Origin: Candidatus Rifleibacteriota bacterium
GTDB taxonomy: Bacteria; Muiribacteriota; Ozemobacteria; Ozemobacterales; Ozemobacteraceae
Direction of reading: 5' to 3'
NCBI GenBank assembly: GCA_015233155.1
Contig: JADFYG010000031.1
Span: 1-64,000, forward strand
Length of the DNA: 64,000 nucleotides
The notes under the pieces: model-generated
The model's database searches: none
What the model was told of the DNA's origin: nothing
What the model saw: only the letters and a program-made list of their open reading frames with translations
In this document: positions 1 through 64,000 of the stretch, piece by piece
Numbering within the stretch: the stretch's first letter is position 1
Layout: each line of letters begins with the position of its first letter
Program-made: the position numbers and the translations under genes

Positions 1-306
1 CTTCTCGAACCTCTGTTCATAACTTTTTTACAGAAAGTTTACGGTGTCTTGCAACTGCACTCGAACGAGTGTCCACAGGAAGCCGCGTTCAGGCGGATAC
101 TGTTGAGCGGTGGCGGCGGTCTTTTGAGACATCTCGATCGTCTTATTGCGGCGAATCTTGGACTTCCGGTCGTGCGTATCGGGACTCCTGTCGCTCCGTT
201 CGTAGGGGGACTAAATGAAGCCGGAGTGACCGCATACGCTCCATTGCTTGGTGCGACTGCTTTGCGCGCATGGGATCTCAAGCGCCACGATCGCATGGTT
301 GCCTGA
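1..306 (+). CDS. pilM: Type IV pilus inner-membrane platform protein PilM, 3' end only
   Basis: The frame is open from the first base of the window, so this is the C-terminal ~101 residues of a longer gene. The segment ILLSGGGGLLRHLDRL followed by GLPVVRI is the typical C-terminal motif of PilM, an actin-like cytoplasmic ATP-binding protein that docks on the PilN tail at the inner membrane. The residues after it (GTPVAPFVGGLNEAG) fit the end of that fold. It is the first of a run of genes in the classic order pilM-N-O-P, which strongly supports the call. The next gene starts 40 bases downstream, so they are probably co-transcribed. The start and catalytic half lie outside the window. Confidence 0.82.
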   Translation, partial: LLEPLFITFLQKVYGVLQLHSNECPQEAAFRRILLSGGGGLLRHLDRLIAANLGLPVVRIGTPVAPFVGGLNEAGVTAYAPLLGATALRAWDLKRHDRMVA

Positions 307-346
307 CCAGGATGAAGATAATGTTTATCAGAATAGGAACAGCCTG

Positions 347-925
347 ATGTCTACAAGTTTCGAATTTTTGCCGAAACAGGCGCGTCGGGCCGCTCCCGAG
401 AGACGTCTTCCGATCGTGTTTCTGGTCATGGCTTTAGTTGCAAGCCTTGGCGGTCTTTATCTGAACGGGTCGCTCGCTGAAACCCAGGCGGAATACAAGC
501 GTCAGACCAAGGAAATGGAAACCCGTCGCATGGAACTTCTTGCTCAGGCCCGGGCGATGCTTCCTCCGGCCAACGTGTTGAGCGATATAGTCTCTTCAGT
601 TGATTCGCAAAATACAGCGTTGATCGGTCAGCGAACACCATGGCGGGCACTTTTTCAGGCACTGGAAGAAACGCTTCCCTCGGATGCCGTAGTAATGAAG
701 ATCGAAAACTCAAAGGGCAACACTCCGGTATTTCAGGCGGGAGAGCTTGATTTCCGCGTATCGGTAGTTGTCTCCGACTCAGATATGGCTCAGACATTCT
801 ATAAAAAGCTTTGTACTAAAAAAGCCTTTCAGTCACTGAGTTTCACGCCAAAGGGTGAAACAACTTATCAGGGGCGAAAGGGCACGGGCGTCGAACTGGT
901 GTTTCATTTCGGAGAATCATCATGA
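347..925 (+). CDS. pilN: PilN-like type IV pilus/type II secretion assembly protein
   Basis: A 192-residue protein with a short cytoplasmic N-terminus (FEFLPKQARR), one membrane segment at about residues 27-45 (IVFLVMALVASLGGLYL), then a coiled-coil stretch and an alpha/beta periplasmic domain. This is the PilN/GspL-C layout, in which the N-terminal tail binds PilM and the periplasmic part pairs with PilO. The open frame extends upstream to 248, inside pilM, but the ATG at 347 has AGGAA eight bases before it and gives the expected short cytoplasmic tail, so I start there. Sequence identity to named PilN proteins is low; the assignment rests on topology and on position between pilM and a PilO-like gene. 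Confidence 0.72.
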   Translation: MSTSFEFLPKQARRAAPERRLPIVFLVMALVASLGGLYLNGSLAETQAEYKRQTKEMETRRMELLAQARAMLPPANVLSDIVSSVDSQNTALIGQRTPWRALFQALEETLPSDAVVMKIENSKGNTPVFQAGELDFRVSVVVSDSDMAQTFYKKLCTKKAFQSLSFTPKGETTYQGRKGTGVELVFHFGESS

Positions 926-956
926 CTGAACAGTTGTCGATCATAGGAGTATTGCC

Positions 957-1550
957 ATGAATCAGCGTGACAAGGCTGTATGGGTCCGTCTGCTTTCACT
1001 CGTCGGCATACTGTTGGTGATTATTCCATCTCTGATCTGGTTGCCTCCGGCAATCCAGGAAAAGAGGCGCATCAGAGCTTTACAGGCTAATATGGCGGAC
1101 CAGCTGACCGAGCAGGCGCGCGCCGCGAAACTTCTGGACGATGTGAGGCAGGGAACGACCGATTTTATGGCAGCGGCCAGTCGCACGCGGAAACTGCTTG
1201 ATACTTTACGTTTCACTCCGCGGACTGAAAGTGAGATCCCGCCCTTCATCGAGGATATACAGAAGCTGTTCGGTTCTCCCGGATTGAATCTGAAACAACT
1301 AGCCTATCAGAAACGGGTAAAAGACAAAGGCTTCGTGACATTTGCGTTCGAGGGTCAGTTCCGTGCGGAGTATCAGGCATTTCAGGCGCTTTTGGCTGCG
1401 TTTGAAGGACACCCGTCGGGAGTTCGCATAGAAACTCTGGAGTTTTTGAATCTTGATGACGAGAGCCATCTGATTTTTTTCAAGCTATTATGCAAAGCGC
1501 GTTTTGCGGAGAGTGCTTTTGAGGTTCCGGGAGGTTCCAGTGGACGATAA
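957..1550 (+). CDS. pilO: PilO-like type IV pilus/type II secretion assembly protein
   Basis: A 197-residue bitopic protein. There is one membrane segment at about residues 10-30 (VRLLSLVGILLVIIPSLIWL), then a heptad-like helix (about 33-85), then a ferredoxin-like periplasmic domain. These are the features of PilO, which forms a heterodimer with PilN linking the cytoplasmic motor to the secretin. It follows the PilN-like gene by 31 bases, and its last 11 bases overlap the GTG start of the next gene, so the three are very likely one operon. The name depends on order and topology more than on recognised residues. It could equally be described as a GspM-like protein. Confidence 0.68.
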   Translation: MNQRDKAVWVRLLSLVGILLVIIPSLIWLPPAIQEKRRIRALQANMADQLTEQARAAKLLDDVRQGTTDFMAAASRTRKLLDTLRFTPRTESEIPPFIEDIQKLFGSPGLNLKQLAYQKRVKDKGFVTFAFEGQFRAEYQAFQALLAAFEGHPSGVRIETLEFLNLDDESHLIFFKLLCKARFAESAFEVPGGSSGR

Positions 1551-2421
1551 ATCAGCTCTTCAGGCTCATCGCAGAAGTGAGAACCTTCGCATACTCGGAG
1601 CGGTGTTGCTTTTTCTTGTTCTGATAGGGGCAAATATGTATATTCGCATGGGCAGGAGCAAGACGGCTGTGATACCCGACTCTTCTGATCTGGCGACGGG
1701 TACAGCGAGCCTGCGTGGGGAAGGTCCGACATCAGCCGGGGACGATCCGCTTGTGGATTTAGCGTCCATGAGTCAGTCTTTGAGGATGCTTCCGACAGTT
1801 TTGAAGCTTCCTGCTCCGGTAGCGCTGGACTCGACTTCCCTTCGAAATATTTTTCAGTGGCGTAAGATCGAGCAGATTGTATTTGTCGCGACTCTGGGAG
1901 CCTCTTTACCTGTCGTCATAGCGCCTGAAATTGCTTCTTCGGCGACTCCTACTCCGGTGATTATTCCGCGAGTATCCGGTACCTTCGTAACCGGAGGTCG
2001 TGGTGGGGCTTTCATACGGCTTAATAACGCAATGTTTCTCGTGATGGACAAGGAAAAAGTTCCCGGTACTAAGCTGGTATACAACGGAACCGGACCAAAG
2101 GGGCCGTCCTTCACGAATGCCGATGGGGAGAGGCTCGAACCGGAAGCGCTCCAGGAAGCCCGGGTCCAGGAAGCTCTGGATATCCTCAAGGGAGAAGGCG
2201 CCTCAAAGGGGTATCCGATTGGAGAGGTCGGTTCAGTCGGAAGTTCAACTCACAGTGAGGCAGAAACGCCGAAATCCGATCCACAGAAGTTCGAGTTGCC
2301 TGAAAGTTCAAAACCTAAAGCCGAGGCGCCTATAGCCGAAGCACCTAAAGCCGAGGCCCCTGAAAAGCGGCAATCAGGTGGCGCAGGCCGCAAAACCCGG
2401 GTGAAATCCTATCAACAATGA
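1540..2421 (+). CDS. PilP/GspC-like periplasmic linker protein
   Basis: A 293-residue protein starting at GTG 1540, which has GGGAGG five bases upstream; the longer frame from 1504 has no such site. One membrane segment lies at about residues 16-34 (ILGAVLLFLVLIGANMYI). The middle (about 85-215) contains ...ISGTFVTGGRGGAFIRLN-like beta-strand sequence, resembling the homology region of PilP/GspC that contacts the secretin. The last ~60 residues are a low-complexity tail rich in Ala, Pro, Glu and Lys with repeats of the type KAEAPxAEAP. It overlaps the previous gene by 11 bases. No secretin (PilQ/GspD) gene follows, which is unusual because pilP normally precedes it. The exact family membership is inferred. 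Confidence 0.58.
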   Translation: MDDKSALQAHRRSENLRILGAVLLFLVLIGANMYIRMGRSKTAVIPDSSDLATGTASLRGEGPTSAGDDPLVDLASMSQSLRMLPTVLKLPAPVALDSTSLRNIFQWRKIEQIVFVATLGASLPVVIAPEIASSATPTPVIIPRVSGTFVTGGRGGAFIRLNNAMFLVMDKEKVPGTKLVYNGTGPKGPSFTNADGERLEPEALQEARVQEALDILKGEGASKGYPIGEVGSVGSSTHSEAETPKSDPQKFELPESSKPKAEAPIAEAPKAEAPEKRQSGGAGRKTRVKSYQQ

Positions 2422-2551
2422 CGGAACCTCAGTGGTGGGACATTGGAGAAATCAATAATTCCGCCGATCGAAATGAACGATATACGATGACTTCGCGACT
2501 CAATGCGTGTAGAATATCAGGCATGACAGTACATTGGGCGGGAGGCAATCA

Positions 2552-3772
2552 GTGAAAAGGTTTCATGTTACCTTTCAAAATCCCTCCGGCGAGGAAGTAG
2601 TTCGGGAAGTTCAGGCGGAATCCGCCGAAGACGCACAGCTGATTCTTCAGTCTGAAGGCATCATGCCGATTCGCGCGGCGGAAATCACCGAGTCCCTCGG
2701 ATGGTCGATTGCCGGCTTTTGGGACACAGTCCCGCTTCAGGAATTGTATCACTTCACTCGCCTTTTCGGTACTCTGACTCGCGCCGGAATTCCGCTTCTG
2801 GAAGCTATTCATCTCATAGAAGAACGAACACTGAATCCACTGTTACGCAGAACGCTCAAGCGCATACATGGCGATGTTCAAAGCGGTGCCGGACTTGGTC
2901 CGGCATTTGCGATTCATACGCGCGTATTCGATCCTACTTACCAGAACATGATTCGCGTCGGAGAAGAATCAGGTGAACTTGGGCAAGTCATTGGACGCCT
3001 GGTCTCACTGCTCGACCGGCGAATAAAACTGGGGCGGGCGATCACCAAGGCGTTGACTTATCCGGTCCTGGTATTAGGATTATCCGGCTTCGTCACATGG
3101 GGAATTCTGACATACATTGTTCCGCGCTTCAAAGACATTTACAGCAAATTCGGCGGTGATCTTCCGGCCGTTACGAAAGTCACGCTGGGTGCGAGTGATT
3201 TTCTCATCAATCATACTTACACAATGATTTTGGGAGTTATTGCGGTCTGGCTTCTCTTATCCGCGATCGGCAAGACTGAGCGCGGGCGGTCGATTCTGGA
3301 TAGGGTGTCATTGGCACTACCACTATTAGGGCCAATGTATCATACATATGAGATCGCGCAGTTCGCTAAAAGTTTCTCCATTCTTATTCACAGTGGCCTG
3401 ACAGTCGTTTCGGCCCTCGACATCCTGATTCCTGCGATAGCCCGCAAACCCATTCGTGATGCGGTAACAAAGGCGTCCGAAGAAATTCGAGGCGGTATGG
3501 GAATGGGTGAAAGTTTTGCCTCGGTTGCGCCCTGGATCCCGGATCTCTTCAATCGCATGGTGACGGTTGGCGAGCGCAGCGGAAATTTAACGGAAATGCT
3601 TGATCACGTCGCTGAGTTTTATGAAGAAGAGTTTCACAATAAGGTTGAAACACTGGCTTCACTCATTGAACCAATGATGATCGTTTTTTTGGGCGTTCTT
3701 ATCGGCGGAATCGTTGTTTCGCTTTATCTCCCGATCTTTGGCATGGCCAAATTGATCACGGGCAAGAAGTGA
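2552..3772 (+). CDS. pilC: Type IV pilus/type II secretion inner-membrane platform protein PilC/GspF
   Basis: A 406-residue polytopic protein with the two tandem GspF domains (about residues 70-195 and 270-395), each holding an amphipathic region followed by membrane helices. Recognisable family sequence includes FTRLFGTLTRAGIPLLEA in the first repeat, FAKSFSILIHSGLTVVSALD in the second, and a final hydrophobic segment IVFLGVLIGGIVVSLYLPIF. It forms the platform on which pilin is pushed in or out of the filament. The start is placed at GTG 2552, preceded by GGGAGG; the frame can be extended to a TTG at 2534 without an equally good site. It lies 130 bases after the PilP-like gene, with no ATPase gene (pilB/gspE) next to it. 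Confidence 0.93.
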   Translation: MKRFHVTFQNPSGEEVVREVQAESAEDAQLILQSEGIMPIRAAEITESLGWSIAGFWDTVPLQELYHFTRLFGTLTRAGIPLLEAIHLIEERTLNPLLRRTLKRIHGDVQSGAGLGPAFAIHTRVFDPTYQNMIRVGEESGELGQVIGRLVSLLDRRIKLGRAITKALTYPVLVLGLSGFVTWGILTYIVPRFKDIYSKFGGDLPAVTKVTLGASDFLINHTYTMILGVIAVWLLLSAIGKTERGRSILDRVSLALPLLGPMYHTYEIAQFAKSFSILIHSGLTVVSALDILIPAIARKPIRDAVTKASEEIRGGMGMGESFASVAPWIPDLFNRMVTVGERSGNLTEMLDHVAEFYEEEFHNKVETLASLIEPMMIVFLGVLIGGIVVSLYLPIFGMAKLITGKK

Positions 3773-3785
3773 CATACATGGAAGC

Positions 3786-5138
3786 GTGGTGACTGACATG
3801 GAATCCTGGGAAATCATAAAACTACTCGGTACCGGTAATGTAAAACTGGCATTGCATGCCCTCGATAGATGGGGGAAGGATGCTTCGTTTGATCCCGAGC
3901 CGTTATTGGCCGCCCTGACGAGTTCCGATCCGACCGTTCTCAAAGTAGCTCTTGCTCATGCTGCGGAGCGCCATCCAACCGCCTGTCTCGGCGCGGTTAC
4001 GGCGCTGTTCCAGCGTGAAGATCCCGTTGCGCGCCGTTTGGCGGTAGAGGCGATGATTCCGGCGTTTGGTGATATTGCCAGAGAGCGCCTGGAACAGCTG
4101 CTTGAGAAGGAACAGCATCCGTTTGTTATCGCATCGGGGGTGAAAGCCGCTTCCAGAATGGGTGTAAAAGCGGAGCGTCTGACGCCTTTTTTGAAGCATG
4201 AAGATTCGCGGATTCGTGCCAACACGACTCGGGCAATCGTCGCGACCAAGGCGCCGCCGGATATTATGAGGTCTATTCTTGAACCGCTGCTGAAAGACCC
4301 TGCTCCTCGCGTTCAGAACGAAGCCCTGAGAGGATTAGCCGGGATGATTCCGCCGGAAGAGTTACGGGAAATCGTCCAGAAGAGGCGGGCGGCATATGAT
4401 GGGGAAGCCCGGACGAGTCTGGTTCATCTTATCTATGATCTTCCATTACCCGGGAAAGCCTCATTACTTGCTGAACTTTTGGATGATGCCAATCCTGAGG
4501 TCGAAGTCGCGGCCGCCTCTTGTTTGGCGAAAATCGGGGACAGTGAATCCTGGAAGGCGCTTGCCGACGGTTATTTGCGTCAGGCGGAACCAGCGCGCGC
4601 CGAAGCTATTCTCAAACTCATTCCGGCGGTTCCGGCGAACGTCGTCCTTTTTGCGACGGAACGAGGCGGCGGCCGGATTGTTGATGCTTCCAGCGAGCTT
4701 GCAAGGCGTGTTTTGGCATTTGCGGCAATTGTAAAAAATGACTGGCAGCTTTTCATTCCATGGATTCTAGGTGGTCTTGAGAGGCGCGAAAACGAAATCC
4801 GTGAAGTTGCCCTGGTAGCGGTCCGAGAGAGATTGTCATATTTTTCGGCAAATATGGAAGATCTGTTGAGGCGTCCCGAGCGCATGGGCAGCCCCCGTGA
4901 GCGTGCCTTGGTGGCACAGATTCGATGGCGTGCGGGGCAGATGGCGGGATTAGAAACATTGAAATCGTTCCTGCACAACGAAGATGAAATTTTCCGCATC
5001 GAAGCGGCGCGCGCTCTTCGGGAAGAGCCTGCTCTGCTGGCGAAAAAGGCCCTCAAGGATGCTGGTTTTGTCGACGCCCCGGAAGCGCCAACAACTCCGG
5101 CGGCTCCGGTTGCAAAAGGACCTATTAAATTGATTTAA
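3786..5138 (+). CDS. HEAT-repeat protein next to pilC
   Basis: A protein of about 446-450 residues built almost entirely of ~30-residue alpha-helical HEAT-type repeats, for example DPVARRLAVEAMIPAFGD, DSRIRANTTRAIVA, NPEVEVAAASCLAKIGD and DEIFRIEAARALRE. There is no signal peptide or membrane segment, so it is probably a cytoplasmic scaffold. The start is uncertain: GTG 3786 has GGAA four bases upstream, and ATG 3798 is in the same frame. It begins 13 bases after pilC and is probably co-transcribed. A second HEAT protein (37345-39720) lies beside the other pseudopilin cluster in this window. The ligand cannot be told from sequence. The tail (APEAPTTPAAPVAKG) is proline/alanine rich. Confidence 0.8.
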   Translation: MVTDMESWEIIKLLGTGNVKLALHALDRWGKDASFDPEPLLAALTSSDPTVLKVALAHAAERHPTACLGAVTALFQREDPVARRLAVEAMIPAFGDIARERLEQLLEKEQHPFVIASGVKAASRMGVKAERLTPFLKHEDSRIRANTTRAIVATKAPPDIMRSILEPLLKDPAPRVQNEALRGLAGMIPPEELREIVQKRRAAYDGEARTSLVHLIYDLPLPGKASLLAELLDDANPEVEVAAASCLAKIGDSESWKALADGYLRQAEPARAEAILKLIPAVPANVVLFATERGGGRIVDASSELARRVLAFAAIVKNDWQLFIPWILGGLERRENEIREVALVAVRERLSYFSANMEDLLRRPERMGSPRERALVAQIRWRAGQMAGLETLKSFLHNEDEIFRIEAARALREEPALLAKKALKDAGFVDAPEAPTTPAAPVAKGPIKLI

Positions 5139-5206
5139 GAGGTCCCTGCAAAATTTGTCGGTGTCCTGAATTAACCAGAGCAGAAAGCTTGGTTTGATCT
5201 ACCGGG

Positions 5207-5258
5207 CTATTATCCGCAGATGACGCAGGTTCTTGCGGATAATAGACAGGATTTTTTT
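5207..5258 (+). terminator. Intrinsic terminator after the pilus operon
   Basis: A perfect 12-base inverted repeat (5207-5218 and 5234-5245, CTATTATCCGCA and its complement) with a 15-base loop is followed six bases later by seven T residues (5252-5258). It lies about 70 bases beyond the stop of the HEAT gene and would end the pilM-to-HEAT operon. The gap before the T run is slightly long, so efficiency is uncertain. Confidence 0.62.
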
Positions 5259-5371
5259 ATCTTTGGATAAAGAGAACAAAAACATTGTGATTCATTCCAA
5301 TCACAAAATGTTTTACATAATCACCGGGGATTCCACGGGATCGTTACATATCATCTACGCATGAATTCTCC

Positions 5372-5524
5372 CAGGGTCATTTGCTCTCTGCCACGTATAA
5401 TAGCTTCAATTGAGGATTTTCATGTCAGGTAGGGCGGGACCGCCGGGCCCGCCGAGAAAACTAGTAGAATAAAGCGGCACGCCCTGTGATCACTGCCCAA
5501 CCGGTCCGGAATTAAATGCTCCGG
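5372..5524. repeat. Degenerate copy of palindromic repeat family 2
   Basis: The left edge CAGGGTCATTT matches the terminal repeat of the copy at 8155-8308, and the right edge GAATTAAATGCTCC is the matching inverted end with mutations. Inside, at about 5430-5458, is the core arm GGTAGGGCGGGACCGCCGGG; its partner arm is eroded (ACGCCCTG near 5480). The length, 153 bases, is almost that of the intact copy (154). No flanking direct repeat was seen. The rest of the 409-base gap between genes here holds only the terminator described at 5207-5258 and A/T-rich sequence. Confidence 0.5.
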
Positions 5525-5547
5525 TCGGTCGATGTGGCATAGCTCGT

Positions 5548-6288
5548 TTATGGGGTATCAAATGTGTCCGTGTTGCCTTCAGTGCCTGGCGAATTCGGTA
5601 TGTCATCATACGGGGCTCCGGTAGCCCCATCCAGGGAAGGAACGGCGGCAACAACCCCCGTATAATGTGTTGCGCCAGTGAGGGGAGCAGCGAGCGTAAA
5701 ACGGAACTGAGTGTCTGAAATTTTTACTACACTGGCAGTAGTGGCCCCATGGTCGAGGGTAAGAACGCCAAATGCTGGTGTGTTTGCTACTTTGCGGGTG
5801 AATATGACATCAACACTATCGGGTGTTACATATTTCAGGCTGATATAATACGGTGGCTTCCATGTGACGAGAAGGTCATCACCGGTGACGACACGTTTTG
5901 TGACGACGCCGGGTGTTCTGTCCGGTCCGTAGGTTCTGATATATCCATCTGCTACTTTCAATTCGTAAGGGCTGCCCCAGGGATCAATCGGCATTTTTTG
6001 ATTGGCGGTGGATCGGAAGTCCTGGAGATACTTTCCGATTAATGGAGTCATTTCATTATCTACGAGAGGTGCATGACCGGATTCAAGCTGATCCCAGTTG
6101 GTCAATGCCTTATTAAATGTTGCGAGGTCGGCCTTTGCTGCAGTGAGTTTTGTTTGACTTACGTAGTCCTGATAATATGGGAGAGCGAGAGCGACGAGTG
6201 CCGCCAAAATAGCGACTACGACAAGCAGCTCAAGAAGTGTAAAACCCTTTCGTTTCATATATATCTTCTTTTGTTCACTTGCTCTCAC
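5548..6288 (-). CDS. Pseudopilin (GspG/PilA-type N-terminus) with C-terminal Ig-like domain
   Basis: The N-terminus carries a canonical class III signal, KRKG followed by FTLLELLVVVAILAALVALA, with glutamate at mature position 5, so it should be cleaved and methylated by a prepilin peptidase. The mature start is followed by a GspG-like helix and loop (DPWGSPYELK) as far as about residue 145. The remaining ~100 residues (ISLKYVTPDSVDVIFTR and following strands, ending in an acidic TEGNTDTFDTP) look like a SbsA-type Ig-like domain, which is unusual on a pseudopilin. I start at GTG 6288 because AAGGAG lies seven bases upstream. ATG 6258, directly before the signal, is the alternative and would give 236 residues. 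It is divergent from the pilin-like gene at 6387. Confidence 0.8.
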   Translation of the reverse strand: MRASEQKKIYMKRKGFTLLELLVVVAILAALVALALPYYQDYVSQTKLTAAKADLATFNKALTNWDQLESGHAPLVDNEMTPLIGKYLQDFRSTANQKMPIDPWGSPYELKVADGYIRTYGPDRTPGVVTKRVVTGDDLLVTWKPPYYISLKYVTPDSVDVIFTRKVANTPAFGVLTLDHGATTASVVKISDTQFRFTLAAPLTGATHYTGVVAAVPSLDGATGAPYDDIPNSPGTEGNTDTFDTP

Positions 6289-6351
6289 CTGTATTCTCCT
6301 TATGACGGAAATGTTTATATTCAATAATACCACTATAATTATACCACCAAC

Positions 6352-6380
6352 TTGGACTTTGATGAAAATGATATTATACT
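6352..6380 (+). promoter_or_regulatory. Sigma70-type promoter, probably leaderless, for the gene at 6387
   Basis: TTGGAC (6352-6357) and TATACT (6375-6380) are separated by exactly 17 bases. Transcription would begin at about 6387, which is the A of the ATG of the next gene. There is no Shine-Dalgarno sequence at a usable distance, so the message may be leaderless. The surrounding DNA is A/T rich, so chance similarity cannot be excluded. Confidence 0.5.
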
Positions 6381-6386
6381 TGAAGT

Positions 6387-7310
6387 ATGAGGAATCGAAA
6401 GGGTTATTTACTGTTGGGTCTTCTTATGGTCTTTTCCGCTCTTATGCTTAGCAGCACGATTGCAGTGCTAGAGCAGGATCCGGCTGTAAAGCGATCGGGC
6501 GAAGAAGATCTCAAGCAGAGAATAGATACTATTCGAAGGGCGGTCGATCTGTATCGTAAGACACATTCTACATCGGATACTCGCATCTCCGATCTGAACA
6601 ATTTCTTTAAGGCCGGTGATGCAGCGGGTGTTGTCGATTTTCTTGCCTCAGAATGTTATTTGAGTTCGCATGTGAGCCTTGATCCGGTGGCCGCAGGGTC
6701 CGGTGGCATCGTTTATCCGACATGGGGTGTCGTTACAAATCTGGTGAACAACGGTTCTTTTGAGCATGATGATGGCACCGACTATGGTGTCGTCAACGGC
6801 GTCTCATACGGCGTAACAGGCACCTGGCGTGGAAATTTCACCGCCAGTGACAGCGTTCCTGATGGCTGGCAACTCATTGCGACAGGCGTTCAGCAGTGCA
6901 TTGGTCTCATCGGCCCGGCGACATATGTCGCCAGCTTATGGGTATATGGAAGCGCCTCCATGAGTATTTATTCGAACGACGGTAATTTGCTGATGCCGGC
7001 TGTTTCCGGGGGCCAAATTGCCTGGAAACGTCGTTTTGGATATTTTTTCACTCCATCGTCGCTGGTAGCCAGTATAACCATAGGGACGAGCGGTGTATCG
7101 GGAACCGAAGCACGGGTCGACGGGGTAATGCTCGAACTCTGGCAGCCACCAAGCGGCGCCGATACAGCTTTGCCCGTTCCTTCCGCCTGGGTCGACACGG
7201 TTGGAATAGTTGCGGCCGTCGGAAGTGAAACCCAGTCCAAAGCAATATTCGGAGATCTCATAGATCTCACATTAGATCCGCCTCCCGCTACCTGGTGGTT
7301 TGAATACTGA
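6387..7310 (+). CDS. Pilin-like secreted protein without Glu5 and with carbohydrate-binding-like domain
   Basis: A 307-residue protein. The N-terminus MRNRKG then YLLLGLLMVFSALML looks like a prepilin signal, but position 5 after the cleavage glycine is Gly rather than Glu, as in GspK-like tip pseudopilins. A short helical part (about 30-90) is followed by a beta-rich domain (about 112-250) beginning NLVNNGSFEHDDG and containing SVPDGWQL. This is the pattern of carbohydrate-binding modules of the CBM4/9 type. It ends in WWFEY. It is transcribed divergently from the pseudopilin at 5548-6288 and probably belongs to the same envelope structure. Ligand binding is only suggested by the fold-like pattern. 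Confidence 0.68.
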   Translation: MRNRKGYLLLGLLMVFSALMLSSTIAVLEQDPAVKRSGEEDLKQRIDTIRRAVDLYRKTHSTSDTRISDLNNFFKAGDAAGVVDFLASECYLSSHVSLDPVAAGSGGIVYPTWGVVTNLVNNGSFEHDDGTDYGVVNGVSYGVTGTWRGNFTASDSVPDGWQLIATGVQQCIGLIGPATYVASLWVYGSASMSIYSNDGNLLMPAVSGGQIAWKRRFGYFFTPSSLVASITIGTSGVSGTEARVDGVMLELWQPPSGADTALPVPSAWVDTVGIVAAVGSETQSKAIFGDLIDLTLDPPPATWWFEY

Positions 7311-7328
7311 TCACAAAGTCAAAACGGT

Positions 7329-7353
7329 AGGGCGCGACCGCCGGGCGCGCCGT
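7329..7353. repeat. Isolated core arm of the palindromic repeats
   Basis: The bases GGTAGGGCGCGACCGCCGGG and the following CGCGCCG match one arm of the 64-base central hairpin of the mobile repeats at 17320, 33775, 49538 and 54092. No second arm and no terminal repeat are present, so this is a fragment, squeezed between two convergent genes. Confidence 0.6.
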
Positions 7354-7361
7354 CCTGAGGA

Positions 7362-7874
7362 TCAGGGAACGGTTAGAGAGAGGTAGTGACCAACAGTGGC
7401 TGTGTCGGTCAGGCCGCCGCCGTATTTGTTTTGATCGGTATACTCGTCATACGTATCGATCGGATAATATAGACTGGGACCTCGCAATCCACTTTTGACA
7501 CAGTTTTGTGGGTAATATAAAATGTTTTGTGTAACTGGGGTGGTAGAAGCGACCCCGTGGATGTCCGTGAATGTTACATAAACAGTGTTCAGACCGGCCA
7601 CACCGGAAAGGTGATATGTGACGGGGCTTGTGGCTATTTGTGAATACGTGTATGTAGCCGGACCACCGCCGAAATTATCGTAACAGGCAAGGACAGTTGC
7701 AGCACTTGCCGGATTAGCTATGGAAAATCGCAGCTGTATTACACTTGTGGCAGTTTGCTGTTCGCCCGCTGAGCCAACCCCGTTTATGACAAAACCTTCA
7801 GTGGCATTTGCAGCAACGCAGCATGAAAGCAACAGCCATAGCACAAACACGAGTTTCGGGAAAAGTTGCGACAT
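7362..7874 (-). CDS. Secreted protein of unknown function
   Basis: A 170-residue product if begun at ATG 7874, which places a clean Sec signal at the N-terminus (LVFVLWLLLSCCVAANA, likely cut before TEGF). The mature part is beta-rich, with Ser/Thr/Val alternation (SSIANPASAATVL-type segments) and a phrase YVTFTDIHGVASTTPVTQN that resembles the last strands of an Ig-like domain. The C-terminus is Tyr/Asp/Gly rich. The frame is open further upstream, to 8087, and a start at ATG 8063 has a GAGGG ten bases before it. That extension includes repeat-like DNA (about 8008-8031), so I consider it non-coding. No known family is recognised. Confidence 0.6.
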   Translation of the reverse strand: MSQLFPKLVFVLWLLLSCCVAANATEGFVINGVGSAGEQQTATSVIQLRFSIANPASAATVLACYDNFGGGPATYTYSQIATSPVTYHLSGVAGLNTVYVTFTDIHGVASTTPVTQNILYYPQNCVKSGLRGPSLYYPIDTYDEYTDQNKYGGGLTDTATVGHYLSLTVP

Positions 7875-8154
7875 CGCCTGGCGCAGAGGCGATTTATCAA
7901 TGGCCTTGGTTGATACAGAACGATAACTGCGATAGAAACAGGCATGTTTCAATATTATATAATGAGGCATTGAAATTTGTTCAATTGATGTCACAAAACT
8001 TGGCGTAGAGGCACGGCTTGCCGCGCCCGAAACGACAAAAATCAATGCTTTTTTATATGCCATAATTCTTTTACCCTCTGCCTTCAATTTTTCAACCCTC
8101 TGCTCTCAGTGTATGAAAGTAGGTGGGGAACTGTCAATCACCCTGGCGGATTAC

Positions 8155-8308
8155 CAGGGCATTTAATTCTCGACCGGTAGGGCAGCGACCGCCGGGCGCG
8201 CCGCGTCTTTTGCCACGAGCTTTCTCGGCTGGCCCGGCGGTCCAGCCCTACCATTCGTTGAAATCATGCAATGCAAGCCATTCGCGGGCGGAGAATTAAA
8301 TGACCCTG
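8155..8308. mobile_element. Palindromic mobile repeat, family 2 (reference copy)
   Basis: The ends are inverted repeats: CAGGGCATTTAATTCTC at the left, and at the right the complement of CAGGGTCATTTAATTCTC. Flanking direct repeats GCGGATTAC (8146-8154 and 8309-8317) indicate a 9- or 10-base target duplication. The interior (8176-8252) is a long imperfect hairpin beginning GGTAGGGC and ending GCCCTACC, shared with family 1. Directly after the right-hand duplication a further terminal sequence (CAGAGTCATTTAAT, from 8319) begins, so the element sits at the edge of another copy. No open reading frame inside. With the flanking remnants it fills the 490-base gap between the neighbouring genes. Confidence 0.7.
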
Positions 8309-8365
8309 GCGGATTACGCAGAGTCATTTAATCTTTGCCCGTAGATCTAAATAACTGGTTTCGCT

Positions 8366-9751
8366 CTACCATGACAAAATGCGGGCTGTTTTTCCACGAC
8401 GGTTTCCGAGTTGGCCGGGACCGGGAGGCGACCACGGAGTTGGTGACGAAGCGACTTTTTCCAGGATGGTCGTAGTTCCGTCACCCGCGTAGGAAATTTC
8501 AGCGACCATTGCCATGGTTCCTGAGGCCTCCAGGACGCGTTCAAAAACCCTTGTCTCCGACTTTGTTTTCACACGTACCAGACATGTTGTACGGCCGGAA
8601 GGAGAATATGCGGGCCACGCCTGATAATAATGCAAAAAGATCGAATAGGAACCGTTGCCGATAGGCGTTTTTTCACTGGGCATGAAGATGTTTTCAGGAC
8701 CAAATCCATCTGATCCATCCGTGTTGTCCTCGCGATCCATGATAAGTGTATTTCCGTATGGGTTTCCGTAATGTACGCGAGTCGGCGAGGCCGTTCCGTC
8801 GCCCGGTTCGACCATGTGTAGATCTATGTCGGCGGTAGTGTTCCAGGTCAGGGTGACCTGTAGAGCGCCGCTTGTAAGTGGCAAAGCAACAACGCCTTCG
8901 GTCGACAGATCCGGAGTTTCGTGGACACGCATTGCAACCTGCGCAAAGGCACCCGGACCACCCGCCGCGACGATGCGCCATGGGCGATCAACGTCAGCGG
9001 AGACTGGATAGAGCCGGACCTGGGAAAGCGGTACCGAAACAGGCGTAAAAACCCGCGCGGGAAGATTCCCGGCTGCTGATATTTCAGCTCCGGTGAAGGA
9101 AAAAGCGACTTTCCCAAAGGTGTCCATAATCTGGAAAACCGGTAATGGAGGAGCTGTCGTTCCGGTTCCTGTGCCGGCCGAAAGACCGATCAGACGGAGA
9201 TCATCGGCAACGTAGCCATGAGGAATGAGGAATGCAGGCCATGCGACTGTCGGTGTAGTTGTACCGGACGCGGCATCCACGGTTGATACGAGTGTCTGGA
9301 TACCCGCCGTAAGCGTTGCCACAACTGCCGATCGTACTGTGTAAAGTTCACTCAGCCTTACAGGAAGAAGCTCGCTGCCATAAACCGACGATGGCTCGAT
9401 GCGGGAAGCCGCCTGAGCGGACGTTGTTGCCGGCATAAGGGTTCCGACGGGAAGATATGCCCCGATGTTCGCGCCAGCGACTGCGGTCGCAATGGAGCCG
9501 GCCTGAACGGCCTGCAAGTCGCTGTTTGAAATGGCATTCAAGGTTCCCACTCCGGGAAGGCCCCGGCCAAAGCGTTCGCCTGAAGCAGGGACTGTGTTTT
9601 CAACTGGAACGAGCGGAAGCGGAGACGCCTTGTCGCTTTTTCCTCCGCTGTCGCCGCAGCCGGCCACGAACGGCAATATGGATAACACGAGCAGAAATAT
9701 GCCCACGGCACTGGCTCCGGAAAAAAGATGACGGGAAGGGAAAGTTGGCAT
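8366..9751 (-). CDS. Lipoprotein with C-terminal YfaP/DUF2135-like domain
   Basis: A 461-residue protein. The N-terminus has a hydrophobic segment ending LPFVAGC, a lipobox followed by a Gly/Ser/Lys linker, so it should be lipid-anchored. The central region (about 60-290) is Ala/Thr/Val rich and unassigned. At about 295-365 the sequence LQVTLTWNTTADIDLHMVEP, then HYGNPYG and a DREDNTDGSDGFGPENI acidic stretch, closely follows the YfaP/DUF2135 pattern found in secreted proteins, where the acidic residues may bind calcium. The start has AGGA eight bases upstream. The last ~25 residues are Pro/Gly rich. Function unknown; possibly an adhesion or envelope component. Confidence 0.72.
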   Translation of the reverse strand: MPTFPSRHLFSGASAVGIFLLVLSILPFVAGCGDSGGKSDKASPLPLVPVENTVPASGERFGRGLPGVGTLNAISNSDLQAVQAGSIATAVAGANIGAYLPVGTLMPATTSAQAASRIEPSSVYGSELLPVRLSELYTVRSAVVATLTAGIQTLVSTVDAASGTTTPTVAWPAFLIPHGYVADDLRLIGLSAGTGTGTTAPPLPVFQIMDTFGKVAFSFTGAEISAAGNLPARVFTPVSVPLSQVRLYPVSADVDRPWRIVAAGGPGAFAQVAMRVHETPDLSTEGVVALPLTSGALQVTLTWNTTADIDLHMVEPGDGTASPTRVHYGNPYGNTLIMDREDNTDGSDGFGPENIFMPSEKTPIGNGSYSIFLHYYQAWPAYSPSGRTTCLVRVKTKSETRVFERVLEASGTMAMVAEISYAGDGTTTILEKVASSPTPWSPPGPGQLGNRRGKTARILSW

Positions 9752-9824
9752 TGTTAATATCCTGTTTTCGGTGAAATAATATATTTATTAACCACAGATG
9801 AACACTAGCGAATGCAGATAATGA

Positions 9825-9938
9825 CCGACAGAGAATTAATCACGGATAGACGCGAATAAACACAGAGCGGAACCGAACAGAGAATTAACCACAGATAAAC
9901 ACAGATAAACACAGATAAAGACCGGACAGAGAATTAAC
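9825..9938. repeat. Three-unit tandem repeat of about 48 bases
   Basis: The phrase ACAGAGAATTAA occurs at about 9828, 9877 and 9926, so the units are 48-49 bases apart, each preceded by CCG(A/G)ACA-like sequence. Between units two and three lies CACAGATAAA repeated in tandem (9889-9920), and the same ACCACAGAT motif occurs at 9791 and near 54254. No gene is seen in this 254-base gap. Confidence 0.65.
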
Positions 9939-10005
9939 AAAAAAGATCTGACAAGATTGGGAACAGATTTGGGAACGCTGACGCTCTCAATAACCATCCC
10001 GATGG

Positions 10006-11238
10006 CTAGCCGGGTTTTCCGAGAGTCAATGTTGATTCTATCTGGGCGAGCAATTTGTCAACGATTTCGTCGGTCGAAATGCCTTCGGCTTCCCCTTCGA
10101 AGTTTAAAATCAAACGATGTCTGAGAGCCGGTTTTGCAACGGCTTTTATTTCGTCGAATGAAACGTGATTCTGTCCGCGTAAGAACGCAAGCGACTTCGC
10201 CGCAAGTGCAACAGCCTGCAACCCGCGCGGAGAACTTCCGTATGCGATATACCGTTTGACCGGCTGCGGCGCTGCCTGGTTTTTCGGATGAGTTGCCGTT
10301 ATAAGCGTTGCAATCGCTTCCCGAAGATGTTTTGCGATTGGTACGTCGCGTACGAGTTTTTGCGCGGCTACTATTTCATCGGTTGTAAGAATCGGAGACA
10401 GCTCCGCGACCTCGTTTCCCGTGGTGCGCTCGAGGATATTTTCGAGCATTTCCTTCGAAGGCGGTTCGAGTAGGATCTTGAAAAGAAAACGGTCCACCTG
10501 GGCTTCCGGAAGCGGGTAAGTGCCCTCCATTTCAATCGGATTCTGCGTGGCCAGGACGAAAAAGGGTCGCGCCAGCTTCATGGTGTCTCCCGCCGCTGTA
10601 ATGGTTCCTTCCGCCATGGCTTCAAGCAAGGCCGACTGTGTTTTCGCGGTGGCGCGGTTGATTTCATCGGCGAGAATCATATTTGCGAACAGGGGACCAG
10701 GCTGAAATACAAATGATTTATGGCCGGCGTCATCCTCCTGGATGAGCCGTGTACCTACGATATCAGCCGGCATAAGATCAGGAGTAAACTGAATTCGCCG
10801 GAAATTCTGCTGCAAAATAGATGCAAGCGTACGAATGAGAAGCGTTTTCCCGAGACCGGGAACGCCTTCCAGCAGAACGTGTCCGCCGGCAAACATCGAT
10901 ACCAGAACATTTTCAACGACCGCGTCGTTACCAACAATAACCTTGGCTATTTCCCGCTTGAGTGCGTCCAGGGAAACGCGCGGCGGATGTTTAGCCGGCG
11001 TGCCAGTTGCTTGTGTATCACGTGTGCGCTGAGGACGAGCGGCAGCGGGCGGAGACGGAGAGACAGATACAGGCGCGGTAACAGGCGCAGTTACAGGTGC
11101 AGTGACAGGCACACTGACTGGAACTGTGGGTGCAGGTGGTATCTCACCGGGCGAACCATTCGGATCGGGTGTGGAGAGAGATGCTCCGATCGGGGTGGGT
11201 GATCCTGAAACTGTGGAGTAGCGATCAGTTTGGGCCAT
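10006..11238 (-). CDS. moxR: MoxR-family AAA+ ATPase
   Basis: A 410-residue protein. After a ~95-residue low-complexity leader with PVSVPVTAPVTAPVT-type repeats comes a complete MoxR ATPase: Walker A GVPGLGKT (about residue 123-130), Walker B ILADEINRA, sensor 1 LATQNPIEMEGTYPLPEAQ, and the arginine-finger DRF motif; the AAA lid is at about 300-400. MoxR proteins are chaperone-like ATPases that work with von Willebrand A proteins, which are found in this window 45 kb away (55351-62475). The start at ATG 11238 has AAGGGAG eight bases upstream. The longer frame to 11430 overlaps the upstream rhomboid gene. The first 14 bases overlap the end of that gene, implying translational coupling. Confidence 0.93.
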   Translation of the reverse strand: MAQTDRYSTVSGSPTPIGASLSTPDPNGSPGEIPPAPTVPVSVPVTAPVTAPVTAPVSVSPSPPAAARPQRTRDTQATGTPAKHPPRVSLDALKREIAKVIVGNDAVVENVLVSMFAGGHVLLEGVPGLGKTLLIRTLASILQQNFRRIQFTPDLMPADIVGTRLIQEDDAGHKSFVFQPGPLFANMILADEINRATAKTQSALLEAMAEGTITAAGDTMKLARPFFVLATQNPIEMEGTYPLPEAQVDRFLFKILLEPPSKEMLENILERTTGNEVAELSPILTTDEIVAAQKLVRDVPIAKHLREAIATLITATHPKNQAAPQPVKRYIAYGSSPRGLQAVALAAKSLAFLRGQNHVSFDEIKAVAKPALRHRLILNFEGEAEGISTDEIVDKLLAQIESTLTLGKPG

Positions 11239-13477
11239 GGTCGAAGTCTCCCTTGAAAGAGATCGAAGAAAAAATGCGTGCGAGCAGGGGATCATAAACA
11301 TTATCACGATTCGTTCTAAGCAGCGTCTGTATGAGTATGTATTTATAATAACCAGGGGGCGTCGGTGGAGATTCCGGGGTGGAAGTCTCATCTTGTGAAT
11401 TATCCGAATCGTAGAAATAAAAGGAGTCACGTTCTACGACAGGCTGGTCTGCAACTTCGAGCCTCCATTGCATACGCCAGCAGGTGAATGAACCGACCGT
11501 AGATGATGCCGGGTCAGACAATGCATTGAACACATGATCTTTATTTTCCATAATTGATTTGGTGCATTTGTCGGCGTGTGCCTTTACAAATGTCGCGGGG
11601 TCATCTGCACATATGCCCATTGTTAAAACAAGATTCTCGCCGAGAGGGCCCTCAATTTCCGCGCTGTGGGCATCTTCAGTTGAAGTTGCAATCCTCCAAC
11701 CCCTGGGGATCTCCAGGTTTAATGGAAGCGGGCCGGCTTTAATACGAACGAAAGCTTTTGGTTCGAGCGGGTAGGGCAGGGGAGTCCGGGGCTGCATGAA
11801 CCCGTATGTGGCTCCGGCAAGGACGGTGCCGACGAAAATCAGGGAGAGAGTGTTTCCAAGAGCTCGAAGAAAAGGCCGTCGCAAAAAAAACCACGCGATA
11901 AAGCCGGCGATTGCGCCGCCTGCGAGTCCACCTATGTGGGCGCTGTTATCAATGCCTTTCTCGACTGAGCCGATTACGAGATTGATGACCAGAATGAATA
12001 CCAGCGTCGAGAACTGGCCGCTTCGGGCAAGCGGCCCGTCAGGATTGCGCTCAAGGAGTTCAAGGATTATGGCGGCGGAGAGCAGTCCGAGGACCGCTCC
12101 GGAGGCTCCGACGGATGGCCCCGGCTGGCACCAGACGGTGGCAATGCCTCCGCATAACCCGGAAAATACGTAAATGGCAAAAAACATCGGCAACCCGACT
12201 ACCGTTTCTATTGGAGGTCCGAAGAATCGTAGAGCGATGAGATTCAATATGAGATGCAGCCACCCGAGATGGATACACATGGCTGTTATTACGCGGAACC
12301 ATTGGCCCTGTTGTACAAGGAAGCCGCTGTTGGCACCGATTGAAAGCAGATCGATAAGATCGTTAGGGTTGGCATAGGCCAGACTCACGACAAAGGTGAC
12401 GAAGAGAAATCCGAGAAGGAATTCTGTCCCGGTCTTGCTCAAGGGAGGTGGTTCCGATTTTGCGACTGTTTGTGTGACATGTTTCTGGTAATCGGCGAGA
12501 AAGCTGTTTCGCAGAGCCGTCAGACGTGGAAGAGTCGTGCGGGCAAATTCATCCTGGTCGGCTGTCAGGCTGGTGAGTCGGCGATGCATCCAGTCAGTCC
12601 AGTGTTGGGGGAGTTCTATGGAACGATCGGCGAGAGCTTTCTCCATGCGTGCGCGACCGGCGATAAAATCTCCCGCGTTGAATGCCGCGACGCCTCCCCA
12701 AAATTCGCGCAGCGCTTCCGGGAGCTGGTCTATGATGATTTTTTTCGATTCCACCAGCTCTTTATATTCGGTATACCAGCCCATGAATGCGAAAAAAAGC
12801 AGGCGCGCTATCTGCAGGTTAGCAAGCATTGCCTCATTGGATTCGCTGAGAGCTTTTTCTTCCAGTTCGAGTTGATAGGGCACTGCTTCTTCGAATCTGC
12901 CGGTTTCGAGCAGGCCACGAACGATATACAGCAGTTCTTCGAAGGAGTAGGCGTCGATGGGTTTGTCCGAAACGAGCAGATCTGACAATAATGCCTCAAA
13001 ACGCCTTTGGTGAAAGTGAATCATGGCCAGAAAAAGGCGGGTCATGCTATCAAACGGTTCGCCCTTGCCGAACAACTCTCTAAGTGCCTGCTCGGCTGCG
13101 GCAGGGTTTTCCGTCACATTTCCGGAAGCACGCGCCAGATACAGCATGTGCAGGTTGATTTCACTCCAGGCGAGAGTGGCTTTCCACCATGAGGGCTTTT
13201 CGAGTTCGTCAAAGCGCTGCTCGGCAAGCAGGCTTTCAATGTGTTTCTGCAGGATGACCGGTACGATGATGATTATGAACATGAACAGGATCGAAACGGT
13301 GATGACCAGTACACCGTTTTCACCCCATCCGACCATCAGAATCATGTAGGAAAGCAGTGTGAACAGTTGAAGCAAATAACCGCGATATGTGCGAAAATCG
13401 CGTTTGGCTAACGTAAGAATCATGTAGCCGATGTTGGCGATGAAAAGATATAGAACCAGACGATAGGATAAATCCAT
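11225..13477 (-). CDS. Rhomboid-family intramembrane serine protease with TPR-like and C-terminal soluble domains
   Basis: A 750-residue membrane protein. Two or three membrane helices (about 5-75) are followed by a helical, TPR-like cytoplasmic region (about 95-330). The rhomboid core spans about 345-560. The catalytic serine is in VGASGAVLGL (about residue 457) and the histidine in NSAHIGGLAGG (about 514), with the upstream helix HLGWLHLILNLIALRFFG. This matches active rhomboids, which cut transmembrane substrates. After the last helix a ~150-residue soluble domain (NLEIPRGWRIATS and following) shows no family I recognise; it resembles small PsbP/DUF-type stress-response domains only vaguely. 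The 3' end overlaps moxR, so the protease and the ATPase are expressed together. Confidence 0.88.
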   Translation of the reverse strand: MDLSYRLVLYLFIANIGYMILTLAKRDFRTYRGYLLQLFTLLSYMILMVGWGENGVLVITVSILFMFIIIIVPVILQKHIESLLAEQRFDELEKPSWWKATLAWSEINLHMLYLARASGNVTENPAAAEQALRELFGKGEPFDSMTRLFLAMIHFHQRRFEALLSDLLVSDKPIDAYSFEELLYIVRGLLETGRFEEAVPYQLELEEKALSESNEAMLANLQIARLLFFAFMGWYTEYKELVESKKIIIDQLPEALREFWGGVAAFNAGDFIAGRARMEKALADRSIELPQHWTDWMHRRLTSLTADQDEFARTTLPRLTALRNSFLADYQKHVTQTVAKSEPPPLSKTGTEFLLGFLFVTFVVSLAYANPNDLIDLLSIGANSGFLVQQGQWFRVITAMCIHLGWLHLILNLIALRFFGPPIETVVGLPMFFAIYVFSGLCGGIATVWCQPGPSVGASGAVLGLLSAAIILELLERNPDGPLARSGQFSTLVFILVINLVIGSVEKGIDNSAHIGGLAGGAIAGFIAWFFLRRPFLRALGNTLSLIFVGTVLAGATYGFMQPRTPLPYPLEPKAFVRIKAGPLPLNLEIPRGWRIATSTEDAHSAEIEGPLGENLVLTMGICADDPATFVKAHADKCTKSIMENKDHVFNALSDPASSTVGSFTCWRMQWRLEVADQPVVERDSFYFYDSDNSQDETSTPESPPTPPGYYKYILIQTLLRTNRDNVYDPLLARIFSSISFKGDFDHGPN

Positions 13478-13633
13478 TTAACACGTTTCCCCATGGGCAA
13501 AAGCGGATTGAATCACTATTTCAACAATGAATAAAGATGAATAAAATCGATAAACCGCCTACAAATTCACCTGCACTTTTTGGAGTCATTTCATACCCTT
13601 CGCACAGTCCCAGCGCGACAATGCTTCTTCCCA

Positions 13634-13863
13634 TTAAATTTTCACCATTGCATCAACGAACTGATCGACGGAGATTCCCGCCTTACGAATTTGAGATCGT
13701 ATAGGCCACGATCGATGGTATCGTGAGCAGGAATCGTCAAAACATAAAATGAACCAGGTTTCACCATGCTTACATGGCTGCCCCTTTGGCGATCGACTAC
13801 CCAGACAAATGACTCAAAGACTCGAATGGCCTGGTGACCCGAACAAACAGGAAGCTTGGGCAT
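13634..13863 (-). pseudogene. hicA: Frameshifted hicA toxin gene
   Basis: The first ~55 codons (MPKLPVCSGHQAIRVFESF, then RQRGSHVSM and TIPAHDTIDRG) match the HicA mRNA-interferase fold, including the catalytic region GSHV. At about 13703-13706 the frame breaks: the annotated frame runs into YDLKFVRRES and stops at 13642, while the shifted frame reads IRSQIRKAGISVDQF VDAM, the expected HicA C-terminus, to a stop at 13634. One base lost, or two gained, explains this. It begins on the last base of hicB (TAATG overlap), the normal hicBA arrangement. Unless the base call is wrong, the toxin is inactive. Confidence 0.75.
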
Positions 13864-14066
13864 TAGACAGCGATGTCCAACTCGGTAACCTCGAACTGGG
13901 GAAGTGCTCGGCCTCGTCTCGTTTCGATGCTTAATTCAATCGCCTCGCGAATGTTTGTCATCACCTCATCGCGATTCTTGCCCTGAGTCATGCATCCAGG
14001 AAGCGCGGGGCATTCGGCCAGGATCATACCGTCTTCACCCTGCTGGATGGTTATTAGAAATTTCAT
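13863..14066 (-). CDS. hicB: HicB-type antitoxin
   Basis: A 67-residue protein with the HicB partial RNase H-like fold: MKFLITIQQGEDGMILAECP, then ALPGCMTQGKNRDEVMTNI and REAIELSIE. HicB proteins bind and block HicA and often repress their own promoter; this short form has no obvious DNA-binding extension. AAGGAG lies six bases before the ATG. The stop overlaps the ATG of the frameshifted hicA by one base. With its toxin broken it is probably an orphan antitoxin. Confidence 0.85.
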   Translation of the reverse strand: MKFLITIQQGEDGMILAECPALPGCMTQGKNRDEVMTNIREAIELSIETRRGRALPQFEVTELDIAV

Positions 14067-14306
14067 TGTTTACTCCTTTTCATTTTCATTTCGCTCCACG
14101 CGCGGGGGAGAGGGATAGGAATAATACATTAATACAGGGTACCGCAAGCGCGCAAGACTGTAAAGATGTAATTAACCTCCTGGTTGGGTTATCAGCTTCA
14201 ATATCACCAAAAGGCCCAAAAGTACAGCGATTTTTCAGGCAATCGCCCTGGCGAAGCCCGGACTCAGTTGTCGTCTTAACTTTTTAGGAATACTATCCCT
14301 AATAGT

Positions 14307-15082
14307 TAAACTAATCAGGAGTTGAATACGGGTGAATGCGATCTTCTGAAAATTCTCAATCAGGGATTGATCCCCTCCTATTACGTTGCAAGTGAATCCA
14401 ATTGTCGAAAAAGTCTGAAAGCATACGTTTCTGACTATCTTATTCAAGAAGTTTTCCAGGAAGGGCTTACCCGAAATATTCAGGCATTTTCACGTTTTTT
14501 TGATGCATTGGCGTATTGTCAGGGGGAGTTGATAAATTTCGCGAATTTCGCCAGTGATTGTGGTGTGGACGCCAAAACCGTGCAGGAATATTTTCACATT
14601 TTGGAAGACACGCTTGTTGGAACCATGGTCTATCCATACAGCAAGCGAAACTCCAGAGAGATCATTACGCATATGCCCAAGTTCTTCCTGTTCGATGTCG
14701 GGGTTGGAGGGCATATTGCCCGAAGGGTAATACGGGAAGAAAAAGGTGAGCAGTTTTGCCGTGCGATGAAACATTTCATTTTCATGGAGTTGCAGGCATA
14801 TAAACAGTATCGGGAAAAAGATTTTTAATTCGATACTGGCGTACGAAGGCAGGTCAGGAAATTGATTTTGTGCTGGGTGACGGCGAGGTCTGTATTGAAG
14901 TGAAAGGTGCAGACCAGGTAAAATCTTCAGATATGAAGGGGATCAGTGCATTTAAGGATGAGCACAAACCAGGCAAAGCCATTATTGTGTGCAATGAACG
15001 AGAACCGCGTCTGTCTGGAGACATAAGGATTGTGCCATGGCGATTATTTCTGGAAGAGTTATGGGGGGATAATATTGTTTAG
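14307..15082 (+). pseudogene. Remnant of an AAA ATPase with DUF4143 domain
   Basis: The frame from about 14307 reads TGECDLLKILNQGLIPSYYV, then LKAYVSDYLIQEVFQEGL and CGVDAKTVQEYFHILEDTL. This is the C-terminal half of the ATPases that pair an AAA domain with DUF4143. The N-terminal half with the P-loop is missing; a stop lies just upstream. A second lesion at about 14825 (in a T run, gat ttt taa) shifts the frame, after which YWRTKAGQEIDFVLGDGEV and IVCNEREPRL continue to the natural end at 15082. Both lesions together make this a dead gene. It lies in a stretch of decayed genes. Confidence 0.8.
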
Positions 15083-15571
15083 CAATTCACGCCGATCTTT
15101 CTGGGAAAAGTGGCTTCCGCGCCGTATCGTTTCACATGGACAAACCCCGGCACGGGTGCATGGCGCGTATTCGCCCGGGCCACGGACGACCGTTTCGGAA
15201 CTGGCGATTCGTCTCCGATCGCGATGACTGTGACCGGTCCCGGCATGACGACTGCCGTCAAGATGGTCGGCACGCTTGACGTCAGCAGTCTAAATACGCT
15301 GAATCTTCAGATAAGGATCACCAATATTCCGCCCGGTTTCGTCGCATCGACCACGGTCCCATGCGGCGCCGCATCGACCAATCTCGTATGGCAGCCGACT
15401 TCATTCGTCTCCTATTCCGGTGGTCTGATACTGGTATGTTCGAGCACGGGGCTGTCGGCGGTGAAATCCTTCACCGGCCTGACATTCAGTGTGCCTCTGC
15501 CTGTAACTGCGGTAATCGAATCTATAAACCGAGACACGGGCAATGTAGTCGGCAAGGCTCAACCCGGTTAG
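15083..15571 (+). pseudogene. 5'-truncated fragment of a secreted Ig-like repeat protein
   Basis: The frame is open directly after the preceding remnant. Its sequence from FLGKVASAPYRFTWTNPGTG to RATDDRFGTGDSSPIAMTV is the end of a bacterial Ig-like repeat of the kind found in large surface proteins. A further ~100 residues (TLDVSSLNTLNLQIRITNIP and following) end at 15571. There is no signal peptide and no ribosome-binding site for the possible GTG at 15110. The junction with the DUF4143 remnant is abrupt, which suggests a deletion that joined two unrelated genes. Whether the piece is still translated is unknown. Confidence 0.6.
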
Positions 15572-15620
15572 TAGACAATATCAGTGGTTCCAGTCAATCA
15601 AATTCAGGAGCTGTATTTTG

Positions 15621-15883
15621 ATTTTATAACACTCCCTACAGTCCCACGGTTCGGGATTCCTCTACACGAGCCTCGTTTGTGCTCCGAGACGGGCCACAAA
15701 GCCTTATAGGCAAAACATCTCTCTATAGACGCTTTTTTTTTCAGGTGCCTGCACGCCGAGCTTTAACTCCTCTAGGAAAGAAAAATACTCATCGAGACTG
15801 CGTAGTCCGGATGACACGTCTTTTTGCGATCCGACCTGGCGCACCGTCGTGTTAGCCCTGGTATCCCATTTTAGTGGCCCGAA
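15621..15883 (-). other. Possible right end of an IS200/IS605 tnpB element (omega-RNA-like)
   Basis: On the minus strand an open frame without a visible start runs from about 15883 to a stop at 15704 (containing SSGLRSLDEYFSFLEELKLG and APEKKSVYREMF). Just downstream the DNA can form small hairpins, and the last part reads GAATCCCGAACCGTGGGACT, then GTAGGGAGTGTTATAA. This resembles the 3' end of RNAs made from tnpB genes (GAATCCC, hairpin, GGGAGTGT). The first 13 bases overlap the 3' end of the EF-hand gene. I do not recognise the peptide with certainty; the call is tentative. It fills the ~300-base gap before the EF-hand gene. Confidence 0.3.
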
Positions 15884-17124
15884 GTGTCCTTGTAGGCTAG
15901 CAGAACATCGGAAACTTCACCGCTGCTGCCATCGGTGCGGGTGAAACCGCCTTTCAGCGCAATAGTATGCTGGCCGGCACTCTCAGCGATACGTTTGAAT
16001 GAAAGGCTGAGTCGTTCTATCCCGGCCTGGGAAAGCCCTGTCAGTTCGCCACTGTCGATACTTCCATTACCGTTAATGTCACGGTAAAGCTTGAGCGCTT
16101 TAAATATGCGATCCTTCGAGTCAATAACTCCATCGTGATTGTCGTCGTATTTTGCCAGCTCGGCAAAACCATTGGCTGCGCCATTCTGGTCACCAAAAAC
16201 CTCGGTTCCGTTATCTATTTTTCCGTTGCCGTTGCGATCGAGCACCAGCAGGGCATCATCCCCTTTGACCCAGCCGACTTTTTCCGGGCGACCATCGGCG
16301 TTCATGTCGAACAAGGCGCCCTTATCGACGGAGGTAAGATCGAGTCCGTTGCCCTTGAGGTCGATCACCAGAGGGTCTATTTTTTTCCCCTGCTGTCGCT
16401 GAGTCTCCAGGCTCTGATTAGTCTGCAGAGTCTGCTGAGACTGACGAGTGGAATCTAATTGGACATTACTGATGTCGAGTCGACTGTCAATGTGCTCGAC
16501 CTGAATATTCATGTTTGCCTGACCTGACTTCGCTGAATCAGCCGGAGGAGTTGTCGGCGCTTCTGTCTGATTACCCCCATCAGCCGCAGGGGGCGCCGCC
16601 GCCTCAGCCTGCGTAGAGGGCTGGGCATCCAGTTTGGCATCCGCGGGCAACGCAGGTTTGGAAGCCTGAAGCGAAACCACGGGAGAGTATTTCCCGCCTG
16701 CTGACATGCTTCCGTTGGCAAGCTCCATCAGATCGTGGAAACGGGCACGAAGTCTTTCGTAATCTTTGCTGTCCGTGGCGATCATGCGGAGCATCAGATC
16801 GAATTTCTGTTCCAGCATACTGCCGCTGCTCTCACTGGAGGTGTCGCTCCTGGTTCCGGTGCTGAGAGTGCTGCCGGAACCACCTGCTTCCGGTATCATG
16901 ACATCGAGCTTGTCGGCTTCAGATGTACTTCTTCTCAGCTTTTCAATTGCGCCGAGAATCTGTGAGAATGGTGAAAGCTGTATGAGATCATTCCCGATGT
17001 CCGAGGCTTTGCCGGAGGTTTCTGATTTCGATGTTTTCAATGCTTCCAGTTCTATGGAAGCTGAATAAGAGGAGATGTTACGTTTGACGATCATTTGGGA
17101 ATACGCGCTGATGTTTACGGCCAT
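15871..17124 (-). CDS. EF-hand/dockerin-like calcium-binding protein
   Basis: A 417-residue protein. It has at least three loops of the calcium-binding type: DRNGNGKIDNGTEVFG, DDNHDGVIDSKDRIF and DINGNGSIDSGELTG, in the C-terminal third, preceded by a degenerate one (DMNADGRPEKVGW). The same arrangement is seen in RTX-type and hemolysin-related secreted proteins, here introduced by KKIDPLVIDLKGNGLDLTS. The N-terminal ~240 residues are Ser/Gln/Ala/Pro rich and probably disordered. There is no N-terminal signal peptide, so export, if any, would need a type I or other non-Sec route. AAGGAGG lies seven bases before the ATG. It is flanked by mobile repeats and stands alone. Confidence 0.8.
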   Translation of the reverse strand: MAVNISAYSQMIVKRNISSYSASIELEALKTSKSETSGKASDIGNDLIQLSPFSQILGAIEKLRRSTSEADKLDVMIPEAGGSGSTLSTGTRSDTSSESSGSMLEQKFDLMLRMIATDSKDYERLRARFHDLMELANGSMSAGGKYSPVVSLQASKPALPADAKLDAQPSTQAEAAAPPAADGGNQTEAPTTPPADSAKSGQANMNIQVEHIDSRLDISNVQLDSTRQSQQTLQTNQSLETQRQQGKKIDPLVIDLKGNGLDLTSVDKGALFDMNADGRPEKVGWVKGDDALLVLDRNGNGKIDNGTEVFGDQNGAANGFAELAKYDDNHDGVIDSKDRIFKALKLYRDINGNGSIDSGELTGLSQAGIERLSLSFKRIAESAGQHTIALKGGFTRTDGSSGEVSDVLLAYKDTSGH

Positions 17125-17197
17125 TGTCGCTCCTCCTTGAGCAATTTTCTTCCATGAAAGAACAGTGACAAAAGGACCTTCCCCGATAATGGTATAC

Positions 17198-17311
17198 GCC
17201 CTTACTTAAGCCTCAACATTCTACTTTGTCATTTCGACCGAAGGGGCAAATCTTGTATTTATGAGATCTCTCACATTCGTTCGATATGACAAGCCATTCC
17301 TAAGTAAGTGC
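17198..17311. repeat. Palindromic repeat, family 3 (first copy)
   Basis: The 114-base element has inverted ends GCCCTTACTTAAG and the complement of GCACTTACTTAGG (11 of 13 match). Its interior TTTCGACCGAAGG, then TTTATGAGATCTCTCA and ATGACAAGC, is repeated in opposite orientation at 43330-43444. It lies nine bases from the next mobile repeat. Together these two elements occupy most of the 589-base gap between genes; the rest (17496-17713) shows no gene. Confidence 0.6.
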
Positions 17312-17319
17312 TAATGCCC

Positions 17320-17495
17320 CAGGGCAAATGCATTAAAAGTTCTGTGGTAGGGCGTGACCGCCGGGCGCGCCGCTTTGCGCTTCGGCGTGCCCGGCGGTCA
17401 CGCCCTACCATTTCATAGTTTCGCCCTTGCGGGCACTTCGTAGTGTCGAGAGCCGTGTTATAGACCATTCCTGCGTTTTTAATGTGTTTGCCCTG
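17320..17495 (+). mobile_element. Palindromic mobile repeat family 1, copy A (176 bp)
   Basis: Inverted ends CAGGGCAAATGCATTAAAA and the complement of CAGGGCAAACACATTAAAA enclose a 64-base core (17346-17409) that is a near-perfect hairpin of two 27-base arms. The flanks GCTAATGCCC (17310-17319) and GCTTATGTCC (17496-17505) match at eight of ten positions, a decayed target duplication. There is no gene inside; the short open frames over it are shadows of the hairpin. Confidence 0.75.
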
Positions 17496-17713
17496 GCTTA
17501 TGTCCGAAAATGGATATACATTCCCCTAAATATTATCGGCACGACAGGGGGGTAAAGTTTATAGTGAAAACGTAAAATGTATAAAAATTGGACACTTAGA
17601 GATGTACTTAGTATCACTCACAGCAATTTGCAGGGCTGCAGTTGGTTGGATTAGGCGCATACGACGTAATTCCACGAGGTTCGAAAGGCCCCATTATTTA
17701 CTGTGAGCTGTAC

Positions 17714-20700
17714 TTAGTGGTCGTCGGGCTTGCGGCCAAGAAAGTGCTGATAAAGAAAAGATACCAGCATCAGAGCACCGGCCAGGCCAATCAGCGATGC
17801 GACTTTGTACAACCCGGAGAGACGCCAGAGGTCATACAAAAAAACCTTTGCGATCGTTACAATGAGAAGCCCGAGACTGCACTGGATGGCTCCGGAGGTT
17901 CCGGTTCGGATACCAACTACAAGCAATCCGAGCGCGAACAGGCTCCAACCGAGAGAGTATGTCATACTGCGGCCGAGATCCTCGGAAAACACGTCGAAGG
18001 TGATTATCGTTCCTGTGCTGAAGTAATCAGCGATCTCTGTGTTTAGAAGCATGAACAAAAGCAATCCGGCAAGCGCGTAGAAAATCGGTGGAAGTCTCCA
18101 GTCTAACAGACGGTCTCGTTGTGGTTCCAGAAAATATCCTCCTGCAATGAGAGAGGCCGCGACCGTCGTGTAGGCATATAAAAACCAGTTGAAGAGCGGG
18201 GTTCCGCTGCGTGTGTAGTAAGAAAACACCTCTTCGTTGAGTCCCAGGCGAATGAAGGCGATAAGCAACAAGGCTGAGCCAAGTATTTTCAGTCCATCAT
18301 GTGGAACGCGGCGGAAAAGCCAGATCAAGGCTGCACCCTCCAGGGCCCAGCCGACGGTCAGCCACTCCCGATCGAACTGGACCGGAAATATGAATGTGAT
18401 GAAGAACAGGGCAACTCCGCCGAAAAGAGCGAGCAGAGTGGTTCTTAATGGTGATGACTCTGGTATTGTGTGTATCAGTTTTTTAAGCCCCATGAGGGCC
18501 GGCACCGCCATGAGGGCTGGCAGGAGGCCGATAAATGATTTTCCCCACCCCCCGCAGATCGCCAGATATAACAGATAGAACTGGACAGGGCCGCTGACCG
18601 CCGATACGACCCATGGCATAAGGCGGTCCTTGAATGTCGACCGGTACAGAAATGGAAATGCGAAGAATACCGTGAAGAAAAGAAGATACCAGCCCGTCGC
18701 TGATACAGCGTCAGTCGCATGAAAACAGTTTGTCTGCCATGCAATCTCGAGTAGAGAGACGCTGATAAGCGTTATAAGAGCAATGACATCGATCGCCAGG
18801 ATGCGTACCATGCGCAATAGCAACAAAGTCAGCAACAGCGCCGGACCAAAAATGGCTAATGGAGAAACGTCGGAAAGTTTTTGAACTACCATGAGAAGCA
18901 GCGCAAATGGCATGAAGGCCGACAGAGTGGGCATCAATAGCATTTCGGGACGTGGAATAAACGCGTCCTGGGTTGCCGCGGGCCGGGGTGAAGCCGGAGT
19001 GGAAGCTTCCGTCGTTTCACTGCGCCCGTCTGAAGAGAAATTAAATGATTCAGCTATTTTTTCAAGAGCTCGCTCCACAAGCAGCTCTGGTCGCTGGAAA
19101 GGTGTTTGCCAGGTATATATCATCGATTCACACTTTTCTATTGCGCGATCTGCTTCGATTCCGGAGATAAGCCGCCAGATACTTGCCGGGTTTTTCCAGT
19201 CAGGAGAACGTCCACTGGCGGCAAACCAACCCCAAGCATGGAACGCCAGAGTGAAAAATATTTCGATGCCCGTAAAGCCGGGAAGCTCATGAATACTGGA
19301 CAAACGTTGCGCCCAGAAACCGAGGGCCCCCATTGTAAGCAGCAGCATGGTGATGCCGGCCCATAGCCATGACATCATCCAGGCGGCTGCCAAAGCTACG
19401 ATATTCACTAACAGAATCGCCGGCCAGAGAAGAAAAGATACGCTTGCCTGGCCGACTATAGGAAAGAACATAAGCACAATCATCAGGGGAGCGAGCAGGT
19501 AGCCTGCAAGGTAAGGCGATGCCTCAGGCCGCATGCGCTGCAGCAGAATCGGCAGTGCCGAGTGGACCAACGCGAAAAGCAGAAAGAAGGCAAGACCATA
19601 GATAAGATTCGCTTCGGTGAGCCCGCTGTTGGACCAAATGATCAGCAGGAAGAAGCTTACTCCTCCGCCAGCGAGATGAAAAGGCCGGGCGCTGTCTTCC
19701 CGGAGCGTTTGCAGTGTTAACAACAGATCAAGTGCCAGGAGAAGTGAGAGCACCAGGAGTGGTTTGTCCGCGAGACCGGGGAAACGAAGCATGTGAAAAA
19801 CGAATGACATGCTCAGTATCGGAGTTAAACGGGCAGCAATAGTTATATGTGCCGTGGGTCGGCCGTATCGGAGCGTTGCCAACCAGCCAAGGATGTAGAA
19901 TAAGGGGTATCCGAGACAAACCGCCCAGACGATCCAGGGATCTGAGGGGAGCATGGAGCTTTGTATGATCCATATCCATATCAGAATGAACGACGCCACC
20001 ATACCATATATATGAAATGATCCGGCCTCAGGATCTTTATACGCCTGCCAGGAGAGAGCGACGTTGAATAGCAGCATCAGGGAAAAGACAATCGCATTAT
20101 TGGCGCCAGTACTGGGGTAGGCAAACATATAACCAACGAAGAAAAGCGACAGTAAGGGAGACAGTCTGCCGGCAAAAGAGACGTGCCTGGATATAATTCC
20201 ACGCCTTGCTGCCCATATCTGAAAGCCGAAATAGAATGCGAAGAAGCCCGTGAACAAAATATATGCCGAACTGGTATTGTCAGGAGTGAAATTTCTGCTT
20301 GCGAGCCAGATGCAGATAAGGCCGAAACTGCCGATGCTGGCGGCCGAATGGCTGTCGTGTGCTTCTGCATCGTTTACTACTTGAGCGGCTATCAGCAAGT
20401 CATACCAGAGAATGAGTGAGAATACTCCGAGCGGGTTTTCGCCCGGGTTGAGTGCGCGGATCAGAAAAAATACCAGCACGAAACTGAGCAGCGGAGCCAG
20501 GCGCCCAGCCTGAATTATAATCCAGCTGGTCCGCTGCGGGGCATTTGTCTGAATGCCTTCTACGGGGGGGGCGGAGGACGACTTTTCCACGATGTCTGGC
20601 GGAAGGGGGAGCACTGACTGCGCGCGGTATGTGATGAAAAATCTCACGGAGACGGCGAGCGTTGGAAGAATAAAAAAGGCGATCCAGCCTGTGCTTATCA

Positions 20701-22345
20701 GAGTGGCATTCATATAATTGCCGGCCCATAGTAAGAGAAGAAGCCAGACTATGCCCAGAGCGGCCGGCCATGCCATTTCCGCTTTCCATGACCTGACCCC
20801 GGCTGGAAAATCTATTTTGGCGGGCTCTTCAGAAACTATGACAAGCCATACAACCGGGATTATCAGGGAGTACAGGAGCCCCAATACAGTCGGAGACTGA
20901 TTCGCGCTTTCTGAAAATGAAAGCAGAAAAGCGACCGACCAGAACGATATGAGCGGCACTCCCACTGCGGCATCCGTCACATGTTCATCTTCGAGAGGGC
21001 GATTACGTAAAAGTTTCCATACTCCCACGAAGAAAAAAGCGAAGAAGACGAAGATTGCTGCAAATGTGTCGATCTTCGTCATCGTGAAGAATTTTGCCGT
21101 CCAGCCGGCCTCCATCAGTAGTGTGCCGATTGCGCCGAGGCCGACGAGAAAGCCCCATCCCTTGCGATACACTACGGCTGTCAGACCTATGTTCAGTAAG
21201 GCTATGTATGCGAACAGACCGAAGGGATTATCCACGCCGGTACTGAGAATGTGCGGGGTTATAAATCCGCCTACGAGGCCGAGCAGTGCTACGAAGCGGG
21301 CATCCAGGCTGACCGCCAGTGAAAATGCGGCGATCGTATTAGCGACCATCAGGCCGAAGGTGGTCATCACACCGAGGCCCATGTAAGCCGGAATGTGAGC
21401 GACGATGATCGAGGCATAATTGATCGAAACACCTGATGCGCAAAGGCTATGTACGGTCAGCGGATATCCGCGTCCGCGAAGATAAAGACCGCCTCCGATA
21501 GCGCTCAGACCGATCAGAAAGCTGATGGCTACCTGCATTGGTTTGCTGATCCAGTCATTTTGAATCGACAAACCTACGAAATACACCATACCCAGGAAGA
21601 AGGTAAAACCGCCAATCCAGGCGAACAGCTTCACTCCGAGGAAATTTGCCCAGTCAATTGTATCGAAATCGATGCCAAATCTGGCAAAGAATGGCTCTGT
21701 TTTTGAATCAGAGGTTATCGGACTGCCGATAAAGTCTGTAACAGGCGCAGGTTGCTCCTGAATTAGCACTGGAACGACTGGTATGGGTTCCTTGGGCGAT
21801 TTAGACCTTTTCGATTTATCGGGTTTTGGCGGCTGAATTGTATGGGGCAGGTTCGCTGTGAGAGCGGTTGGATAACTGTCGGGAATAGTTTCGGAAGGAG
21901 TTGGCGAAGTCGCGCCAGGCGATTTTTCAGATTTTTTCTGAGATTCGCGCTTGGCATGTGAATCACGTTCTTCTGATTGCCTGATTAAGTCAGATTCTTC
22001 GAAATGCACCGGTTGGGTCGTTCGTGAACGATTTATTTCCTGAATTGTCTGGAGGATTGATACGGGCTTTTCGTCGTCGGCTTTTTTCAGTTGGATGACT
22101 TCGGCGGGTGGCGTAATCAGTTTCGGATTGCCAGCCTCGATGTCGTGAAGCCGGTTTTCCAACACCGACATTCGTTCATTGATGGTATTGAATCGTCGCA
22201 GGAGCTTATCGACTTTTGTCTCAATCTGACGCAATTCGTTGTTTGAAACGATGTTATCTTTGGACTTGCCAAAAAGTCCTAACATTTCTTTCAGACCATA
22301 ACCAATGACTCCGGTAATAAGAAGCAGTACAATAAGTGAATCCAT
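17714..22345 (-). CDS. Giant multi-pass membrane protein, DUF2339 family
   Basis: A 1543-residue protein. One N-terminal membrane helix (SLIVLLLITGVIGYGL) is followed by a coiled coil (about 38-70), then a ~150-residue Lys/Pro/Ser-rich linker. The remainder, from about residue 225, is a succession of some forty hydrophobic helices. The first of these blocks (WANFLGVKLFAWIGGFTFFLGM and the GGLYLRGRGYPLTVHSLCASG region) is the hallmark of DUF2339 membrane proteins, whose biochemical role is unknown. The length is well above the family's usual 800-1000 residues, because the helical region appears to be repeated. It lies 11 bases downstream of the TPR gene, so the two are probably co-expressed. 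The DUF assignment is from memory of family pattern. Confidence 0.78.
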   Translation of the reverse strand: MDSLIVLLLITGVIGYGLKEMLGLFGKSKDNIVSNNELRQIETKVDKLLRRFNTINERMSVLENRLHDIEAGNPKLITPPAEVIQLKKADDEKPVSILQTIQEINRSRTTQPVHFEESDLIRQSEERDSHAKRESQKKSEKSPGATSPTPSETIPDSYPTALTANLPHTIQPPKPDKSKRSKSPKEPIPVVPVLIQEQPAPVTDFIGSPITSDSKTEPFFARFGIDFDTIDWANFLGVKLFAWIGGFTFFLGMVYFVGLSIQNDWISKPMQVAISFLIGLSAIGGGLYLRGRGYPLTVHSLCASGVSINYASIIVAHIPAYMGLGVMTTFGLMVANTIAAFSLAVSLDARFVALLGLVGGFITPHILSTGVDNPFGLFAYIALLNIGLTAVVYRKGWGFLVGLGAIGTLLMEAGWTAKFFTMTKIDTFAAIFVFFAFFFVGVWKLLRNRPLEDEHVTDAAVGVPLISFWSVAFLLSFSESANQSPTVLGLLYSLIIPVVWLVIVSEEPAKIDFPAGVRSWKAEMAWPAALGIVWLLLLLWAGNYMNATLISTGWIAFFILPTLAVSVRFFITYRAQSVLPLPPDIVEKSSSAPPVEGIQTNAPQRTSWIIIQAGRLAPLLSFVLVFFLIRALNPGENPLGVFSLILWYDLLIAAQVVNDAEAHDSHSAASIGSFGLICIWLASRNFTPDNTSSAYILFTGFFAFYFGFQIWAARRGIISRHVSFAGRLSPLLSLFFVGYMFAYPSTGANNAIVFSLMLLFNVALSWQAYKDPEAGSFHIYGMVASFILIWIWIIQSSMLPSDPWIVWAVCLGYPLFYILGWLATLRYGRPTAHITIAARLTPILSMSFVFHMLRFPGLADKPLLVLSLLLALDLLLTLQTLREDSARPFHLAGGGVSFFLLIIWSNSGLTEANLIYGLAFFLLFALVHSALPILLQRMRPEASPYLAGYLLAPLMIVLMFFPIVGQASVSFLLWPAILLVNIVALAAAWMMSWLWAGITMLLLTMGALGFWAQRLSSIHELPGFTGIEIFFTLAFHAWGWFAASGRSPDWKNPASIWRLISGIEADRAIEKCESMIYTWQTPFQRPELLVERALEKIAESFNFSSDGRSETTEASTPASPRPAATQDAFIPRPEMLLMPTLSAFMPFALLLMVVQKLSDVSPLAIFGPALLLTLLLLRMVRILAIDVIALITLISVSLLEIAWQTNCFHATDAVSATGWYLLFFTVFFAFPFLYRSTFKDRLMPWVVSAVSGPVQFYLLYLAICGGWGKSFIGLLPALMAVPALMGLKKLIHTIPESSPLRTTLLALFGGVALFFITFIFPVQFDREWLTVGWALEGAALIWLFRRVPHDGLKILGSALLLIAFIRLGLNEEVFSYYTRSGTPLFNWFLYAYTTVAASLIAGGYFLEPQRDRLLDWRLPPIFYALAGLLLFMLLNTEIADYFSTGTIITFDVFSEDLGRSMTYSLGWSLFALGLLVVGIRTGTSGAIQCSLGLLIVTIAKVFLYDLWRLSGLYKVASLIGLAGALMLVSFLYQHFLGRKPDDH

Positions 22346-22356
22346 CTGGGTTCTGC

Positions 22357-23307
22357 CTATTCCTCTTCTTCGCCGTCATCCTCGTCTTCGTCTTCGGAAG
22401 AAGGGAGTTGATGGTCCGGCGGAGCTGATGTAAATATTTCTTCTCTGATATCACTGATAAGTTCGTTTCCGGGTTGAAGCTCGAGGGCTTTTTCGATGCG
22501 GGCAACCGCCTGGGGTTTTTGGCCAAGGTAAAACTGGTACAGCGCGGAATAAGCAAGAGCATCACCATCAAGCGGGTCTTTCTCTATGACATATTCAAAA
22601 TCGGACAAGGCCTTGTCAAACTCGTTCAAGGCTCCGAAACATACGCCGCGCTGAAAACGAGTCTCGATATCATCCGGGAGCAGTCTCAACGCCTCTTCGA
22701 AATACTCGAGCGCACGCAACGGTTTTTCAATATTAAGGAAACAGACCCCAAGGCGCGCCAGAAGATGTGGATGTGAGGGGTGGTCATGTTGATCTTCAAT
22801 CAGCCGATATTCGGCGAGAGATCGGTTCCATTCGCCTCGCTCCTCGTGATACTGGCCGTATAATAAATGCGCTCCGAAATGCTTGTGATCGGTTTTAAGG
22901 ATTTCCTTGATGATCGAAAGAGATCGCTCAGGCCAGTTCAATAACAGAAAAGCGTTTGCAATTCCAAGTCTTACATCCGGATTTTCCGGTTCGAATATGC
23001 CGGCAGCCGCAAATGCCCGCAGCGCGGCGGTAAAACTTCCGCAATCCATTTCGCAGCAGCCGAGAGCGTAGTATAGCTCGGTCGAAAATGCAAAGTATGG
23101 GAGAACACGTTCAATCAGTCTGGCTGCGTAATCCGGAGAGTTTTTCTGTCGCAACTCATCGACACGTGCCAGTAGTTTTTCTACAAACTTTTGTTCTTTG
23201 GCATCGCGGGCTTTATTGCCAATGTTCTTCCCGCTTTTGTTGCCGGGCAATGATTTCGATGATTCAGATTTATCCGCCCTGGGTTTTCCGTGTCTCTCAC
23301 CCACCAT
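22357..23307 (-). CDS. TPR-repeat protein with acidic tail
   Basis: A 316-residue cytoplasmic protein with about six tetratricopeptide repeats between residues 50 and 290, for example YALGCCEMDCGSFTAALRAF, ARLGVCFLNIEKPLRALEYF and RGVCFGALNEFDKALSDFEY. The N-terminus is Lys/Ser rich and the C-terminus is almost purely acidic (SSEDEDEDDGEEEE). AAGGAG stands six to seven bases before the ATG. Immediately upstream of the DUF2339 gene, it could act as an adaptor for that membrane protein, but this is inferred only from adjacency. Confidence 0.85.
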   Translation of the reverse strand: MVGERHGKPRADKSESSKSLPGNKSGKNIGNKARDAKEQKFVEKLLARVDELRQKNSPDYAARLIERVLPYFAFSTELYYALGCCEMDCGSFTAALRAFAAAGIFEPENPDVRLGIANAFLLLNWPERSLSIIKEILKTDHKHFGAHLLYGQYHEERGEWNRSLAEYRLIEDQHDHPSHPHLLARLGVCFLNIEKPLRALEYFEEALRLLPDDIETRFQRGVCFGALNEFDKALSDFEYVIEKDPLDGDALAYSALYQFYLGQKPQAVARIEKALELQPGNELISDIREEIFTSAPPDHQLPSSEDEDEDDGEEEE

Positions 23308-23428
23308 GTCAGACTCCTTATTTCCCGGGATTCAGGGATCAGGTTAGCTCAATACCCCCTAATTTGCAAGAACACTGCGTTTGTGCTGAGTCCGCAAAAA
23401 AATAGTGCGCTTGCTTTGGCGCGTGTCG

Positions 23429-23434
23429 TATAAT
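23429..23434 (+). promoter_or_regulatory. -10 element close to the hyuA start
   Basis: A consensus TATAAT ends 11 bases before the ATG of the HyuA-like gene. No good -35 box is seen 16-18 bases upstream. If used, the transcript would have a leader of only about five bases, and no Shine-Dalgarno sequence is present, so translation may start leaderless. Confidence 0.4.
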
Positions 23435-23445
23435 TCAGATCAGAC

Positions 23446-25269
23446 ATGGCGATTATTGGGCTCGATGTAGGAGGAACCCATACCGATGCCGTTCTTATTG
23501 AGAGCGGTCGCATTGTCGCCTTTGCGAAACAATTCACCGATCGTGATGATCTTGCCGCCAGTCTTGGTGAAACCCTTCGTGAACTGCTGAAAGGATTTCC
23601 CCCGTCGAAGGTTGGGCGCATTCAGCTTTCGACGACACTTTCGACCAATTTGATTGCTGAAGGAAAACTGGCTCCTGTCGGACTCATTTTACAAAGTGGG
23701 CCAGGACGTGATCCGGCTTTCCTCGCATGCGCATCAATGACACGTTTTCTGTCGGGCGCCGTCGATCATCGGGGTTGTGAAACTTCGCCATTCAGCGAGA
23801 AAGATGTGCAAGCGGCCGCTGCGGATTTTTGTAAGGCGGGTATTTCGTCTGTAGCGGTAGTTACGAAGTTTTCCACACGCAATCCTGCTGTAGAACGTCG
23901 CATTGCAAGCGCTCTTGGCGAAGGATTTAATTCCATCACGCTTGGTCACGAGATTTCCGGATCGCTTAATTTTCCCAGGCGTGTCTTTGGCGCGTGGCTT
24001 AATGCAGCTGTAGTCGAGCGGTTTCGTGTTTTTTCATCGGCTGTGCGCCGCACCCTGTCAGATATAGGTCTTTCGGCGCCTGTATTCATGCTCAAGGCCG
24101 ACGGGGGAACCATGCCTCTGGACGCAGCTGAGCGCGCGCCGATTCAGACTATTCAGTCAGGGCCTGCGGCGAGCATTATGGGTGCATTGACGGTATCGCT
24201 TGATCTCGAAACCTCTCGTGAAGATGCATTATTGCTTGACATCGGGGGAACGACAACAGATATCGCCTTTCTTGCGGATGGTGTGCCTTTGTTTCTGCCT
24301 CGGGGTGTCGTCATCGGCGGCCGTCCGACGCCGGTGCGTGGCCTCTGGAGCCAGTCAATCGCGCTTGGCGGGGATTGCCGCGTTACTGTCATGGACAATA
24401 CCCGCATCATGATCGGACCAGATCGGGATGGTCCGGCTGCCGCACTCGGAGGGCCATCACTCACACCGGGTGATGCCTTGATCGTTCTCGGTCTGGCGAG
24501 GTTCGGAGACAGCGATCGGGCTCATCGGGCCATGAAGCGGTTTGCCGCTCAACTCGGGGTCGAGTCATCAGAAGCTGCAAGGCGTATAATTACCAGCTTT
24601 GTCGATATGGCTAAGAGTGCCGTCGACAGAGCCATTACGGAAATAAATAATCGTCCGGTTTATACGATCCGGGAACTGCTTGCCGGTCGGGTCATACGGC
24701 CGAAACGTCTTTCTGTCATAGGTGGGCCGGCGGCAGCGCTTACACCGGCGCTCTCGGATGTATTGCATCTTCCGATGGCGATTTCCCGGACTCTGCCCGG
24801 GAAGGCGGGAACAATGCATCTCCAGGCCGCTAATGCCATCGGTGCTGCGCTGAGCCAGCCGACGATCGAGCTGACGCTTATCGCCGATACATTCGAGGGA
24901 CATCTCACAGTCCCGGAACTAGGCCTTCGCGAATCAATCGATGCATCATTTACGCTAGAGAATGCTCGTGCAAAGGTGTTTGAGCTTCTCGGACAATATG
25001 TGGTCAAAATATGGCAACCCGCGGTTAAAGATGCAGCGACGGCTGTTAAGAATGCAGATGTTTCGATAGATTCAAAATATGTGGACACCCAGTCTTTGTC
25101 TGTAGCGGATGACAATATCGATATGAATTCGCGGATTCGGGACATGGAAATCATTGAGGAAAGCTGTTTCAATGTCGTCGAGGGTTTTTCGACGCGGGGG
25201 CGTCGCTTTCGGGTGAAGGCTCACGTGCGTCCAGCGCTTCTGACAACCCCGGAGGGAAAAAAGTGCTGA
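23446..25269 (+). CDS. hyuA: Hydantoinase/oxoprolinase (HyuA) family protein
   Basis: A 607-residue cytoplasmic enzyme of the actin-like ATPase fold. The N-terminal phosphate-binding loop IGLDVGGTHTDAVLI, a second loop LLDIGGTTTDIAFL (about residue 263) and the adenosine-region GGPAAALTPAL are all present. HyuA proteins hydrolyse hydantoin-type or 5-oxoproline rings with ATP, usually with a HyuB partner, which is absent here. Stand-alone members have unknown substrates. The gene overlaps the start of the HDAC-like gene by seven bases, so the two products are probably made together. The last ~100 residues are less conserved and could not be assigned. Confidence 0.8.
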   Translation: MAIIGLDVGGTHTDAVLIESGRIVAFAKQFTDRDDLAASLGETLRELLKGFPPSKVGRIQLSTTLSTNLIAEGKLAPVGLILQSGPGRDPAFLACASMTRFLSGAVDHRGCETSPFSEKDVQAAAADFCKAGISSVAVVTKFSTRNPAVERRIASALGEGFNSITLGHEISGSLNFPRRVFGAWLNAAVVERFRVFSSAVRRTLSDIGLSAPVFMLKADGGTMPLDAAERAPIQTIQSGPAASIMGALTVSLDLETSREDALLLDIGGTTTDIAFLADGVPLFLPRGVVIGGRPTPVRGLWSQSIALGGDCRVTVMDNTRIMIGPDRDGPAAALGGPSLTPGDALIVLGLARFGDSDRAHRAMKRFAAQLGVESSEAARRIITSFVDMAKSAVDRAITEINNRPVYTIRELLAGRVIRPKRLSVIGGPAAALTPALSDVLHLPMAISRTLPGKAGTMHLQAANAIGAALSQPTIELTLIADTFEGHLTVPELGLRESIDASFTLENARAKVFELLGQYVVKIWQPAVKDAATAVKNADVSIDSKYVDTQSLSVADDNIDMNSRIRDMEIIEESCFNVVEGFSTRGRRFRVKAHVRPALLTTPEGKKC

Positions 25270-26576
25270 AAGCTGATAAACGTCTGGCTCTGGTTTTTTT
25301 CCCGGCGTTCGACTGGGCGATTTCCCCGACTCACCCCGAACGGGAAGAAAGGCTGCTTTACACACAGGATCAGGTTTTAGAAGAAGGCATCGAAGACATT
25401 GACGGAATCGAGATGATCAATCCGGTTCCCGCGTCGATTGCTGACATACAGCGCGTTCATTTGTGCGTGCCCGATGTTGAAACACGTGTAAGCTCTTCAC
25501 ATCTGATTTCAGCAGGAGGCGCCATAGAAGCCGGTCGTAGAGTATTGTTGGGAAAAGCGGATCGCGCATTTGCGATTGTACGTCCCCCCGGACATCACGC
25601 TCATCGCATTGTCCACGGTGACCGGGGTTTTTGCGTCATCAATATTGAAGCCATAATGATAGAGCGGTTGAGGCACGAATTCGGGGCCCGGCGTATAGCG
25701 ATAGTCGACACTGATTGCCATCATGGCGATGGCACCCAGGACATTTACTGGAATGATCCCGACACGTTATTCATTTCGCTTCATCAGGATGGCCGCACGA
25801 TTTATCCTGGTACCGGTTTTCCTGAAGAGTTCGGCGGGCCATCCGCAATTGGCGGCACGATAAACATTCCTCTCCCACAGGGCACTGGCGACGAGGGTTA
25901 CATGTACGTGTTCGATCGTCTTGTTCTCCCAATTTTACGGAAGTTCAAGCCGGATCTCATCATAAATTCAGCTGGGCAGGACAACCATTACACTGATCCA
26001 ATTACCAACATGCGGTTGTCGGCGCAGGGTTATGCGGAGTTGAACAGGCGTCTTGCACCAGACATAGCAGTCCTCGAGGGAGGATATTCCATTTGCGGAG
26101 CATTGCCATACGTGAATCTGGGCATCATTCTGGCAATGGCAGGTCTCGATTTCTCGCATGTGCGTGAGCCGGACTACGATGCGGAGCTGCTTCGCGAAGG
26201 GCCGCGAACGATGCCGTATCTTAAAACAATGTGTGATCAGATTGAAAACATTGTCGGGCAGCGTGACGAGATTGAGCGCAGGGTGCGTGGCGCTGGACAG
26301 ATAGTGAAACGCTTTCGGCGTCTCTTTTACGATACCGATGGGATAAGCGAAACGCAGCACGAGGAATTTCATCTTTGTCCAAAGTGTCCGGGGGTTCAGG
26401 TTCTGGAATCCGCCGCTGATGTCGGAGACAATATTTTTGTAGTCCAGGTTCCGCGTGCGGCTTGCTCCGATTGCTGTGGCCACGGTATTAATTTATACGA
26501 ACGGGCGGATGCCGGCTCTTATTCACGCATTTTTCTCCAGGATCGGCCCAATGATCGCCTTATATGGCGCCCGTGA
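25263..26576 (+). CDS. HDAC-superfamily deacetylase/amidohydrolase with Cys-rich C-terminal extension
   Basis: A 437-residue protein, starting with GTG preceded by GGAGGG. The arginase/deacetylase fold is clear: RPPGHHAHRI (catalytic His pair), VDTDCHHGDGTQD (zinc Asp and His), SAGQDNHYTDPI (zinc Asp) and LEGGYS. These bacterial enzymes remove acetyl groups from small molecules such as polyamines or from proteins. After residue ~330 comes an extension of ~105 residues with four cysteines in CPKCPGVQ and CSDCCGHG, which could form a zinc ribbon and is not part of the usual fold. Translation is coupled to hyuA. The substrate is not deducible. Confidence 0.9.
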   Translation: MLKADKRLALVFFPAFDWAISPTHPEREERLLYTQDQVLEEGIEDIDGIEMINPVPASIADIQRVHLCVPDVETRVSSSHLISAGGAIEAGRRVLLGKADRAFAIVRPPGHHAHRIVHGDRGFCVINIEAIMIERLRHEFGARRIAIVDTDCHHGDGTQDIYWNDPDTLFISLHQDGRTIYPGTGFPEEFGGPSAIGGTINIPLPQGTGDEGYMYVFDRLVLPILRKFKPDLIINSAGQDNHYTDPITNMRLSAQGYAELNRRLAPDIAVLEGGYSICGALPYVNLGIILAMAGLDFSHVREPDYDAELLREGPRTMPYLKTMCDQIENIVGQRDEIERRVRGAGQIVKRFRRLFYDTDGISETQHEEFHLCPKCPGVQVLESAADVGDNIFVVQVPRAACSDCCGHGINLYERADAGSYSRIFLQDRPNDRLIWRP

Positions 26577-26602
26577 ACAAAAAAAGAAAAAGATGATGCC
26601 TC

Positions 26603-27451
26603 ATGAACGAAACTGATGGAAACGCAAGACTGAGTTTGGCGCTTGAGGTCGACGGTCTGGAAAAATCGTATTACAACCCTGGGCGTGAGCCATTTCATGC
26701 CGTTTGCGGCATCTCGTTTTCGATTGCACCCGGGGAATGCTTCGGGCTGCTTGGTCCGAACGGCGCTGGAAAATCGACATCAATGAACTGCATTGTGGGG
26801 TTCTATCCGACGACGCGCGGGAATGTGCGCTTAATGGGTGTCGACGTGCATGCCGATCCCAAGAGGGCTCGCCTGCATCTTGGTGTCTGCTCTCAGGATG
26901 ATACGCTTGATACCGATTTTACCGTATTCGATCAGATGGTTTTATACGCCACGTATTTCGGAATCAGACGAGGGGAAGGCGAAGCCCGGGCAGCGGAACT
27001 TCTTCGACGGTTTGGTCTTGAGTCAAAGGCTTCCGAACCTGTGGAAGCTTTGTCAGGTGGGTTAAGGCGCAGATTGCAGGTGGCGCGTTCGCTGGTCGCT
27101 GATCCGAAAGTTCTGGTGCTTGACGAGCCCACAACCGGCCTGGATCCGGATGCTCGTCATATTGTCTGGGATATTATCCGGGGTTTCCGCGAAGCCGGTG
27201 GAGCTGTTTTGCTTTCAACTCATTACATGGAAGAAGCCCAGCGACTGTGTGATCGCATCGCTATATTGCATCGTGGTCATATTCTGGATTGTGCTTCGCC
27301 GCAGACGCTCATCGACCGTCACATTGGCACACAGATGATTGACGAAGAATTGCGTCCCGGAGTTAAATGGAAGCGTCCGCCGAATGTTGAAGATGTGTTT
27401 TTAAAGTTGACGGGGAAGCATCTCGAGGATGATGAAAGGGAGGGCGAATGA
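26603..27451 (+). CDS. ABC transporter ATP-binding protein (NodI/DrrA type)
   Basis: A 282-residue ATPase with Walker A GLLGPNGAGKSTS, Q-loop VCSQDDTL, signature ALSGGLRRRLQVARSL, Walker B VLVLDEPTTGLDPD and H-loop LLSTHYMEEA. The DrrA/NodI-type signature indicates an exporter working with the ABC-2 permease encoded by the next gene, whose ATG overlaps this stop (ATGA). A short gap of 26 bases separates it from the HDAC-like gene, so all four genes from 23446 may form one operon. Cargo unknown. Confidence 0.93.
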   Translation: MNETDGNARLSLALEVDGLEKSYYNPGREPFHAVCGISFSIAPGECFGLLGPNGAGKSTSMNCIVGFYPTTRGNVRLMGVDVHADPKRARLHLGVCSQDDTLDTDFTVFDQMVLYATYFGIRRGEGEARAAELLRRFGLESKASEPVEALSGGLRRRLQVARSLVADPKVLVLDEPTTGLDPDARHIVWDIIRGFREAGGAVLLSTHYMEEAQRLCDRIAILHRGHILDCASPQTLIDRHIGTQMIDEELRPGVKWKRPPNVEDVFLKLTGKHLEDDEREGE

Positions 27452-28215
27452 CTCCTTTTGCAGCGATCATCCTCGTCTGGAGACGTTATCTTGCTGTTTA
27501 CCAAAAAAATCTCGTGTTCGGTATCACGACAACTTTTGTTGAACCCATACTGTTTCTTGTATCGTTCGGCGTTGGCGTAGGAAGCATGATCGGGGAAATA
27601 GATACCGGTGGTTTGCATCTATCGTATCGTCAGTTTGTGTTTGCCGGAATTGCCGCTCAAACTATTTTATTTCAGGGCTTTTTCGAAGCCGCATATGGTT
27701 CCTTCGTACGTATGTATTACCAACGTATCTTTCAGGCCATGGCGATGACTCCGATCACATTATCCGAGATTTTATGGGGAGAGCTCCTCTGGGATGCCAC
27801 GAAAGCCTCGACGGCGGCATGCGCAGTCTTCCTGATCGGAGTTCTGACCGGTGATTTTCGCATTGCCGGAGTTTTTTTGTATGTATTGGTCGCATTCTGT
27901 GCTTCGCTGCTGTTTGCCGCTCTCGGGCTTCTGTCGGCCGCAAAAGCACGCTCGATCGAGGACATTTCGTATCCGCAGTATTTACTTGTGTTTCCGATGT
28001 TCCTGTTTTGTGGTGTTTTTTTTCCGCTGGCAACCCTTTCTCCCATTGTGCGGTCCGTTGCATGGGTATTCCCGCTGACTCCCGTAATCGATGTAGTAAG
28101 GGCAGTGACCCTTGGTATGCCGATGCATATATTTTCACCAGTTCTGATTCTGTGCTGGATTTTTTTTCTGGTGCCGTTATCGCGGCGAGCCATGATGTCC
28201 CGCTTAGTGAAATAG
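27448..28215 (+). CDS. ABC-2 type transporter permease (NodJ type)
   Basis: A 255-residue protein with six predicted membrane helices and the ABC-2 signature near the end: SYPQYLLVFPMFLFCGVFFP, then PLATLSPIVRSVAWVFPLTP. NodJ/DrrB-like permeases export lipo-oligosaccharides, drugs or polysaccharides with their ATPase partner, here encoded immediately upstream with a four-base overlap. Last gene of the presumed hyuA-HDAC-ABC operon. Confidence 0.92.
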   Translation: MTPFAAIILVWRRYLAVYQKNLVFGITTTFVEPILFLVSFGVGVGSMIGEIDTGGLHLSYRQFVFAGIAAQTILFQGFFEAAYGSFVRMYYQRIFQAMAMTPITLSEILWGELLWDATKASTAACAVFLIGVLTGDFRIAGVFLYVLVAFCASLLFAALGLLSAAKARSIEDISYPQYLLVFPMFLFCGVFFPLATLSPIVRSVAWVFPLTPVIDVVRAVTLGMPMHIFSPVLILCWIFFLVPLSRRAMMSRLVK

Positions 28216-28279
28216 AGGCACCAGAATAAAGAAAGGATCGCATTGTAATTTCATATTTCTTTTTGTAGAAATACTTTCG

Positions 28280-28308
28280 TTGAATGACGCCGGAGGGTGT
28301 GATATACT
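28280..28308 (+). promoter_or_regulatory. Sigma70-type promoter for the FHA-ParA/kinase/phosphatase operon
   Basis: TTGAAT (28280-28285) and TATACT (28303-28308) are 17 bases apart. Transcription would start near 28315, 26 bases before the ATG at 28341, leaving room for the GGGGGTG ribosome-binding site at 28326. Confidence 0.6.
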
Positions 28309-28340
28309 CCGATCACTCTTGTGTATGGGGGTGCCTTTCC

Positions 28341-29540
28341 ATGGCTGATGAATCCAAGAAAACGATCTTCCGGAAAGCCGTTGTACAAGCGGTGGAGGAA
28401 GAAAAAAAGAAGTATCTGGTCGGCAATACGCCTCCATATCTGGGTAAGCCTTTCGAACTTGCGAAAGCGTCTTACAGTATCGGCCGTGAAGAAGGCCGTG
28501 AGCTTGTACTGGCCAGTGACATGATTTCACGTCTGCACGCGACCATTACGCGTGAGGGCGATGTTTTTTTCATTGAGGACAACAGCAGTTCCAACGGAAC
28601 CTTTCTGAATAATGCGCAGATTGAGTCAGCAAAGAAGATAAAACTTAACCATAAGGATATCCTGAAATTCGATACTTTCGAATTCATATTCGTCGATTCC
28701 GCGCGCAGCGATCTGTGGGAGACGTTAAAACCACTGTCACGCACGGGAGCGCAAATAATCGGTCTTTACAGTCCCAAAGGCGGTACAGGTCTTACAAGCA
28801 CAGCGGTGAATCTGGCTCATGCTCTCTCTACGGCGGGAAAAAAGGTGGTCATCGCCGATTTCAATTTCGCTTTCGGGGATGTTCTGACGTATTCGAACGG
28901 GAAGGTCGGCCTATCGTCGTGTGAATTGATGCGCGAACCTGAAATTACGGGCGATATGATCGACAAGTTTCTTCGTCCGGGGCAGGGTTATAGCTATATC
29001 GCGGCTCCGTCAAAAACGGAGGAAGCTGAGCTTGTGAATGACTGGGCCATGAAGAAGCCCGAACTTGTTCAGAAATTATTGTGGAGCTTGGAGTCGAAGC
29101 ATGACTTCGTGATCGTGGATCTCAAGAATCAGATCGATGATGTTGTACTGACTGTCTGGGAAGCTTCGAACCTCATCCTTTTGTTCGGCAAACCGGAGAT
29201 CGGACACATGCTTGCCCTCAAGAAAATTCTTGCGATCATGGACAAGCTCAAATATCCCGAATCGAAGGTGAAATTACTCATCTCACGGCTGGAACGTGAA
29301 GGCGGGTTGACCGGAGATGAGATCAAGGGCTTCCTTAAGCGTGATTTTTTATCGCTTCCCGATGCGCCGAAAGAAGCGATCATGACTACCCAGGGTGGGA
29401 AACTCTACGTGATGGAAAACCCGGGTTCGCCGCTGTCGAATGGCATTTCAAATCTGGCACGCAACATCCGAGGCGAGGAAATAGTCGCAGCGGTCGAAGG
29501 TGGAATTTTCGGCAAATTGCGTTCCATGTTGGGATTTTAG
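28341..29540 (+). CDS. FHA-domain protein fused to a ParA/MinD-type (CpaE/TadZ-like) ATPase
   Basis: A 399-residue protein. Residues ~40-115 form a forkhead-associated domain: YSIGREEGREL, then SRLHATI and NSSSNGTFLN, with all phosphothreonine-contacting residues. Residues ~140-390 form a SIMIBI ATPase of the ParA/MinD group: SPKGGTGLTST replaces the usual KGGxGKT loop, so the signature lysine is kept but the second, P-loop lysine is leucine, as in CpaE/TadZ pilus-localisation proteins. VVIADFNFAFGD and FVIVDLKNQIDDVVL give the switch regions. First gene of an operon with a Ser/Thr kinase and a PP2C phosphatase, so the FHA domain probably reads the state set by them. The frame extends upstream to 28284 but the promoter spans that region. 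Confidence 0.85.
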   Translation: MADESKKTIFRKAVVQAVEEEKKKYLVGNTPPYLGKPFELAKASYSIGREEGRELVLASDMISRLHATITREGDVFFIEDNSSSNGTFLNNAQIESAKKIKLNHKDILKFDTFEFIFVDSARSDLWETLKPLSRTGAQIIGLYSPKGGTGLTSTAVNLAHALSTAGKKVVIADFNFAFGDVLTYSNGKVGLSSCELMREPEITGDMIDKFLRPGQGYSYIAAPSKTEEAELVNDWAMKKPELVQKLLWSLESKHDFVIVDLKNQIDDVVLTVWEASNLILLFGKPEIGHMLALKKILAIMDKLKYPESKVKLLISRLEREGGLTGDEIKGFLKRDFLSLPDAPKEAIMTTQGGKLYVMENPGSPLSNGISNLARNIRGEEIVAAVEGGIFGKLRSMLGF

Positions 29541-29546
29541 AGAAAC

Positions 29547-31319
29547 GTGGCTGAATACACCGGAAAGCGGGCTGGAAATTTCACCATCCTCAATAAACTT
29601 GGGGATGGTGGGTTTGCAACTGTTTACCTTGCTCAACATACCGTTCTTGAAAAAAAAGCGGCTGTAAAATTCCTTTTGGAAGAGTGGATCAACGAACCTG
29701 ACGTCGTTTCGCGATTTTTTGACGAGGCGCGAACCATGGAACGGCTCAAAGATCATCCGAACATCGTAGGAATTCTCGACATTGCATCGAAGGAAATTTG
29801 CGACAAAGAGGGGCTTCCGCCGTATTTCATAATGCAGTACGTGAATGGCGTTTCTCTTGAAAGCAAAATTCATGGCGAGGAGGGGTTCACTCTCGATTTC
29901 ATTTATGATGTCGCCAAGGCAGCTTTATCCGCTCTCGCTCATTGTCACAAAATGGGCGTCATACACCGGGATATAAAACCTTCGAACATTCTCATTGACG
30001 TTGACGGGCGGGTGCTGCTGACCGACTTTGGAATTGCGAAGGCGAAGATAAATACGAGTAAAACCGGGGATGGCTTGACGCTTGGTTCCACCGATTACAT
30101 GTCACCGGAGCAAGCCCTTGGAAAACGTGACCTGGACCACCGAAGCGATATATATTCTTTCGGAGTGACCATGTATGAACTGGTCGTCGGGAAGCTTCCA
30201 TTCATTGGCGACAATCCGAATTCGGTTGCGTTGATGCACATTCAGGAGCCGGCCAGACCTCCGATTGAAATAAATGATGCTGTTCCGCCGAGGCTGAACG
30301 ACATCATAATGAAAGCCATGGAAAAGAGGCGTGAAGACCGCTACCAGACACCTGAAGATATGCTGGAAGCCTTTCAGCATGTGAATGATCCGGAGCCTTC
30401 TCTTGATGCCGATGTGAAGTCCGTCGATCTTACGAAGGCAACCGGGCAGACGCAGGAGTTACCGGAAGACAGTCTGAAAAATACTGAGGGGCGGAGGAAA
30501 AACGCAGATCCGCATGTTTCCAGATTTCAGGCGAGCTTTCAAAGCGAGGCGTTTCGCGGAGTTTTGAAGGCGTTTGCTTTGGTCATCGGATTTACGCTGA
30601 CGTTTCTGGGCGGATTCAAAGGCTATCAGGTATACACCCAGGCCGGGATAGACATTTCTTCTTTCCCGCCGGGTGCACAAGTTGATGTAAATGGTCAGAA
30701 GGTCGGGACATGTCCAATAGCATTGCCACTTACGCCTGGGATTTACAAGATCAAGTTGTCGATGCCCGATTACATCGATCAGGTAATCAAAATCAATCTT
30801 CAGCAGAAACAGAAGGTTGTTTTAAACAGGTCGCTCAAGAAGCCTGATCCTGAGATGGAGTCGCGACTGGATAAGGTTTTCGAGGGGATTGCCGCAATAG
30901 GTAGTGGAAAAAAGAAGGGATCGGCTGCACAGGAAGCGTGGCGTAAAGTCGAAGCGACCATCGACGAGGTGATTCAGAATGAAGATGCACACCTTGACTT
31001 TCTGAAGCTTTGTGAACGAAATGGCTGCCTTGCTTCAGCTGCCATGTTTTATAAGTCTCGTGTGGAAAGAGAGCCGAAAAATGCATTACTGATGACGATG
31101 TGGGGCAAGGTTCAGATCGCGAAAAATGATCTTAAAGCCGCGCTCGACACTCTCACCAAGGCCTGGGAACTGGACACCAATAGCCCGTTGTTGCTTAACG
31201 CATTGGGTGATTATTTTCTGAAAGAGGGAAACAAGCAGAAGGCTAAGCAGTATTATGAGATCTCTCTTGATCTGAACCAGAACCAACCGGATATCACGAG
31301 TAAAATGAAGGGTTTGTAG
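29547..31319 (+). CDS. Ser/Thr protein kinase with PEGA domain and TPR-like tail
   Basis: A 590-residue bitopic protein starting at GTG. Kinase domain 12-280: GDGGFATVYLA, catalytic lysine AAVKF (about 41), HRDIKPSN (about 139), DFGIA (about 159), SPEQALG. A linker is followed by one membrane helix (about 339-361), then a PEGA domain (SSFPPGAQVDVNGQKVG, about 365-432), whose family sits outside the membrane, and TPR-like helices at about 480-590. This Hanks-type topology places sensing outside and phosphorylation inside. The start is six bases after the FHA-ParA stop; only a weak AGAGAA precedes it. With the following phosphatase it makes a reversible phosphorylation pair. Confidence 0.92.
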   Translation: MAEYTGKRAGNFTILNKLGDGGFATVYLAQHTVLEKKAAVKFLLEEWINEPDVVSRFFDEARTMERLKDHPNIVGILDIASKEICDKEGLPPYFIMQYVNGVSLESKIHGEEGFTLDFIYDVAKAALSALAHCHKMGVIHRDIKPSNILIDVDGRVLLTDFGIAKAKINTSKTGDGLTLGSTDYMSPEQALGKRDLDHRSDIYSFGVTMYELVVGKLPFIGDNPNSVALMHIQEPARPPIEINDAVPPRLNDIIMKAMEKRREDRYQTPEDMLEAFQHVNDPEPSLDADVKSVDLTKATGQTQELPEDSLKNTEGRRKNADPHVSRFQASFQSEAFRGVLKAFALVIGFTLTFLGGFKGYQVYTQAGIDISSFPPGAQVDVNGQKVGTCPIALPLTPGIYKIKLSMPDYIDQVIKINLQQKQKVVLNRSLKKPDPEMESRLDKVFEGIAAIGSGKKKGSAAQEAWRKVEATIDEVIQNEDAHLDFLKLCERNGCLASAAMFYKSRVEREPKNALLMTMWGKVQIAKNDLKAALDTLTKAWELDTNSPLLLNALGDYFLKEGNKQKAKQYYEISLDLNQNQPDITSKMKGL

Positions 31320-31334
31320 GCGGAGGAAGAAAGC

Positions 31335-32093
31335 GTGGAATACAAGGCTTTCGGGAAAACGGACATGGGCAAAGTCCGAAGCAACAATGAAGATGCCATT
31401 TTTTCGACCGACCGCGATGGTGTTTTTCTAGTCGCTGACGGAATGGGCGGACACAAAGCCGGCGAAGTCGCTTCGGCGATGGCTCGGGATATTCTATCTG
31501 CGCGGCTTGTCCAGCAGAAATCTGCTGATAACCTGGAGCCGGCGATTCGCGAGGCTTTTCTCGACGCCAACGAGCAAATCCGCTTGAAATCAACCGAGAA
31601 TGCTGAACAACAAGGTATGGGTTGTACTTGTGTTTTATTGATGCTGCGTGAGCAAACTTTTTTCCTGGCTCATGTGGGCGATTCACGGATATATTTGTTT
31701 CGCAAGGGCGATTTCAAGCAGATGACTCGCGACCATTCTTATGTCGAAGAGTTGTTCATAAGAGGGTTGATTACCGAGGATGAAAAGATTGATCATCCAT
31801 ACAAAAATCAGATCACGCGTTACATAGGTTGTAATCAGAAGCTCGAAGTTGACATTACTTCCGGTCCCGTCTGGAACGGCGATATGTTTTTGCTTTGCAG
31901 CGACGGATTAACCGATATGGTGCCACTGCCGCGACTCAAAGAGCTCTTCGTGAAACACGAAGAACCTCAACCTCTTGTCGAAACGCTTATTGCGGAAGCT
32001 CTTGAAGCCGGCGGTCGCGATAACGTTTCCGCAATCGTTGCGAAGATCACTTCAAAGAAGACCAGCTTCTTTAAAAAAATTCTTGGTTGGTAG
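31335..32093 (+). CDS. PP2C-family protein phosphatase
   Basis: A 252-residue soluble phosphatase of the bacterial Stp type. The metal-binding motifs are all present: KVRSNNEDAI, VADGMGGHKAGEV, HVGDSRIYLFR, TRDHSYV, SDGLTDMV and GGRDNVSAIV. It should remove phosphates placed by the adjacent kinase. The GTG start is 16 bases downstream of the kinase gene and has GGAGGA seven bases upstream. It is the last gene of the operon; the 316 bases after it contain only palindromic repeats. Confidence 0.95.
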   Translation: MEYKAFGKTDMGKVRSNNEDAIFSTDRDGVFLVADGMGGHKAGEVASAMARDILSARLVQQKSADNLEPAIREAFLDANEQIRLKSTENAEQQGMGCTCVLLMLREQTFFLAHVGDSRIYLFRKGDFKQMTRDHSYVEELFIRGLITEDEKIDHPYKNQITRYIGCNQKLEVDITSGPVWNGDMFLLCSDGLTDMVPLPRLKELFVKHEEPQPLVETLIAEALEAGGRDNVSAIVAKITSKKTSFFKKILGW

Positions 32094-32226
32094 TTGAGGT
32101 CTGATTTATTCCAGGCCCGGAAGAAACCCCTGCGGATATAGGACTCGGCGTGCCCGGCGGTCACGCCCTACCCACGCCCTGCCGTTTGTCCGGCTTAACT
32201 AGGAATTAAATGATCCTGTGGGAATG

Positions 32227-32391
32227 CAGAGTCATTTAATTCTTGATCGGTTAATGGCTAGAACTGCCTTATTTCAGTGAAGGGTAGGGCTGGACCGCCG
32301 GGCCAGCCGAGAAACCCTGCGGATATAGTTACGCCCTACCACATGACTTTTATTCGTTTGCCCTGCTTATATCGAGAATCAAATGATCCTG
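32227..32391. repeat. Palindromic repeat family 2, second copy (165 bp)
   Basis: The left end CAGAGTCATTTAATTCTTG and the right end, complement of CAGGATCATTTGATTCTC, form a mismatched inverted pair. The interior has the core arm GGTAGGGCTGGACCGCCGGG (about 32283) and, near 32330, ACGCCCTACC. Flanks TGGGAATG (32219-32226) and TGGAATTG (32392-32399) agree at six of eight positions. Just upstream (32148-32218) lies another partial copy ending GGAATTAAATGATCCTG, so two ends face each other eight bases apart. These fill the gap between the convergent signalling genes. Confidence 0.55.
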
Positions 32392-32409
32392 TGGAATTGG
32401 CGGCACACT

Positions 32410-33624
32410 TTACATGCCGAATACTTCTTTTACCATGGAGAACATATTCCAGGTGCCCTTATCCGGATCTTCACCTACCAGACGACGACATAGTCTTTCC
32501 ATGGAGAGCATGAGAGGTGTGCCGGCGAGAACTGGTTGCAGAACGAATGGGTCGCCTGTGTTGACCGAGGGAATTACGATGTCGCCTTCACTTGGAATGA
32601 AATGACTGATGGCATAGCGCAGGGAGGTTTCGACGCGCGACGGCTCGAGACCGAGTGCTTTGAAAGCGCGGTTAAGCACGACTTTGATCTTGTCCCGCGG
32701 AATCTTCAGACGGCCGAAAAGATCTATCAGGAGCTTGGTGTTTTTGATAAATGTCAATTCCATGGTCATCATGACAAGTACAAGATCGCTCATGTCTATG
32801 ATTTTCAGTTCGAGCTCAGTCAGATGGTTTTGGGTGTCCACGATTACGAAGTCGTAGTTTGCGCGGAGTATATCCAGGGTTTGCTCAACGAGTTCGATCT
32901 TGATTTTTTCGGCTGTTTCCGGTAGGGGTGGCGACAGCAATACTTTAAGTCCGGATTTGTGCGTGGTCAGCTGCGTTTCGATCTTCTCAATTTTGAGCGG
33001 CTGGCGGATTTTAGATAGTTCATACATATTTTTCTCTGTCGGGAGGTTCAGAATAATACTCTGATCGCCAAACGCGAGATTCAGATCGACGAGTACCACC
33101 TTTTTTTTCCAGAAATACTTCAACATGATGGCTGCGTTTGCCGACATCACTGATTTTCCGGCTCCGCCCTTAACGTTGAAGAATGTAATGATCTGACCGA
33201 ACGGAGTTTTTGAAAGCCCCTGTTCAAGTAGAATCCCGGCACGATGAGAATACGTCTCCCGCAGTTCTCGGGCGAATCCGGGGTAGAGCCCTACCAGGCG
33301 CAAAACGGATTCTTTGGGAATGAACATGATCTGGAATTCCATGTATCCGATCAGTGCAGCCAGTGCGCCTGTGCCGTTGAGCATCTCGACTTCGCCATAT
33401 GTATCGCCAGGATCGAGAGTAAAAAGCGTCTTTTTCTTTCCCTGATGGGTTTTTATAACACTGACCTGACCTTCGACGAGCAGGATGAACTCCTTGACTT
33501 CTTCGCTTTCATTCAGGATGCGCGTGCCGGAAGTATACTGTTTAAATCGGCACTCCTTCTTGAGTTTTTCAACTTCCCTGGAAGGAAGGGTGCTGAAGAA
33601 AGTAAAAGTTTTCAGATCTATCAT
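32410..33624 (-). CDS. Cyclic-nucleotide-type domain fused to a ParA/MinD-type ATPase
   Basis: A 404-residue protein. Residues 1-125 are a CRP/cNMP-binding-type beta barrel (FILLVEGQVSVIK, then LDPGDTYGEVEMLNGTG). The phosphate-binding cassette lacks the arginine expected after the GE motif (GALAALI where PRxA is normal), so classical cAMP binding is doubtful. Residues 143-400 are a ParA/MinD ATPase with an intact loop FNVKGGAGKSVMSANA, switch VVLVDLNLAFGD and FVIVDTQNHLTEL. It faces the FHA-ParA operon, whose ATPase has similar downstream motifs, so the two are probably functional relatives. In CpaE/TadZ proteins the N-terminal domain is a receiver-like domain; here it is replaced. Confidence 0.85.
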   Translation of the reverse strand: MIDLKTFTFFSTLPSREVEKLKKECRFKQYTSGTRILNESEEVKEFILLVEGQVSVIKTHQGKKKTLFTLDPGDTYGEVEMLNGTGALAALIGYMEFQIMFIPKESVLRLVGLYPGFARELRETYSHRAGILLEQGLSKTPFGQIITFFNVKGGAGKSVMSANAAIMLKYFWKKKVVLVDLNLAFGDQSIILNLPTEKNMYELSKIRQPLKIEKIETQLTTHKSGLKVLLSPPLPETAEKIKIELVEQTLDILRANYDFVIVDTQNHLTELELKIIDMSDLVLVMMTMELTFIKNTKLLIDLFGRLKIPRDKIKVVLNRAFKALGLEPSRVETSLRYAISHFIPSEGDIVIPSVNTGDPFVLQPVLAGTPLMLSMERLCRRLVGEDPDKGTWNMFSMVKEVFGM

Positions 33625-33774
33625 CGCGTATTCATCCTTATCTCAACAATTTGGTCCATTTAGTCTTCAATTTTTCGAGTTTACTCAATTATTTACCGAT
33701 CAATAAACGGAAGATATAAAATCTAAGAGTATAGCCTGATCCCATTGTCGTATCAATCATTTTTATTTTTTAGT

Positions 33775-33932
33775 CAGGGCAAACGCATTAAAAGTTCTGT
33801 GGTAGGGCGCGACCGCTGGGCGCGCCGCTTCGCGCTTCGGCGTGCCCGGCGGTCACGCCCTACCTTACTCATAGTAACCTCATTATGAGCCGCGCTATAG
33901 GCCAATTCCCCATTGTTAAAGTATTTGCCCTG
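33775..33932 (+). mobile_element. Palindromic mobile repeat family 1, copy B (158 bp)
   Basis: Left end CAGGGCAAACGCATTAAAA, right end GTATTTGCCCTG. Core hairpin at 33801-33864. The flanks ATTTTTTAGT (33765-33774) and ATTTTTTAGC (33933-33942) are the same at nine of ten positions, a recent-looking target duplication. It lacks an 18-base segment present in copies A and C. The surrounding 362-base gap contains nothing else recognisable. Confidence 0.8.
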
Positions 33933-33986
33933 ATTTTTTAGCGGCATGCCCTGCATCAATCATGAATATTGCGGTAATGACTGAGT

Positions 33987-34793
33987 TCATGGTTTTTTGA
34001 TGAGGGTCTGCCAATTGGGAATGAAGGTGGATCTTTTGAAAATGGAATAATATTCTGAAGCCACGACATCATAAAAATCGGCAATCTGGACAACCTGAGT
34101 TCTTTCCAATAATCGACGTTCGATAGCCTTCACTGAATTATCTTTTGTTTCTTCAATCTTCCTGACGTTTATATCTGATTCGATCCGCTTAACAGCTTCG
34201 GCAATCTGCAAGGTAACGAGCCATGTGGTTTTTGCCGGCGACAGGGGGTTTTCACGAATCTCAAAAAAATTCACACGATTACTCAATACTGTCTTCCCTA
34301 ACGCTCCCTCTTTTCGAGAAAGGGTATAAAACGGAGAATCCGTTCCGGATTTACTCAGTTCATAAGTCACAGTGACTACTTTGCGATAGGCTGTACCAGG
34401 AGTGTTTTCTATGATCTCATTCATATTGCCGTGTAAGGGGAACCGTAAAATTGAGTAACTCGATTCAAAATTTCCAAAAATAATTTTCGAAAAATAGGCG
34501 ACTGTTTTGTCAATTTGAAGGGGCTTGGCATTATAGTCGATAAAAAAAACGGAATACTTCAGATCATCGTGGATTTGCCTGATGATTCTCATGGCTTCCA
34601 GCGTGATTTCACCCTTTACAAGTCCTTCCAGAGAAGTTTTGGAGCCGGAACGATAGACCATGAAAATAGGTCCCATAAGCAGGGATATGAGAGTGACCGC
34701 TATCATTACCTCGACTAATGTATATGCTTTCCGCAACTTCGCTCGGCGTATGTCACCAGAAGTGGAAAATGAGATGCCTGTGTTATTGAACAT
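33987..34793 (-). CDS. Minor pseudopilin, PilW/GspJ-like
   Basis: A 268-residue protein. The N-terminal region LRKA then YTLVEVMIAVTLISLLMG is a prepilin signal with Glu at position 5; the residue before the cut is Ala rather than Gly, which prepilin peptidases tolerate less well. The unusually long leader (about 23 residues) fits PilW/GspJ-type minor pilins. The remainder is a beta-rich domain with no recognised motif. Its start overlaps the end of the next pilin gene by 11 bases. Third gene of a set of three that corresponds in size and order to GspK-I-J tip pseudopilins. Confidence 0.78.
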   Translation of the reverse strand: MFNNTGISFSTSGDIRRAKLRKAYTLVEVMIAVTLISLLMGPIFMVYRSGSKTSLEGLVKGEITLEAMRIIRQIHDDLKYSVFFIDYNAKPLQIDKTVAYFSKIIFGNFESSYSILRFPLHGNMNEIIENTPGTAYRKVVTVTYELSKSGTDSPFYTLSRKEGALGKTVLSNRVNFFEIRENPLSPAKTTWLVTLQIAEAVKRIESDINVRKIEETKDNSVKAIERRLLERTQVVQIADFYDVVASEYYSIFKRSTFIPNWQTLIKKP

Positions 34794-35208
34794 ATGGTAT
34801 TACGGCTTTCATTGAAAAATTCACCTTGCCGCGTCTCAGCCAGGCCTGAGCTCTGGAGTTTGACCGGGGGGTTACCGTAACTGTAACAAGGCACAGTGGA
34901 AGCTTGCTGATATCAACAGAAATAGTTCGCTCAAACATTGATGATTCAACGGGATATAACCCCAGCTGATTGAGTATCGGTTCCGTAACTGCAACAGGGT
35001 ATTTGGGTATACTCATGCACTCCGGATATCCCACGGCACGAAATACTTCAATGGGTTCCTGGGCAATCTGCATGGCTAGGAATTCGAAATAGGAGTCCAT
35101 TGTCATTCTATTGGAGGAGCTGTTTACTGTGAGAAGTGCCAACAGAGCTCCGGCAAGGATAAACGAAGCTATGAGAATTTCAACGAGAGTTACGGCGCGT
35201 CGCTTCAC
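34783..35208 (-). CDS. Minor pseudopilin, PilV/GspI-like
   Basis: A 141-residue protein beginning MKRRA then VTLVEILIASFILAGALLAL, a short class III signal with Glu at position 5 and again Ala before the cleavage site. The size and the following helix (SSNRMTMDSYFEFLAMQIAQ) fit GspI/PilV. The ATG overlaps the upstream stop (ATGA) and its own stop overlaps the following PilW-like gene, so the three genes are translationally coupled. Confidence 0.8.
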   Translation of the reverse strand: MKRRAVTLVEILIASFILAGALLALLTVNSSSNRMTMDSYFEFLAMQIAQEPIEVFRAVGYPECMSIPKYPVAVTEPILNQLGLYPVESSMFERTISVDISKLPLCLVTVTVTPRSNSRAQAWLRRGKVNFSMKAVIPYVQ

Positions 35209-37181
35209 TGTTCCGGACTCATCATTCGTATAAAAGATATTTTAGGCGAAATACTTACTGAATATACATCGGAATCAATTTTATAGAATCTTTTTGCATC
35301 ATATTCAATTATGTGAGGGCCTATGGGCCATTTAGCCGACCCAAGTCTATTTACAAAAAGCGCACCTTTGAGATTCAAGGCTTTTCCTGTATTGACCACA
35401 ACTTCATTGGCAATAATGCCTGCTTCTATTTTCTCAGTGGTATCTATGACGATATTTCCTTTTGTCCATAAAACGCACATGGAATCCGGCTTACAGGTAA
35501 TTCCGTTCTTGATGATGATGTCCTGGTTTGTGGAAAGAAGCCCCTCTCCGGTAACAGTTACCATGCCTTGCCCACCGATTACAATTGGTGAGCGAACATG
35601 CGTTGCCCCACGCAGGTTCAGCCCGCCGGGGGTTAATATCCCGAGGCTGGTAAGTTCGGCGTTATCTGCTGCTGCATATGAGCGAAGGTTGAAATACGAA
35701 AATGGCGTATAGTCAGTCTTGATACTTCCCGGGGAATAAGCCTTGTTTCTTTCACTGTCAAGACTGGAACCAAATGGCAACTCCTCATCGACAGAAGTCA
35801 CGGCCTTTCTCAATGGTGCAGGAGTGAGATTTTCCAGGCATTTGAAAATTGTCTTTATGAACACAACCAGGTTTTGCCCCTGTTTTTGACACATCTGAAC
35901 ATACGCATTTGAAGGTACCACCAGAAGCTTATTCGTCCCTTGTATCTGGGCAAGCTTTTGGTTGTTGATCTCGACAAGGTAAATGAATCGCTGTCGAAGA
36001 TGGCCTTCAATCACCTGATGTGGAAGATCATTGGTATCTAAAAGTTTTATGCCGGGTTCCGTATTGTCTTTGGGATTGCCCGTCTGTCCCGGATCACCGA
36101 AAAGGGCATCACGTGCGTCTTTTTCAAGACCCTGGGGATTTGGTGAAAAAGGAACTGCACCGCTTTTCAGCGAACTTTTGCCCAGTTCATCAGTTATGGC
36201 GCTCAAAGGAGTCGTTCCAGCGGGCCAATTTCCCTGTTTGATTTCAGCATCGATCTTGTTTTTTGCGTCCGGGTCATTAGTCAATGCGTCGTTACCCATT
36301 TGCGCCGCTTCGGCCAGGTTGATCAGCCTGATGGCATTTTCCTGGGGTATGTATGAAGACTGGCCTGGGCCGAGGTTGATAAATACATAGTTGTCTTTAT
36401 CGTCGGTGCCACCAATGTAAATTTTTCCCTGACCCATAGGCTTAATCTCGAAACTGAGATTTGAATTATTAAGCATTCGGCCCGCCGTGTCCCTGAACTC
36501 CTTGAGACCTTCACGAACGAAGAGGGCATAATCCAGGCAGCGATTACGAGCTTTCGTTCTATCCGAATTTTTCTGGTCACTGACAAGGCAGATGACCTTG
36601 AAATCATGATGACGCTCAAGCGTTAAAGCGGTCACACTTCTACCGGCTTTGGCAATAACGATGGTTCCACGCAACACCAGGGTTCCATGGCCTTCCCCGC
36701 GATAGTATGGAGTTGAGACGCCGTTCTCCAACCGCATATTTCGGAAATCCTCTTTGCGTTTGGAAACAATGACGGCCAAAGAGGCTATTTTCAATCCGCC
36801 GCTTTGCTCAAATTCGGCGGCAATAGATTTTGTTTGCGGCAACTTGTTCAGGTTCCATTCCTGGGTCGTGGTGTCGGAATCATTAGCCAGCCATTTAGAT
36901 GTAACGTTCTGTGAAGAGCCCGTTTCCTGGTTGAATAGAAAGAAGGTCTCATCTATGGCGCTTCCCAGAAGACACTTGGCGGCTTCATCCTGCTCCGATC
37001 GAAAAGCCATACGCTGGGAATGAGAAGCCAGATTGCTGAATCCGAAAACCAGAATACCCAGAACGCACAAAACGATAAGCACCAGAGGAAGAATGATACC
37101 TCTAGGCTTGGAATTTCCCGTGAGGAGATTGTGGACATTTTGTGTGTGCATCAATGATTGGTGTTTCCCGGGCGGAAACAT
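35205..37181 (-). CDS. Large PilX/GspK-like minor pseudopilin
   Basis: About 658 residues from ATG 37181, which has AGAGG nine bases upstream; the frame also opens at 37211. A long leader ends SKPRG, followed by IILPLVLIVLCVLGILVFGF. Position 5 is Pro, not Glu, the pattern of GspK/PilX tip components. The leader is followed by the PilX-type helix (EQDEAAKCLLGSAIDETFF). Its C-terminal third (GGLNLRGATHVRSPIVIGG, then IIIKNGITC and AGIIANEVVVNTG) has short hydrophobic strands repeated in the manner of a beta-solenoid (polymer-forming/bactofilin-like). It is more than twice the length of ordinary GspK. First gene of the pseudopilin trio. Confidence 0.7.
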   Translation of the reverse strand: MFPPGKHQSLMHTQNVHNLLTGNSKPRGIILPLVLIVLCVLGILVFGFSNLASHSQRMAFRSEQDEAAKCLLGSAIDETFFLFNQETGSSQNVTSKWLANDSDTTTQEWNLNKLPQTKSIAAEFEQSGGLKIASLAVIVSKRKEDFRNMRLENGVSTPYYRGEGHGTLVLRGTIVIAKAGRSVTALTLERHHDFKVICLVSDQKNSDRTKARNRCLDYALFVREGLKEFRDTAGRMLNNSNLSFEIKPMGQGKIYIGGTDDKDNYVFINLGPGQSSYIPQENAIRLINLAEAAQMGNDALTNDPDAKNKIDAEIKQGNWPAGTTPLSAITDELGKSSLKSGAVPFSPNPQGLEKDARDALFGDPGQTGNPKDNTEPGIKLLDTNDLPHQVIEGHLRQRFIYLVEINNQKLAQIQGTNKLLVVPSNAYVQMCQKQGQNLVVFIKTIFKCLENLTPAPLRKAVTSVDEELPFGSSLDSERNKAYSPGSIKTDYTPFSYFNLRSYAAADNAELTSLGILTPGGLNLRGATHVRSPIVIGGQGMVTVTGEGLLSTNQDIIIKNGITCKPDSMCVLWTKGNIVIDTTEKIEAGIIANEVVVNTGKALNLKGALFVNRLGSAKWPIGPHIIEYDAKRFYKIDSDVYSVSISPKISFIRMMSPEQ

Positions 37182-37269
37182 TTCTGAAAACCTCTTATGC
37201 AAATATACCATGTGGCAATCACTGCGAAAATGTTATAAAAGAGGTTTTTCCAATATACACGATATATCG

Positions 37270-37295
37270 CAGGGGCGAGGATTGCCTCGCCCCTG
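37270..37295. repeat. Short intergenic hairpin (GGGGCGAGG type)
   Basis: CAGGGGCGAGG and its exact complement CCTCGCCCCTG enclose a four-base loop (ATTG). It stands just downstream of the HEAT gene stop and upstream of the pseudopilin gene, both on the minus strand. With no T run it is a weak terminator at best. Similar small GC-rich hairpins lie at 47782 and 54014. Confidence 0.6.
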
Positions 37296-37344
37296 TAAAT
37301 GAGAACAACTTATGATAGCAGTTTTGCATGTTGATCAAAATATT

Positions 37345-39720
37345 TCACGATTTTTCAAAGCTGACGAATCGTGCCTGGATTATTCCGTCAGAAAATCGAA
37401 AAGGCTTTATGACTGCTTTTATCCGATCACCGATCTTCAGAATGTTTTTTCCGGGACTTCGCAGTTGAATAACAGTTTGGTCATCAGCCTTAATAATAAT
37501 ATCTTCGCTTTCTGTCATTATTTCTGTAACTGTACCGGTTATTTCAACGGGAACGGCAATGAGCCCGCCGGACGGAATTTTCCTCTGGTCACGTTCATCG
37601 GTTGAAAGAAAGGTTATTCCCAGGGATAGAACAAGAATAATAAACGCAAGAAAGAAGGCCATTTTTAGAGTGCAAAATGGCCATATGGTATTTTTCAGTT
37701 TTTCCAGAAAGCCTGCTTCAGCCTGTTGCAATGCCCTTACCGAATAGGGCGGAGGGACTGATTTGCTGTTTCTGTAATGCTCCCATTTTGATTCGAGGCC
37801 GCTGAGCAATTCCTTCAATTCAGCGGCTCCAATTATTTGCAGGGTCTCGATCATGGTCACATGAGTGTTTCTGACAGATAATATTTTCTTCGAAATATCT
37901 TCCGGAAAAATTTTTTCAAGTCGAAAAAGCAGGAAAAGGTTTTCCGGATGTGGATTGCACTGAAAAATAGTCAAAACGTCATCTATAATAGTTTCATCCC
38001 TGGTTGATTCTACAAGCTCTGTTAATTGATCCCGAATAAGAGCAAAATCAAAATTGGCTATATATGAAAGTGCGATGTCGCGCTTGTGTTTCCCCGGGTT
38101 TTTCAGCATGGCCATTACGGAAGAAACGGCCTGAACAGGATCATTTTGCTCAAGAATTTTTAAAGCGGCAATCCTGATTCTGGGGTTCCCGGCGCTTAAG
38201 AATTTTCCGAGCAGCGGGAAAGCTTTTTCCGGATCGAATTTGGAAAGGTAATCGAGCGACGCCGCTACAATCGATTCTTCATTGTGGTAAAGCCAGCGTT
38301 TTGCCTGCTCAATGAAGTCGGTCATACCTATTCTGGAGGCAGTTTTCAAAGCGACTGCACGTATGGTAGCCGGCGCCTTTTCGTCTTTAATAATATTCGG
38401 AAGAAGGAGTATTCCCGTTTCTTTGTCCTCCACCTGAAGCCTGGATAAAAAGCATAATTGTTCGGACAGAGAAAGATTATTGAAAATACCGGGGTTCTTT
38501 AAGTTTGCCTGGGATGTCTGATTAGATCCGGTGGTAAAAAAATCGTCGAGCTTTTTCTTCTGTCCGGGGGAAATATTTGGGGCTGACTTCTCCTGAAGAA
38601 TCTCTTGCAAATGAAGTTTGTCTTGAGCATGGAGAAGGAATGCTGCGCTTTCCTCTCTTTCGCCCTGATCTTCGGATTCGAGGTTCAGCAGGGCTGAACG
38701 GACCGTGTTGAGCGCTTTTCTTTTTTGAATATGATCACGAAGACGTTTGAGATACTCGGGAAATTTGTCCTGGAGAATTCCTGAAGTCTGAATGGTTTTA
38801 CTTGCCCCGTCAAAGATTGTTTTGAGAAAGGGAATCTTTACCGGAGGGGATTTTTCCATAATTTCGAGCAGGCTGAATGGAACTTCGGGATCTGGATTTA
38901 TCTGGAGGGCCAAACCGGCTTTTTCGATCAGTTGTACGTCTTTTTCAACGACAAGAAATTTCAGCAGTAGTGATTTTACAAGTGGGAATGGCAAAAGAAC
39001 CGAGATTTGTAACGCTGCCATTTTTTGTGCTCGATCGGTTCCAAGGAAAATTTTATCGAGGTGGTTTTTGCCCTCATCAGGATCTATTTTCATAAGGCCG
39101 GATATAGCCAGGGCTCGGATGAGAGGGTCATCCGAGGATAATAAGGCGGGAAGATGCCGGGTAAGCTCCAGAGGGGCAATTAAAGTGACCGCCTCCAAAG
39201 CGGAACATCTGATGGTGAGAAATCCCTGTTGGAGTCGTGTGAGAAGAACATCCAGCCTTTCTGGCGGCCAGTGACCGGCAAACACTTTTATGATACGCGA
39301 TGCAATGGCCGGATTTGTTTCAGCTTCAATTGTACTCACGGCCCAATGAGCGAGTTTTTTTATCTGGTCTGGTTTTAACGATGTGATGATGTTCAATTTT
39401 TTGCCGATTTCCAGAGTTGGAAAAATTTCCGGCAGATTGGCTTCAGATATTTTCTGACCCGGTGTTGGCTGCAGTTTTGTGTTTATCCGGTCGCGCACAG
39501 CTGAAACCGCATGTGTGAAAAGGATTTGGCACTCCTCGTCGGATTCATCTATCCGGAATTTTTCAAGCGAATTCAGTAAATCCTGGGAAGAGCCTGAACT
39601 GATGGCCTTTTCAAGGGCGTAGATACGAAACGTCTTGATGGGTGCCTGGAGCTCTTGAATAATGTCCTTGTCACTCATCTTGCCAGTTACCTCATGACAT
39701 TCCTTCCCGAGATGTTTCAT
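37345..39720 (-). CDS. HEAT-repeat membrane protein next to the pseudopilin cluster
   Basis: A 791-residue protein (777 if started at ATG 39678). Repeats of HEAT type run through residues ~60-640, for example TIRCSALEAVTLIAPLELTR, DPLIRALAISGLMKIDPD and NPRIRIAALKILEQNDP. One membrane helix lies near residue 690 (LAFIILVLSLGITFLS), followed by a ~75-residue soluble tail (GTVTEIMTESEDIIIKADD) resembling an OB-like barrel. So the HEAT part is cytoplasmic and the tail probably outside. The ATG at 39720 overlaps the stop of the phosphoesterase (ATGA). Its neighbour on the other side is the pseudopilin trio, which parallels the HEAT gene next to pilC at 3786. Confidence 0.78.
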   Translation of the reverse strand: MKHLGKECHEVTGKMSDKDIIQELQAPIKTFRIYALEKAISSGSSQDLLNSLEKFRIDESDEECQILFTHAVSAVRDRINTKLQPTPGQKISEANLPEIFPTLEIGKKLNIITSLKPDQIKKLAHWAVSTIEAETNPAIASRIIKVFAGHWPPERLDVLLTRLQQGFLTIRCSALEAVTLIAPLELTRHLPALLSSDDPLIRALAISGLMKIDPDEGKNHLDKIFLGTDRAQKMAALQISVLLPFPLVKSLLLKFLVVEKDVQLIEKAGLALQINPDPEVPFSLLEIMEKSPPVKIPFLKTIFDGASKTIQTSGILQDKFPEYLKRLRDHIQKRKALNTVRSALLNLESEDQGEREESAAFLLHAQDKLHLQEILQEKSAPNISPGQKKKLDDFFTTGSNQTSQANLKNPGIFNNLSLSEQLCFLSRLQVEDKETGILLLPNIIKDEKAPATIRAVALKTASRIGMTDFIEQAKRWLYHNEESIVAASLDYLSKFDPEKAFPLLGKFLSAGNPRIRIAALKILEQNDPVQAVSSVMAMLKNPGKHKRDIALSYIANFDFALIRDQLTELVESTRDETIIDDVLTIFQCNPHPENLFLLFRLEKIFPEDISKKILSVRNTHVTMIETLQIIGAAELKELLSGLESKWEHYRNSKSVPPPYSVRALQQAEAGFLEKLKNTIWPFCTLKMAFFLAFIILVLSLGITFLSTDERDQRKIPSGGLIAVPVEITGTVTEIMTESEDIIIKADDQTVIQLRSPGKNILKIGDRIKAVIKPFRFSDGIIQARFVSFEKS

Positions 39721-40634
39721 AATTTTGTATTGCAGGGCAATGGCACTGAGTTTTCATAGCGGGCAACCCAGCCGCCAGAAGTAAAGTCGGCAGGAATTGC
39801 CCGATTGCCGGTCGGGTGGTCGATCTCGAAAACCCATGCCGATTCACGGCCGGCGAAGGTGGCGCTGCCTGCGCAGAAAACCGGAATGTGTGAATTCGTT
39901 GCAGGATGATAAAATCGCTGGTGAATATGTCCGTGAACGAATATAGCTCCGGGATGACGTCGTAGACGGGCAAAAACTGCATCGGAATCGTCGAGCCCGT
40001 GAAATATCGAGTCATGCCGTCCGTCTGAAGAAAAAGGACCATGATGAGCCGCTATCAGGACAGTTCGGTTGCGAAGGCTCGCATGAGAGAGGGCGGCATC
40101 AAGACCAGCCAGCTGGACTTCCGGTATCGAACCGCTCGAAAAAAGTATGTTTCGATGCGGCAATGCCCCATGAAGGAGGAGTATCGCCGCGCTGCTCCCG
40201 AAAAGCCTGACTTGTGGCCAGTGCCCATCGGTTTGTGTTTCGGGAAGATCGGATCGGTAGAGGTCAGAAAATGTAGCGTCAAAACGGTTCCCGGCAGAGG
40301 TGTCCAGGACGTAGCGGTCATGGTTGCCGGGGATTACGAGAAGCCCGCCTGGTAGGTGGGCAAAGACGTCTAGTTTCTTTCGTGCAAGCTCGATTTCGCC
40401 CGGGGTTCCGAGAGATGTCGCGTCGCCCGTAAAAAGATTGGCATCGAACGCCTCTTTTGCAGACCAGGCGGCCAGGGCATCGACGATTGCGTCGGAAGCC
40501 GCGAATCGCCATCGTCGGAACAGCGCATAATTCAGCCAGCCCGCGATGCGCCGAAGCGCAAAAAAATCGCGCAAGGCAAGTGTTCCAAGGTGGGGTAAAT
40601 AATGAATGTCGCTGAAATGCAGTATCCGAATCAT
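39717..40634 (-). CDS. Calcineurin-type metallophosphoesterase
   Basis: A 305-residue cytoplasmic protein with the two-metal phosphoesterase motifs: ILHFSDIHYL, NLFTGDATSLG, IPGNHDRYV, AAHHGPFS and FVHGHIHQRFY. The order and spacing match class III cyclic-nucleotide phosphodiesterase/CpdA-like enzymes, though that family includes many other activities, and GDAT replaces the usual GD(I/L)T. Cyclic-nucleotide-type domains occur elsewhere in the window (32410, 52547), so a cNMP substrate is conceivable but unproven. Coupled by overlap to the HEAT gene. Confidence 0.88.
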   Translation of the reverse strand: MIRILHFSDIHYLPHLGTLALRDFFALRRIAGWLNYALFRRWRFAASDAIVDALAAWSAKEAFDANLFTGDATSLGTPGEIELARKKLDVFAHLPGGLLVIPGNHDRYVLDTSAGNRFDATFSDLYRSDLPETQTDGHWPQVRLFGSSAAILLLHGALPHRNILFSSGSIPEVQLAGLDAALSHASLRNRTVLIAAHHGPFSSDGRHDSIFHGLDDSDAVFARLRRHPGAIFVHGHIHQRFYHPATNSHIPVFCAGSATFAGRESAWVFEIDHPTGNRAIPADFTSGGWVARYENSVPLPCNTKL

Positions 40635-40778
40635 GATCTATCCGATACAAACTCTATTGACGCGAAACTCTACACAATAATACCTGCCGAATGCAAGGGA
40701 CATGGAACATATGTGGAAGTTTTGGAGTAATCTTGTATGTGGTATTATTTGGAAGGAATACATTGAGGAGGCCGATAA

Positions 40779-41612
40779 ATGTTTAATAGCTTTCGTTGCA
40801 GATATTCGATGATAATTGTCGTGTTTTCGATGTTTTTTTTAACTTTTCTTACAGGCTGTCGGGTTGCGGTTAAGCCTCCCGAGCCGAAACCCGCGACAAC
40901 CACGACCACATCTGTTCCATCAGATACTTCGACTAATACTTCGCAATCGGTCTCGCCGTCAACCCCCCCTGCCGCAACCGGCAGCAGCAATACTGATCTG
41001 AACGGAGAAAATGTAGTCTCCAACCCTGGAACTACAAGCGCGACAGACACGGGCAATTCGACTACCACAAGCCCGACAAATACTGACAATTCGACCACCG
41101 CTGGACCAACCGGCTTGAAATATGGCATAGAAGCCGTGGATGGCTCATCAAAATGGACGCAATCCCAGAAGGATGAAGCCAATCGAATTCTCGGTACACT
41201 CCCGGACAGCTTCAGATCTTGTACCAAGACGATCACCCGCGAATCGGACAACGCCCAGCCCGGCGCTCTTGGTTGGAGCGATACGCGAGGGAACGTGTGG
41301 TTGGCGGACTGCTCCTGTGATGGGAGGTCCTTTCAGGGGCCATTTGTACACGAAATGACCCATAATTTTCAGGGCTCTCATCCCGATGTGATGGCTGCCT
41401 GGAAAACGCAGTTCTGGGCCAGCGGAAGCCCCAATCCTTCATCAGTAAGTTCTTACGGGAATAGTTCCCCCGCCGAGGATATGGCTGAGTCAGTCCGCAA
41501 TTATTGGCAAGTGTGTCCCCAACTGAAGCAAAAAGATCCTGCCCGATATGAATTCATCAAGAAAAATATCATGAACGGGGTCGAATATAACGAGTATCAT
41601 GTAGACAATTAA
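40779..41612 (+). CDS. Lipoprotein with zincin (HExxH) domain
   Basis: A 277-residue protein. A hydrophobic signal ends in LTFLTGC (lipobox), then ~85 Thr/Ser/Pro-rich residues form a flexible linker. The C-terminal domain has VHEMTHNFQ (about residue 190), a HExxH zinc motif, and about 40 residues later SPAEDMAESVRNYW, with the Glu positions expected of the third ligand. This pattern matches zincins of the anthrax-lethal-factor-like/secreted metallopeptidase kind. A GGAGG stands eight bases before the ATG. It is the first of three secreted hydrolase-like proteins. A perfect 16-base palindrome AGACAATTAATTGTCT (41603-41618) spans the stop. Confidence 0.78.
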   Translation: MFNSFRCRYSMIIVVFSMFFLTFLTGCRVAVKPPEPKPATTTTTSVPSDTSTNTSQSVSPSTPPAATGSSNTDLNGENVVSNPGTTSATDTGNSTTTSPTNTDNSTTAGPTGLKYGIEAVDGSSKWTQSQKDEANRILGTLPDSFRSCTKTITRESDNAQPGALGWSDTRGNVWLADCSCDGRSFQGPFVHEMTHNFQGSHPDVMAAWKTQFWASGSPNPSSVSSYGNSSPAEDMAESVRNYWQVCPQLKQKDPARYEFIKKNIMNGVEYNEYHVDN

Positions 41613-41626
41613 TTGTCTCTGGTCAG

Positions 41627-41716
41627 AGTTTCGCCTCTGCGGATAGGAGTATATCTGCGGATTTTGAAGGGGAAATTGATCTTGATAAGTTTCGCCCTTG
41701 CGGGTAGGGGTATATC
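41627..41716. repeat. Pair of 29-base direct repeats
   Basis: AGTTTCGCCTCTGCGGATAG (from 41627) and AGTTTCGCCCTTGCGGGTAG (from 41688), each followed by GAGTATATC or GGGTATATC, agree at 25 of 29 positions. The phrase AGTTTCGCCCTTGCGGG also occurs inside the mobile repeats A and C, which suggests that these are pieces left by such an element. Confidence 0.55.
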
Positions 41717-41812
41717 ATTGTTAAAATATAAACACTTCGTATTCTAAAGCTGTGGTATTCGGATATTTTATATGTGGTTTTTTCGTTGAATTCGTTGACA
41801 AGGAAAAAAGCG

Positions 41813-43306
41813 ATGAATAGTGGATGGCGTGTCTTTTCAGTGATCGTCGTCATAGTCGGGTTATCTTTCTGCAGCGGGGCTTCCGTCTTAACGGCTGAAT
41901 GTCCGTCAGATGAGCTTTTGGCGACAAAAGTAGCGACGGATTACAAGACTCTGCGCAGTTTGACGGTAGCCGTTGACGGTCTGGTCACGGAGATGGATAC
42001 GCTCATAAAGGGCCTTGTTCCGAATACGCCCCTTACATTAGCCCAGGAAGACGAAATCTCCGGATGGCTTTTTGCGTTTCGCAATGTTCGTAAGGCGTTC
42101 ATGCTTATTGCACAGCGCTGGCAGGATAGTGAACTCCAGAAATTGATGACTCCGACTCAGAGGGCCAATACTCTCACGCTCTCCTTCGCGGCCTTGCTCG
42201 AGTGGTATCGTTCCGGTGTCTGGTGTCAGGTCTCCGTGCTTTCACACAAACCCATGATGAAGAAACTTAGTGAACCAGCCCCGGAGCTCGGAATTCCGGC
42301 AGCCGAAGGCAACAGAATTATGATGACGGTTGCTGATGGAGATTTGCGCCAGAAGATCGAACGTGGATATCAAACTACTCAGAAGCTTTTCAGCCAGTCT
42401 CCAAATGTAAATTCCTTCAGAACCCGCATTCAGGAGAGCTACCAGTATATCGACAAGAATGAGCCCCCGCTCCTGAAAGCAAAATGGAAGGCTTTTTTCA
42501 AGAACCTTAAAACTGAAGTGTACAACGAGTATTATGATCTTTATTCTGCTGTCAGTACCTGGATAGGTGACAATAAATATCGTCCTCGCAAACCCAGTAT
42601 CAAATACGATCGCATTCAGGAAATGAAGGCGAAGCTGCAGCCAGGTGATTTGCTTCTGGAACGGGAAAATTGGTACATGAGCAATATCTTTTTACCAGGA
42701 TTCTGGCTGCACTCTATTTTATATGTTGGAACTGTTGACGACCTCAAGAAGATGGGGCTTACCGACAACCCGATAGTTGCAATGCATCTGGCCGAATATG
42801 CCAAACCCGATTTTAAGGGTCATGAGCACCGTGTTCTTGAATCTGTCAGCGAGGGCGTCATTATGAGCGCCATGGAAGAGGCAACGGATGCTGATTATAT
42901 TTGCGCCTTGCGGCCGCGACTTTCCCAGGAAGAAATCAAACAGGTCATCGTGAATGCCTTTTCTTATGCCGGATTGCCATACGATTTCAACTTCGACTTT
43001 CAGACTGCTGATCAGCTCGCATGCAGTGAACTGATTTACCGGTCTTTCAGGGAAAAACTGGGTTTGACACCTGAACGAATCGCAGGCCGATATGCAATAC
43101 CATCGTTGACGTTCGCAAAAAAATTCGCTGCTGAGCGCGGAAAAGACGATCGCTTCTTCGATTTCGTTTTCTTTGTAGACAGCGATGTGAAGACTCAGAA
43201 GACTTGGTTCAGCACTGAAGACGAACTTGCAAAATCTGTTCGCCGCCCCGGTTTTGATTTCCTGATTAAACCTCAGGATCCAGTTGTTCTACCGCCGTCA
43301 CAGTGA
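41813..43306 (+). CDS. Secreted YiiX/papain-like (NlpC/P60 superfamily) enzyme
   Basis: A 497-residue protein beginning with a Sec signal (VFSVIVVIVGLSFCSGASVLTA). Residues ~30-260 are helical and unassigned. The C-terminal part holds a permuted papain-like fold of the YiiX/YaeF type: LQPGDLLLE, FWLHSILYVG (histidine, about 298) and DQLACSELIYRSF (cysteine, about 402). Such enzymes act on lipid-linked or peptide bonds in the envelope. ATG 41813 has AAGGA eight bases upstream; the frame extends to 41774 but without a signal-like N-terminus. Between two other secreted hydrolase genes. Confidence 0.75.
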   Translation: MNSGWRVFSVIVVIVGLSFCSGASVLTAECPSDELLATKVATDYKTLRSLTVAVDGLVTEMDTLIKGLVPNTPLTLAQEDEISGWLFAFRNVRKAFMLIAQRWQDSELQKLMTPTQRANTLTLSFAALLEWYRSGVWCQVSVLSHKPMMKKLSEPAPELGIPAAEGNRIMMTVADGDLRQKIERGYQTTQKLFSQSPNVNSFRTRIQESYQYIDKNEPPLLKAKWKAFFKNLKTEVYNEYYDLYSAVSTWIGDNKYRPRKPSIKYDRIQEMKAKLQPGDLLLERENWYMSNIFLPGFWLHSILYVGTVDDLKKMGLTDNPIVAMHLAEYAKPDFKGHEHRVLESVSEGVIMSAMEEATDADYICALRPRLSQEEIKQVIVNAFSYAGLPYDFNFDFQTADQLACSELIYRSFREKLGLTPERIAGRYAIPSLTFAKKFAAERGKDDRFFDFVFFVDSDVKTQKTWFSTEDELAKSVRRPGFDFLIKPQDPVVLPPSQ

Positions 43307-43329
43307 TCTTATGCCCAGTAGGGGCATAA

Positions 43330-43444
43330 GCGCACACTTAGGAATAGCTTGTCATCTCTAACGAAAATGAGAGATCTCATAAATGCAAGATTCCTCCCTT
43401 CGGTCGAAATGGCGAAATTAGAATTTTGAGGCTTAACTAAGCGC
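43330..43444. repeat. Palindromic repeat, family 3 (second copy, inverted)
   Basis: The 115 bases match the reverse complement of 17198-17311 (ends GCGCACACTTAGG and CTTAACTAAGCGC; interior TGACAAGC-, GAGATCTCATAAAT- and CGGTCGAAATGG-like motifs in inverted order). It is flanked by TATGCCCAGTAGGGGC (43310-43325) and TATGTCCAGTAGGTGC (43446-43461), equal at 14 of 16 positions. Confidence 0.55.
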
Positions 43445-43540
43445 GTATGTCCAGTAGGTGCGGTGTACTGTTTCCTGCGAATTATCTGTTCTAAATATGG
43501 TTATTAAGAGTCTTTTTGAGTGCAGTTGAAGGAGTCTAAA

Positions 43541-45109
43541 ATGAAACAATTTTCCCGTTCTTTCAGGTGGGTTTCGCTGTTTTTTCTGGTGTTTGCACTT
43601 TTTGCCGGTGCGGCATTCAGCGCTCCATCCGGTGTGGCTTCCGGCACGGCTTCCGCTGCAGCGAAGTTTGTTCCTCCGGTTGACAACCCTGATTTGAAAG
43701 CCGTATTCGACGCCATCCAGGTTGACGCAGGTGATATCAATACGCAGATTCGCCTTCTTTGGCGTAACAACGAAGCCTGGTATGCGCGCTGGAAGATGAT
43801 AGAAGAAGCCAAGAAGACGATCGACTGCACTTACTTCATCATCGACAAGGACATCTTTGGTGTTTCTTTTTTGGGCTTGTTGCGCAAAAAGGCGCTTGAA
43901 GGGGTAAAGATCCGGCTCATGGTTGATGGCCGCATCTATCGACAGGGTTATATGAAGGGTATGCCCGAAAAGATGACGGATCTTTCCATGACTCCGAATA
44001 TCGAGATCAAGTTGTTCAATCCGATATCCGGTGCGTTGCTCAGCGCATTGGAAGATGTCCGCAATATCGCTGCCTGCAATCACGACAAGATCATCGTCGT
44101 AGATTCCTACACGAGTATTACGGGTGGTCGCAATATCGGTCCGGACTATTTCGGCGGAAAGGGCGAGGGCCCGATTATTTATCGGGATACCGATGTCGTA
44201 ATGCGCGGGGCGCACGCTGCCGGCCAGATGACGAAAGCATTTGCGGATGAATGGGGCAGTCTCAAGACCTGCTTTGTCAAGCCGGAACTCATCAATTTCA
44301 AGGATCACACGGCTGAACTGGACCTGGCCTATCGCGTCATGTCTCAGTACATGCAGGGCGGAAAACTCATCGATGCGAAAAATGCACCAATTTCCGATGA
44401 ATTGAAGCCTGTTCTTGAGCAATACAACAAGGATATAGTCTCCTTCAAAGACATTACGTCTTATGCCGCTTATGATATGTGGCATGGTGAGCGTTGCCGA
44501 CCGGTCAAGATCGTAGATAAATATTCCCGTCTTGGCGGCATGAACGATATCACCCCCACACTGATAAAGTTTGTTGATGCGGCGAAATCCGAAATCGTCA
44601 TTCAGAATCCGTATGTCTGTCTTACCGCGGAAGCGGAAGCTGCTCTGACTCGGGCTTCACAACGCGGCGTCTCGATCATCTTCCATACAAACAGTGGTGC
44701 TTCGACTGATTCATTGTTCCCGCAGGCTTTCCTGATGAATGATTGGGTTAAGATGCTTCAGGAAATGCCGACCTGTCATCTTTTTGTCGCTCCGACACCC
44801 AATGAGCGTCTTCATTCGAAGACCTTCGTTTTCGACCGGCAGCTTACGGTTGTCGGCACTTACAACATGGATGCCTTGAGCGAGCAGGTCAATAGCGAGG
44901 TCGTTGCTACGGTCTGGAATAAAGAGTTTGGCGTGATGACTCGTTTGCGCATTCAGGATGACATGACTAAAGTCATCGAATACACCATTAAAATGGATCG
45001 TGACGGAAAGGCTGTCCCAGATGTCGGTCCTGAAAGCCATTGTTCCGAAGAAACGGTGAAGAAAATGAACTTCTTGCGCAAGCTCCAATGGTTGAGGCCT
45101 GTGATCTGA
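43541..45109 (+). CDS. Secreted phospholipase D/cardiolipin-synthase family protein
   Basis: A 522-residue protein with a Sec signal (SLFFLVFALFAGAAFSA). Two HKD catalytic motifs lie at about residue 180 (NHDKIIVVDSYTSITGGRNI) and 424 (LHSKTFVFDRQLTVVGTYNM), each with the histidine, lysine and aspartate in place. This is a complete PLD-superfamily enzyme, acting on phosphodiesters of phospholipids; the exported form suggests a periplasmic or extracellular substrate. ATG 43541 has AAGGAG six bases upstream. It is 234 bases after the YiiX-like gene, the gap holding a palindromic repeat. It stands 115 bases before the PPK2 gene, with hairpin-like DNA and a TATAAT near 45181 between. Confidence 0.9.
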   Translation: MKQFSRSFRWVSLFFLVFALFAGAAFSAPSGVASGTASAAAKFVPPVDNPDLKAVFDAIQVDAGDINTQIRLLWRNNEAWYARWKMIEEAKKTIDCTYFIIDKDIFGVSFLGLLRKKALEGVKIRLMVDGRIYRQGYMKGMPEKMTDLSMTPNIEIKLFNPISGALLSALEDVRNIAACNHDKIIVVDSYTSITGGRNIGPDYFGGKGEGPIIYRDTDVVMRGAHAAGQMTKAFADEWGSLKTCFVKPELINFKDHTAELDLAYRVMSQYMQGGKLIDAKNAPISDELKPVLEQYNKDIVSFKDITSYAAYDMWHGERCRPVKIVDKYSRLGGMNDITPTLIKFVDAAKSEIVIQNPYVCLTAEAEAALTRASQRGVSIIFHTNSGASTDSLFPQAFLMNDWVKMLQEMPTCHLFVAPTPNERLHSKTFVFDRQLTVVGTYNMDALSEQVNSEVVATVWNKEFGVMTRLRIQDDMTKVIEYTIKMDRDGKAVPDVGPESHCSEETVKKMNFLRKLQWLRPVI

Positions 45110-45224
45110 TTCAAAAACTGACCTTCATTGGCGCCCGTCGTAGATCTTTCGATTCGGAAGACTTCGGCGGGCGTCTGTTATATAATATTCGTGGCGGAAC
45201 GCAATGCTAAAGGAGAATAGAAAA

Positions 45225-46787
45225 ATGCTTGATATGGTGGATCTTGGGAAGAAGCTCGGCAAGGCCGAGTTCAAAGAGTGGATGAAGGGTGCGGAAAGAC
45301 GCATCAATGAGCTTCAGCGTGGAATGAAGGAAGCAGGTATTCCGACCATCGTTGTGTTCGAGGGTCTTGAAGCCGCAGGCAAGGGTACCTGTATAAACCG
45401 TCTGATGTTGCCTCTCGACCCGCGCGGGTTCAAGGTGCATCCTATTCATCCGGCCAATGAGGAAGAGGCGATGCGTCCATTTTTATATCGCTTCTGGCTG
45501 AGACTTCCGGCGCGGGGTCGGATGGCTATCTTCGATCACTCCTGGTATGAGCGGGTGTTGAATGATACGGTCGAGAAAGCAATATCCAGGGGCGAACAGC
45601 GTTCCGCGTTTGACGAAATCGGTGCGTTCGAGAGACAGCTTGCCGATGATGGCGCGTTGATAGTGAAGTTCTGGATGCATATCAGCCGTAAGGAGCAGGG
45701 CAAGCGTTTCGCCGCCATGGAGAAAAATGAATCTCTCTCCTGGAAAATAGGAAAAGAAGAAAAGCGTCAGCACAAGCAGTATGAAAAATATCTTGGGGCT
45801 GCTGAAGAGATGTTGGAGAAAACTAACACCTCGTATGCGCCATGGGTGATAGTTGAAGCGCACGACAAGCAGTATGCCGTGAAAAAAATATTTCAAACAA
45901 TAATCAACACATGGGAGGGAGCGCTGGCGCGCGTGAAGCCTTTGGTGACTGCGCCCGCGGCCGCGTCGAAGGTTTCCCCGAAGACGAAGGAGAAATTGGC
46001 TGAAAAAGTCGTCGAAAAGAGTACCGGAACGAGCGTTGATAAAGTTGCCGGCAAAGGCCTGGCTGCCGAAAATGTTACGATACTGTCCGGGCTTGATCTG
46101 ACGAAAACCGTTTCTGAAGAGGAATACGAAAAGAGGATCGCCAAGTACCAGGAGCGCCTCTTAGAGCTCGAGCATGAATTATATGTGCGCCGCGTGCCCG
46201 TTGTCATTGCATTCGAGGGGTGCGACGCGGCTGGAAAAGGTGGGGCGATCAAGCGATTGACCGAACATCTCGATCCGCGAGGGTATGAGGTCATGCCCAT
46301 AGCGGCGCCAACCCGTGAAGAGCTTGACCATCATTATTTGTGGCGATTCGCGCGCAATCTGCCGAAAGCCGGTCATATCACGATCTTTGATCGTACATGG
46401 TATGGCCGCGTTCTGGTCGAGCGGGTAGAGGGATTTTGCAGCGAGGAAGCCTGGAAACGGGCTTATCGTGAGATCAATGAATTCGAGGCAGGGCTTGTCA
46501 ATTTTGGCACAGTCCTGGTTAAATTCTGGCTGCACATCGATCAGGACGAGCAGATGCGACGGTTCAAAGAGCGCCAGGACCTCCCCTGGAAGACCTGGAA
46601 AATTACTGAAGAAGATTGGCGTAATCGTGAGAAGTGGCCACAATATGAACGTGCCGTAAATGATATGCTGGCCAACTGCAGCACGTCTTATGCCCCTTTT
46701 ACCATTGTCGAGGCAAATGACAAGCTTCATGCGCGTGTCAAGACGCTAAAAACGGTAATAGACGCTATTGAGGAACGTCTAAAATGA
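45225..46787 (+). CDS. pap: Two-domain PPK2-type polyphosphate kinase (polyphosphate:AMP phosphotransferase)
   Basis: A 520-residue protein made of two PPK2 domains. Each has a Walker A (EGLEAAGKGT at about 45 and EGCDAAGKGG at about 329), PLDPRG/HLDPRG (the arginine of the family), FDHSWYERVL or FDRTWYGRVL, and VKFWMHI or VKFWLHI. Two-domain members typically act as polyphosphate:AMP phosphotransferase (Pap), making ADP from AMP and polyphosphate. The linker (about 240-290) is Lys/Thr/Val rich. ATG 45225 is preceded by AAGGAG at nine bases; the frame also opens at 45204. Its stop overlaps the psuG start. Confidence 0.9.
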   Translation: MLDMVDLGKKLGKAEFKEWMKGAERRINELQRGMKEAGIPTIVVFEGLEAAGKGTCINRLMLPLDPRGFKVHPIHPANEEEAMRPFLYRFWLRLPARGRMAIFDHSWYERVLNDTVEKAISRGEQRSAFDEIGAFERQLADDGALIVKFWMHISRKEQGKRFAAMEKNESLSWKIGKEEKRQHKQYEKYLGAAEEMLEKTNTSYAPWVIVEAHDKQYAVKKIFQTIINTWEGALARVKPLVTAPAAASKVSPKTKEKLAEKVVEKSTGTSVDKVAGKGLAAENVTILSGLDLTKTVSEEEYEKRIAKYQERLLELEHELYVRRVPVVIAFEGCDAAGKGGAIKRLTEHLDPRGYEVMPIAAPTREELDHHYLWRFARNLPKAGHITIFDRTWYGRVLVERVEGFCSEEAWKRAYREINEFEAGLVNFGTVLVKFWLHIDQDEQMRRFKERQDLPWKTWKITEEDWRNREKWPQYERAVNDMLANCSTSYAPFTIVEANDKLHARVKTLKTVIDAIEERLK

Positions 46788-47746
46788 GCCATAACGGCGG
46801 AGTTCCAGATGGTATTCCACCGGTTTGGGACAGTACTTCTCTCATAGATTTTTCCTCAGAGGTTGCCGATGCAAGGGCATCCGGGATGCCGATAGTTGCG
46901 CTTGAATCAACGATAATTGCTCATGGAATGCCGTATCCGGCGAATGTAAAGACCGCGCGTCTTCTCGAAGCGACTGTTCGGGAAAATGGTGCGGTGCCTG
47001 CGACCATAGCGATTCTCGGCGGGCGCTTCAAGATCGGACTGAGCGGCGAGGAGCTGGAGTTTCTCGCAAAAGCGACGCATGTGAGAAAGGCAAGCAGGGC
47101 GGATCTACCGGGGATCATGGGAAAACGCGAGAATGCGGCGGTTACTGTTGCCGGAACCATGATCGGTGCTGCACTTGCAGGCATCTCAATATTTGCCACA
47201 GGTGGTATCGGTGGAGTCCACCGAGGTGCTGAAAAAACATTCGATATCTCGGCCGATCTCGAAGAACTTTCGATGACTCCGGTTTCAGTGGTTTCGGCCG
47301 GTGCAAAGGCGATTCTCGATTTGCCATTGACTCTGGAATATCTTGAAACTCGCGGGGTGCCGGTAGTTGGCTTTGGTACTGAAGAATTTCCGGCGTTTTA
47401 CTATCGTGAAAGCGGATTGACTCTGAACGAGCGTGTTGATAACCCTGAAGAAGCCGCACGCCTGATTGACATAAAACGGCGTCTCGGCCTTGCGGGCGGA
47501 GTGTTGTTCGCGAACCCTATTCCGACGGAGGCGGCTCTGGAGCGTGAAATGATTGAAAAAGCCATTGCACGGGCAATTTCAGATGCTCATCACCACGGAA
47601 TTTCCGGGAAAAAAATAACACCTTATCTGCTCGGACGCCTGAATGAAATAACCGATGGAAAAAGCCTCGCTGCGAATGTTGCTCTCGTTAAAAATAATGC
47701 GGCAGTTGCCGCCCGTATTGCAGTCGCCCTTGCAAATCTGAAATAA
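46784..47746 (+). CDS. psuG: Pseudouridine-5'-phosphate glycosidase
   Basis: A 320-residue enzyme matching PsuG across its length: VALESTIIAHGMPYPAN, ATIAILGGRFKIGLS, ATHVRKASRADLPG, FATGGIGGVHRGAE and PVVGFGTEEFPAFYY. It splits pseudouridine-5'-phosphate into uracil and ribose-5-phosphate. The companion kinase PsuK, which makes the substrate, is not in the window. The ATG overlaps the PPK2 stop by four bases, an unexpected pairing. A short GC-rich hairpin (47782-47804) follows the stop. Confidence 0.93.
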   Translation: MSHNGGVPDGIPPVWDSTSLIDFSSEVADARASGMPIVALESTIIAHGMPYPANVKTARLLEATVRENGAVPATIAILGGRFKIGLSGEELEFLAKATHVRKASRADLPGIMGKRENAAVTVAGTMIGAALAGISIFATGGIGGVHRGAEKTFDISADLEELSMTPVSVVSAGAKAILDLPLTLEYLETRGVPVVGFGTEEFPAFYYRESGLTLNERVDNPEEAARLIDIKRRLGLAGGVLFANPIPTEAALEREMIEKAIARAISDAHHHGISGKKITPYLLGRLNEITDGKSLAANVALVKNNAAVAARIAVALANLK

Positions 47747-47781
47747 CGTCTTAATTCTGAAACAACGTATTATTCTATGTA

Positions 47782-47804
47782 GGGGCGGGTTTGAAACCCG
47801 CCCC
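47782..47804. repeat. Short hairpin between convergent genes
   Basis: GGGGCGGGTT and its exact complement AACCCGCCCC enclose a three-base loop (TGA). It lies in the 72-base gap between psuG and pepD, which run towards each other, and may act as a bidirectional terminator or belong to a REP-like family; a related hairpin is at 54014. Confidence 0.6.
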
Positions 47805-47818
47805 ACGCACGTAATAGA

Positions 47819-49276
47819 TTATTTAAGAATTTTCAGTATTTCGACCATCAGATCCCAGATTTTTGCGATAGAAGGAACAAAAAGGCGTTCACTGGGTGAG
47901 TGAGGGTCGCGCATGGTGGCACCCATGCTGATCATGTCCATGCCGGGTTTGATTGCGCCGATCAATCCGCATTCCAGACCTGCGTGGATGAGTTCTATAT
48001 GGGCTTCCTGCTTGAATAGTTTCTTGTACAATGTTTTTGCCTCGGCGAGAAGGGGCGACGACATATCCGGCTGCCAGGCGGGATAACCGACATTTGTCTT
48101 GAAAGTCGCTCCGGCAAGACGCGCAACGGCCTCCACTTTTCGTGTAATGCCGTCTAGACGTGTCATGACCGACGAGCGCTGACTGGACGTAATACTCAGT
48201 TTTCCTTCTTCGATCTGAACCATCGCCTGATTGTTGGATGTTTCGACAAGGCCTTGAACAGCCGTCGACATGGCGGCCACACCGTGGGGCATAGCGATAA
48301 GCAGATCGAGTAACCTGTTGCTGCTTCCCTGTGTCATGGCACGCCTGTCGGGCGCATCTTCGAATGGATCGCACAGAATGGTCAGGTTCGGGTCTGTGGT
48401 TTTGAATTCGTCTCTGAATATGTGATGTGCTTCATCCGCGAGTTTTCGAACTTCGTAAACCTTTGAGGTTTCTACGTAGAAAACGGCCATTGCTGCCCGC
48501 GGGATGGCATTATGCGCGGTGCCGCCCCGAATTCCGGCGATGCAGATCGGGGCATGTTCGCTTATCATGAACAGGGTGCGGGCCAGTATGCGGATTGCGT
48601 TGGCGCGCCCTTCATGAATGTTAACTCCGGAGTGACCGCCAACCATCCCGTCAGCTTTGAGGCTCAGCGCCTGCCAGTCTGCGGGGACTTCGTTCCAGCT
48701 CAGTGGAAGAGATATTTCGGTTTCCCGTCCACCTGCGCAACCTACCGTAAATCGGCCTTCGTCTTCAGAGTCCAGGTTGATCATTGTGCGGCCTTTGAAA
48801 AAGTCGGCCTTCAGGCCCTGAGCGCCGCTCAAGCCGGTCTCCTCATCGACAGTGAAAAGAAGTTCCAGTGGGGGGCGCTTCAGTGTCGGATCAGTCGCCG
48901 CGGCCATCGCCATGGCAATCGCGAGGCCGTTGTCTGCGCCGAGACTGGTTCCATCAGCGTGCAACCAATCTCCATCGCGCACGAAACGAATAGGATCTTT
49001 AGAGAAATCATGCGTCGATTCAGGATTTTTCTCACAAACCATGTCGAGATGGCCCTGGAGGATAACCGGCGAAGAGTCCTCATATCCCTTGGTTCCGGGA
49101 ACTTCGATGAGGATATTTCCAATTTCGTCCTGGCGGGCGGTGAAGCCCTGCTTTGAAGCCCACTCCATCAACCATTCGCAGATACGCTCTTCATGCTTGG
49201 AAGGGCGTGGAATAGCACTTACCTGTTCAAAAAGATCGAGAATGTGCTCGGTGTTGTCAATTTTTTTCTTGGCCAC
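47819..49276 (-). CDS. pepD: Aminoacyl-histidine dipeptidase (PepD, M20 family)
   Basis: A 485-residue cytosolic metallopeptidase. The family motifs are LDLFEQVSAIPRPSKHE, VILQGHLDMVCEK (first zinc histidine), GTSLGADNG (bridging Asp), LFTVDEETGLSGAQGL (catalytic and zinc Glu), INLDSEDEG and GLECGLIGAIKPG. It cleaves Xaa-His and other dipeptides. Length and motif order are those of Escherichia coli PepD. AAGGAG stands a few bases before the ATG. Converges with psuG. Confidence 0.95.
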   Translation of the reverse strand: MAKKKIDNTEHILDLFEQVSAIPRPSKHEERICEWLMEWASKQGFTARQDEIGNILIEVPGTKGYEDSSPVILQGHLDMVCEKNPESTHDFSKDPIRFVRDGDWLHADGTSLGADNGLAIAMAMAAATDPTLKRPPLELLFTVDEETGLSGAQGLKADFFKGRTMINLDSEDEGRFTVGCAGGRETEISLPLSWNEVPADWQALSLKADGMVGGHSGVNIHEGRANAIRILARTLFMISEHAPICIAGIRGGTAHNAIPRAAMAVFYVETSKVYEVRKLADEAHHIFRDEFKTTDPNLTILCDPFEDAPDRRAMTQGSSNRLLDLLIAMPHGVAAMSTAVQGLVETSNNQAMVQIEEGKLSITSSQRSSVMTRLDGITRKVEAVARLAGATFKTNVGYPAWQPDMSSPLLAEAKTLYKKLFKQEAHIELIHAGLECGLIGAIKPGMDMISMGATMRDPHSPSERLFVPSIAKIWDLMVEILKILK

Positions 49277-49537
49277 TGCGGACTCCTTAAGAAAAATTTC
49301 GTTATGTTTACAGTTTTTGCCCGGCTTTGCCGTGAATCCTTATTTCATCCATTCTTCATGAACGACGTCCATGATGGGTGTGTTATACATTGCGCTTCCG
49401 TATAAGCAAGGGTATGTCAAAAACGCTCGCTTGGCAATAATCCGGAAAAAAATTCGGCAAATATTATCCGAGTTGCTGATGCCATAAATATAATGGTCAT
49501 GTGCCGCGGCTTATTTCCTGGTTTCTGCCATTTCACG

Positions 49538-49713
49538 CAGGGCAAACGCATTAAAGTTCTGTGGTAGGGCGCGACCGCCGGGCGCGCCGCTTTGCGCTTC
49601 GGCGTGCCCGGCGGTCACGCCCTACCATATCATAATTTCGCCCTTGCGGGCACTTCGCAGTGTCGAGAGCCGTGTTATAGACCATTCCTGAGTTTTTTAA
49701 TGCGCTTACCCTG
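49538..49713 (+). mobile_element. Palindromic mobile repeat family 1, copy C (176 bp)
   Basis: Ends CAGGGCAAACGCATTAAAG and the complement of CAGGGTAAGCGCATTAAAAA; core hairpin at 49563-49626. The flanks CCATTTCACG (49528-49537 and 49714-49723) are identical over ten bases, a clean target duplication. The other parts of this 501-base gap between genes (49277-49527 and 49724-49777) show nothing recognisable. Confidence 0.85.
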
Positions 49714-49777
49714 CCATTTCACGAGGTTTTTGCAAAATTATTTGACGTGAAATATCGGGAATATTTTGAGGAAGCTC

Positions 49778-50986
49778 TCACTTATACAGTAAAACTTGTG
49801 TCCGGCTCTGAGAAAAGGGCTTCGTTTCTTCGTTTGCGCGCCCCACGAGTTCATCGACCGGTATGCCGCGTACAAGTCCATCCCGAAGCCAGGAACAACC
49901 GGCGAGGTGGTCGAAAAAAGGGTGGGGGAGTGTCGGGCGCCGATTGAATTCGATGCGTTCCGGATGTGTTTTCATGAAGGTTGCAATGGTATGCAGCGCG
50001 ATATCCATGCAGTTTTCGAACAACGGCAAATCGCTTTCCAGGCGTATGCCCTGGCATGTTTCTCCCGTGAATTTGGAAAATGTCGGAACGAAAGATGTGG
50101 TTAAAACGCTTATCCCGGTGGGAAGCAGCGGTTGCAGAGCCTCTCTCCATGGATTTGGAGTGACCCATGGCGCGCCGAATATTTGAAACGGCGCATCCGT
50201 CCCACGTCCCTCGGAAAGGTTGGTTCCTTCGAATAAGCAGGTTCCGGGGTAAAAAGAGGCGGTCGCAGGTGAACACATACTGGGAGATGGCTTTACCCAG
50301 GGCATTCCCCAGTCAGAGAACGACATACCTCGTCGCCAGCCTTTTAGAGGCCAGATGGTCAAAGGTGCGGGCTTGTCGCGGCGGTTATTCCACCAGATTG
50401 CGAGCTCGCCCGGTGTAAGGCCGTAGCGGAGAGCTATCGGCAGGTGTCCGACGAATGATTCGAAACCGGAGGTCAACATCGGCCCTTCGATGGTGTTTCC
50501 ACCCATCAGATCTGGGCGATCGAGGACGTGAACCGGGATTCCTGTCTGTCCGGCGGCGTCTATGATGTTGCGAAGAGTCGAAATATATGTGTAAAAGCGA
50601 GTTCCGACATCCTGGATATCATAAATCAGCATATCGAGGCCGTCGAGATCATCTGTTGATGGTGCTTTCTTCGGGCCATAAAGACTGACTATCGGAACCG
50701 GCCGGGTGATTTTGTGATCAGTTTTCCGCTCGCGTCCGACAGTATCTGATTTTATCTGATCGTCGTCATGGGTGCCGTCCGCTACGGCTTCGCCGTCGGG
50801 TGCATCGGCGCCGAATCCGTGTTCGGGTGTGAAGATTCGAACGAGCTTCAGTCGAGGATGAGCCGCAATGCGTCCTACGATGTGCAGTCCATTGCGATCG
50901 CGACCGGTGGCATTTGTTATCAGGCCTGCCCGGCCCGAAACGTCCTTCGATTCGAAAAACGCTTCAAGACCAAACTCAATTGTCAT
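49778..50986 (-). CDS. DUF1343/NamZ-like exo-beta-N-acetylmuramidase
   Basis: A 402-residue protein of the DUF1343 family: GRAGLITNATGRDRNG, then FTPEHGFGADAPDGE, LIYDIQDVGTRFYTYISTL, HVLDRPDLMGGNTIEGP and YPGTCLFEGTNLSEGRG, the block conserved in NamZ, which removes MurNAc from the non-reducing end of muropeptides. The N-terminus (MTIEFGLEAFFES) has no signal peptide, unlike many exported members, which suggests a cytoplasmic role in peptidoglycan recycling. It starts 13 bases after folC and is probably co-transcribed with it. Confidence 0.88.
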   Translation of the reverse strand: MTIEFGLEAFFESKDVSGRAGLITNATGRDRNGLHIVGRIAAHPRLKLVRIFTPEHGFGADAPDGEAVADGTHDDDQIKSDTVGRERKTDHKITRPVPIVSLYGPKKAPSTDDLDGLDMLIYDIQDVGTRFYTYISTLRNIIDAAGQTGIPVHVLDRPDLMGGNTIEGPMLTSGFESFVGHLPIALRYGLTPGELAIWWNNRRDKPAPLTIWPLKGWRRGMSFSDWGMPWVKPSPSMCSPATASFYPGTCLFEGTNLSEGRGTDAPFQIFGAPWVTPNPWREALQPLLPTGISVLTTSFVPTFSKFTGETCQGIRLESDLPLFENCMDIALHTIATFMKTHPERIEFNRRPTLPHPFFDHLAGCSWLRDGLVRGIPVDELVGRANEETKPFSQSRTQVLLYK

Positions 50987-50999
50987 TTATCAGACTCTT

Positions 51000-52421
51000 T
51001 CAGGATTTTTTTTGTCTTCGACGGAGAAAATCCGCGATCAGGTAAAGTGAACCGGTGACCAGTATCGATGCTGAACCTGCGTCTGTCCCGGCAGTTAGCG
51101 CTTCAGCAAGTGATTCGCACCATTTCCAGCGGGGGTCAGTCGGTGCTATGACGGAGTCGAAGTCTGCGCGCATCAGAGCGCGGCCGCTTTTCGGGGACAC
51201 ATACGATATCGAATCGAAATGTGGTGCCAGACTCCTGGCCATTGCCGCTGCCGGCTTGTTGTGCAATACTCCGAAGATCAGGTGCGCTGGACGAGGCATC
51301 GGAAAGCGTTCGAGATATGCGATGAGCGATGCCAGCCCCTCATCATTATGCGCGCCGTCCAGCAGGACAGGCGGGTTGCCGTCTATCCATTGTAGTCGGC
51401 CGGGCCAGACGGTTCTTGAGATGCCTGCGGCGACATGATCCGGGGGAAGATCGAACCCGTTTTGCCGCAATTTTTCAACCACTCCCATAGCCGTCGCCAG
51501 GTTGTCGAGCTGATGCAATCCGGCAAGAGAGAAGTCAACCGGGTCGGGATATCCGGGAATCATTATTCGATGGCCGCGGGCGTGGCTTTCGATAACCTCG
51601 AAACGACCATCACCGACCCCGGTCTTTACCAGCGTGGCCGACTGTGCATCGCACGTTTCGCTGAACAGGCGCAGAATATCGGGGTCTTTCTCCCCTGTGA
51701 TGAGCGTATTCTTGCGTTTGACGATCCCGAGTTTTTCGCGGGCGATCGAGGGGCGGTCCGGACCAAGTAATTCTTTGTGGTCTGTTCCGATGTTAGTTAT
51801 GACCGATATTTCAGGCCATGTAACGTTGGTTGCATCGAGACGTCCGCCCAGCCCCACTTCGATCACCGCCAGATCGCGATCCGTCTCGTGCCAGGCCCAG
51901 AATGCGAGGGCGGTAACGAGCTCGAAGAAGCTTGGGGCACCTATCGAGGGCTCACGTCCCATGAGTGTGACGTGATCTTTCAGCGCGTTGACTCCGGCAA
52001 TCCAGAGGTCGTCCGGAAGGGGGCGGGCATCGAGTCGGATGCGCTCCGTAACATCGATAAGGTGAGGAGAAATAGTGGATCCGACCTGGTAGATCCGGCC
52101 CACTGAAGTGATGTTCTCAAGCAGTGCCGTAACTGAACCCTTGCCGTTTGTACCGCCGACGAGAATTGCGGCGATGTCGCGCTGCGGATTACCGAGACGT
52201 TCCATCAGAAATTCCATCCGATGCAGACCATAAGGGCCGCGGCAGACGTCGTGACGGGTCAGCCACTCGAGAGCGGCCGAGATGGTTTTAAAGGAGTCGC
52301 CGGTCGAAATTCGGTCGGATTGGATCCATGAGGAGAGAGGTTCAGAATCGTATCGGGCTGCCATGACTTTTTTTTCTGGTTTTATTTGACGGGTCGACTG
52401 ATTTTTGAAGGTTTTTTTCAT
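51000..52421 (-). CDS. folC: Bifunctional folylpolyglutamate/dihydrofolate synthase
   Basis: A 473-residue Mur-ligase-family enzyme. The ATP loop ILVGGTNGKGSVTALLEN, then QVGSTISPHLIDVTERIR, ITNIGTDHKELLG (catalytic), and VLLDGAHNDEGLASLIAYLE are the FolC signatures. It adds glutamate to dihydropteroate or folate. The first ~20 residues (Lys/Thr rich) may be extra; ATG 52364 (MAARYDS) is an internal alternative. The dihydropteroate partner genes are not in the window. Divergent from the cNMP-chemoreceptor gene. Confidence 0.94.
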   Translation of the reverse strand: MKKTFKNQSTRQIKPEKKVMAARYDSEPLSSWIQSDRISTGDSFKTISAALEWLTRHDVCRGPYGLHRMEFLMERLGNPQRDIAAILVGGTNGKGSVTALLENITSVGRIYQVGSTISPHLIDVTERIRLDARPLPDDLWIAGVNALKDHVTLMGREPSIGAPSFFELVTALAFWAWHETDRDLAVIEVGLGGRLDATNVTWPEISVITNIGTDHKELLGPDRPSIAREKLGIVKRKNTLITGEKDPDILRLFSETCDAQSATLVKTGVGDGRFEVIESHARGHRIMIPGYPDPVDFSLAGLHQLDNLATAMGVVEKLRQNGFDLPPDHVAAGISRTVWPGRLQWIDGNPPVLLDGAHNDEGLASLIAYLERFPMPRPAHLIFGVLHNKPAAAMARSLAPHFDSISYVSPKSGRALMRADFDSVIAPTDPRWKWCESLAEALTAGTDAGSASILVTGSLYLIADFLRRRQKKS

Positions 52422-52497
52422 GTGGGAAACGTCCTTCGTGGAGATGCGGGAGGCACTATACCAGATTTCGCGTTCTGAAGAAAGGCCCTATGCCGCG

Positions 52498-52526
52498 TTG
52501 ACACGATATCGGTGCAATGCTAGACT
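52498..52526 (+). promoter_or_regulatory. Sigma70-type promoter for the cNMP-chemoreceptor gene
   Basis: TTGACA (52498-52503), a perfect -35, is 17 bases from TAGACT (52521-52526). The start of transcription would be near 52533, 14 bases before ATG 52547, which rules out the upstream in-frame ATG at 52517. No Shine-Dalgarno sequence lies in the short leader. Confidence 0.68.
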
Positions 52527-52546
52527 GCGGGTTCACCTACCGATTT

Positions 52547-53230
52547 ATGAAGGAATCTGAAAAAATACAGTTTTTACGCCAGGTTACGCTCTTTCGGAGT
52601 CTTTCCGAAAAGGCGTTGCTTGAGCTGTCCGCCATTACGGTTGAGCAGACAATTTCAGCCAAGATGACCGTATTCAGGGAAGGCGATCCTGGCGATGCTC
52701 TTTATATCGTCATGAACGGGAAGGTCAATATCCTTCAGCGAAATTCGGAAGGAGTTGAAACGGTTCTTGCGACTGTTTCAAAGAATGCGGTCATTGGTGA
52801 CATGGCGGTCATAGATGATCAGCCGCGCTCAGCGTCAGTCATGACGGTCCAGGATACAGTGTTTCTCATTATCACCAAGGCTGATTTCAAGAGACTTCTC
52901 GGAGAAACTCCTGAAATCTCGTTTCAAATTCTGAAACTCGTGACCGAGCGACTGCGAACGACCAATCTCCACTTGAAGGAGCTCGAAACATCAGCCATTC
53001 AGATGCAGGAAGTCATTCGCGTCATTACCAAAATTGCCAGGAAAAGCAATTTACTTTCATTGAATGCTTCGATTGAAGCGGCGCGGGTCGGGGAGCAGGG
53101 GCGCGCGTTTTCCGTCGTCGCCTCAGAAATGAAAAAACTGGCCGAGGACTCGGCCCAGGAAGCCACCAAGATAGACAAGCTGTTACAGACGCTTCAGGCC
53201 AAGGCACGTGCTCTGGCAATTATGAAATAA
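52547..53230 (+). CDS. cNMP-binding domain fused to a truncated chemoreceptor signalling hairpin
   Basis: A 227-residue soluble protein. Residues ~8-125 are a CRP-type cyclic-nucleotide domain with an almost canonical cassette ([16 protein letters not shown], arginine present). From about 160 to 205 the sequence [20 protein letters not shown], then [18 protein letters not shown], is the conserved hairpin tip of methyl-accepting chemotaxis proteins, the part that contacts CheA and CheW. There is no membrane segment and no HAMP domain, and the coiled coil is much shorter than in usual receptors. No DNA-binding domain is present. It may tie a nucleotide signal to a chemotaxis-like array. It is 31 bases upstream of the Hfq-like gene. 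Confidence 0.85.
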
Positions 53231-53261
53231 CCGGGGACACGACCCACACACAGGAGGCAAT

Positions 53262-53969
53262 ATGTCGCAATACAAGTCTCAGACCCAGAATATGTTTCTT
53301 TCGAGCGTGCGGAAACGGCATCAACCTGTTGAAGTCGTACTTAATACCGGCACGAGTCTGCGCGGGAAGATCAAGGGGTTCGATCAATTTTCCATCAGTC
53401 TTGTTTTCCGGGAAAAAGTCGAGGTTATCTACAAGTCGGCAATTCTTTTCATCACAGTTCTTCCCCGGAAACAGCGGCCAATGCCTTCCGGCGTACGCGG
53501 TTCCTTTGCTCCACGCAGTTCCAGCACTCTGCAGGCGCCGCGACCTTCAGTGCGTCTGCCGGTTCCTGAAGATGAGGATATATTCATTGAACCTCATCAT
53601 ATTTCCGACGAGTATGATGACGATGTGGAGGAGCCTCGGGAATTGCCTCCGGTTGCCGAAGAGCCTGTCGTCAGACGACCTCGTGGACGTGTTTCACCTG
53701 AGAAAAAGCCGGCTCGTGATGAAGATCATGAGGACGAAAAGCCACCTGTATCACCCCGGGTTTCCGCGAAGCCTGATGCTGTAGTTACACCGCCGCTGCC
53801 GACCCGTCGTTCCACAAAAGTGGCCGAAGATGTTGCTCCACCTCCCCGGAAAGTAACGGTAACTCGCCAGGGTCCGACTCGACCGCCGCCCCGCGATGCC
53901 GATATCAAGCGCGATATTCAGGACGATAATGATCCGCCACCACCCAAGAAGGTGCCGCGGCGTACCTGA
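53262..53969 (+). CDS. hfq: Hfq-type RNA chaperone with long disordered tail
   Basis: A 235-residue protein. Residues 8-75 (QNMFLSSVRKRHQPVEVVLN, then LRGKIKGFDQFSISLVF and VIYKSAILFITVLP) match the Sm1 and Sm2 motifs of Hfq, including the FDQF turn and YKxAI. Hfq hexamers pair small RNAs with mRNAs. Known Hfq proteins have 70-110 residues; here ~160 more follow, rich in Pro, Glu, Asp, Arg and Lys, with an acidic block (DEYDDDVEEP) and basic blocks. AGGAGG is five bases before the ATG. It follows the cNMP-chemoreceptor gene closely, so both may share a transcript. Confidence 0.85.
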   Translation: MSQYKSQTQNMFLSSVRKRHQPVEVVLNTGTSLRGKIKGFDQFSISLVFREKVEVIYKSAILFITVLPRKQRPMPSGVRGSFAPRSSSTLQAPRPSVRLPVPEDEDIFIEPHHISDEYDDDVEEPRELPPVAEEPVVRRPRGRVSPEKKPARDEDHEDEKPPVSPRVSAKPDAVVTPPLPTRRSTKVAEDVAPPPRKVTVTRQGPTRPPPRDADIKRDIQDDNDPPPPKKVPRRT

Positions 53970-54013
53970 TAACCTTTTCTGTTATACAACGGTGTATTGA
54001 ATTTTGTTTTATC

Positions 54014-54034
54014 GGGCGGGTTTAAATCCCGCCC
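54014..54034. repeat. Short hairpin downstream of hfq
   Basis: GGGCGGG and CCCGCCC are separated by seven bases (TTTAAAT), a palindrome related to the hairpin at 47782. It lies 45 bases after the hfq stop and may serve as a terminator or REP-like unit. No T run is present. Confidence 0.5.
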
Positions 54035-54091
54035 CTGCGATAATTATGACCGAATACATAAACAAATGTCATTGCACTTCTGTATAACCAC

Positions 54092-54249
54092 CAGGGCAAA
54101 CTCATTAAAAATCGGGAATAGGCCTATAGCGCGGCTCTCGACACAGGAACGATGACTATGGTAGGGCGTGACCGCCGGGCACGCCGAAGCGCAAAGCGGC
54201 GCGCCCGGCGGTCGCGCCCTACCACAGAACTTTTAATGCGCTTGCCCTG
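54092..54249 (-). mobile_element. Palindromic mobile repeat family 1, copy D (158 bp)
   Basis: Ends CAGGGCAAACTCATTAAAA and the complement of CAGGGCAAGCGCATTAAAA; core hairpin of two 27-base arms at 54160-54223. The flanks GTATAACCAC (54082-54091 and 54250-54259) are identical over ten bases. Its orientation is opposite to copies A, B and C, judged by the asymmetric spacer (GGCCTATAGCGCGGCTCT lies left of the core). Length and spacer equal copy B. It splits an ACCACAGAT-type motif that belongs to the flank. Confidence 0.85.
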
Positions 54250-54353
54250 GTATAACCACAGATATACACGGATTAACAAAATAATCTCTTCACTTTTTCA
54301 AAAGCTGCCGATACAGGGGGTGGCCGTATCGCGTATTAAAGAGGAGATTATCC

Positions 54354-54455
54354 ATGAAAAGACGAATTGGGAACCTCGTATATGAGTATCATTTCAACAA
54401 GCGCCTGAGCATTTTTGTCTGGCGGCAGTTGCCTCAGGGCGAGCAGGACAAGTAG
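54354..54455 (+). CDS. Small ORF of 33 residues upstream of the zinc-ribbon gene
   Basis: ATG 54354 is preceded by GAGGAG at seven bases, an excellent ribosome-binding site. The frame reads MKRRIGNLVYEYHFNKRLSI and ends FVWRQLPQGEQDK at 54455. It ends eight bases before the ATG of the next gene, so it could be a leader peptide or an independent small protein. The composition is basic and aromatic, without a membrane segment. No homologue can be claimed. Confidence 0.45.
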   Translation: MKRRIGNLVYEYHFNKRLSIFVWRQLPQGEQDK

Positions 54456-54463
54456 GAATCAAT

Positions 54464-55342
54464 ATGTGCGCCTACTGCCCGCGTTGTGAATCTCCTCTCG
54501 CGACTCGCGAGGCCTCATGCCATGTGTGTGGCCATCAATGGCATATTCGGTGCGGCGCCTGTGGAAAACTCAACGTTCCGCAGGCGGTATTCTGCGGCGA
54601 GTGCGGCCGTGCCATAAGTTGGCGCGATCGTATACGGCAGAAGCATGAAGAACTTTTTTCTTACGTTTCGCGTTCCCGCTTGCGTAATCTGGGTGCCGGC
54701 CTGGCCTTCGGAACTCTTTTTGCCGTGTTTGCATTCGGTTCCATGGGCATGAGCAGTCCGGGTTCCGCAAAAATCATACCCGAGTATGAGATGGCGGGCC
54801 CCGCTGACGGGATCCTTGACACCGGTTTCGGGCGGAAAGCTTCGGCAAGATTGCGCGGCTTTCTGAAGCAGGATCAGAGCGGCCGGCGAATCACTCAGGG
54901 CGACTTGATAAGAGTCGGAAACATGCTGATCGATGCCTTTTCTCCCGCGATTCATCCTGAGAGGCCCGTTAGCGGATTGAACACCGCGGATTCACGCAAG
55001 TATCTGCAAACGCTTGAAAGCGATCAGATGTCTCCGTCGGATGAACCCGTTACACGTTCAGACGTTGCGATGTTTTTTTTCCGATTCGTTTCGGATATGT
55101 TTGAAGTGCCGCCCGTCGAGGAATCGACCTACAAGTATGCGGACATTCCGAGATACCATTTCATGAATCTTCCGGTAGAGACTCTTGACATGATCGGCCT
55201 TCATCTGTCCCGAGAGGACAATGTTTTCGGAGGCGATGACGCAGTAACGTTGTCATGGCTTTCAAAACTCTCGGTCGATCTGGTTAAGGCATGCGAAGGC
55301 CGGTTGAAAAATGTAGCTTTTTCTTCACTGGAAGTGCAATAG
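54464..55342 (+). CDS. Double zinc-ribbon membrane protein with SLH-like region
   Basis: A 292-residue protein. The first ~50 residues hold two CxxC-type zinc ribbons (CAYCPRC, CHVCGHQW, CGACGK and CGECGR). One membrane helix follows (about 73-92, NLGAGLAFGTLFAVFAFGSM). The remainder contains DEPVTRSDVAMFFFRFVSDM and YADIPRYHFMNLPVETLDMI, reminiscent of an S-layer-homology repeat pair, which binds cell-wall polymers. So the ribbons would be cytoplasmic and the SLH-like part outside. The SLH resemblance is partial. It converges with the VWA operon. Confidence 0.65.
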   Translation: MCAYCPRCESPLATREASCHVCGHQWHIRCGACGKLNVPQAVFCGECGRAISWRDRIRQKHEELFSYVSRSRLRNLGAGLAFGTLFAVFAFGSMGMSSPGSAKIIPEYEMAGPADGILDTGFGRKASARLRGFLKQDQSGRRITQGDLIRVGNMLIDAFSPAIHPERPVSGLNTADSRKYLQTLESDQMSPSDEPVTRSDVAMFFFRFVSDMFEVPPVEESTYKYADIPRYHFMNLPVETLDMIGLHLSREDNVFGGDDAVTLSWLSKLSVDLVKACEGRLKNVAFSSLEVQ

Positions 55343-55350
55343 AGCGTTAT

Positions 55351-58143
55351 TCAGGAGCGTGAATCAAAGCGTTTGTAGCGCTCCCAGACCTGCTGAGCTT
55401 CGTGAACAGCCGAACCCTTCATGAAAAAAGCCTTTGCACGTAAATAATAGCGTTTTGCTTCTTCCTCTTCGCCCTTCAGCGAATACTCCTCCGCCATGTT
55501 AAGAAACTTCTGCGCAAGCTGACGATATATGTCCTCCGATTTTTCACCTTGCAGCTCTGCTGCTCCCTGTTCTGATGGAGAAACTCCGAACACATCAGAT
55601 TTGCGCAGGAAGATATCTATGATGTATAGCAGAAGCGCTGCAAGCGCTATCCATGGCCACAGACTGACGTATAATACTGCCTCGCCGCCGCCACGAAGGT
55701 TCCCTCCTCCGGCAAAACCGGCGAGCGAGTCCAGGACTTCACCTCCGGTCTTTTCGGCTATGTTGCGCAACAGCGCCTGATTGGTTTTGCCAGGCTCGAA
55801 CTCACGCGATTCATTAACCGGCAGGAAATAATCACTCTGCACTTGCGACGAATCTCGCTTTGACAGCAGTTTCAACGGAAAAACTCCGGGGGCCGAAGCC
55901 GCCAGAGACGCCTCGTAACATCCGTCGGAAGCCTGAGTCATCGGCCAGTGCTCACGCATACTGCTTGCCCAGGTAACCTCGAGTCCGTTAAAATCTGTTT
56001 CCGGTTCGGAACCCGGATCGACCGTCAGATGTATGTCCATGCCTTTTTGCACAACCTTGAGCGCCGCGCTTTCACGCGCGCCTTCGGAGAGATCTTTTAC
56101 AGTCTGGCGAAGCAATTTGCCGAGCCCATTCCAGGATGCCCAGTTGCGGCTCCAGTTCGGGAGCAGATCCGGGGTGAAAGCGACGGAGCGACCAAGCCCG
56201 TAGCGCCAGCGGGCAATAACCGGGTCCCCGCGCGGATTCGCCATGACCATCTCGCCTGATGGTTTGAGTTGAGTTATGACAAGCCCCATGAGCGGCGGAA
56301 TTTCCGCCTGTTTTATTCCACGTGTGATCGGACCGGAGTTTGAAAGCAGCGGAGTGAACTGCTCCTCTATGGTTGGAGGTCCTGAAATTCGTTTGAATTC
56401 TTTCCGAAACAGATTCGGAAGATCGGCAAAATCGAGGCTTTGATAAAAGACTCCCCCTGTCTCACTTGCAATCGTTTCAAGAATCTGCGGGTTCACGTTC
56501 ACACCGGCCGCAACAGTAGTGATTGGAATATTCAGATCGCGAAAGTTCTCGAACATTCCTACGCAGGCAAAAAAGTCGGCAGGCTCGCCGTCGCTCATCA
56601 TTAGAATACTTCGCTGACTGGACGGCGAATTTTTGAGAGCTACGAACGCCTCGGCAAGCGGAGTCGAAAAAATGGTTCCCCCGCCCGGCGCGTAATTATC
56701 CAGAACGGCGCAGGCCGCTTCCGGATCGACGATCTTCTGCAGAGGCACCGCCCATACCGGCTCACTGCTGAAAAGGACAATTCCGACATAGTGGCCCTTA
56801 CAAAGTCGCAAAATCTCCTTTGCAGCCTGCACAAGGTAAGTCCAGCTGCTGCCCGCCATGCTTCCAGAGCAATCAAGCAACAGGACGAGAGAAAGAGCCT
56901 TGTTCACTGTTCGACGCGGCATGCGCACCGGAAGCGCATCTTCGACGGGAGAATCAGTGTAATCACCTGGTCCGAACGAATTGGGTCCGCCGATCATCAT
57001 GAGACCGTTGCCGTCATGAACCGAGTCCCGGATAGCTGTCAAATCGCGGTCTTTAAATGCGCTTTTCGGGATATTGTTTAGAATGAGGCACGGATACCTC
57101 TTGATCAGCACAGAAAGATCAGTCGGCCACGATGCCGGGGAAAATGCCGCAAACTCGATCTTTTCGGCGCGCAAGGCTTCGCGCAGGAAACGTCCCTCCT
57201 CGGGGCTTCCATCCAGCAGAAGCGCGCGAGGTAAGGGTCTTACGCGCAATAACCCTCTTACCGGAATTCCCATACGATGACGCGCGGTTCGTGCCGTGAG
57301 CCCATATACCTGAACGCCTGTCTTGTTCGTCTTGAACGAGAATGTCACGGCATTGTATCCGGATAAAAGGTGCTCGGTGCGATTTTCCGAAACTCCGTCC
57401 GTGCCGGTCAGCGTCAATTCCGCGGTTTCTTCGCCGCTTGGGAGATAGATCAATGCCTGGGCCTTCACTTCTTCGCCGGCATATGATGCCTCGGGAAGCA
57501 CGAGACGAACAACTCTGGGGCGCGGATCCGGGGTCCGCGAAGGCAGGGGAAAGACATCGACCGGAATATTCCCATCGCTTATGCGGTCGAGAGCTTTAAC
57601 CGTACCGCCGTGCGTATCGCGTCCGTCGGAAATCAGGATTATCCGCCCGCGTCTACCACTGGGAATAGCATCATTGGCGGCGATAAGAGCCTCTCCGAGA
57701 TCGGTCGCTGCATTCCTCGGAAGCCGATTCAGGGCGTCGGCTGTTTGCCCGGCAGCTGAAAGCGCCTTTATAAGAGGGTCTCCGGCTTCAATGACCGTAT
57801 GGCGCCCGCTGAATGCGACAATGCGGCCTTCGACGTCACGGGGCAAACCCTGAACGATGCTCGCGATTTGCGCAGCCGACGATTCGAGTGCCTGACGATC
57901 GACGGACTCGGATACGTCGAGAGCGAAAACGAGGCGTGAGCCCTCCCTCACGGTTTCGAGTTCGATACGCGGATCGAGCATGGCAAGTACAAGCAGACTC
58001 AGGATGCCCAGTTTTATCCAGAGGAGAAGATGTTTGCCTCGCGACGAAATGAAGATCGGTGTGCGAATCCAGAGGATTGCAAGCAGCAGTACTGGAATAG
58101 CCCACAAAAGAGGTGTCGGCGAGGCGAATACCAGAGATCCCAT
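55351..58143 (-). CDS. Membrane protein with two von Willebrand A domains and an amidotransferase-like domain
   Basis: A 930-residue protein. Two N-terminal helices (about 12-60) are followed by a VWA domain (MIDAS FALDVSESVD, about 75-200), an Ig-like part, a glutamine-amidotransferase-like domain (about 305-400, CLILNNIPKSAF, GLMMIGGPNSFGPGDY), a second VWA domain (LLLDCSGSMAGSS, about 430-600), a beta-rich part and a C-terminal helix (about 830, YVSLWPWIALAALLLYIID) with a helical tail. This is the architecture of large proteins at the end of MoxR-DUF58-BatA operons. It starts eight bases after the BatA-like gene. Confidence 0.85.
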   Translation of the reverse strand: MGSLVFASPTPLLWAIPVLLLAILWIRTPIFISSRGKHLLLWIKLGILSLLVLAMLDPRIELETVREGSRLVFALDVSESVDRQALESSAAQIASIVQGLPRDVEGRIVAFSGRHTVIEAGDPLIKALSAAGQTADALNRLPRNAATDLGEALIAANDAIPSGRRGRIILISDGRDTHGGTVKALDRISDGNIPVDVFPLPSRTPDPRPRVVRLVLPEASYAGEEVKAQALIYLPSGEETAELTLTGTDGVSENRTEHLLSGYNAVTFSFKTNKTGVQVYGLTARTARHRMGIPVRGLLRVRPLPRALLLDGSPEEGRFLREALRAEKIEFAAFSPASWPTDLSVLIKRYPCLILNNIPKSAFKDRDLTAIRDSVHDGNGLMMIGGPNSFGPGDYTDSPVEDALPVRMPRRTVNKALSLVLLLDCSGSMAGSSWTYLVQAAKEILRLCKGHYVGIVLFSSEPVWAVPLQKIVDPEAACAVLDNYAPGGGTIFSTPLAEAFVALKNSPSSQRSILMMSDGEPADFFACVGMFENFRDLNIPITTVAAGVNVNPQILETIASETGGVFYQSLDFADLPNLFRKEFKRISGPPTIEEQFTPLLSNSGPITRGIKQAEIPPLMGLVITQLKPSGEMVMANPRGDPVIARWRYGLGRSVAFTPDLLPNWSRNWASWNGLGKLLRQTVKDLSEGARESAALKVVQKGMDIHLTVDPGSEPETDFNGLEVTWASSMREHWPMTQASDGCYEASLAASAPGVFPLKLLSKRDSSQVQSDYFLPVNESREFEPGKTNQALLRNIAEKTGGEVLDSLAGFAGGGNLRGGGEAVLYVSLWPWIALAALLLYIIDIFLRKSDVFGVSPSEQGAAELQGEKSEDIYRQLAQKFLNMAEEYSLKGEEEEAKRYYLRAKAFFMKGSAVHEAQQVWERYKRFDSRS

Positions 58144-58150
58144 AAGGTTC

Positions 58151-59875
58151 TCAATACCTCCTCAGATACAGATACCATTCAAACAGTACGCATACGAATG
58201 CAATACTGAGAATGGCCTGCCACGGAGATCCAGCCTGATCCTTCACGCGACGTCCCACTTTTTGTGCGAGATTAGGAGGCTTCGCCGGAGCGGGTGTCAG
58301 AATAGCTTCAGATGGAGCTTGAAGATTGATGGCAAGTCTTGATCCTGGTTTTCCCGGCGGGGAATGAAAGCCCGCCGTTTCGGGGGGGCGCCCGTGCCAG
58401 AGAGCCGCCATGCCCGGATGTCCGACGGGATACCAAAGGCGCGGGAAATCGTTCTGCAGCAAATATTCAACAAGGTTGAACAGAAGTACCGGCAGAAACA
58501 TCTCTCCCCGAAATGCGGGGTGATCGGGGTCGAATGCAATCGACACATGTGGGAAGTGGCGGTCGCCGCGAGTGTCCAGCATTTCGGAAACGAGTGTTCC
58601 GCCGACGGCATCGACCAGAGAAAGCCCCGAAATATCGGAGAACGGCCGCAGCGCTTCGCCCGGTATGACATCCCAGTTCGTAAAGGCCAGCAAAGGGTGC
58701 TCCTCTTCCCAGGAAATAATTTCGCCCGGAGCTACGCCGGGATCTCCAGAATTGCCGGGAAAAAATGCCGCGCTCGGACGATCGCGGGCTTCGGCAGGGC
58801 CTGGTCCGATGGAAATCACCGCGGCACTGTCGGAAGCGGCATCGGGGTTATCAGTAAGAGACAGGAATTCAACGAGAGGCAGAGCGCGCCGCAACCGGTA
58901 TAAAATCGAGCCGGCCGGGGCATCTATAGCCACGCGTGGACGCAATCCCGGGTCTGACAGGTACCAGCAGTCATCAGCCTTGGAAATATTACTGGCATCC
59001 GGAACAGACAATGTAAATGTGGCTGGTGGAATCAGCGGAGGAAGAGGAACGGCAATGCGAGTGTCACCGGCGAGCTTGATCTTCAGGGGGAGTGCAGAAG
59101 TTCCGCTGCATGCGATGCGAATTTCCACCTCAACCGTTTCCGCATTGGTATTCCTGACGAAAAGGTTGCCTCCGATGCTTCCTGCGGCCGGATTCCAGAT
59201 GGTTTCGGCGCCGACAATGGCGACATTCCCTGATTTGGTGCCAAAAATTTCTACCGACATCGCCGTTTGAGGAAGAAAATCAGGCGGAATTTTCAAATCT
59301 ATGGTATCTGTGAGCAGAAACAGTTCATCGGCTCCGAGGCCCTCGAGATCACGAATCATACGCAAAACACGTTCCGGTGAAGGGGTTGCCGCATGGGTAG
59401 GCGACAATCTGTCGAGGGCTCCGCGAACAAGGTTTCCGTCTTCGACAGGTGAAACGACAGAACGTAATCTGTCTGTCAGCACCAATAAGCCCGTGCGGCC
59501 ATTCCATGTCTTAATCAGATCACGAGCGCGGGCGCGGGCAGCTTCCCAGCGCGAAGGTAAAACATCGACGGCCTGCATGGAAGCCGAAGCATCAATGATT
59601 ATAAGTCTGGTGAGTCCAACGCCGCCGTTCAGGAGAGGACGAGTCATGGCGAACACAGCCCACGTTACGGCGAGTAGCTGCAGAATCAGGAACAAAGAGT
59701 TCTGGAAGCGTTGAAAAAACGAGTTCGGTTTGAGTCGCGAAATCACAATGCGCCATATAATGTTGCTTGAAACCGCTGCATGACGCGGTCGCGACTTTAT
59801 GAAATAAAGAACAAACACGGGCAAAAGTAAACCCAACGCCCAGAAGAAGCCAGGGTTGAGAAAATCAGGCATCAT
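58151..59875 (-). CDS. BatA-like membrane protein with VWA-type domain
   Basis: A 574-residue protein. The N-terminus FLNPGFFWALGLLLPVFVLY is the aerotolerance-regulator (BatA) membrane anchor, a second helix lies at about 62-80, and a VWA domain follows with MIDAS LIIIDASASMQAVD at about 89-102. A C-terminal helix (ILSIAFVCVLFEWYLYL) closes the protein. These proteins work with MoxR ATPases and DUF58 proteins, in an unclear chaperone-like process. It starts one base after the stop of the DUF58 gene, with no clear ribosome-binding site, consistent with coupling. Confidence 0.87.
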   Translation of the reverse strand: MMPDFLNPGFFWALGLLLPVFVLYFIKSRPRHAAVSSNIIWRIVISRLKPNSFFQRFQNSLFLILQLLAVTWAVFAMTRPLLNGGVGLTRLIIIDASASMQAVDVLPSRWEAARARARDLIKTWNGRTGLLVLTDRLRSVVSPVEDGNLVRGALDRLSPTHAATPSPERVLRMIRDLEGLGADELFLLTDTIDLKIPPDFLPQTAMSVEIFGTKSGNVAIVGAETIWNPAAGSIGGNLFVRNTNAETVEVEIRIACSGTSALPLKIKLAGDTRIAVPLPPLIPPATFTLSVPDASNISKADDCWYLSDPGLRPRVAIDAPAGSILYRLRRALPLVEFLSLTDNPDAASDSAAVISIGPGPAEARDRPSAAFFPGNSGDPGVAPGEIISWEEEHPLLAFTNWDVIPGEALRPFSDISGLSLVDAVGGTLVSEMLDTRGDRHFPHVSIAFDPDHPAFRGEMFLPVLLFNLVEYLLQNDFPRLWYPVGHPGMAALWHGRPPETAGFHSPPGKPGSRLAINLQAPSEAILTPAPAKPPNLAQKVGRRVKDQAGSPWQAILSIAFVCVLFEWYLYLRRY

Positions 59876-59876
59876 G

Positions 59877-60752
59877 TCAGCTGCGATGATGCATGTTGCT
59901 GAAGAGATCGAGCATGGTCGATTCGAACGGCGTGCTGGTGATGCTTTGCTGATACCGCATGCGCATTCCTATAAGGGTTTTCCTGAGCTCGTCGATCGTT
60001 TCTTTTAAAACTTCTTCGTAGATCGTCAATGCCTGCTTATTTATCTGAAGGGTGACTTTTGAGGAATCCTCGATATCGCTGAGTTCTACAAGGCCTGCCA
60101 GATCGGGTGTGATTTCCTCCGGGGCAAGAATATGTACAAGATTGACCTCAAAACGCCGATGGAACAGTTTTTTCAGACCAACGGCCAGATCAGTGCCGAA
60201 CATGGCGTCGGTGAGAATGAAAACTACGCCGGGACGGCGATTCTTCAGTATAAAATGTGTTACAGTCTCTTCAAAGTTTGTGCTTTGACCTTTTGACACG
60301 CGGTTTTCGAGAAAACCCATAATACGGTGGATGTGCCCTGGCCGGAAGCCATTTTCCGTGGCCGCATCGAGACCGCGCGCGAATGAGTAGACACGGGCTG
60401 TATCCTGGTGTTGCATGGCAATGTATGAAATTGCCGCAGCCAGCTTGCGTGCGTGATCGAATTTGGCCGGTTTACCGAAGTTCATGGAATCGGACGTATC
60501 GAGCAAAACAGAGACCGTCAACTCCTCCTCATTGTGGAACTTTTTTATATACAGCGTTTCGAGTCGGCCGTACAAGTTCCAGTCTATGAAGCGAAGATCG
60601 TCACCCGGAGTGTAATCTTTATACTCGGCGAACTCGATGGATGCGCCGCGTTGTGGGCTTTTACGATGTCCGATCTTCTCACCGCGAAAATGTTTCTTCG
60701 TGATGATATGCAGAAGTTTAAGATTCTTGAAAAATTTCAGGTCGAATAACAT
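59877..60752 (-). CDS. DUF58 domain protein
   Basis: A 291-residue soluble protein matching DUF58 over its length: the block DLRFIDWNLYGRLETLYIKK and a VWA-like motif SVLLDTSDSMNFGKPAKF (DTSDS). DUF58 proteins are nearly always encoded between a MoxR ATPase and BatA/VWA proteins; here the MoxR gene is elsewhere (10006-11238). The gene starts one base after the end of the upstream membrane-protein gene. Confidence 0.93.
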   Translation of the reverse strand: MLFDLKFFKNLKLLHIITKKHFRGEKIGHRKSPQRGASIEFAEYKDYTPGDDLRFIDWNLYGRLETLYIKKFHNEEELTVSVLLDTSDSMNFGKPAKFDHARKLAAAISYIAMQHQDTARVYSFARGLDAATENGFRPGHIHRIMGFLENRVSKGQSTNFEETVTHFILKNRRPGVVFILTDAMFGTDLAVGLKKLFHRRFEVNLVHILAPEEITPDLAGLVELSDIEDSSKVTLQINKQALTIYEEVLKETIDELRKTLIGMRMRYQQSITSTPFESTMLDLFSNMHHRS

Positions 60753-60753
60753 A

Positions 60754-62475
60754 TCATGGGTTGAAAAAATCTTTCAGATAGGTGCGAAAACTTTCTGGAA
60801 TGCGGTGATGGCGAGCGAAATCATCGATCTCCCGACTCTTGGCCATGGATTCGGCGGAGGTCTGCAAGCGCTTTTTATCGCGGTCAGTCAATAATGGCCC
60901 CTTATCATAATCAAAATCGCCTTGAGGCTGAGAGGCAAGAGTATTCTTGTCTTTAGCGAATGGATCATTCGGGTCGATTCCGTTCTTGTCCAGAGGTTTC
61001 TGTCCCTGTTTTTTCATGCGCTCCAGCGGGTTCTCGGTAAGCTGACCTCCGGCCCTTCCGCCTTTTCCATGGTTGTTAGAAGGATTGCCGGAGCTGCCTT
61101 TATTTTGTGAACTGCTGTTTCCCGGCATGGAATCTGAGCCCTTTTTCCCCGGCTCGGCGTTCTTGCCGCCTCCGCTTTTTTTATTCCCGGCTCCGGCGTT
61201 TTGCTTACCCGGTGCTTGCGCCTCTTTTTTGCCGTCCATGCCAGGATTTTTCTGTTTCAACTCTTCTATTTTCTTTTGCATACCTCGCACAGCGGCCTGC
61301 TGTTTCGCCATTTTTTCAAACTGTCTGCCCATTTCTTCGGCCGCTTTTTTTGCGTCTTCCGGTTTGTCGAGCGAATTTTTCAGGTCTTCGAGAGCCTTTT
61401 TAAGACCGGGCGAAGTGGCTTCCGGAAGATTCTCGCTGCCTTGCTGAAGAGCGGATTCAAGACTTTTTTTGTCAGCGGCCTCGAGTTTTTTATCAAACTT
61501 GTTTTTCATTTTGCCGGCAGCCTTCGCCGCTGCTGCCGCATCACCTTTGGAGAGTTCCGTGGCTGTTTCAGCGGAAATCGATGATGCGGACAAATCACGT
61601 CCAAGCTGCTTGAGGGCCTCCGTCGGATCGGCGCGGGAAACAGCAGTCTGAAGGCGGGCCATGGCTGCGGCACGGTCATGGGCGTTATTCCCGGCATTCG
61701 GTGCGCTATTTCCAGTCGTCGAAGACTGCGGGTCGGCACCTGAGCCGGAACCAGACCCCTTGCCGGTTCCTGAGTCGGGGGACTTTCCCGTATTCGTGCC
61801 TGAACCCGTATTTGTGCCCGTTTGCTCGCCGGGCCCGGGGGAGGAGCTGGTTCCGGTGCCGGTCGATGTTCCTGTGCCCGCGCCGGCGCTTGCTTCGAGA
61901 GATTTCTTCACGGCATCAAGTGAATCGCGCAAATCTTTTTCGGAGTCGGGATTGCCTGCCGCATCTCGCGCCAGTCCCTGCATTTCACCGAGGGCGGCAC
62001 CGTTCGTGTCCCTCGGCAAAAGCAGCCATAGGTGGGCCAGAAACAATGCGATGAAAATCGCCACAAGAATGAGCAGAAAAATATTTTCGACTTTGTCAGG
62101 CTCCGGGAGTTTTATCAGACGGGCGCGGCGATCGGCATCATCAGCAAGATCGGCAATAATGAGGCTTTCGCCTTGTCGTGGCACGAATTCAAGGGCTGTG
62201 GAAAGCGTATCGCTCAGGGAGTGCTCCTGATCGAACCATCGTGCTGCAATGTGTGAATCAAGAGACCGCGAAAATTTTTTATATAGCGGGATAACAAGTA
62301 ACGGCAGAACGGCAGCAATCAGAAAGACATCCCATCTGAAACGGAAAAAAAGGGCGACGAGGACCGCTGAGGCGGGAATAAGTGTAATGGCGGCAGATCT
62401 CAGAAAACGACGTCTCGCAGCTGCTGCTTCGAAATGACGCTTTCCCCGTTCGATGAGAAGTTCGAATTCTCTCAT
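60754..62475 (-). CDS. Membrane protein of the MoxR/VWA operon with a long low-complexity region
   Basis: A 573-residue protein. Two helices at about 27-65 and one at about 132-152 (FLLILVAIFIALFLAHLWLL) form the anchor. A Gly/Ser/Thr-rich stretch (about 195-260, GTGTSTGTGTSS type) follows. A helical, Lys/Ala-rich coiled coil (about 270-400) and another Gly/Asn/Lys-rich stretch follow, then the C-terminal ~75 residues (DKGPLLTDRDKKRLQTSAES and beyond) are ordered. It heads the four-gene VWA operon and probably anchors the complex; the family (DUF4175-like) is a guess. Confidence 0.7.
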   Translation of the reverse strand: MREFELLIERGKRHFEAAAARRRFLRSAAITLIPASAVLVALFFRFRWDVFLIAAVLPLLVIPLYKKFSRSLDSHIAARWFDQEHSLSDTLSTALEFVPRQGESLIIADLADDADRRARLIKLPEPDKVENIFLLILVAIFIALFLAHLWLLLPRDTNGAALGEMQGLARDAAGNPDSEKDLRDSLDAVKKSLEASAGAGTGTSTGTGTSSSPGPGEQTGTNTGSGTNTGKSPDSGTGKGSGSGSGADPQSSTTGNSAPNAGNNAHDRAAAMARLQTAVSRADPTEALKQLGRDLSASSISAETATELSKGDAAAAAKAAGKMKNKFDKKLEAADKKSLESALQQGSENLPEATSPGLKKALEDLKNSLDKPEDAKKAAEEMGRQFEKMAKQQAAVRGMQKKIEELKQKNPGMDGKKEAQAPGKQNAGAGNKKSGGGKNAEPGKKGSDSMPGNSSSQNKGSSGNPSNNHGKGGRAGGQLTENPLERMKKQGQKPLDKNGIDPNDPFAKDKNTLASQPQGDFDYDKGPLLTDRDKKRLQTSAESMAKSREIDDFARHHRIPESFRTYLKDFFNP

Positions 62476-62603
62476 TTCGTCATTGTAACATCAAAAAAAT
62501 GCATTTTCCTCTTGCAAAAGTTTTCGTATCGTTATAAATTGCACCCGCGGTCAGTCGTCCGCGCATATTATTTTAAAATTCATAAGGGGGAACTCTACCA
62601 GCC

Positions 62604-63284
62604 ATGAGAAACAGACATTTGGCAGCGGCGATCCTGGCCGTCAGTTTGTGCGTGCCGGCACCCGCGGTTTTCGCGAAAGGAACTTTTTCGAAGGTTACGG
62701 ATTGGTTCAAGAGCAAGGCTCGTTCCACAACCGTCAGCGGCTCGGTCGAATCGATCGAAGGTCGCAAGATCACTTTCAAGACAGATGATGGTCAACTGCT
62801 TGAGCTGACCGGCCGCCAGGCTGAAAAGGTCGGCGAGCACAAGGGCGCTGTCCTGCGCGTGTTTGGTAACGTCCGAAAGCCCGATGGTCATTTCCCGAAC
62901 GGCGGCATTGAAGTTCGTAACTTCCGTGTTGTTGAAGAAGCCAAACCTGCGGCTCCAGCTCCTGCTCCTGAGCCCGCACCCGCTCCGGCACCAGAGCCCG
63001 AACCCGCACCGGCACCAGCTCCCGAACCCGAGCCCGCACCCGCTCCAATGCCCGAGCCCGCACCGGAACCCACACCCATAGTCGAACCAGCACCGATTCC
63101 GGGCGAAACCGGAGCTACATCCGAAGAAAAGACCAAGTCCTATGTTGTCCAGAAGGGCGACACCATGGCCAAGATCTCCAAGAAAGTTTATGGCACCACG
63201 AAGAAGTGGAAGAAGATCGCTGATGCCAACAATATCAAGGATCCAAAGGCTCTGAAGGTCGGCAAGACTCTCAAGATACCCTGA
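62604..63284 (+). CDS. Secreted LysM protein with Pro-Ala-Glu linker
   Basis: A 226-residue protein with a Sec signal (LAAAILAVSLCVPAPAVFA). A small domain (about 40-108, TTVSGSVESIEGRKITFKTD) looks OB-like. A linker of ~55 residues of repeated APAPEPEP type follows, then a LysM domain at about 176-226 (SYVVQKGDTMAKISKKVYG, then KKIADANNIKDP), which binds peptidoglycan. Divergent from the VWA operon; AAGGGGG lies 13 bases before the ATG, a rather long distance. It ends at the terminator at 63318. Confidence 0.87.
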   Translation: MRNRHLAAAILAVSLCVPAPAVFAKGTFSKVTDWFKSKARSTTVSGSVESIEGRKITFKTDDGQLLELTGRQAEKVGEHKGAVLRVFGNVRKPDGHFPNGGIEVRNFRVVEEAKPAAPAPAPEPAPAPAPEPEPAPAPAPEPEPAPAPMPEPAPEPTPIVEPAPIPGETGATSEEKTKSYVVQKGDTMAKISKKVYGTTKKWKKIADANNIKDPKALKVGKTLKIP

Positions 63285-63317
63285 ATCCTGAATAATATTC
63301 CCTGGTAAGGGAGTAAT

Positions 63318-63358
63318 AAAAAACACCCCGTAGCCACATGGCTCCGGGGTGTTTTTTA
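63318..63358. terminator. Bidirectional intrinsic terminator between the LysM gene and pgl
   Basis: A stem of 12 perfect pairs (AAAAAACACCCC with its complement), continuing for five more pairs with one mismatch to a four-base loop (ACAT), is flanked by A runs and T runs on both strands. It ends within the stop codon of pgl. It would end transcription of both convergent genes. Confidence 0.9.
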
Positions 63359-64000
63359 TTTCAGATTGTCGAGCCACCATACGACTGGGCGACGGGCGAT
63401 AAGACGAGCGGCAGGCAGTTCCGGAGCGCGGCCTGCCAATAGATTCTCCACGACATCCGCCTTGTGCGGCCCCGCTGCCATAATGACAACCAGACGTGCT
63501 GCCTCAAGTATCAGCGGGGTCATCGTAAAACGGCGGGTCCCGAGTTTGGATACTTCAACACTCTGAAATAATCGCCCGGGAATGATTTGCGATTCGGTTC
63601 CCGGGAAGAGTGACGCGATGTGTCCGTCTTCGCCGACTCCGAGAAGAATCAGGTCAAAAGACGGAACGGGTGAACCCGGTACAAATTCGCGAAAAACCTG
63701 TTCGTATTTTTGTGCTGCAAATAAATGGTCACCGATATCCACCAAAACCCCATGAAACATCGCGGAGTTCGGTCCCGGGCGATTTTCCTCCGGGTTGAAC
63801 AATGCTTCGCGGATCATTCGCTGATTACTTTCGGGATATCCGGTCGGAACACATCGTTCATCAGTCTGGAACCATCGAATTGCATCTGAAGGAATCTTTC
63901 TTCCAGACTCGTCGCAAACATCAAAAGCCTTACTGGCGTCATCTTTGACGAATACTCCCCGTGCCAGCGCGCGATAAAAGGGCTCAGGAGTGGTTCCTCC
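63356..64000 (-). CDS. pgl: 6-phosphogluconolactonase, 5' end beyond the window
   Basis: The frame is open to the last base of the window, so the start is outside. The encoded part reads GGTTPEPFYRALARG, then RWFQTDERCVP and PESNQRMIREALF, FDLILLGVGEDGHIASLFPG and VVIMAAGPHKADVV, matching Pgl/DevB-type 6-phosphogluconolactonase of the oxidative pentose-phosphate pathway. About 214 residues are present, and roughly 30-40 N-terminal residues are missing. An in-frame ATG at 63817 is internal. The stop overlaps the terminator. Confidence 0.93.
   Translation of the reverse strand, partial: GGTTPEPFYRALARGVFVKDDASKAFDVCDESGRKIPSDAIRWFQTDERCVPTGYPESNQRMIREALFNPEENRPGPNSAMFHGVLVDIGDHLFAAQKYEQVFREFVPGSPVPSFDLILLGVGEDGHIASLFPGTESQIIPGRLFQSVEVSKLGTRRFTMTPLILEAARLVVIMAAGPHKADVVENLLAGRAPELPAARLIARRPVVWWLDNLK

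Follow-up and report, generated by a model that had tools for sequence, protein, structure and literature searches.

A putative operon for reading, writing and erasing phosphothreonine that includes a TadZ/CpaE-type protein in Candidatus Riflebacteria

How bacteria choose the site at which a pilus is built is still poorly understood. The locus described here raises the question of whether, and on behalf of which machine, a cell could steer a positioning protein through reversible phosphorylation, as is suggested by genes for these functions lying side by side. The window (the whole stretch of DNA analysed, 64,000 nucleotides) is part of contig C110; the assembly measures 6.3 Mb and shows kinship to Candidatus Riflebacteria. 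Three genes on the same strand, separated by gaps of 6 and 15 bases, code for an FHA domain fused to a TadZ-type protein (FHA-TadZ), a membrane kinase and a PP2C phosphatase (Table 1). Their sequences support the reading of a phosphothreonine reader, writer and eraser joined in one operon to a TadZ/CpaE-type protein.

Table 1. Features of the operon and of the convergent gene next to it (positions within the window)
Feature	Position	Strand	Basis
FHA domain fused to CpaE/TadZ-type ParA/MinD protein (FHA-TadZ), 399 aa	28341..29540	+	Pfam FHA, AAA_31; start set by orthologs; model
Tail motif K7-T8-I-F-R-K12, candidate phosphothreonine self-ligand	28359..28376	+	Kept in orthologs; T8 codon 28362-28364
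FHA domain	28473..28670	+	Pfam; ligand residues invariant
ParA/MinD (AAA_31) domain, deviant P-loop SPKGGTGLTS	28752..29252	+	Pfam, ortholog alignment
C-terminal helix within GGIFGKLRSMLGF, candidate membrane-targeting	29505..29531	+	Predicted helix 389-397, low confidence; motif conserved
Membrane Hanks-type Ser/Thr kinase, PknB-like, PEGA and TPR outside, 590 aa	29547..31319	+	Pfam, motifs, model, structure match
Kinase domain	29583..30353	+	Pfam, ortholog alignment
Transmembrane helix, model helix 334-364	30546..30638	+	Model and sequence
Extracytoplasmic PEGA domain, then TPR helices	30648..31313	+	Pfam, model; fast-evolving
Stp1/IreP-type PP2C phosphatase, 252 aa, tail KKTSFFKKILGW	31335..32093	+	Pfam, NCBIfam, ortholog alignment
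Cyclic-nucleotide-type domain fused to TadZ/MinD protein (cNMP-TadZ)	32410..33624	-	Pfam, alignment; convergent to operon

Composition of the operon

The three tightly packed genes with complete FHA, kinase and PP2C motifs, as described in the first-pass annotation, were borne out by Pfam matches and by the invariance of the motifs across orthologs. The single promoter placed in front of them did not stand, the promoter-like site at 28280-28308 not exceeding chance level (the region held 7 such sites, against an expectation of 9.3 from shuffles). A start of FHA-TadZ at 28284 was ruled out by the N-termini of orthologs; since these begin MSDESKKTVFRK, the start was set at ATG 28341.

FHA-TadZ matched the Pfam families FHA (9e-18) and AAA_31 (1e-9). 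The phosphothreonine-binding residues of its FHA domain (G48R49, S63R64xH66, N85G86 and N90) were all invariant among orthologs and form a canonical site. The protein model (pLDDT 77) matched the ParA-family structure 3ea0 (TMt 0.85), and its FHA part matched GarA chains, including that of 6i2p (TMt 0.85-0.94; rmsd 1.0 with the highest TMt). The TadZ part, which like the FHA part contained many invariant columns, belonged to the CpaE branch of the ParA/MinD fold with a deviant Walker A. FHA proteins formed one clade (100/99) among CpaE/TadZ proteins in a tree of ATPase domains, and profile comparison with the TadZ of the genome's own Tad locus extended over 271 columns (99.8% probability).

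An active ATPase, as initially assumed, was not supported. The P-loop lysine was replaced by leucine or isoleucine in 18/18 orthologs, the signature Lys146 being invariant. The same loss was seen in several other proteins of the CpaE branch, and the published description of TadZ gives it an atypical Walker A, ATP binding and low activity (PMC6668835); FHA-TadZ is therefore termed TadZ-type rather than an ATPase, and ATP hydrolysis by it is doubtful. By analogy with CpaE (PMC13170226), the protein is probably membrane-associated. An amphipathic character of the C-terminal helix was considered and rejected, its hydrophobic moment not exceeding that of permutations.

The kinase matched Pkinase (1.5e-47), PEGA (2e-10) and TPR in Pfam, and the top PDB match of its model was PknB from the PknB-GarA complex 6i2p. 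It stayed below the cut-off of the PASTA-type PknB family (304.7 vs 450 bits), PEGA and TPR replacing PASTA. HRD, DFG and SPE motifs were complete and invariant across orthologs, as were the activation-loop threonines T170, T173, T178 and T182 in 15 kinase orthologs. The juxtamembrane and outside parts diverged, the outside part being among the fastest-changing (mean column identity 0.36-0.63, compared to 0.74-0.95 for the kinase domain). Invariant activation-loop threonines together with divergent juxtamembrane and outside parts are as expected if the chemistry of the kinase is constant but the signal it senses is not. The PEGA domain is a plausible candidate sensor.

The phosphatase (Pfam PP2C, 1.4e-21) displayed complete motifs, invariant across orthologs, and passed the cut-off of the NCBIfam Stp1/IreP family (254.7 vs 230 bits). 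The threonine of its tail (KKTSFFKK) was dropped as a second FHA ligand, being lost in about half of the orthologs. The convergent cNMP-TadZ had an intact P-loop (KGGAGKS), while its cassette GEVEMLNGTGALAAL lacked the phosphate-binding arginine. It was present in 15 genomes of the family, convergent and adjacent to the operon in 13 of them, and these neighbouring proteins formed their own clade in the ATPase tree (100/100), apart from the FHA proteins. It is likely a partner of FHA-TadZ.

Conservation within and beyond the Riflebacteria family

FHA-ParA fusions beside kinase and PP2C genes were looked for in related genomes, as the first-pass annotation had proposed, and found. The FHA-TadZ fusion was encoded in 18/24 genomes of the Riflebacteria family, and is not a chance product: in at least nine genera it retained 46-66% identity to the protein of the window. 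The nearest named relative was MAG nDJH14bin3, with an FHA protein 66% identical. An orthologous kinase directly followed FHA-TadZ, and was itself followed by PP2C, in 15/15 loci (counting those with the tail motif and a contig reaching far enough). Close PP2C orthologs were present in 17 genomes of the family, and their co-occurrence with FHA-TadZ was significant (Fisher p 5e-5, family genomes, relatedness ignored). FHA-TadZ, PP2C and cNMP-TadZ were jointly missing from G003, G004, G008, G012, G019 and G021, several of which are incomplete.

No full-length FHA-TadZ orthologs were found in other families of the 382-genome sample. In further genomes, outside the phylum, FHA-TadZ proteins did occur beside PP2C, so that neither is the fusion unique to Riflebacteria nor the idea limited to one family. 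In G613, a zinc-ribbon, triple-FHA TadZ was encoded directly after PP2C and followed by ParA and FtsZ-like genes; in G742 a similar zinc-ribbon, triple-FHA TadZ had PP2C next to it but was broken up across contig ends and reading frames, and G644 encoded a double-FHA TadZ. G613 and G644 resemble the window in joining FHA to a TadZ domain without the P-loop lysine, and G613 and G742 in having PP2C next door. All three differ from it by two or three FHA domains, by the absence of a threonine tail of the window kind, by the lack of a similar kinase found nearby and by an ATPase placed in a separate clade, for which a single origin was not rejected (p-AU 0.25). The genome sample being limited, further such fusions may exist.

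A proposed switch, its rivals and its possible client

The N-terminal tail of FHA-TadZ was modelled with very low confidence and is thus probably disordered. Within it, the motif [KA]KT[VI][FY]R[KR] (typically KKT[VI]FRK) was found in 17/18 orthologs, all retaining K7, T8 and R11 while the rest of the tail varied. Thr8 was encoded by ACG, ACT or ACC among orthologs, so that the constraint acts on the protein. The sole exception to the motif (G006/L067) had a different kinase behind the fusion, with neither the orthologous kinase nor a close PP2C. In its sequence the tail resembles the phospho-tails with which GarA/OdhI and DgcB bind themselves, with a conserved threonine followed by [VI][FY]R, but the ETTS motif of GarA/OdhI was absent, and the flanks carried lysine at -2 and arginine at +3, where GarA and DgcB have glutamate and a hydrophobic residue. 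Because of these unlike flanks, self-binding of the tail is put forward as a hypothesis, and a role of Thr8 as self-ligand of the FHA domain is regarded as possible, with doubts somewhat outweighing confidence.

That the FHA domain reads phosphothreonine written by the operon kinase is quite probable. A PknB-GarA-like switch acting on a TadZ/CpaE-type positioning protein is proposed more tentatively, at slightly below even confidence, because the kinase and the FHA domain match PknB-GarA structures and because docking in GarA/OdhI and the tail-FHA device of DgcB offer models for it. In GarA/OdhI, the tail is phosphorylated and the FHA domain is the docking site for the kinase, the substrate peptide containing ETTSVFRADFL (PMC8546545); in DgcB, the FHA domain binds its own tail, and this tail-FHA unit is fused to an output domain (PMC6733907). 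Here, an outside signal at the PEGA-TPR part would activate the kinase and lead it to autophosphorylate on its activation loop. Docking of the FHA domain on the phosphorylated kinase would follow, as with GarA and OdhI on theirs, and Thr8 would in turn be phosphorylated by the docked kinase. The phospho-tail could then fill the FHA domain of its own or a partner molecule, leading to release from the kinase or to a changed assembly, and so changing the places where the TadZ-type protein accumulates and the partners that it brings in. PP2C would reset the switch.

The FHA domain could instead read phosphothreonine on a third protein (a filament or secretion machine subunit, for example) or on the kinase alone, by analogy with type VI secretion, in which Fha reads TssL; the tail motif would then serve some unrelated interaction. 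Type VI kinase-phosphatase-FHA sets provide precedents (PMC3953482, PMC12607579), the FHA domain matched type VI TagH (below cut-off), and the tail flanks depart from the GarA consensus. On the other hand, no machine genes were conserved beside the operon, and Thr8 was kept in an otherwise variable tail and absent, in the one case available, where the kinase differs. This reading is rated rather unlikely. Control of division or of septum placement, instead of pili, by an Ssd/MinD-like protein under a PknB-like kinase appears improbable. The ParA/MinD fold, a weak match to Ssd (TIGR03815) and the position of the G613 FHA-TadZ between PP2C and ParA and FtsZ-like genes would agree with it, and PknB-type kinases often act on division. 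However, within the Riflebacteria family no division genes were found close to the operon, the ATPase clade sits among CpaE/TadZ proteins, and the system was not found in six family members and is thus probably not essential.

Very little probability is given to a generic envelope-stress kinase-phosphatase pair, with FHA-TadZ as a scaffold merely tethering the kinase. The PEGA-TPR part lies outside and, in about 10 genomes, the wider surroundings of the trio contain genes for an HtrA-like protease and for SH3-domain and beta-propeller secreted proteins; yet these neighbours are absent from the window and from L052/L053 while the trio is retained, and the many invariant columns of the TadZ part also speak against it.

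For the PknB-GarA-like switch, the client is most likely, though with weak support, the cell's Tad machine or another type IV filament machine. Service to a pilus machine encoded with the operon, as first envisaged, was not upheld. The operon lies outside the genome's Tad locus (L046). At that locus CpaB passed its cut-off while a CpaF/TadA-like ATPase stayed below the one for its family, and a secretin and a receiver-TadZ of its own were also present. No Tad genes were found beside the operon at the operon loci. Prepilin-like genes at 33987-37211 were discarded as members of the system, not being kept as neighbours of the operon in other genomes. Among the Tad genes, RcpC followed the system at genus level, being found in each of the nine genera that have it and in neither of the two that lack it, in a small sample of related genomes with relatedness ignored; among individual genomes, which are incomplete, three had RcpC without the system and one the system without RcpC. 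A type IV pilus client is indistinguishable by co-occurrence, since PilM was present in 24/24 genomes of the family. The CpaF motor of Caulobacter is encircled by CpaE dimers, which probably touch via their N-terminal receiver domains (PMC13170226). The FHA domain occupies the place of this receiver, which by analogy offers at most a plausible position for the FHA version. Ties to Tad pili are suggestive at best, and Tad itself as the client is more doubtful than probable.

Comparison with known systems

If the proposal is true, a spatial protein of MinD/TadZ type would be linked directly to eukaryotic-like threonine phosphorylation, and single residues, Thr8 and those of the FHA pocket, would offer handles on the link between phosphorylation and positioning. 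It would also suggest that the N-terminal domains of TadZ proteins are exchangeable signal inputs. An unlikely, more speculative extension is that TadZ/CpaE-type proteins are a plug-in platform in which an FHA or a cyclic-nucleotide-type domain can take the place of the N-terminal receiver. With several TadZ proteins, a single cell would then combine two-component, threonine-phosphorylation and nucleotide-type input simultaneously in steering one filament machine, and FHA-TadZ and cNMP-TadZ would work as a conserved heteromeric pair.

FHA-TadZ shares with CpaE/TadZ the order of an N-terminal regulatory domain, a deviant-Walker MinD fold and a short C-terminal helix. The N-terminal domain of CpaE/TadZ is an (atypical) receiver, whereas FHA-TadZ has a phosphothreonine-binding FHA domain there and, unlike CpaE/TadZ, is encoded with a kinase and a phosphatase outside the Tad locus. 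The actinobacterial PknB-GarA and PknG-OdhI systems are alike in the PknB-like kinase, the GarA-like FHA fold and the conserved threonine close before VFR in a probably disordered N-terminal tail. Their effector is a metabolic inhibitor, while here it is a TadZ-type protein with different tail flanks and hypothetical self-binding. DgcB of Bdellovibrio (tail-FHA-GGDEF) likewise fuses a tail-FHA unit with a conserved tail threonine to an output domain; its kinase is not identified, whereas here a candidate kinase and PP2C belong to the same operon and the output is of ParA/MinD type.

A literature search of limited scope revealed no CpaE joined with an FHA domain, TadZ and FHA being co-mentioned for other reasons. 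This agrees with the earlier statement that no described system with exactly this fusion was known, although FHA-TadZ proteins beside PP2C occur outside the phylum as well. No type VI genes were seen among the conserved neighbours of the operon. The type VI PpkA-PppA-Fha set also combines a membrane kinase, a PP2C phosphatase and an FHA protein, and acts on the assembly and position of a machine. Steering of a machine by kinase, phosphatase and FHA is thus known from type VI secretion, and, within the scope of the literature search, the new element here is the joining of the FHA domain to a TadZ-type protein.

The convergent cyclic-nucleotide-type TadZ

The TadZ/MinD protein convergent to the operon, with its fused cyclic-nucleotide-type domain (cNMP-TadZ), probably binds a ligand other than cAMP, because the cassette of this domain lacks the phosphate-binding arginine despite the strong conservation of the protein. 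Prepilin-like genes, one of them with an N_methyl domain, adjoin cNMP-TadZ, a position not kept in relatives. The genome also encoded additional orphan TadZ/MinD proteins with cNMP domains, of which one adjoined an mnmG-like gene, one carried a long TPR tail, and two displayed unusual P-loops (KDGVGRTT and RNGCGKT).

Coordinates of the features around the operon and in other loci
Feature	Locus	Position
cNMP-TadZ	window	32410-33624 (-)
Prepilin-like genes	window	33987-37211
Repeat of about 90 bases	window	32224-32328; 8221-8308
Orphan cNMP-domain TadZ/MinD proteins	same genome, L045	8843-10036
	same genome, L044	7834-9063
	same genome, L048	6249-9140
Flanked operon	L056	4495-8187
PP2C to FtsZ-like gene row	G613, L130	7301-12598

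Surroundings of the operon

The repeat between the PP2C and cNMP-TadZ genes, found in about 40 copies genome-wide (74-87% identity), is REP- or MITE-like. Across about 10 genomes (L056 and relatives), one flank of the operon encoded an HtrA-like protease and an NAD-epimerase along with a small lipoprotein-like gene, and the opposite flank encoded SH3 and beta-propeller proteins; the window operon lacked these flanks. Outside this phylum, genome G613 harbored consecutive genes for PP2C, a triple-FHA TadZ, ParA and an FtsZ-like protein.

Follow-up and report, generated by a model that had tools for sequence, protein, structure and literature searches.

Joint retention and loss of two ParA-type proteins, a Ser/Thr kinase and a PP2C phosphatase point to a four-protein signalling module in uncultured Riflebacteria

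The genes for a CRP-headed ParA/MinD-type ATPase (CRP-ParA), an FHA-headed ParA-type protein (FHA-ParA), a Ser/Thr kinase and a PP2C phosphatase are kept and lost together, and their shared fate suggests that uncultured Riflebacteria have a four-protein signalling module that has gone unstudied. They lie in a window of 64,000 nucleotides, the whole stretch of DNA that was analysed, from a genome of 6.3 Mb. The four genes behave as one unit that is absent in at least two separate lineages, as indicated by their joint absence at a shared site, their joint retention when unlinked, and the presence of the intact block in changed surroundings, and it is very likely that the block is a functional module. 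The best explanation, to which a probability of roughly 45% is assigned, is that the four genes would form a switch controlled by phosphorylation, in which CRP-ParA is the half competent for ATPase activity. Specifically, we propose that the block works like a CpaE/MinD switch with phospho-control, through an asymmetric, membrane-associated, phosphorylation-gated pair.

CRP-ParA is encoded on the minus strand (32410..33624) by an ORF of 404 aa with an ATG start, and comprises a barrel (residues ~1-125), a hinge helix, an ATPase domain (143-385) and a putatively amphipathic C-terminal tail (386-404). The initial annotation had described a CRP-type barrel joined to a ParA domain, and this fusion is real: in Pfam, cNMP_binding (PF00027) is found at 28-111 (E 5e-11, 42.9 bits, cut-off 27.5), assigning the head by profile to the cyclic-nucleotide-binding barrel family, and AAA_31/ParA at 144-297 (E 4.8e-11, 43.4 bits, cut-off 27). 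The Walker A motif reads NVKGGAGKS, with KGGAGKS invariant in 15/15 orthologues, so that the deviant form KGGxGK[ST], with both the signature and the P-loop lysine, is present throughout. Chance is not a plausible origin of the fusion, because its full length is kept at 59-73% identity in 14 other genomes.

The convergent layout noticed earlier was likewise confirmed, as CRP-ParA faces a plus-strand operon that codes for FHA-ParA, the kinase and the phosphatase. FHA-ParA (28284..29540, plus strand) is 418 aa long as listed, with a conserved start probably at Met20, and consists of an N-tail with KKTIFR around Thr27, an FHA domain (64-129), a ParA-like domain (155-400) and the C-terminal tail GGIFGKLRSMLGF. 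The FHA pocket motifs GR, SRxH and S[SAC]NG are present in 18/18 orthologues, and the N-tail motif K-T-[VI]-[FY]-R ahead of the FHA domain in 17/18, being absent in G009. The kinase (29547..31319, plus strand, 590 aa) has a kinase domain (13-269) with the motifs HRDIKPSN and DFG, a single predicted transmembrane segment at ~336-357, a PEGA domain (368-432) and then TPR; HRD and DFG recur in all 32 rows listed, among which are truncated and duplicate copies. The phosphatase (31335..32093, plus strand, 252 aa) belongs to the Stp1/IreP family (NF033484, 254.7 bits, cut-off 230). In the window and in ten relatives, its C-terminus is a short aromatic basic tail (SFFKKILGW or GFFKKLFNW type), which is absent from the G008 and G018-G020 copies.

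The distribution of the four genes was surveyed in 39 genomes of the phylum, 24 of which belong to the window's family. Full-length CRP-ParA orthologues occur in 15 genomes including that of the window, and FHA-ParA orthologues in 18, in both cases all within this family; across the 39 genomes, the next CRP-ParA match beyond the orthologues has 40% identity and covers the ATPase half only. Named relatives of CRP-ParA are Riflebacteria (Candidatus Ozemobacter sibiricus, 73%; Rifleibacterium amylolyticum, 66%; and others), and six MAG records that overlap with the genome set hold the fusion at 65-73% identity. Co-occurrence, on which the suggested pairing of the two ParA proteins depended, was borne out: of the 24 genomes in the family, both proteins are encoded in 15 and neither in six, three have FHA-ParA alone and no genome has CRP-ParA alone. 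The three FHA-ParA-only genomes (G009, G012, G027) are no argument against pairing, because their contigs, 4.5-5.1 kb long, end in the kinase-phosphatase stretch before the place of CRP-ParA. That the two ParA proteins are conserved together may, however, stem from a shared pathway rather than from direct contact.

Gene order shows the same coherence. CRP-ParA is convergent to the phosphatase gene in 13/15 genomes; the contig end falls inside the operon in G007 and G025, and in G010 and G011 CRP-ParA lies on a separate contig with different neighbours, both ParA parts still being kept. The genes that flank the block are not constant across genomes, and the window's own genome has the intact block in different surroundings, with the usual flanking genes on other contigs. 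These flanking genes (L026:8638-9870, coding for an SH3 protein, and L026:15139-15750) are ~5.3 kb apart in L026, and they are 366 and 369 bp apart in G013 and G014, where the interval contains no gene of the block. In G021, which like G013 and G014 is without exactly the four block genes, they stand 294 bp apart with one inverted, and the three other members of its genus have the block. All flank distances assume that each ORF begins at its first start codon. As for the remaining genomes without either ParA protein, a contig end is met in G005 and G023, and close matches to the flanking genes were not found in G017.

The same data bear on the most resilient alternative, namely that CRP-ParA works on its own as a homodimeric positioning ATPase similar to CpaE, and that the FHA-ParA/kinase/phosphatase operon is separate from it and merely adjacent. 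Its complete active site in 15/15 orthologues is consistent with autonomy, as is the convergent gene order, which excludes a single transcript, and the closest relative of its ATPase half in its own genome is CpaE of the REC-ParA type (33%, E 1e-42), ahead of FHA-ParA (E 7e-18). However, mere adjacency does not account for the joint absence of exactly four genes in G013, G014 and G021, for the retention of both proteins in G010 and G011 though unlinked, or for the lack of any genome with CRP-ParA alone among the 24 of the family, and this alternative is therefore considered unlikely, though it keeps more weight than the others discussed below.

The two ATPase halves are related to each other, as had been supposed: they share 27.7% identity over 249 aa with 81.6 bits, against 23.5 bits for the best of 50 shuffles, and their profile comparison gives E 5.6e-34, whereas a BLASTP comparison of the heads shows no relation (best E 2.7). 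A tree was built from 90 ATPase domains, part of the regions being hand-picked from the CRP-ParA and FHA-ParA match lists; in it, CRP-ParA forms a clade of 15 rows (support 100/99) that falls, weakly, with REC-headed CpaE-type proteins (76/98), and FHA-ParA forms a clade of 16 rows (100/100) that groups with a cNMP-headed clade (83/93). Outside this tree are incomplete rows (L044, L048), cut copies (L005 and L007, of L014 and L015), and rows with HMM E > 1e-30 or < 200 model positions, that is, fragments and very distant matches. A recent duplication as the source of the pair was rejected, since the two are not sisters in the tree. A plasmid origin was also rejected, as 15 plasmid records match the ATPase half only and none covers 80% of the query.

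The idea of exchangeable sensory heads is right at the level of the family, in which REC, cNMP and FHA heads are carried on related ATPase domains, and the family shows how readily a CpaE-type ATPase swaps heads within one bacterial family. The window's genome holds, besides the two proteins of the block, a REC-ParA in a Tad operon on another contig, two more cNMP-ParA proteins of ~400 aa, a FleN-like protein, and cNMP-ParA-TPR proteins of 963 and 973 aa plus a split relative. These large cNMP-ParA-TPR genes (~970 aa) are located at L014:6249-9140, L015:7696-10617 and L016:7653-10290, the L016 copy being composed of two ORFs.

The loss of the P-loop lysine in FHA-ParA is the new point of this analysis. 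The P-loop of the window's protein reads KGGTGLT in place of KGGxGKT/S, which by motif is not that of an intact ATPase, and its orthologues invariably carry KGG[TAS]G[LI] (18/18), so that the P-loop lysine is lost and the signature lysine kept in all of them. The full deviant Walker A motif is thus found in 0/18, and the homology to the family is still seen by profile. Moreover, Asp192 of Walker A' and Asp279 of Walker B are kept in 18/18, and K281 in 15/18. The initial view of two related ATPases acting as a pair consequently holds for the relatedness of the halves and their co-occurrence, but not for sister paralogy, which the tree contradicts, nor for two equivalent ATPases, given the lysine lost in all FHA-ParA orthologues. 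The lysine is also absent from the nine cNMP-ParA proteins nearest to FHA-ParA (L004, identical with L017, and eight others), which have R in seven cases, N in one and C in one, and the position is variable in REC-ParA rows (GK 14, GR 7; n=21). At L017:9401-11036, a STAS-domain gene directly precedes a cNMP-ParA with the P-loop KDGVGRT, another lysine-free ParA that has a regulator next to it.

Lysine loss does not by itself support calling FHA-ParA dead, because the E. rectale TadZ, according to PMC10482377, is still active as an ATPase although both lysines are missing, their place being taken by a lysine from a helix nearby; both motif lysines are marked in a review (PMC9178275), where BcsQ is listed as RGGVGTT. 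It could hence be argued that each of the two ParA proteins is an active ATPase with a head of its own and that FHA-ParA substitutes another lysine in the manner of TadZ, in line with its conserved signature lysine and acidic residues and with K281. Nonetheless, this leaves unexplained the asymmetry between an L/I fixed in 18/18 FHA-ParA and a K fixed in 15/15 CRP-ParA, and such a reading is judged improbable.

The head of CRP-ParA deviates in a comparable way. An arginine at the PRxA position is the cyclic-nucleotide contact of cNMP domains, and its absence from CRP-ParA, noticed at the outset as GALAALI, was verified in every orthologue: the cassette reads YGEVE[MIL]LNGT and 0/15 have the arginine, whereas other cNMP heads of the family read PRNA/TRSA there, including those of the L018-type and TPR-type paralogues. 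A true cyclic-nucleotide receptor was accordingly rejected, and of the suggestion that the head responds to a ligand or to a protein contact, the ligand is weakened by the missing arginine and the protein contact is made more likely. The broader notion that the head senses a cyclic nucleotide or another small ligand, and that the pair integrates ligand and phosphorylation, fits the invariant Gly-Glu of YGEVE and the good conservation of the head (mean pairwise identity 65% versus 70% for the ATPase half) but is highly improbable in view of an arginine lost in this head and retained in those paralogues.

The C-termini of both ParA proteins are short conserved tails, GGIFxKLKxxLG and TW[NS]MFSxxKEVFG, that of CRP-ParA being conserved in 15/15, and these presumably resemble the tails of MinD. 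Their hydrophobic moments in the two window proteins are fairly high, only modestly above shuffles, of which 37 and 60 of 500 reach the same values. As shuffled sequences attain such moments, the membrane role is drawn by analogy with CpaE and MinD, a C-terminal amphipathic helix being described for CpaE in PMC13170226, and on this analogy attachment to the membrane via the tails is probable. The AlphaFold2 models of both proteins are poor (pLDDT 52.4 and 53.8, seven sequences each), except that the FHA part was predicted well, residues 41-140 including blocks at 71-92, and for this reason the fold assignments are based on sequence profiles.

In the preferred reading of CRP-ParA as the competent half of a phosphorylation-controlled switch, the membrane kinase would sense an envelope signal by its PEGA/TPR part beyond the single membrane helix and may phosphorylate Thr27 in the N-tail of FHA-ParA and/or Thr391 of CRP-ParA, which directly precedes the C-terminal helix and is invariant in 15/15. 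The FHA domain would bind the phosphothreonine, either that of its own protein (in cis, like GarA/OdhI) or that of the partner, and such binding would decide whether FHA-ParA associates with CRP-ParA. CRP-ParA is predicted from its intact deviant Walker A site to bind and hydrolyse ATP, its barrel without arginine may act as a protein-contact or dimer domain as REC does in CpaE, and FHA-ParA would be the regulatory partner. Its signature lysine may reach the ATP of CRP-ParA in trans, a proposal made because the signature lysine of MinD, in passages of PMC10482377, is thought to contact the ATP of the other protomer. The dimers would then present a pair of amphipathic C-terminal helices to the inner membrane in the manner of CpaE/MinD, and may place or license an envelope client, and the PP2C phosphatase would reset the switch. 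The parts of this scheme differ in strength: a phospho-switch through FHA-ParA is reasonably likely, the hetero-pairing of CRP-ParA and FHA-ParA is tentative, and it is doubtful that the two form an obligate asymmetric pair in which FHA-ParA lends its signature lysine in trans to the competent CRP-ParA, with the kinase and phosphatase controlling the heterodimer and hence membrane attachment.

If true, the obligate asymmetric pair would amount to a MinD-like switch that protein phosphorylation operates. Positioning switches of the ParA/MinD type are usually presented as homodimers that depend on an activator and on a nucleotide cycle of their own, and a competent subunit paired with a lysine-free one under a kinase and a phosphatase would show phosphorylation wired into such a switch. 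The four genes can be reconstituted in E. coli, which makes the idea directly testable.

Known systems resemble the block in parts. CpaE/TadZ of Tad pili share the plan of a signalling-type N-terminal head, a MinD-like ATPase and, putatively, a C-terminal amphipathic tail, but the block proteins have a CRP-type (cNMP_binding above cut-off) or FHA head instead of REC, no Tad gene is present among the nine neighbours scanned, and a Ser/Thr kinase and a PP2C phosphatase are coupled to them. Membership of CpaE was rejected on the missing REC head and adjoining Tad genes and on the NCBIfam CpaE-homologue model, which scores far under its cut-off (27.6 vs 154.45). The best solved relative of both ATPase halves is the ParA-family chain of PDB 3ea0, in which the P-loop lysine is also absent in the printed alignment and which, unlike the block proteins, has no head.

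In GarA/OdhI, the phosphorylated tail closes onto the protein's own FHA domain. FHA-ParA resembles these proteins in having an FHA domain with a putative phosphorylatable N-terminal Thr motif, and the TPR-bearing kinase recalls their partner PknG; GarA is moreover the nearest solved FHA domain by sequence (6i2q, E 4e-7). In contrast to GarA/OdhI, the FHA head is fused to a ParA-like domain, the block kinase is transmembrane and PknB-like, the OdhI model scores 30.7 on FHA-ParA against a cut-off of 200, and the ETTS phosphorylation motif is not present in the N-tail, which has K-T-V-F-R where GarA/OdhI have E-T-T-S-V-F-R, with a motif spacing that differs from that of GarA. According to PMC8546545, the peptide phosphorylated by PknG is ETTS followed by VFR, and phosphorylation lifts the inhibition of an enzyme. 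The PknB/PrkC-Stp1 pairs are matched by a kinase domain that profile comparison places closest to the PASTA-kinase model and by a phosphatase over the Stp1/IreP cut-off, but the block kinase bears PEGA/TPR instead of PASTA and is tied to two ParA-like proteins. The type VI secretion trio Fha/PpkA/PppA, which came into question through the combination of kinase, phosphatase and FHA protein, was rejected as an identity of the block, the TagH model matching the FHA part only (46.2 bits, cut-off 120.25), and type VI secretion genes were not found among the neighbours scanned. A literature search returned no FHA-ParA or cNMP-ParA fusion described as a system, although it was partly off-target and is weak evidence of absence.

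The window has further features of its own. A scan for promoters and terminators gave nothing above chance. A dispersed palindromic repeat, GGTAGGGCGTGACCGCCGGGC, has 13 matches in the window with its reverse complement counted, against 0 expected (5428, 7326, 8232, 17346-17409, 32152, 32283, 33801-33864, 49563-49626 and 54160-54223). It is often paired over ~60 bp, and copies flank the CRP-ParA gene on both sides; short ORFs across it have a common Arg-rich peptide, and a search of Rfam gave no match, the repeat included. At 52517-53230 (plus strand), a gene that adjoins an Hfq-like gene codes for a fusion of a cNMP domain with part of an MCP signalling domain (24-102 of 172); a relative stands beside Hfq in G007, and another is present in G023. 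Lastly, L026 is titled Candidatus Methylomirabilis and has a DegP identical to that of G006, a member of the window's family, so its title is probably wrong.
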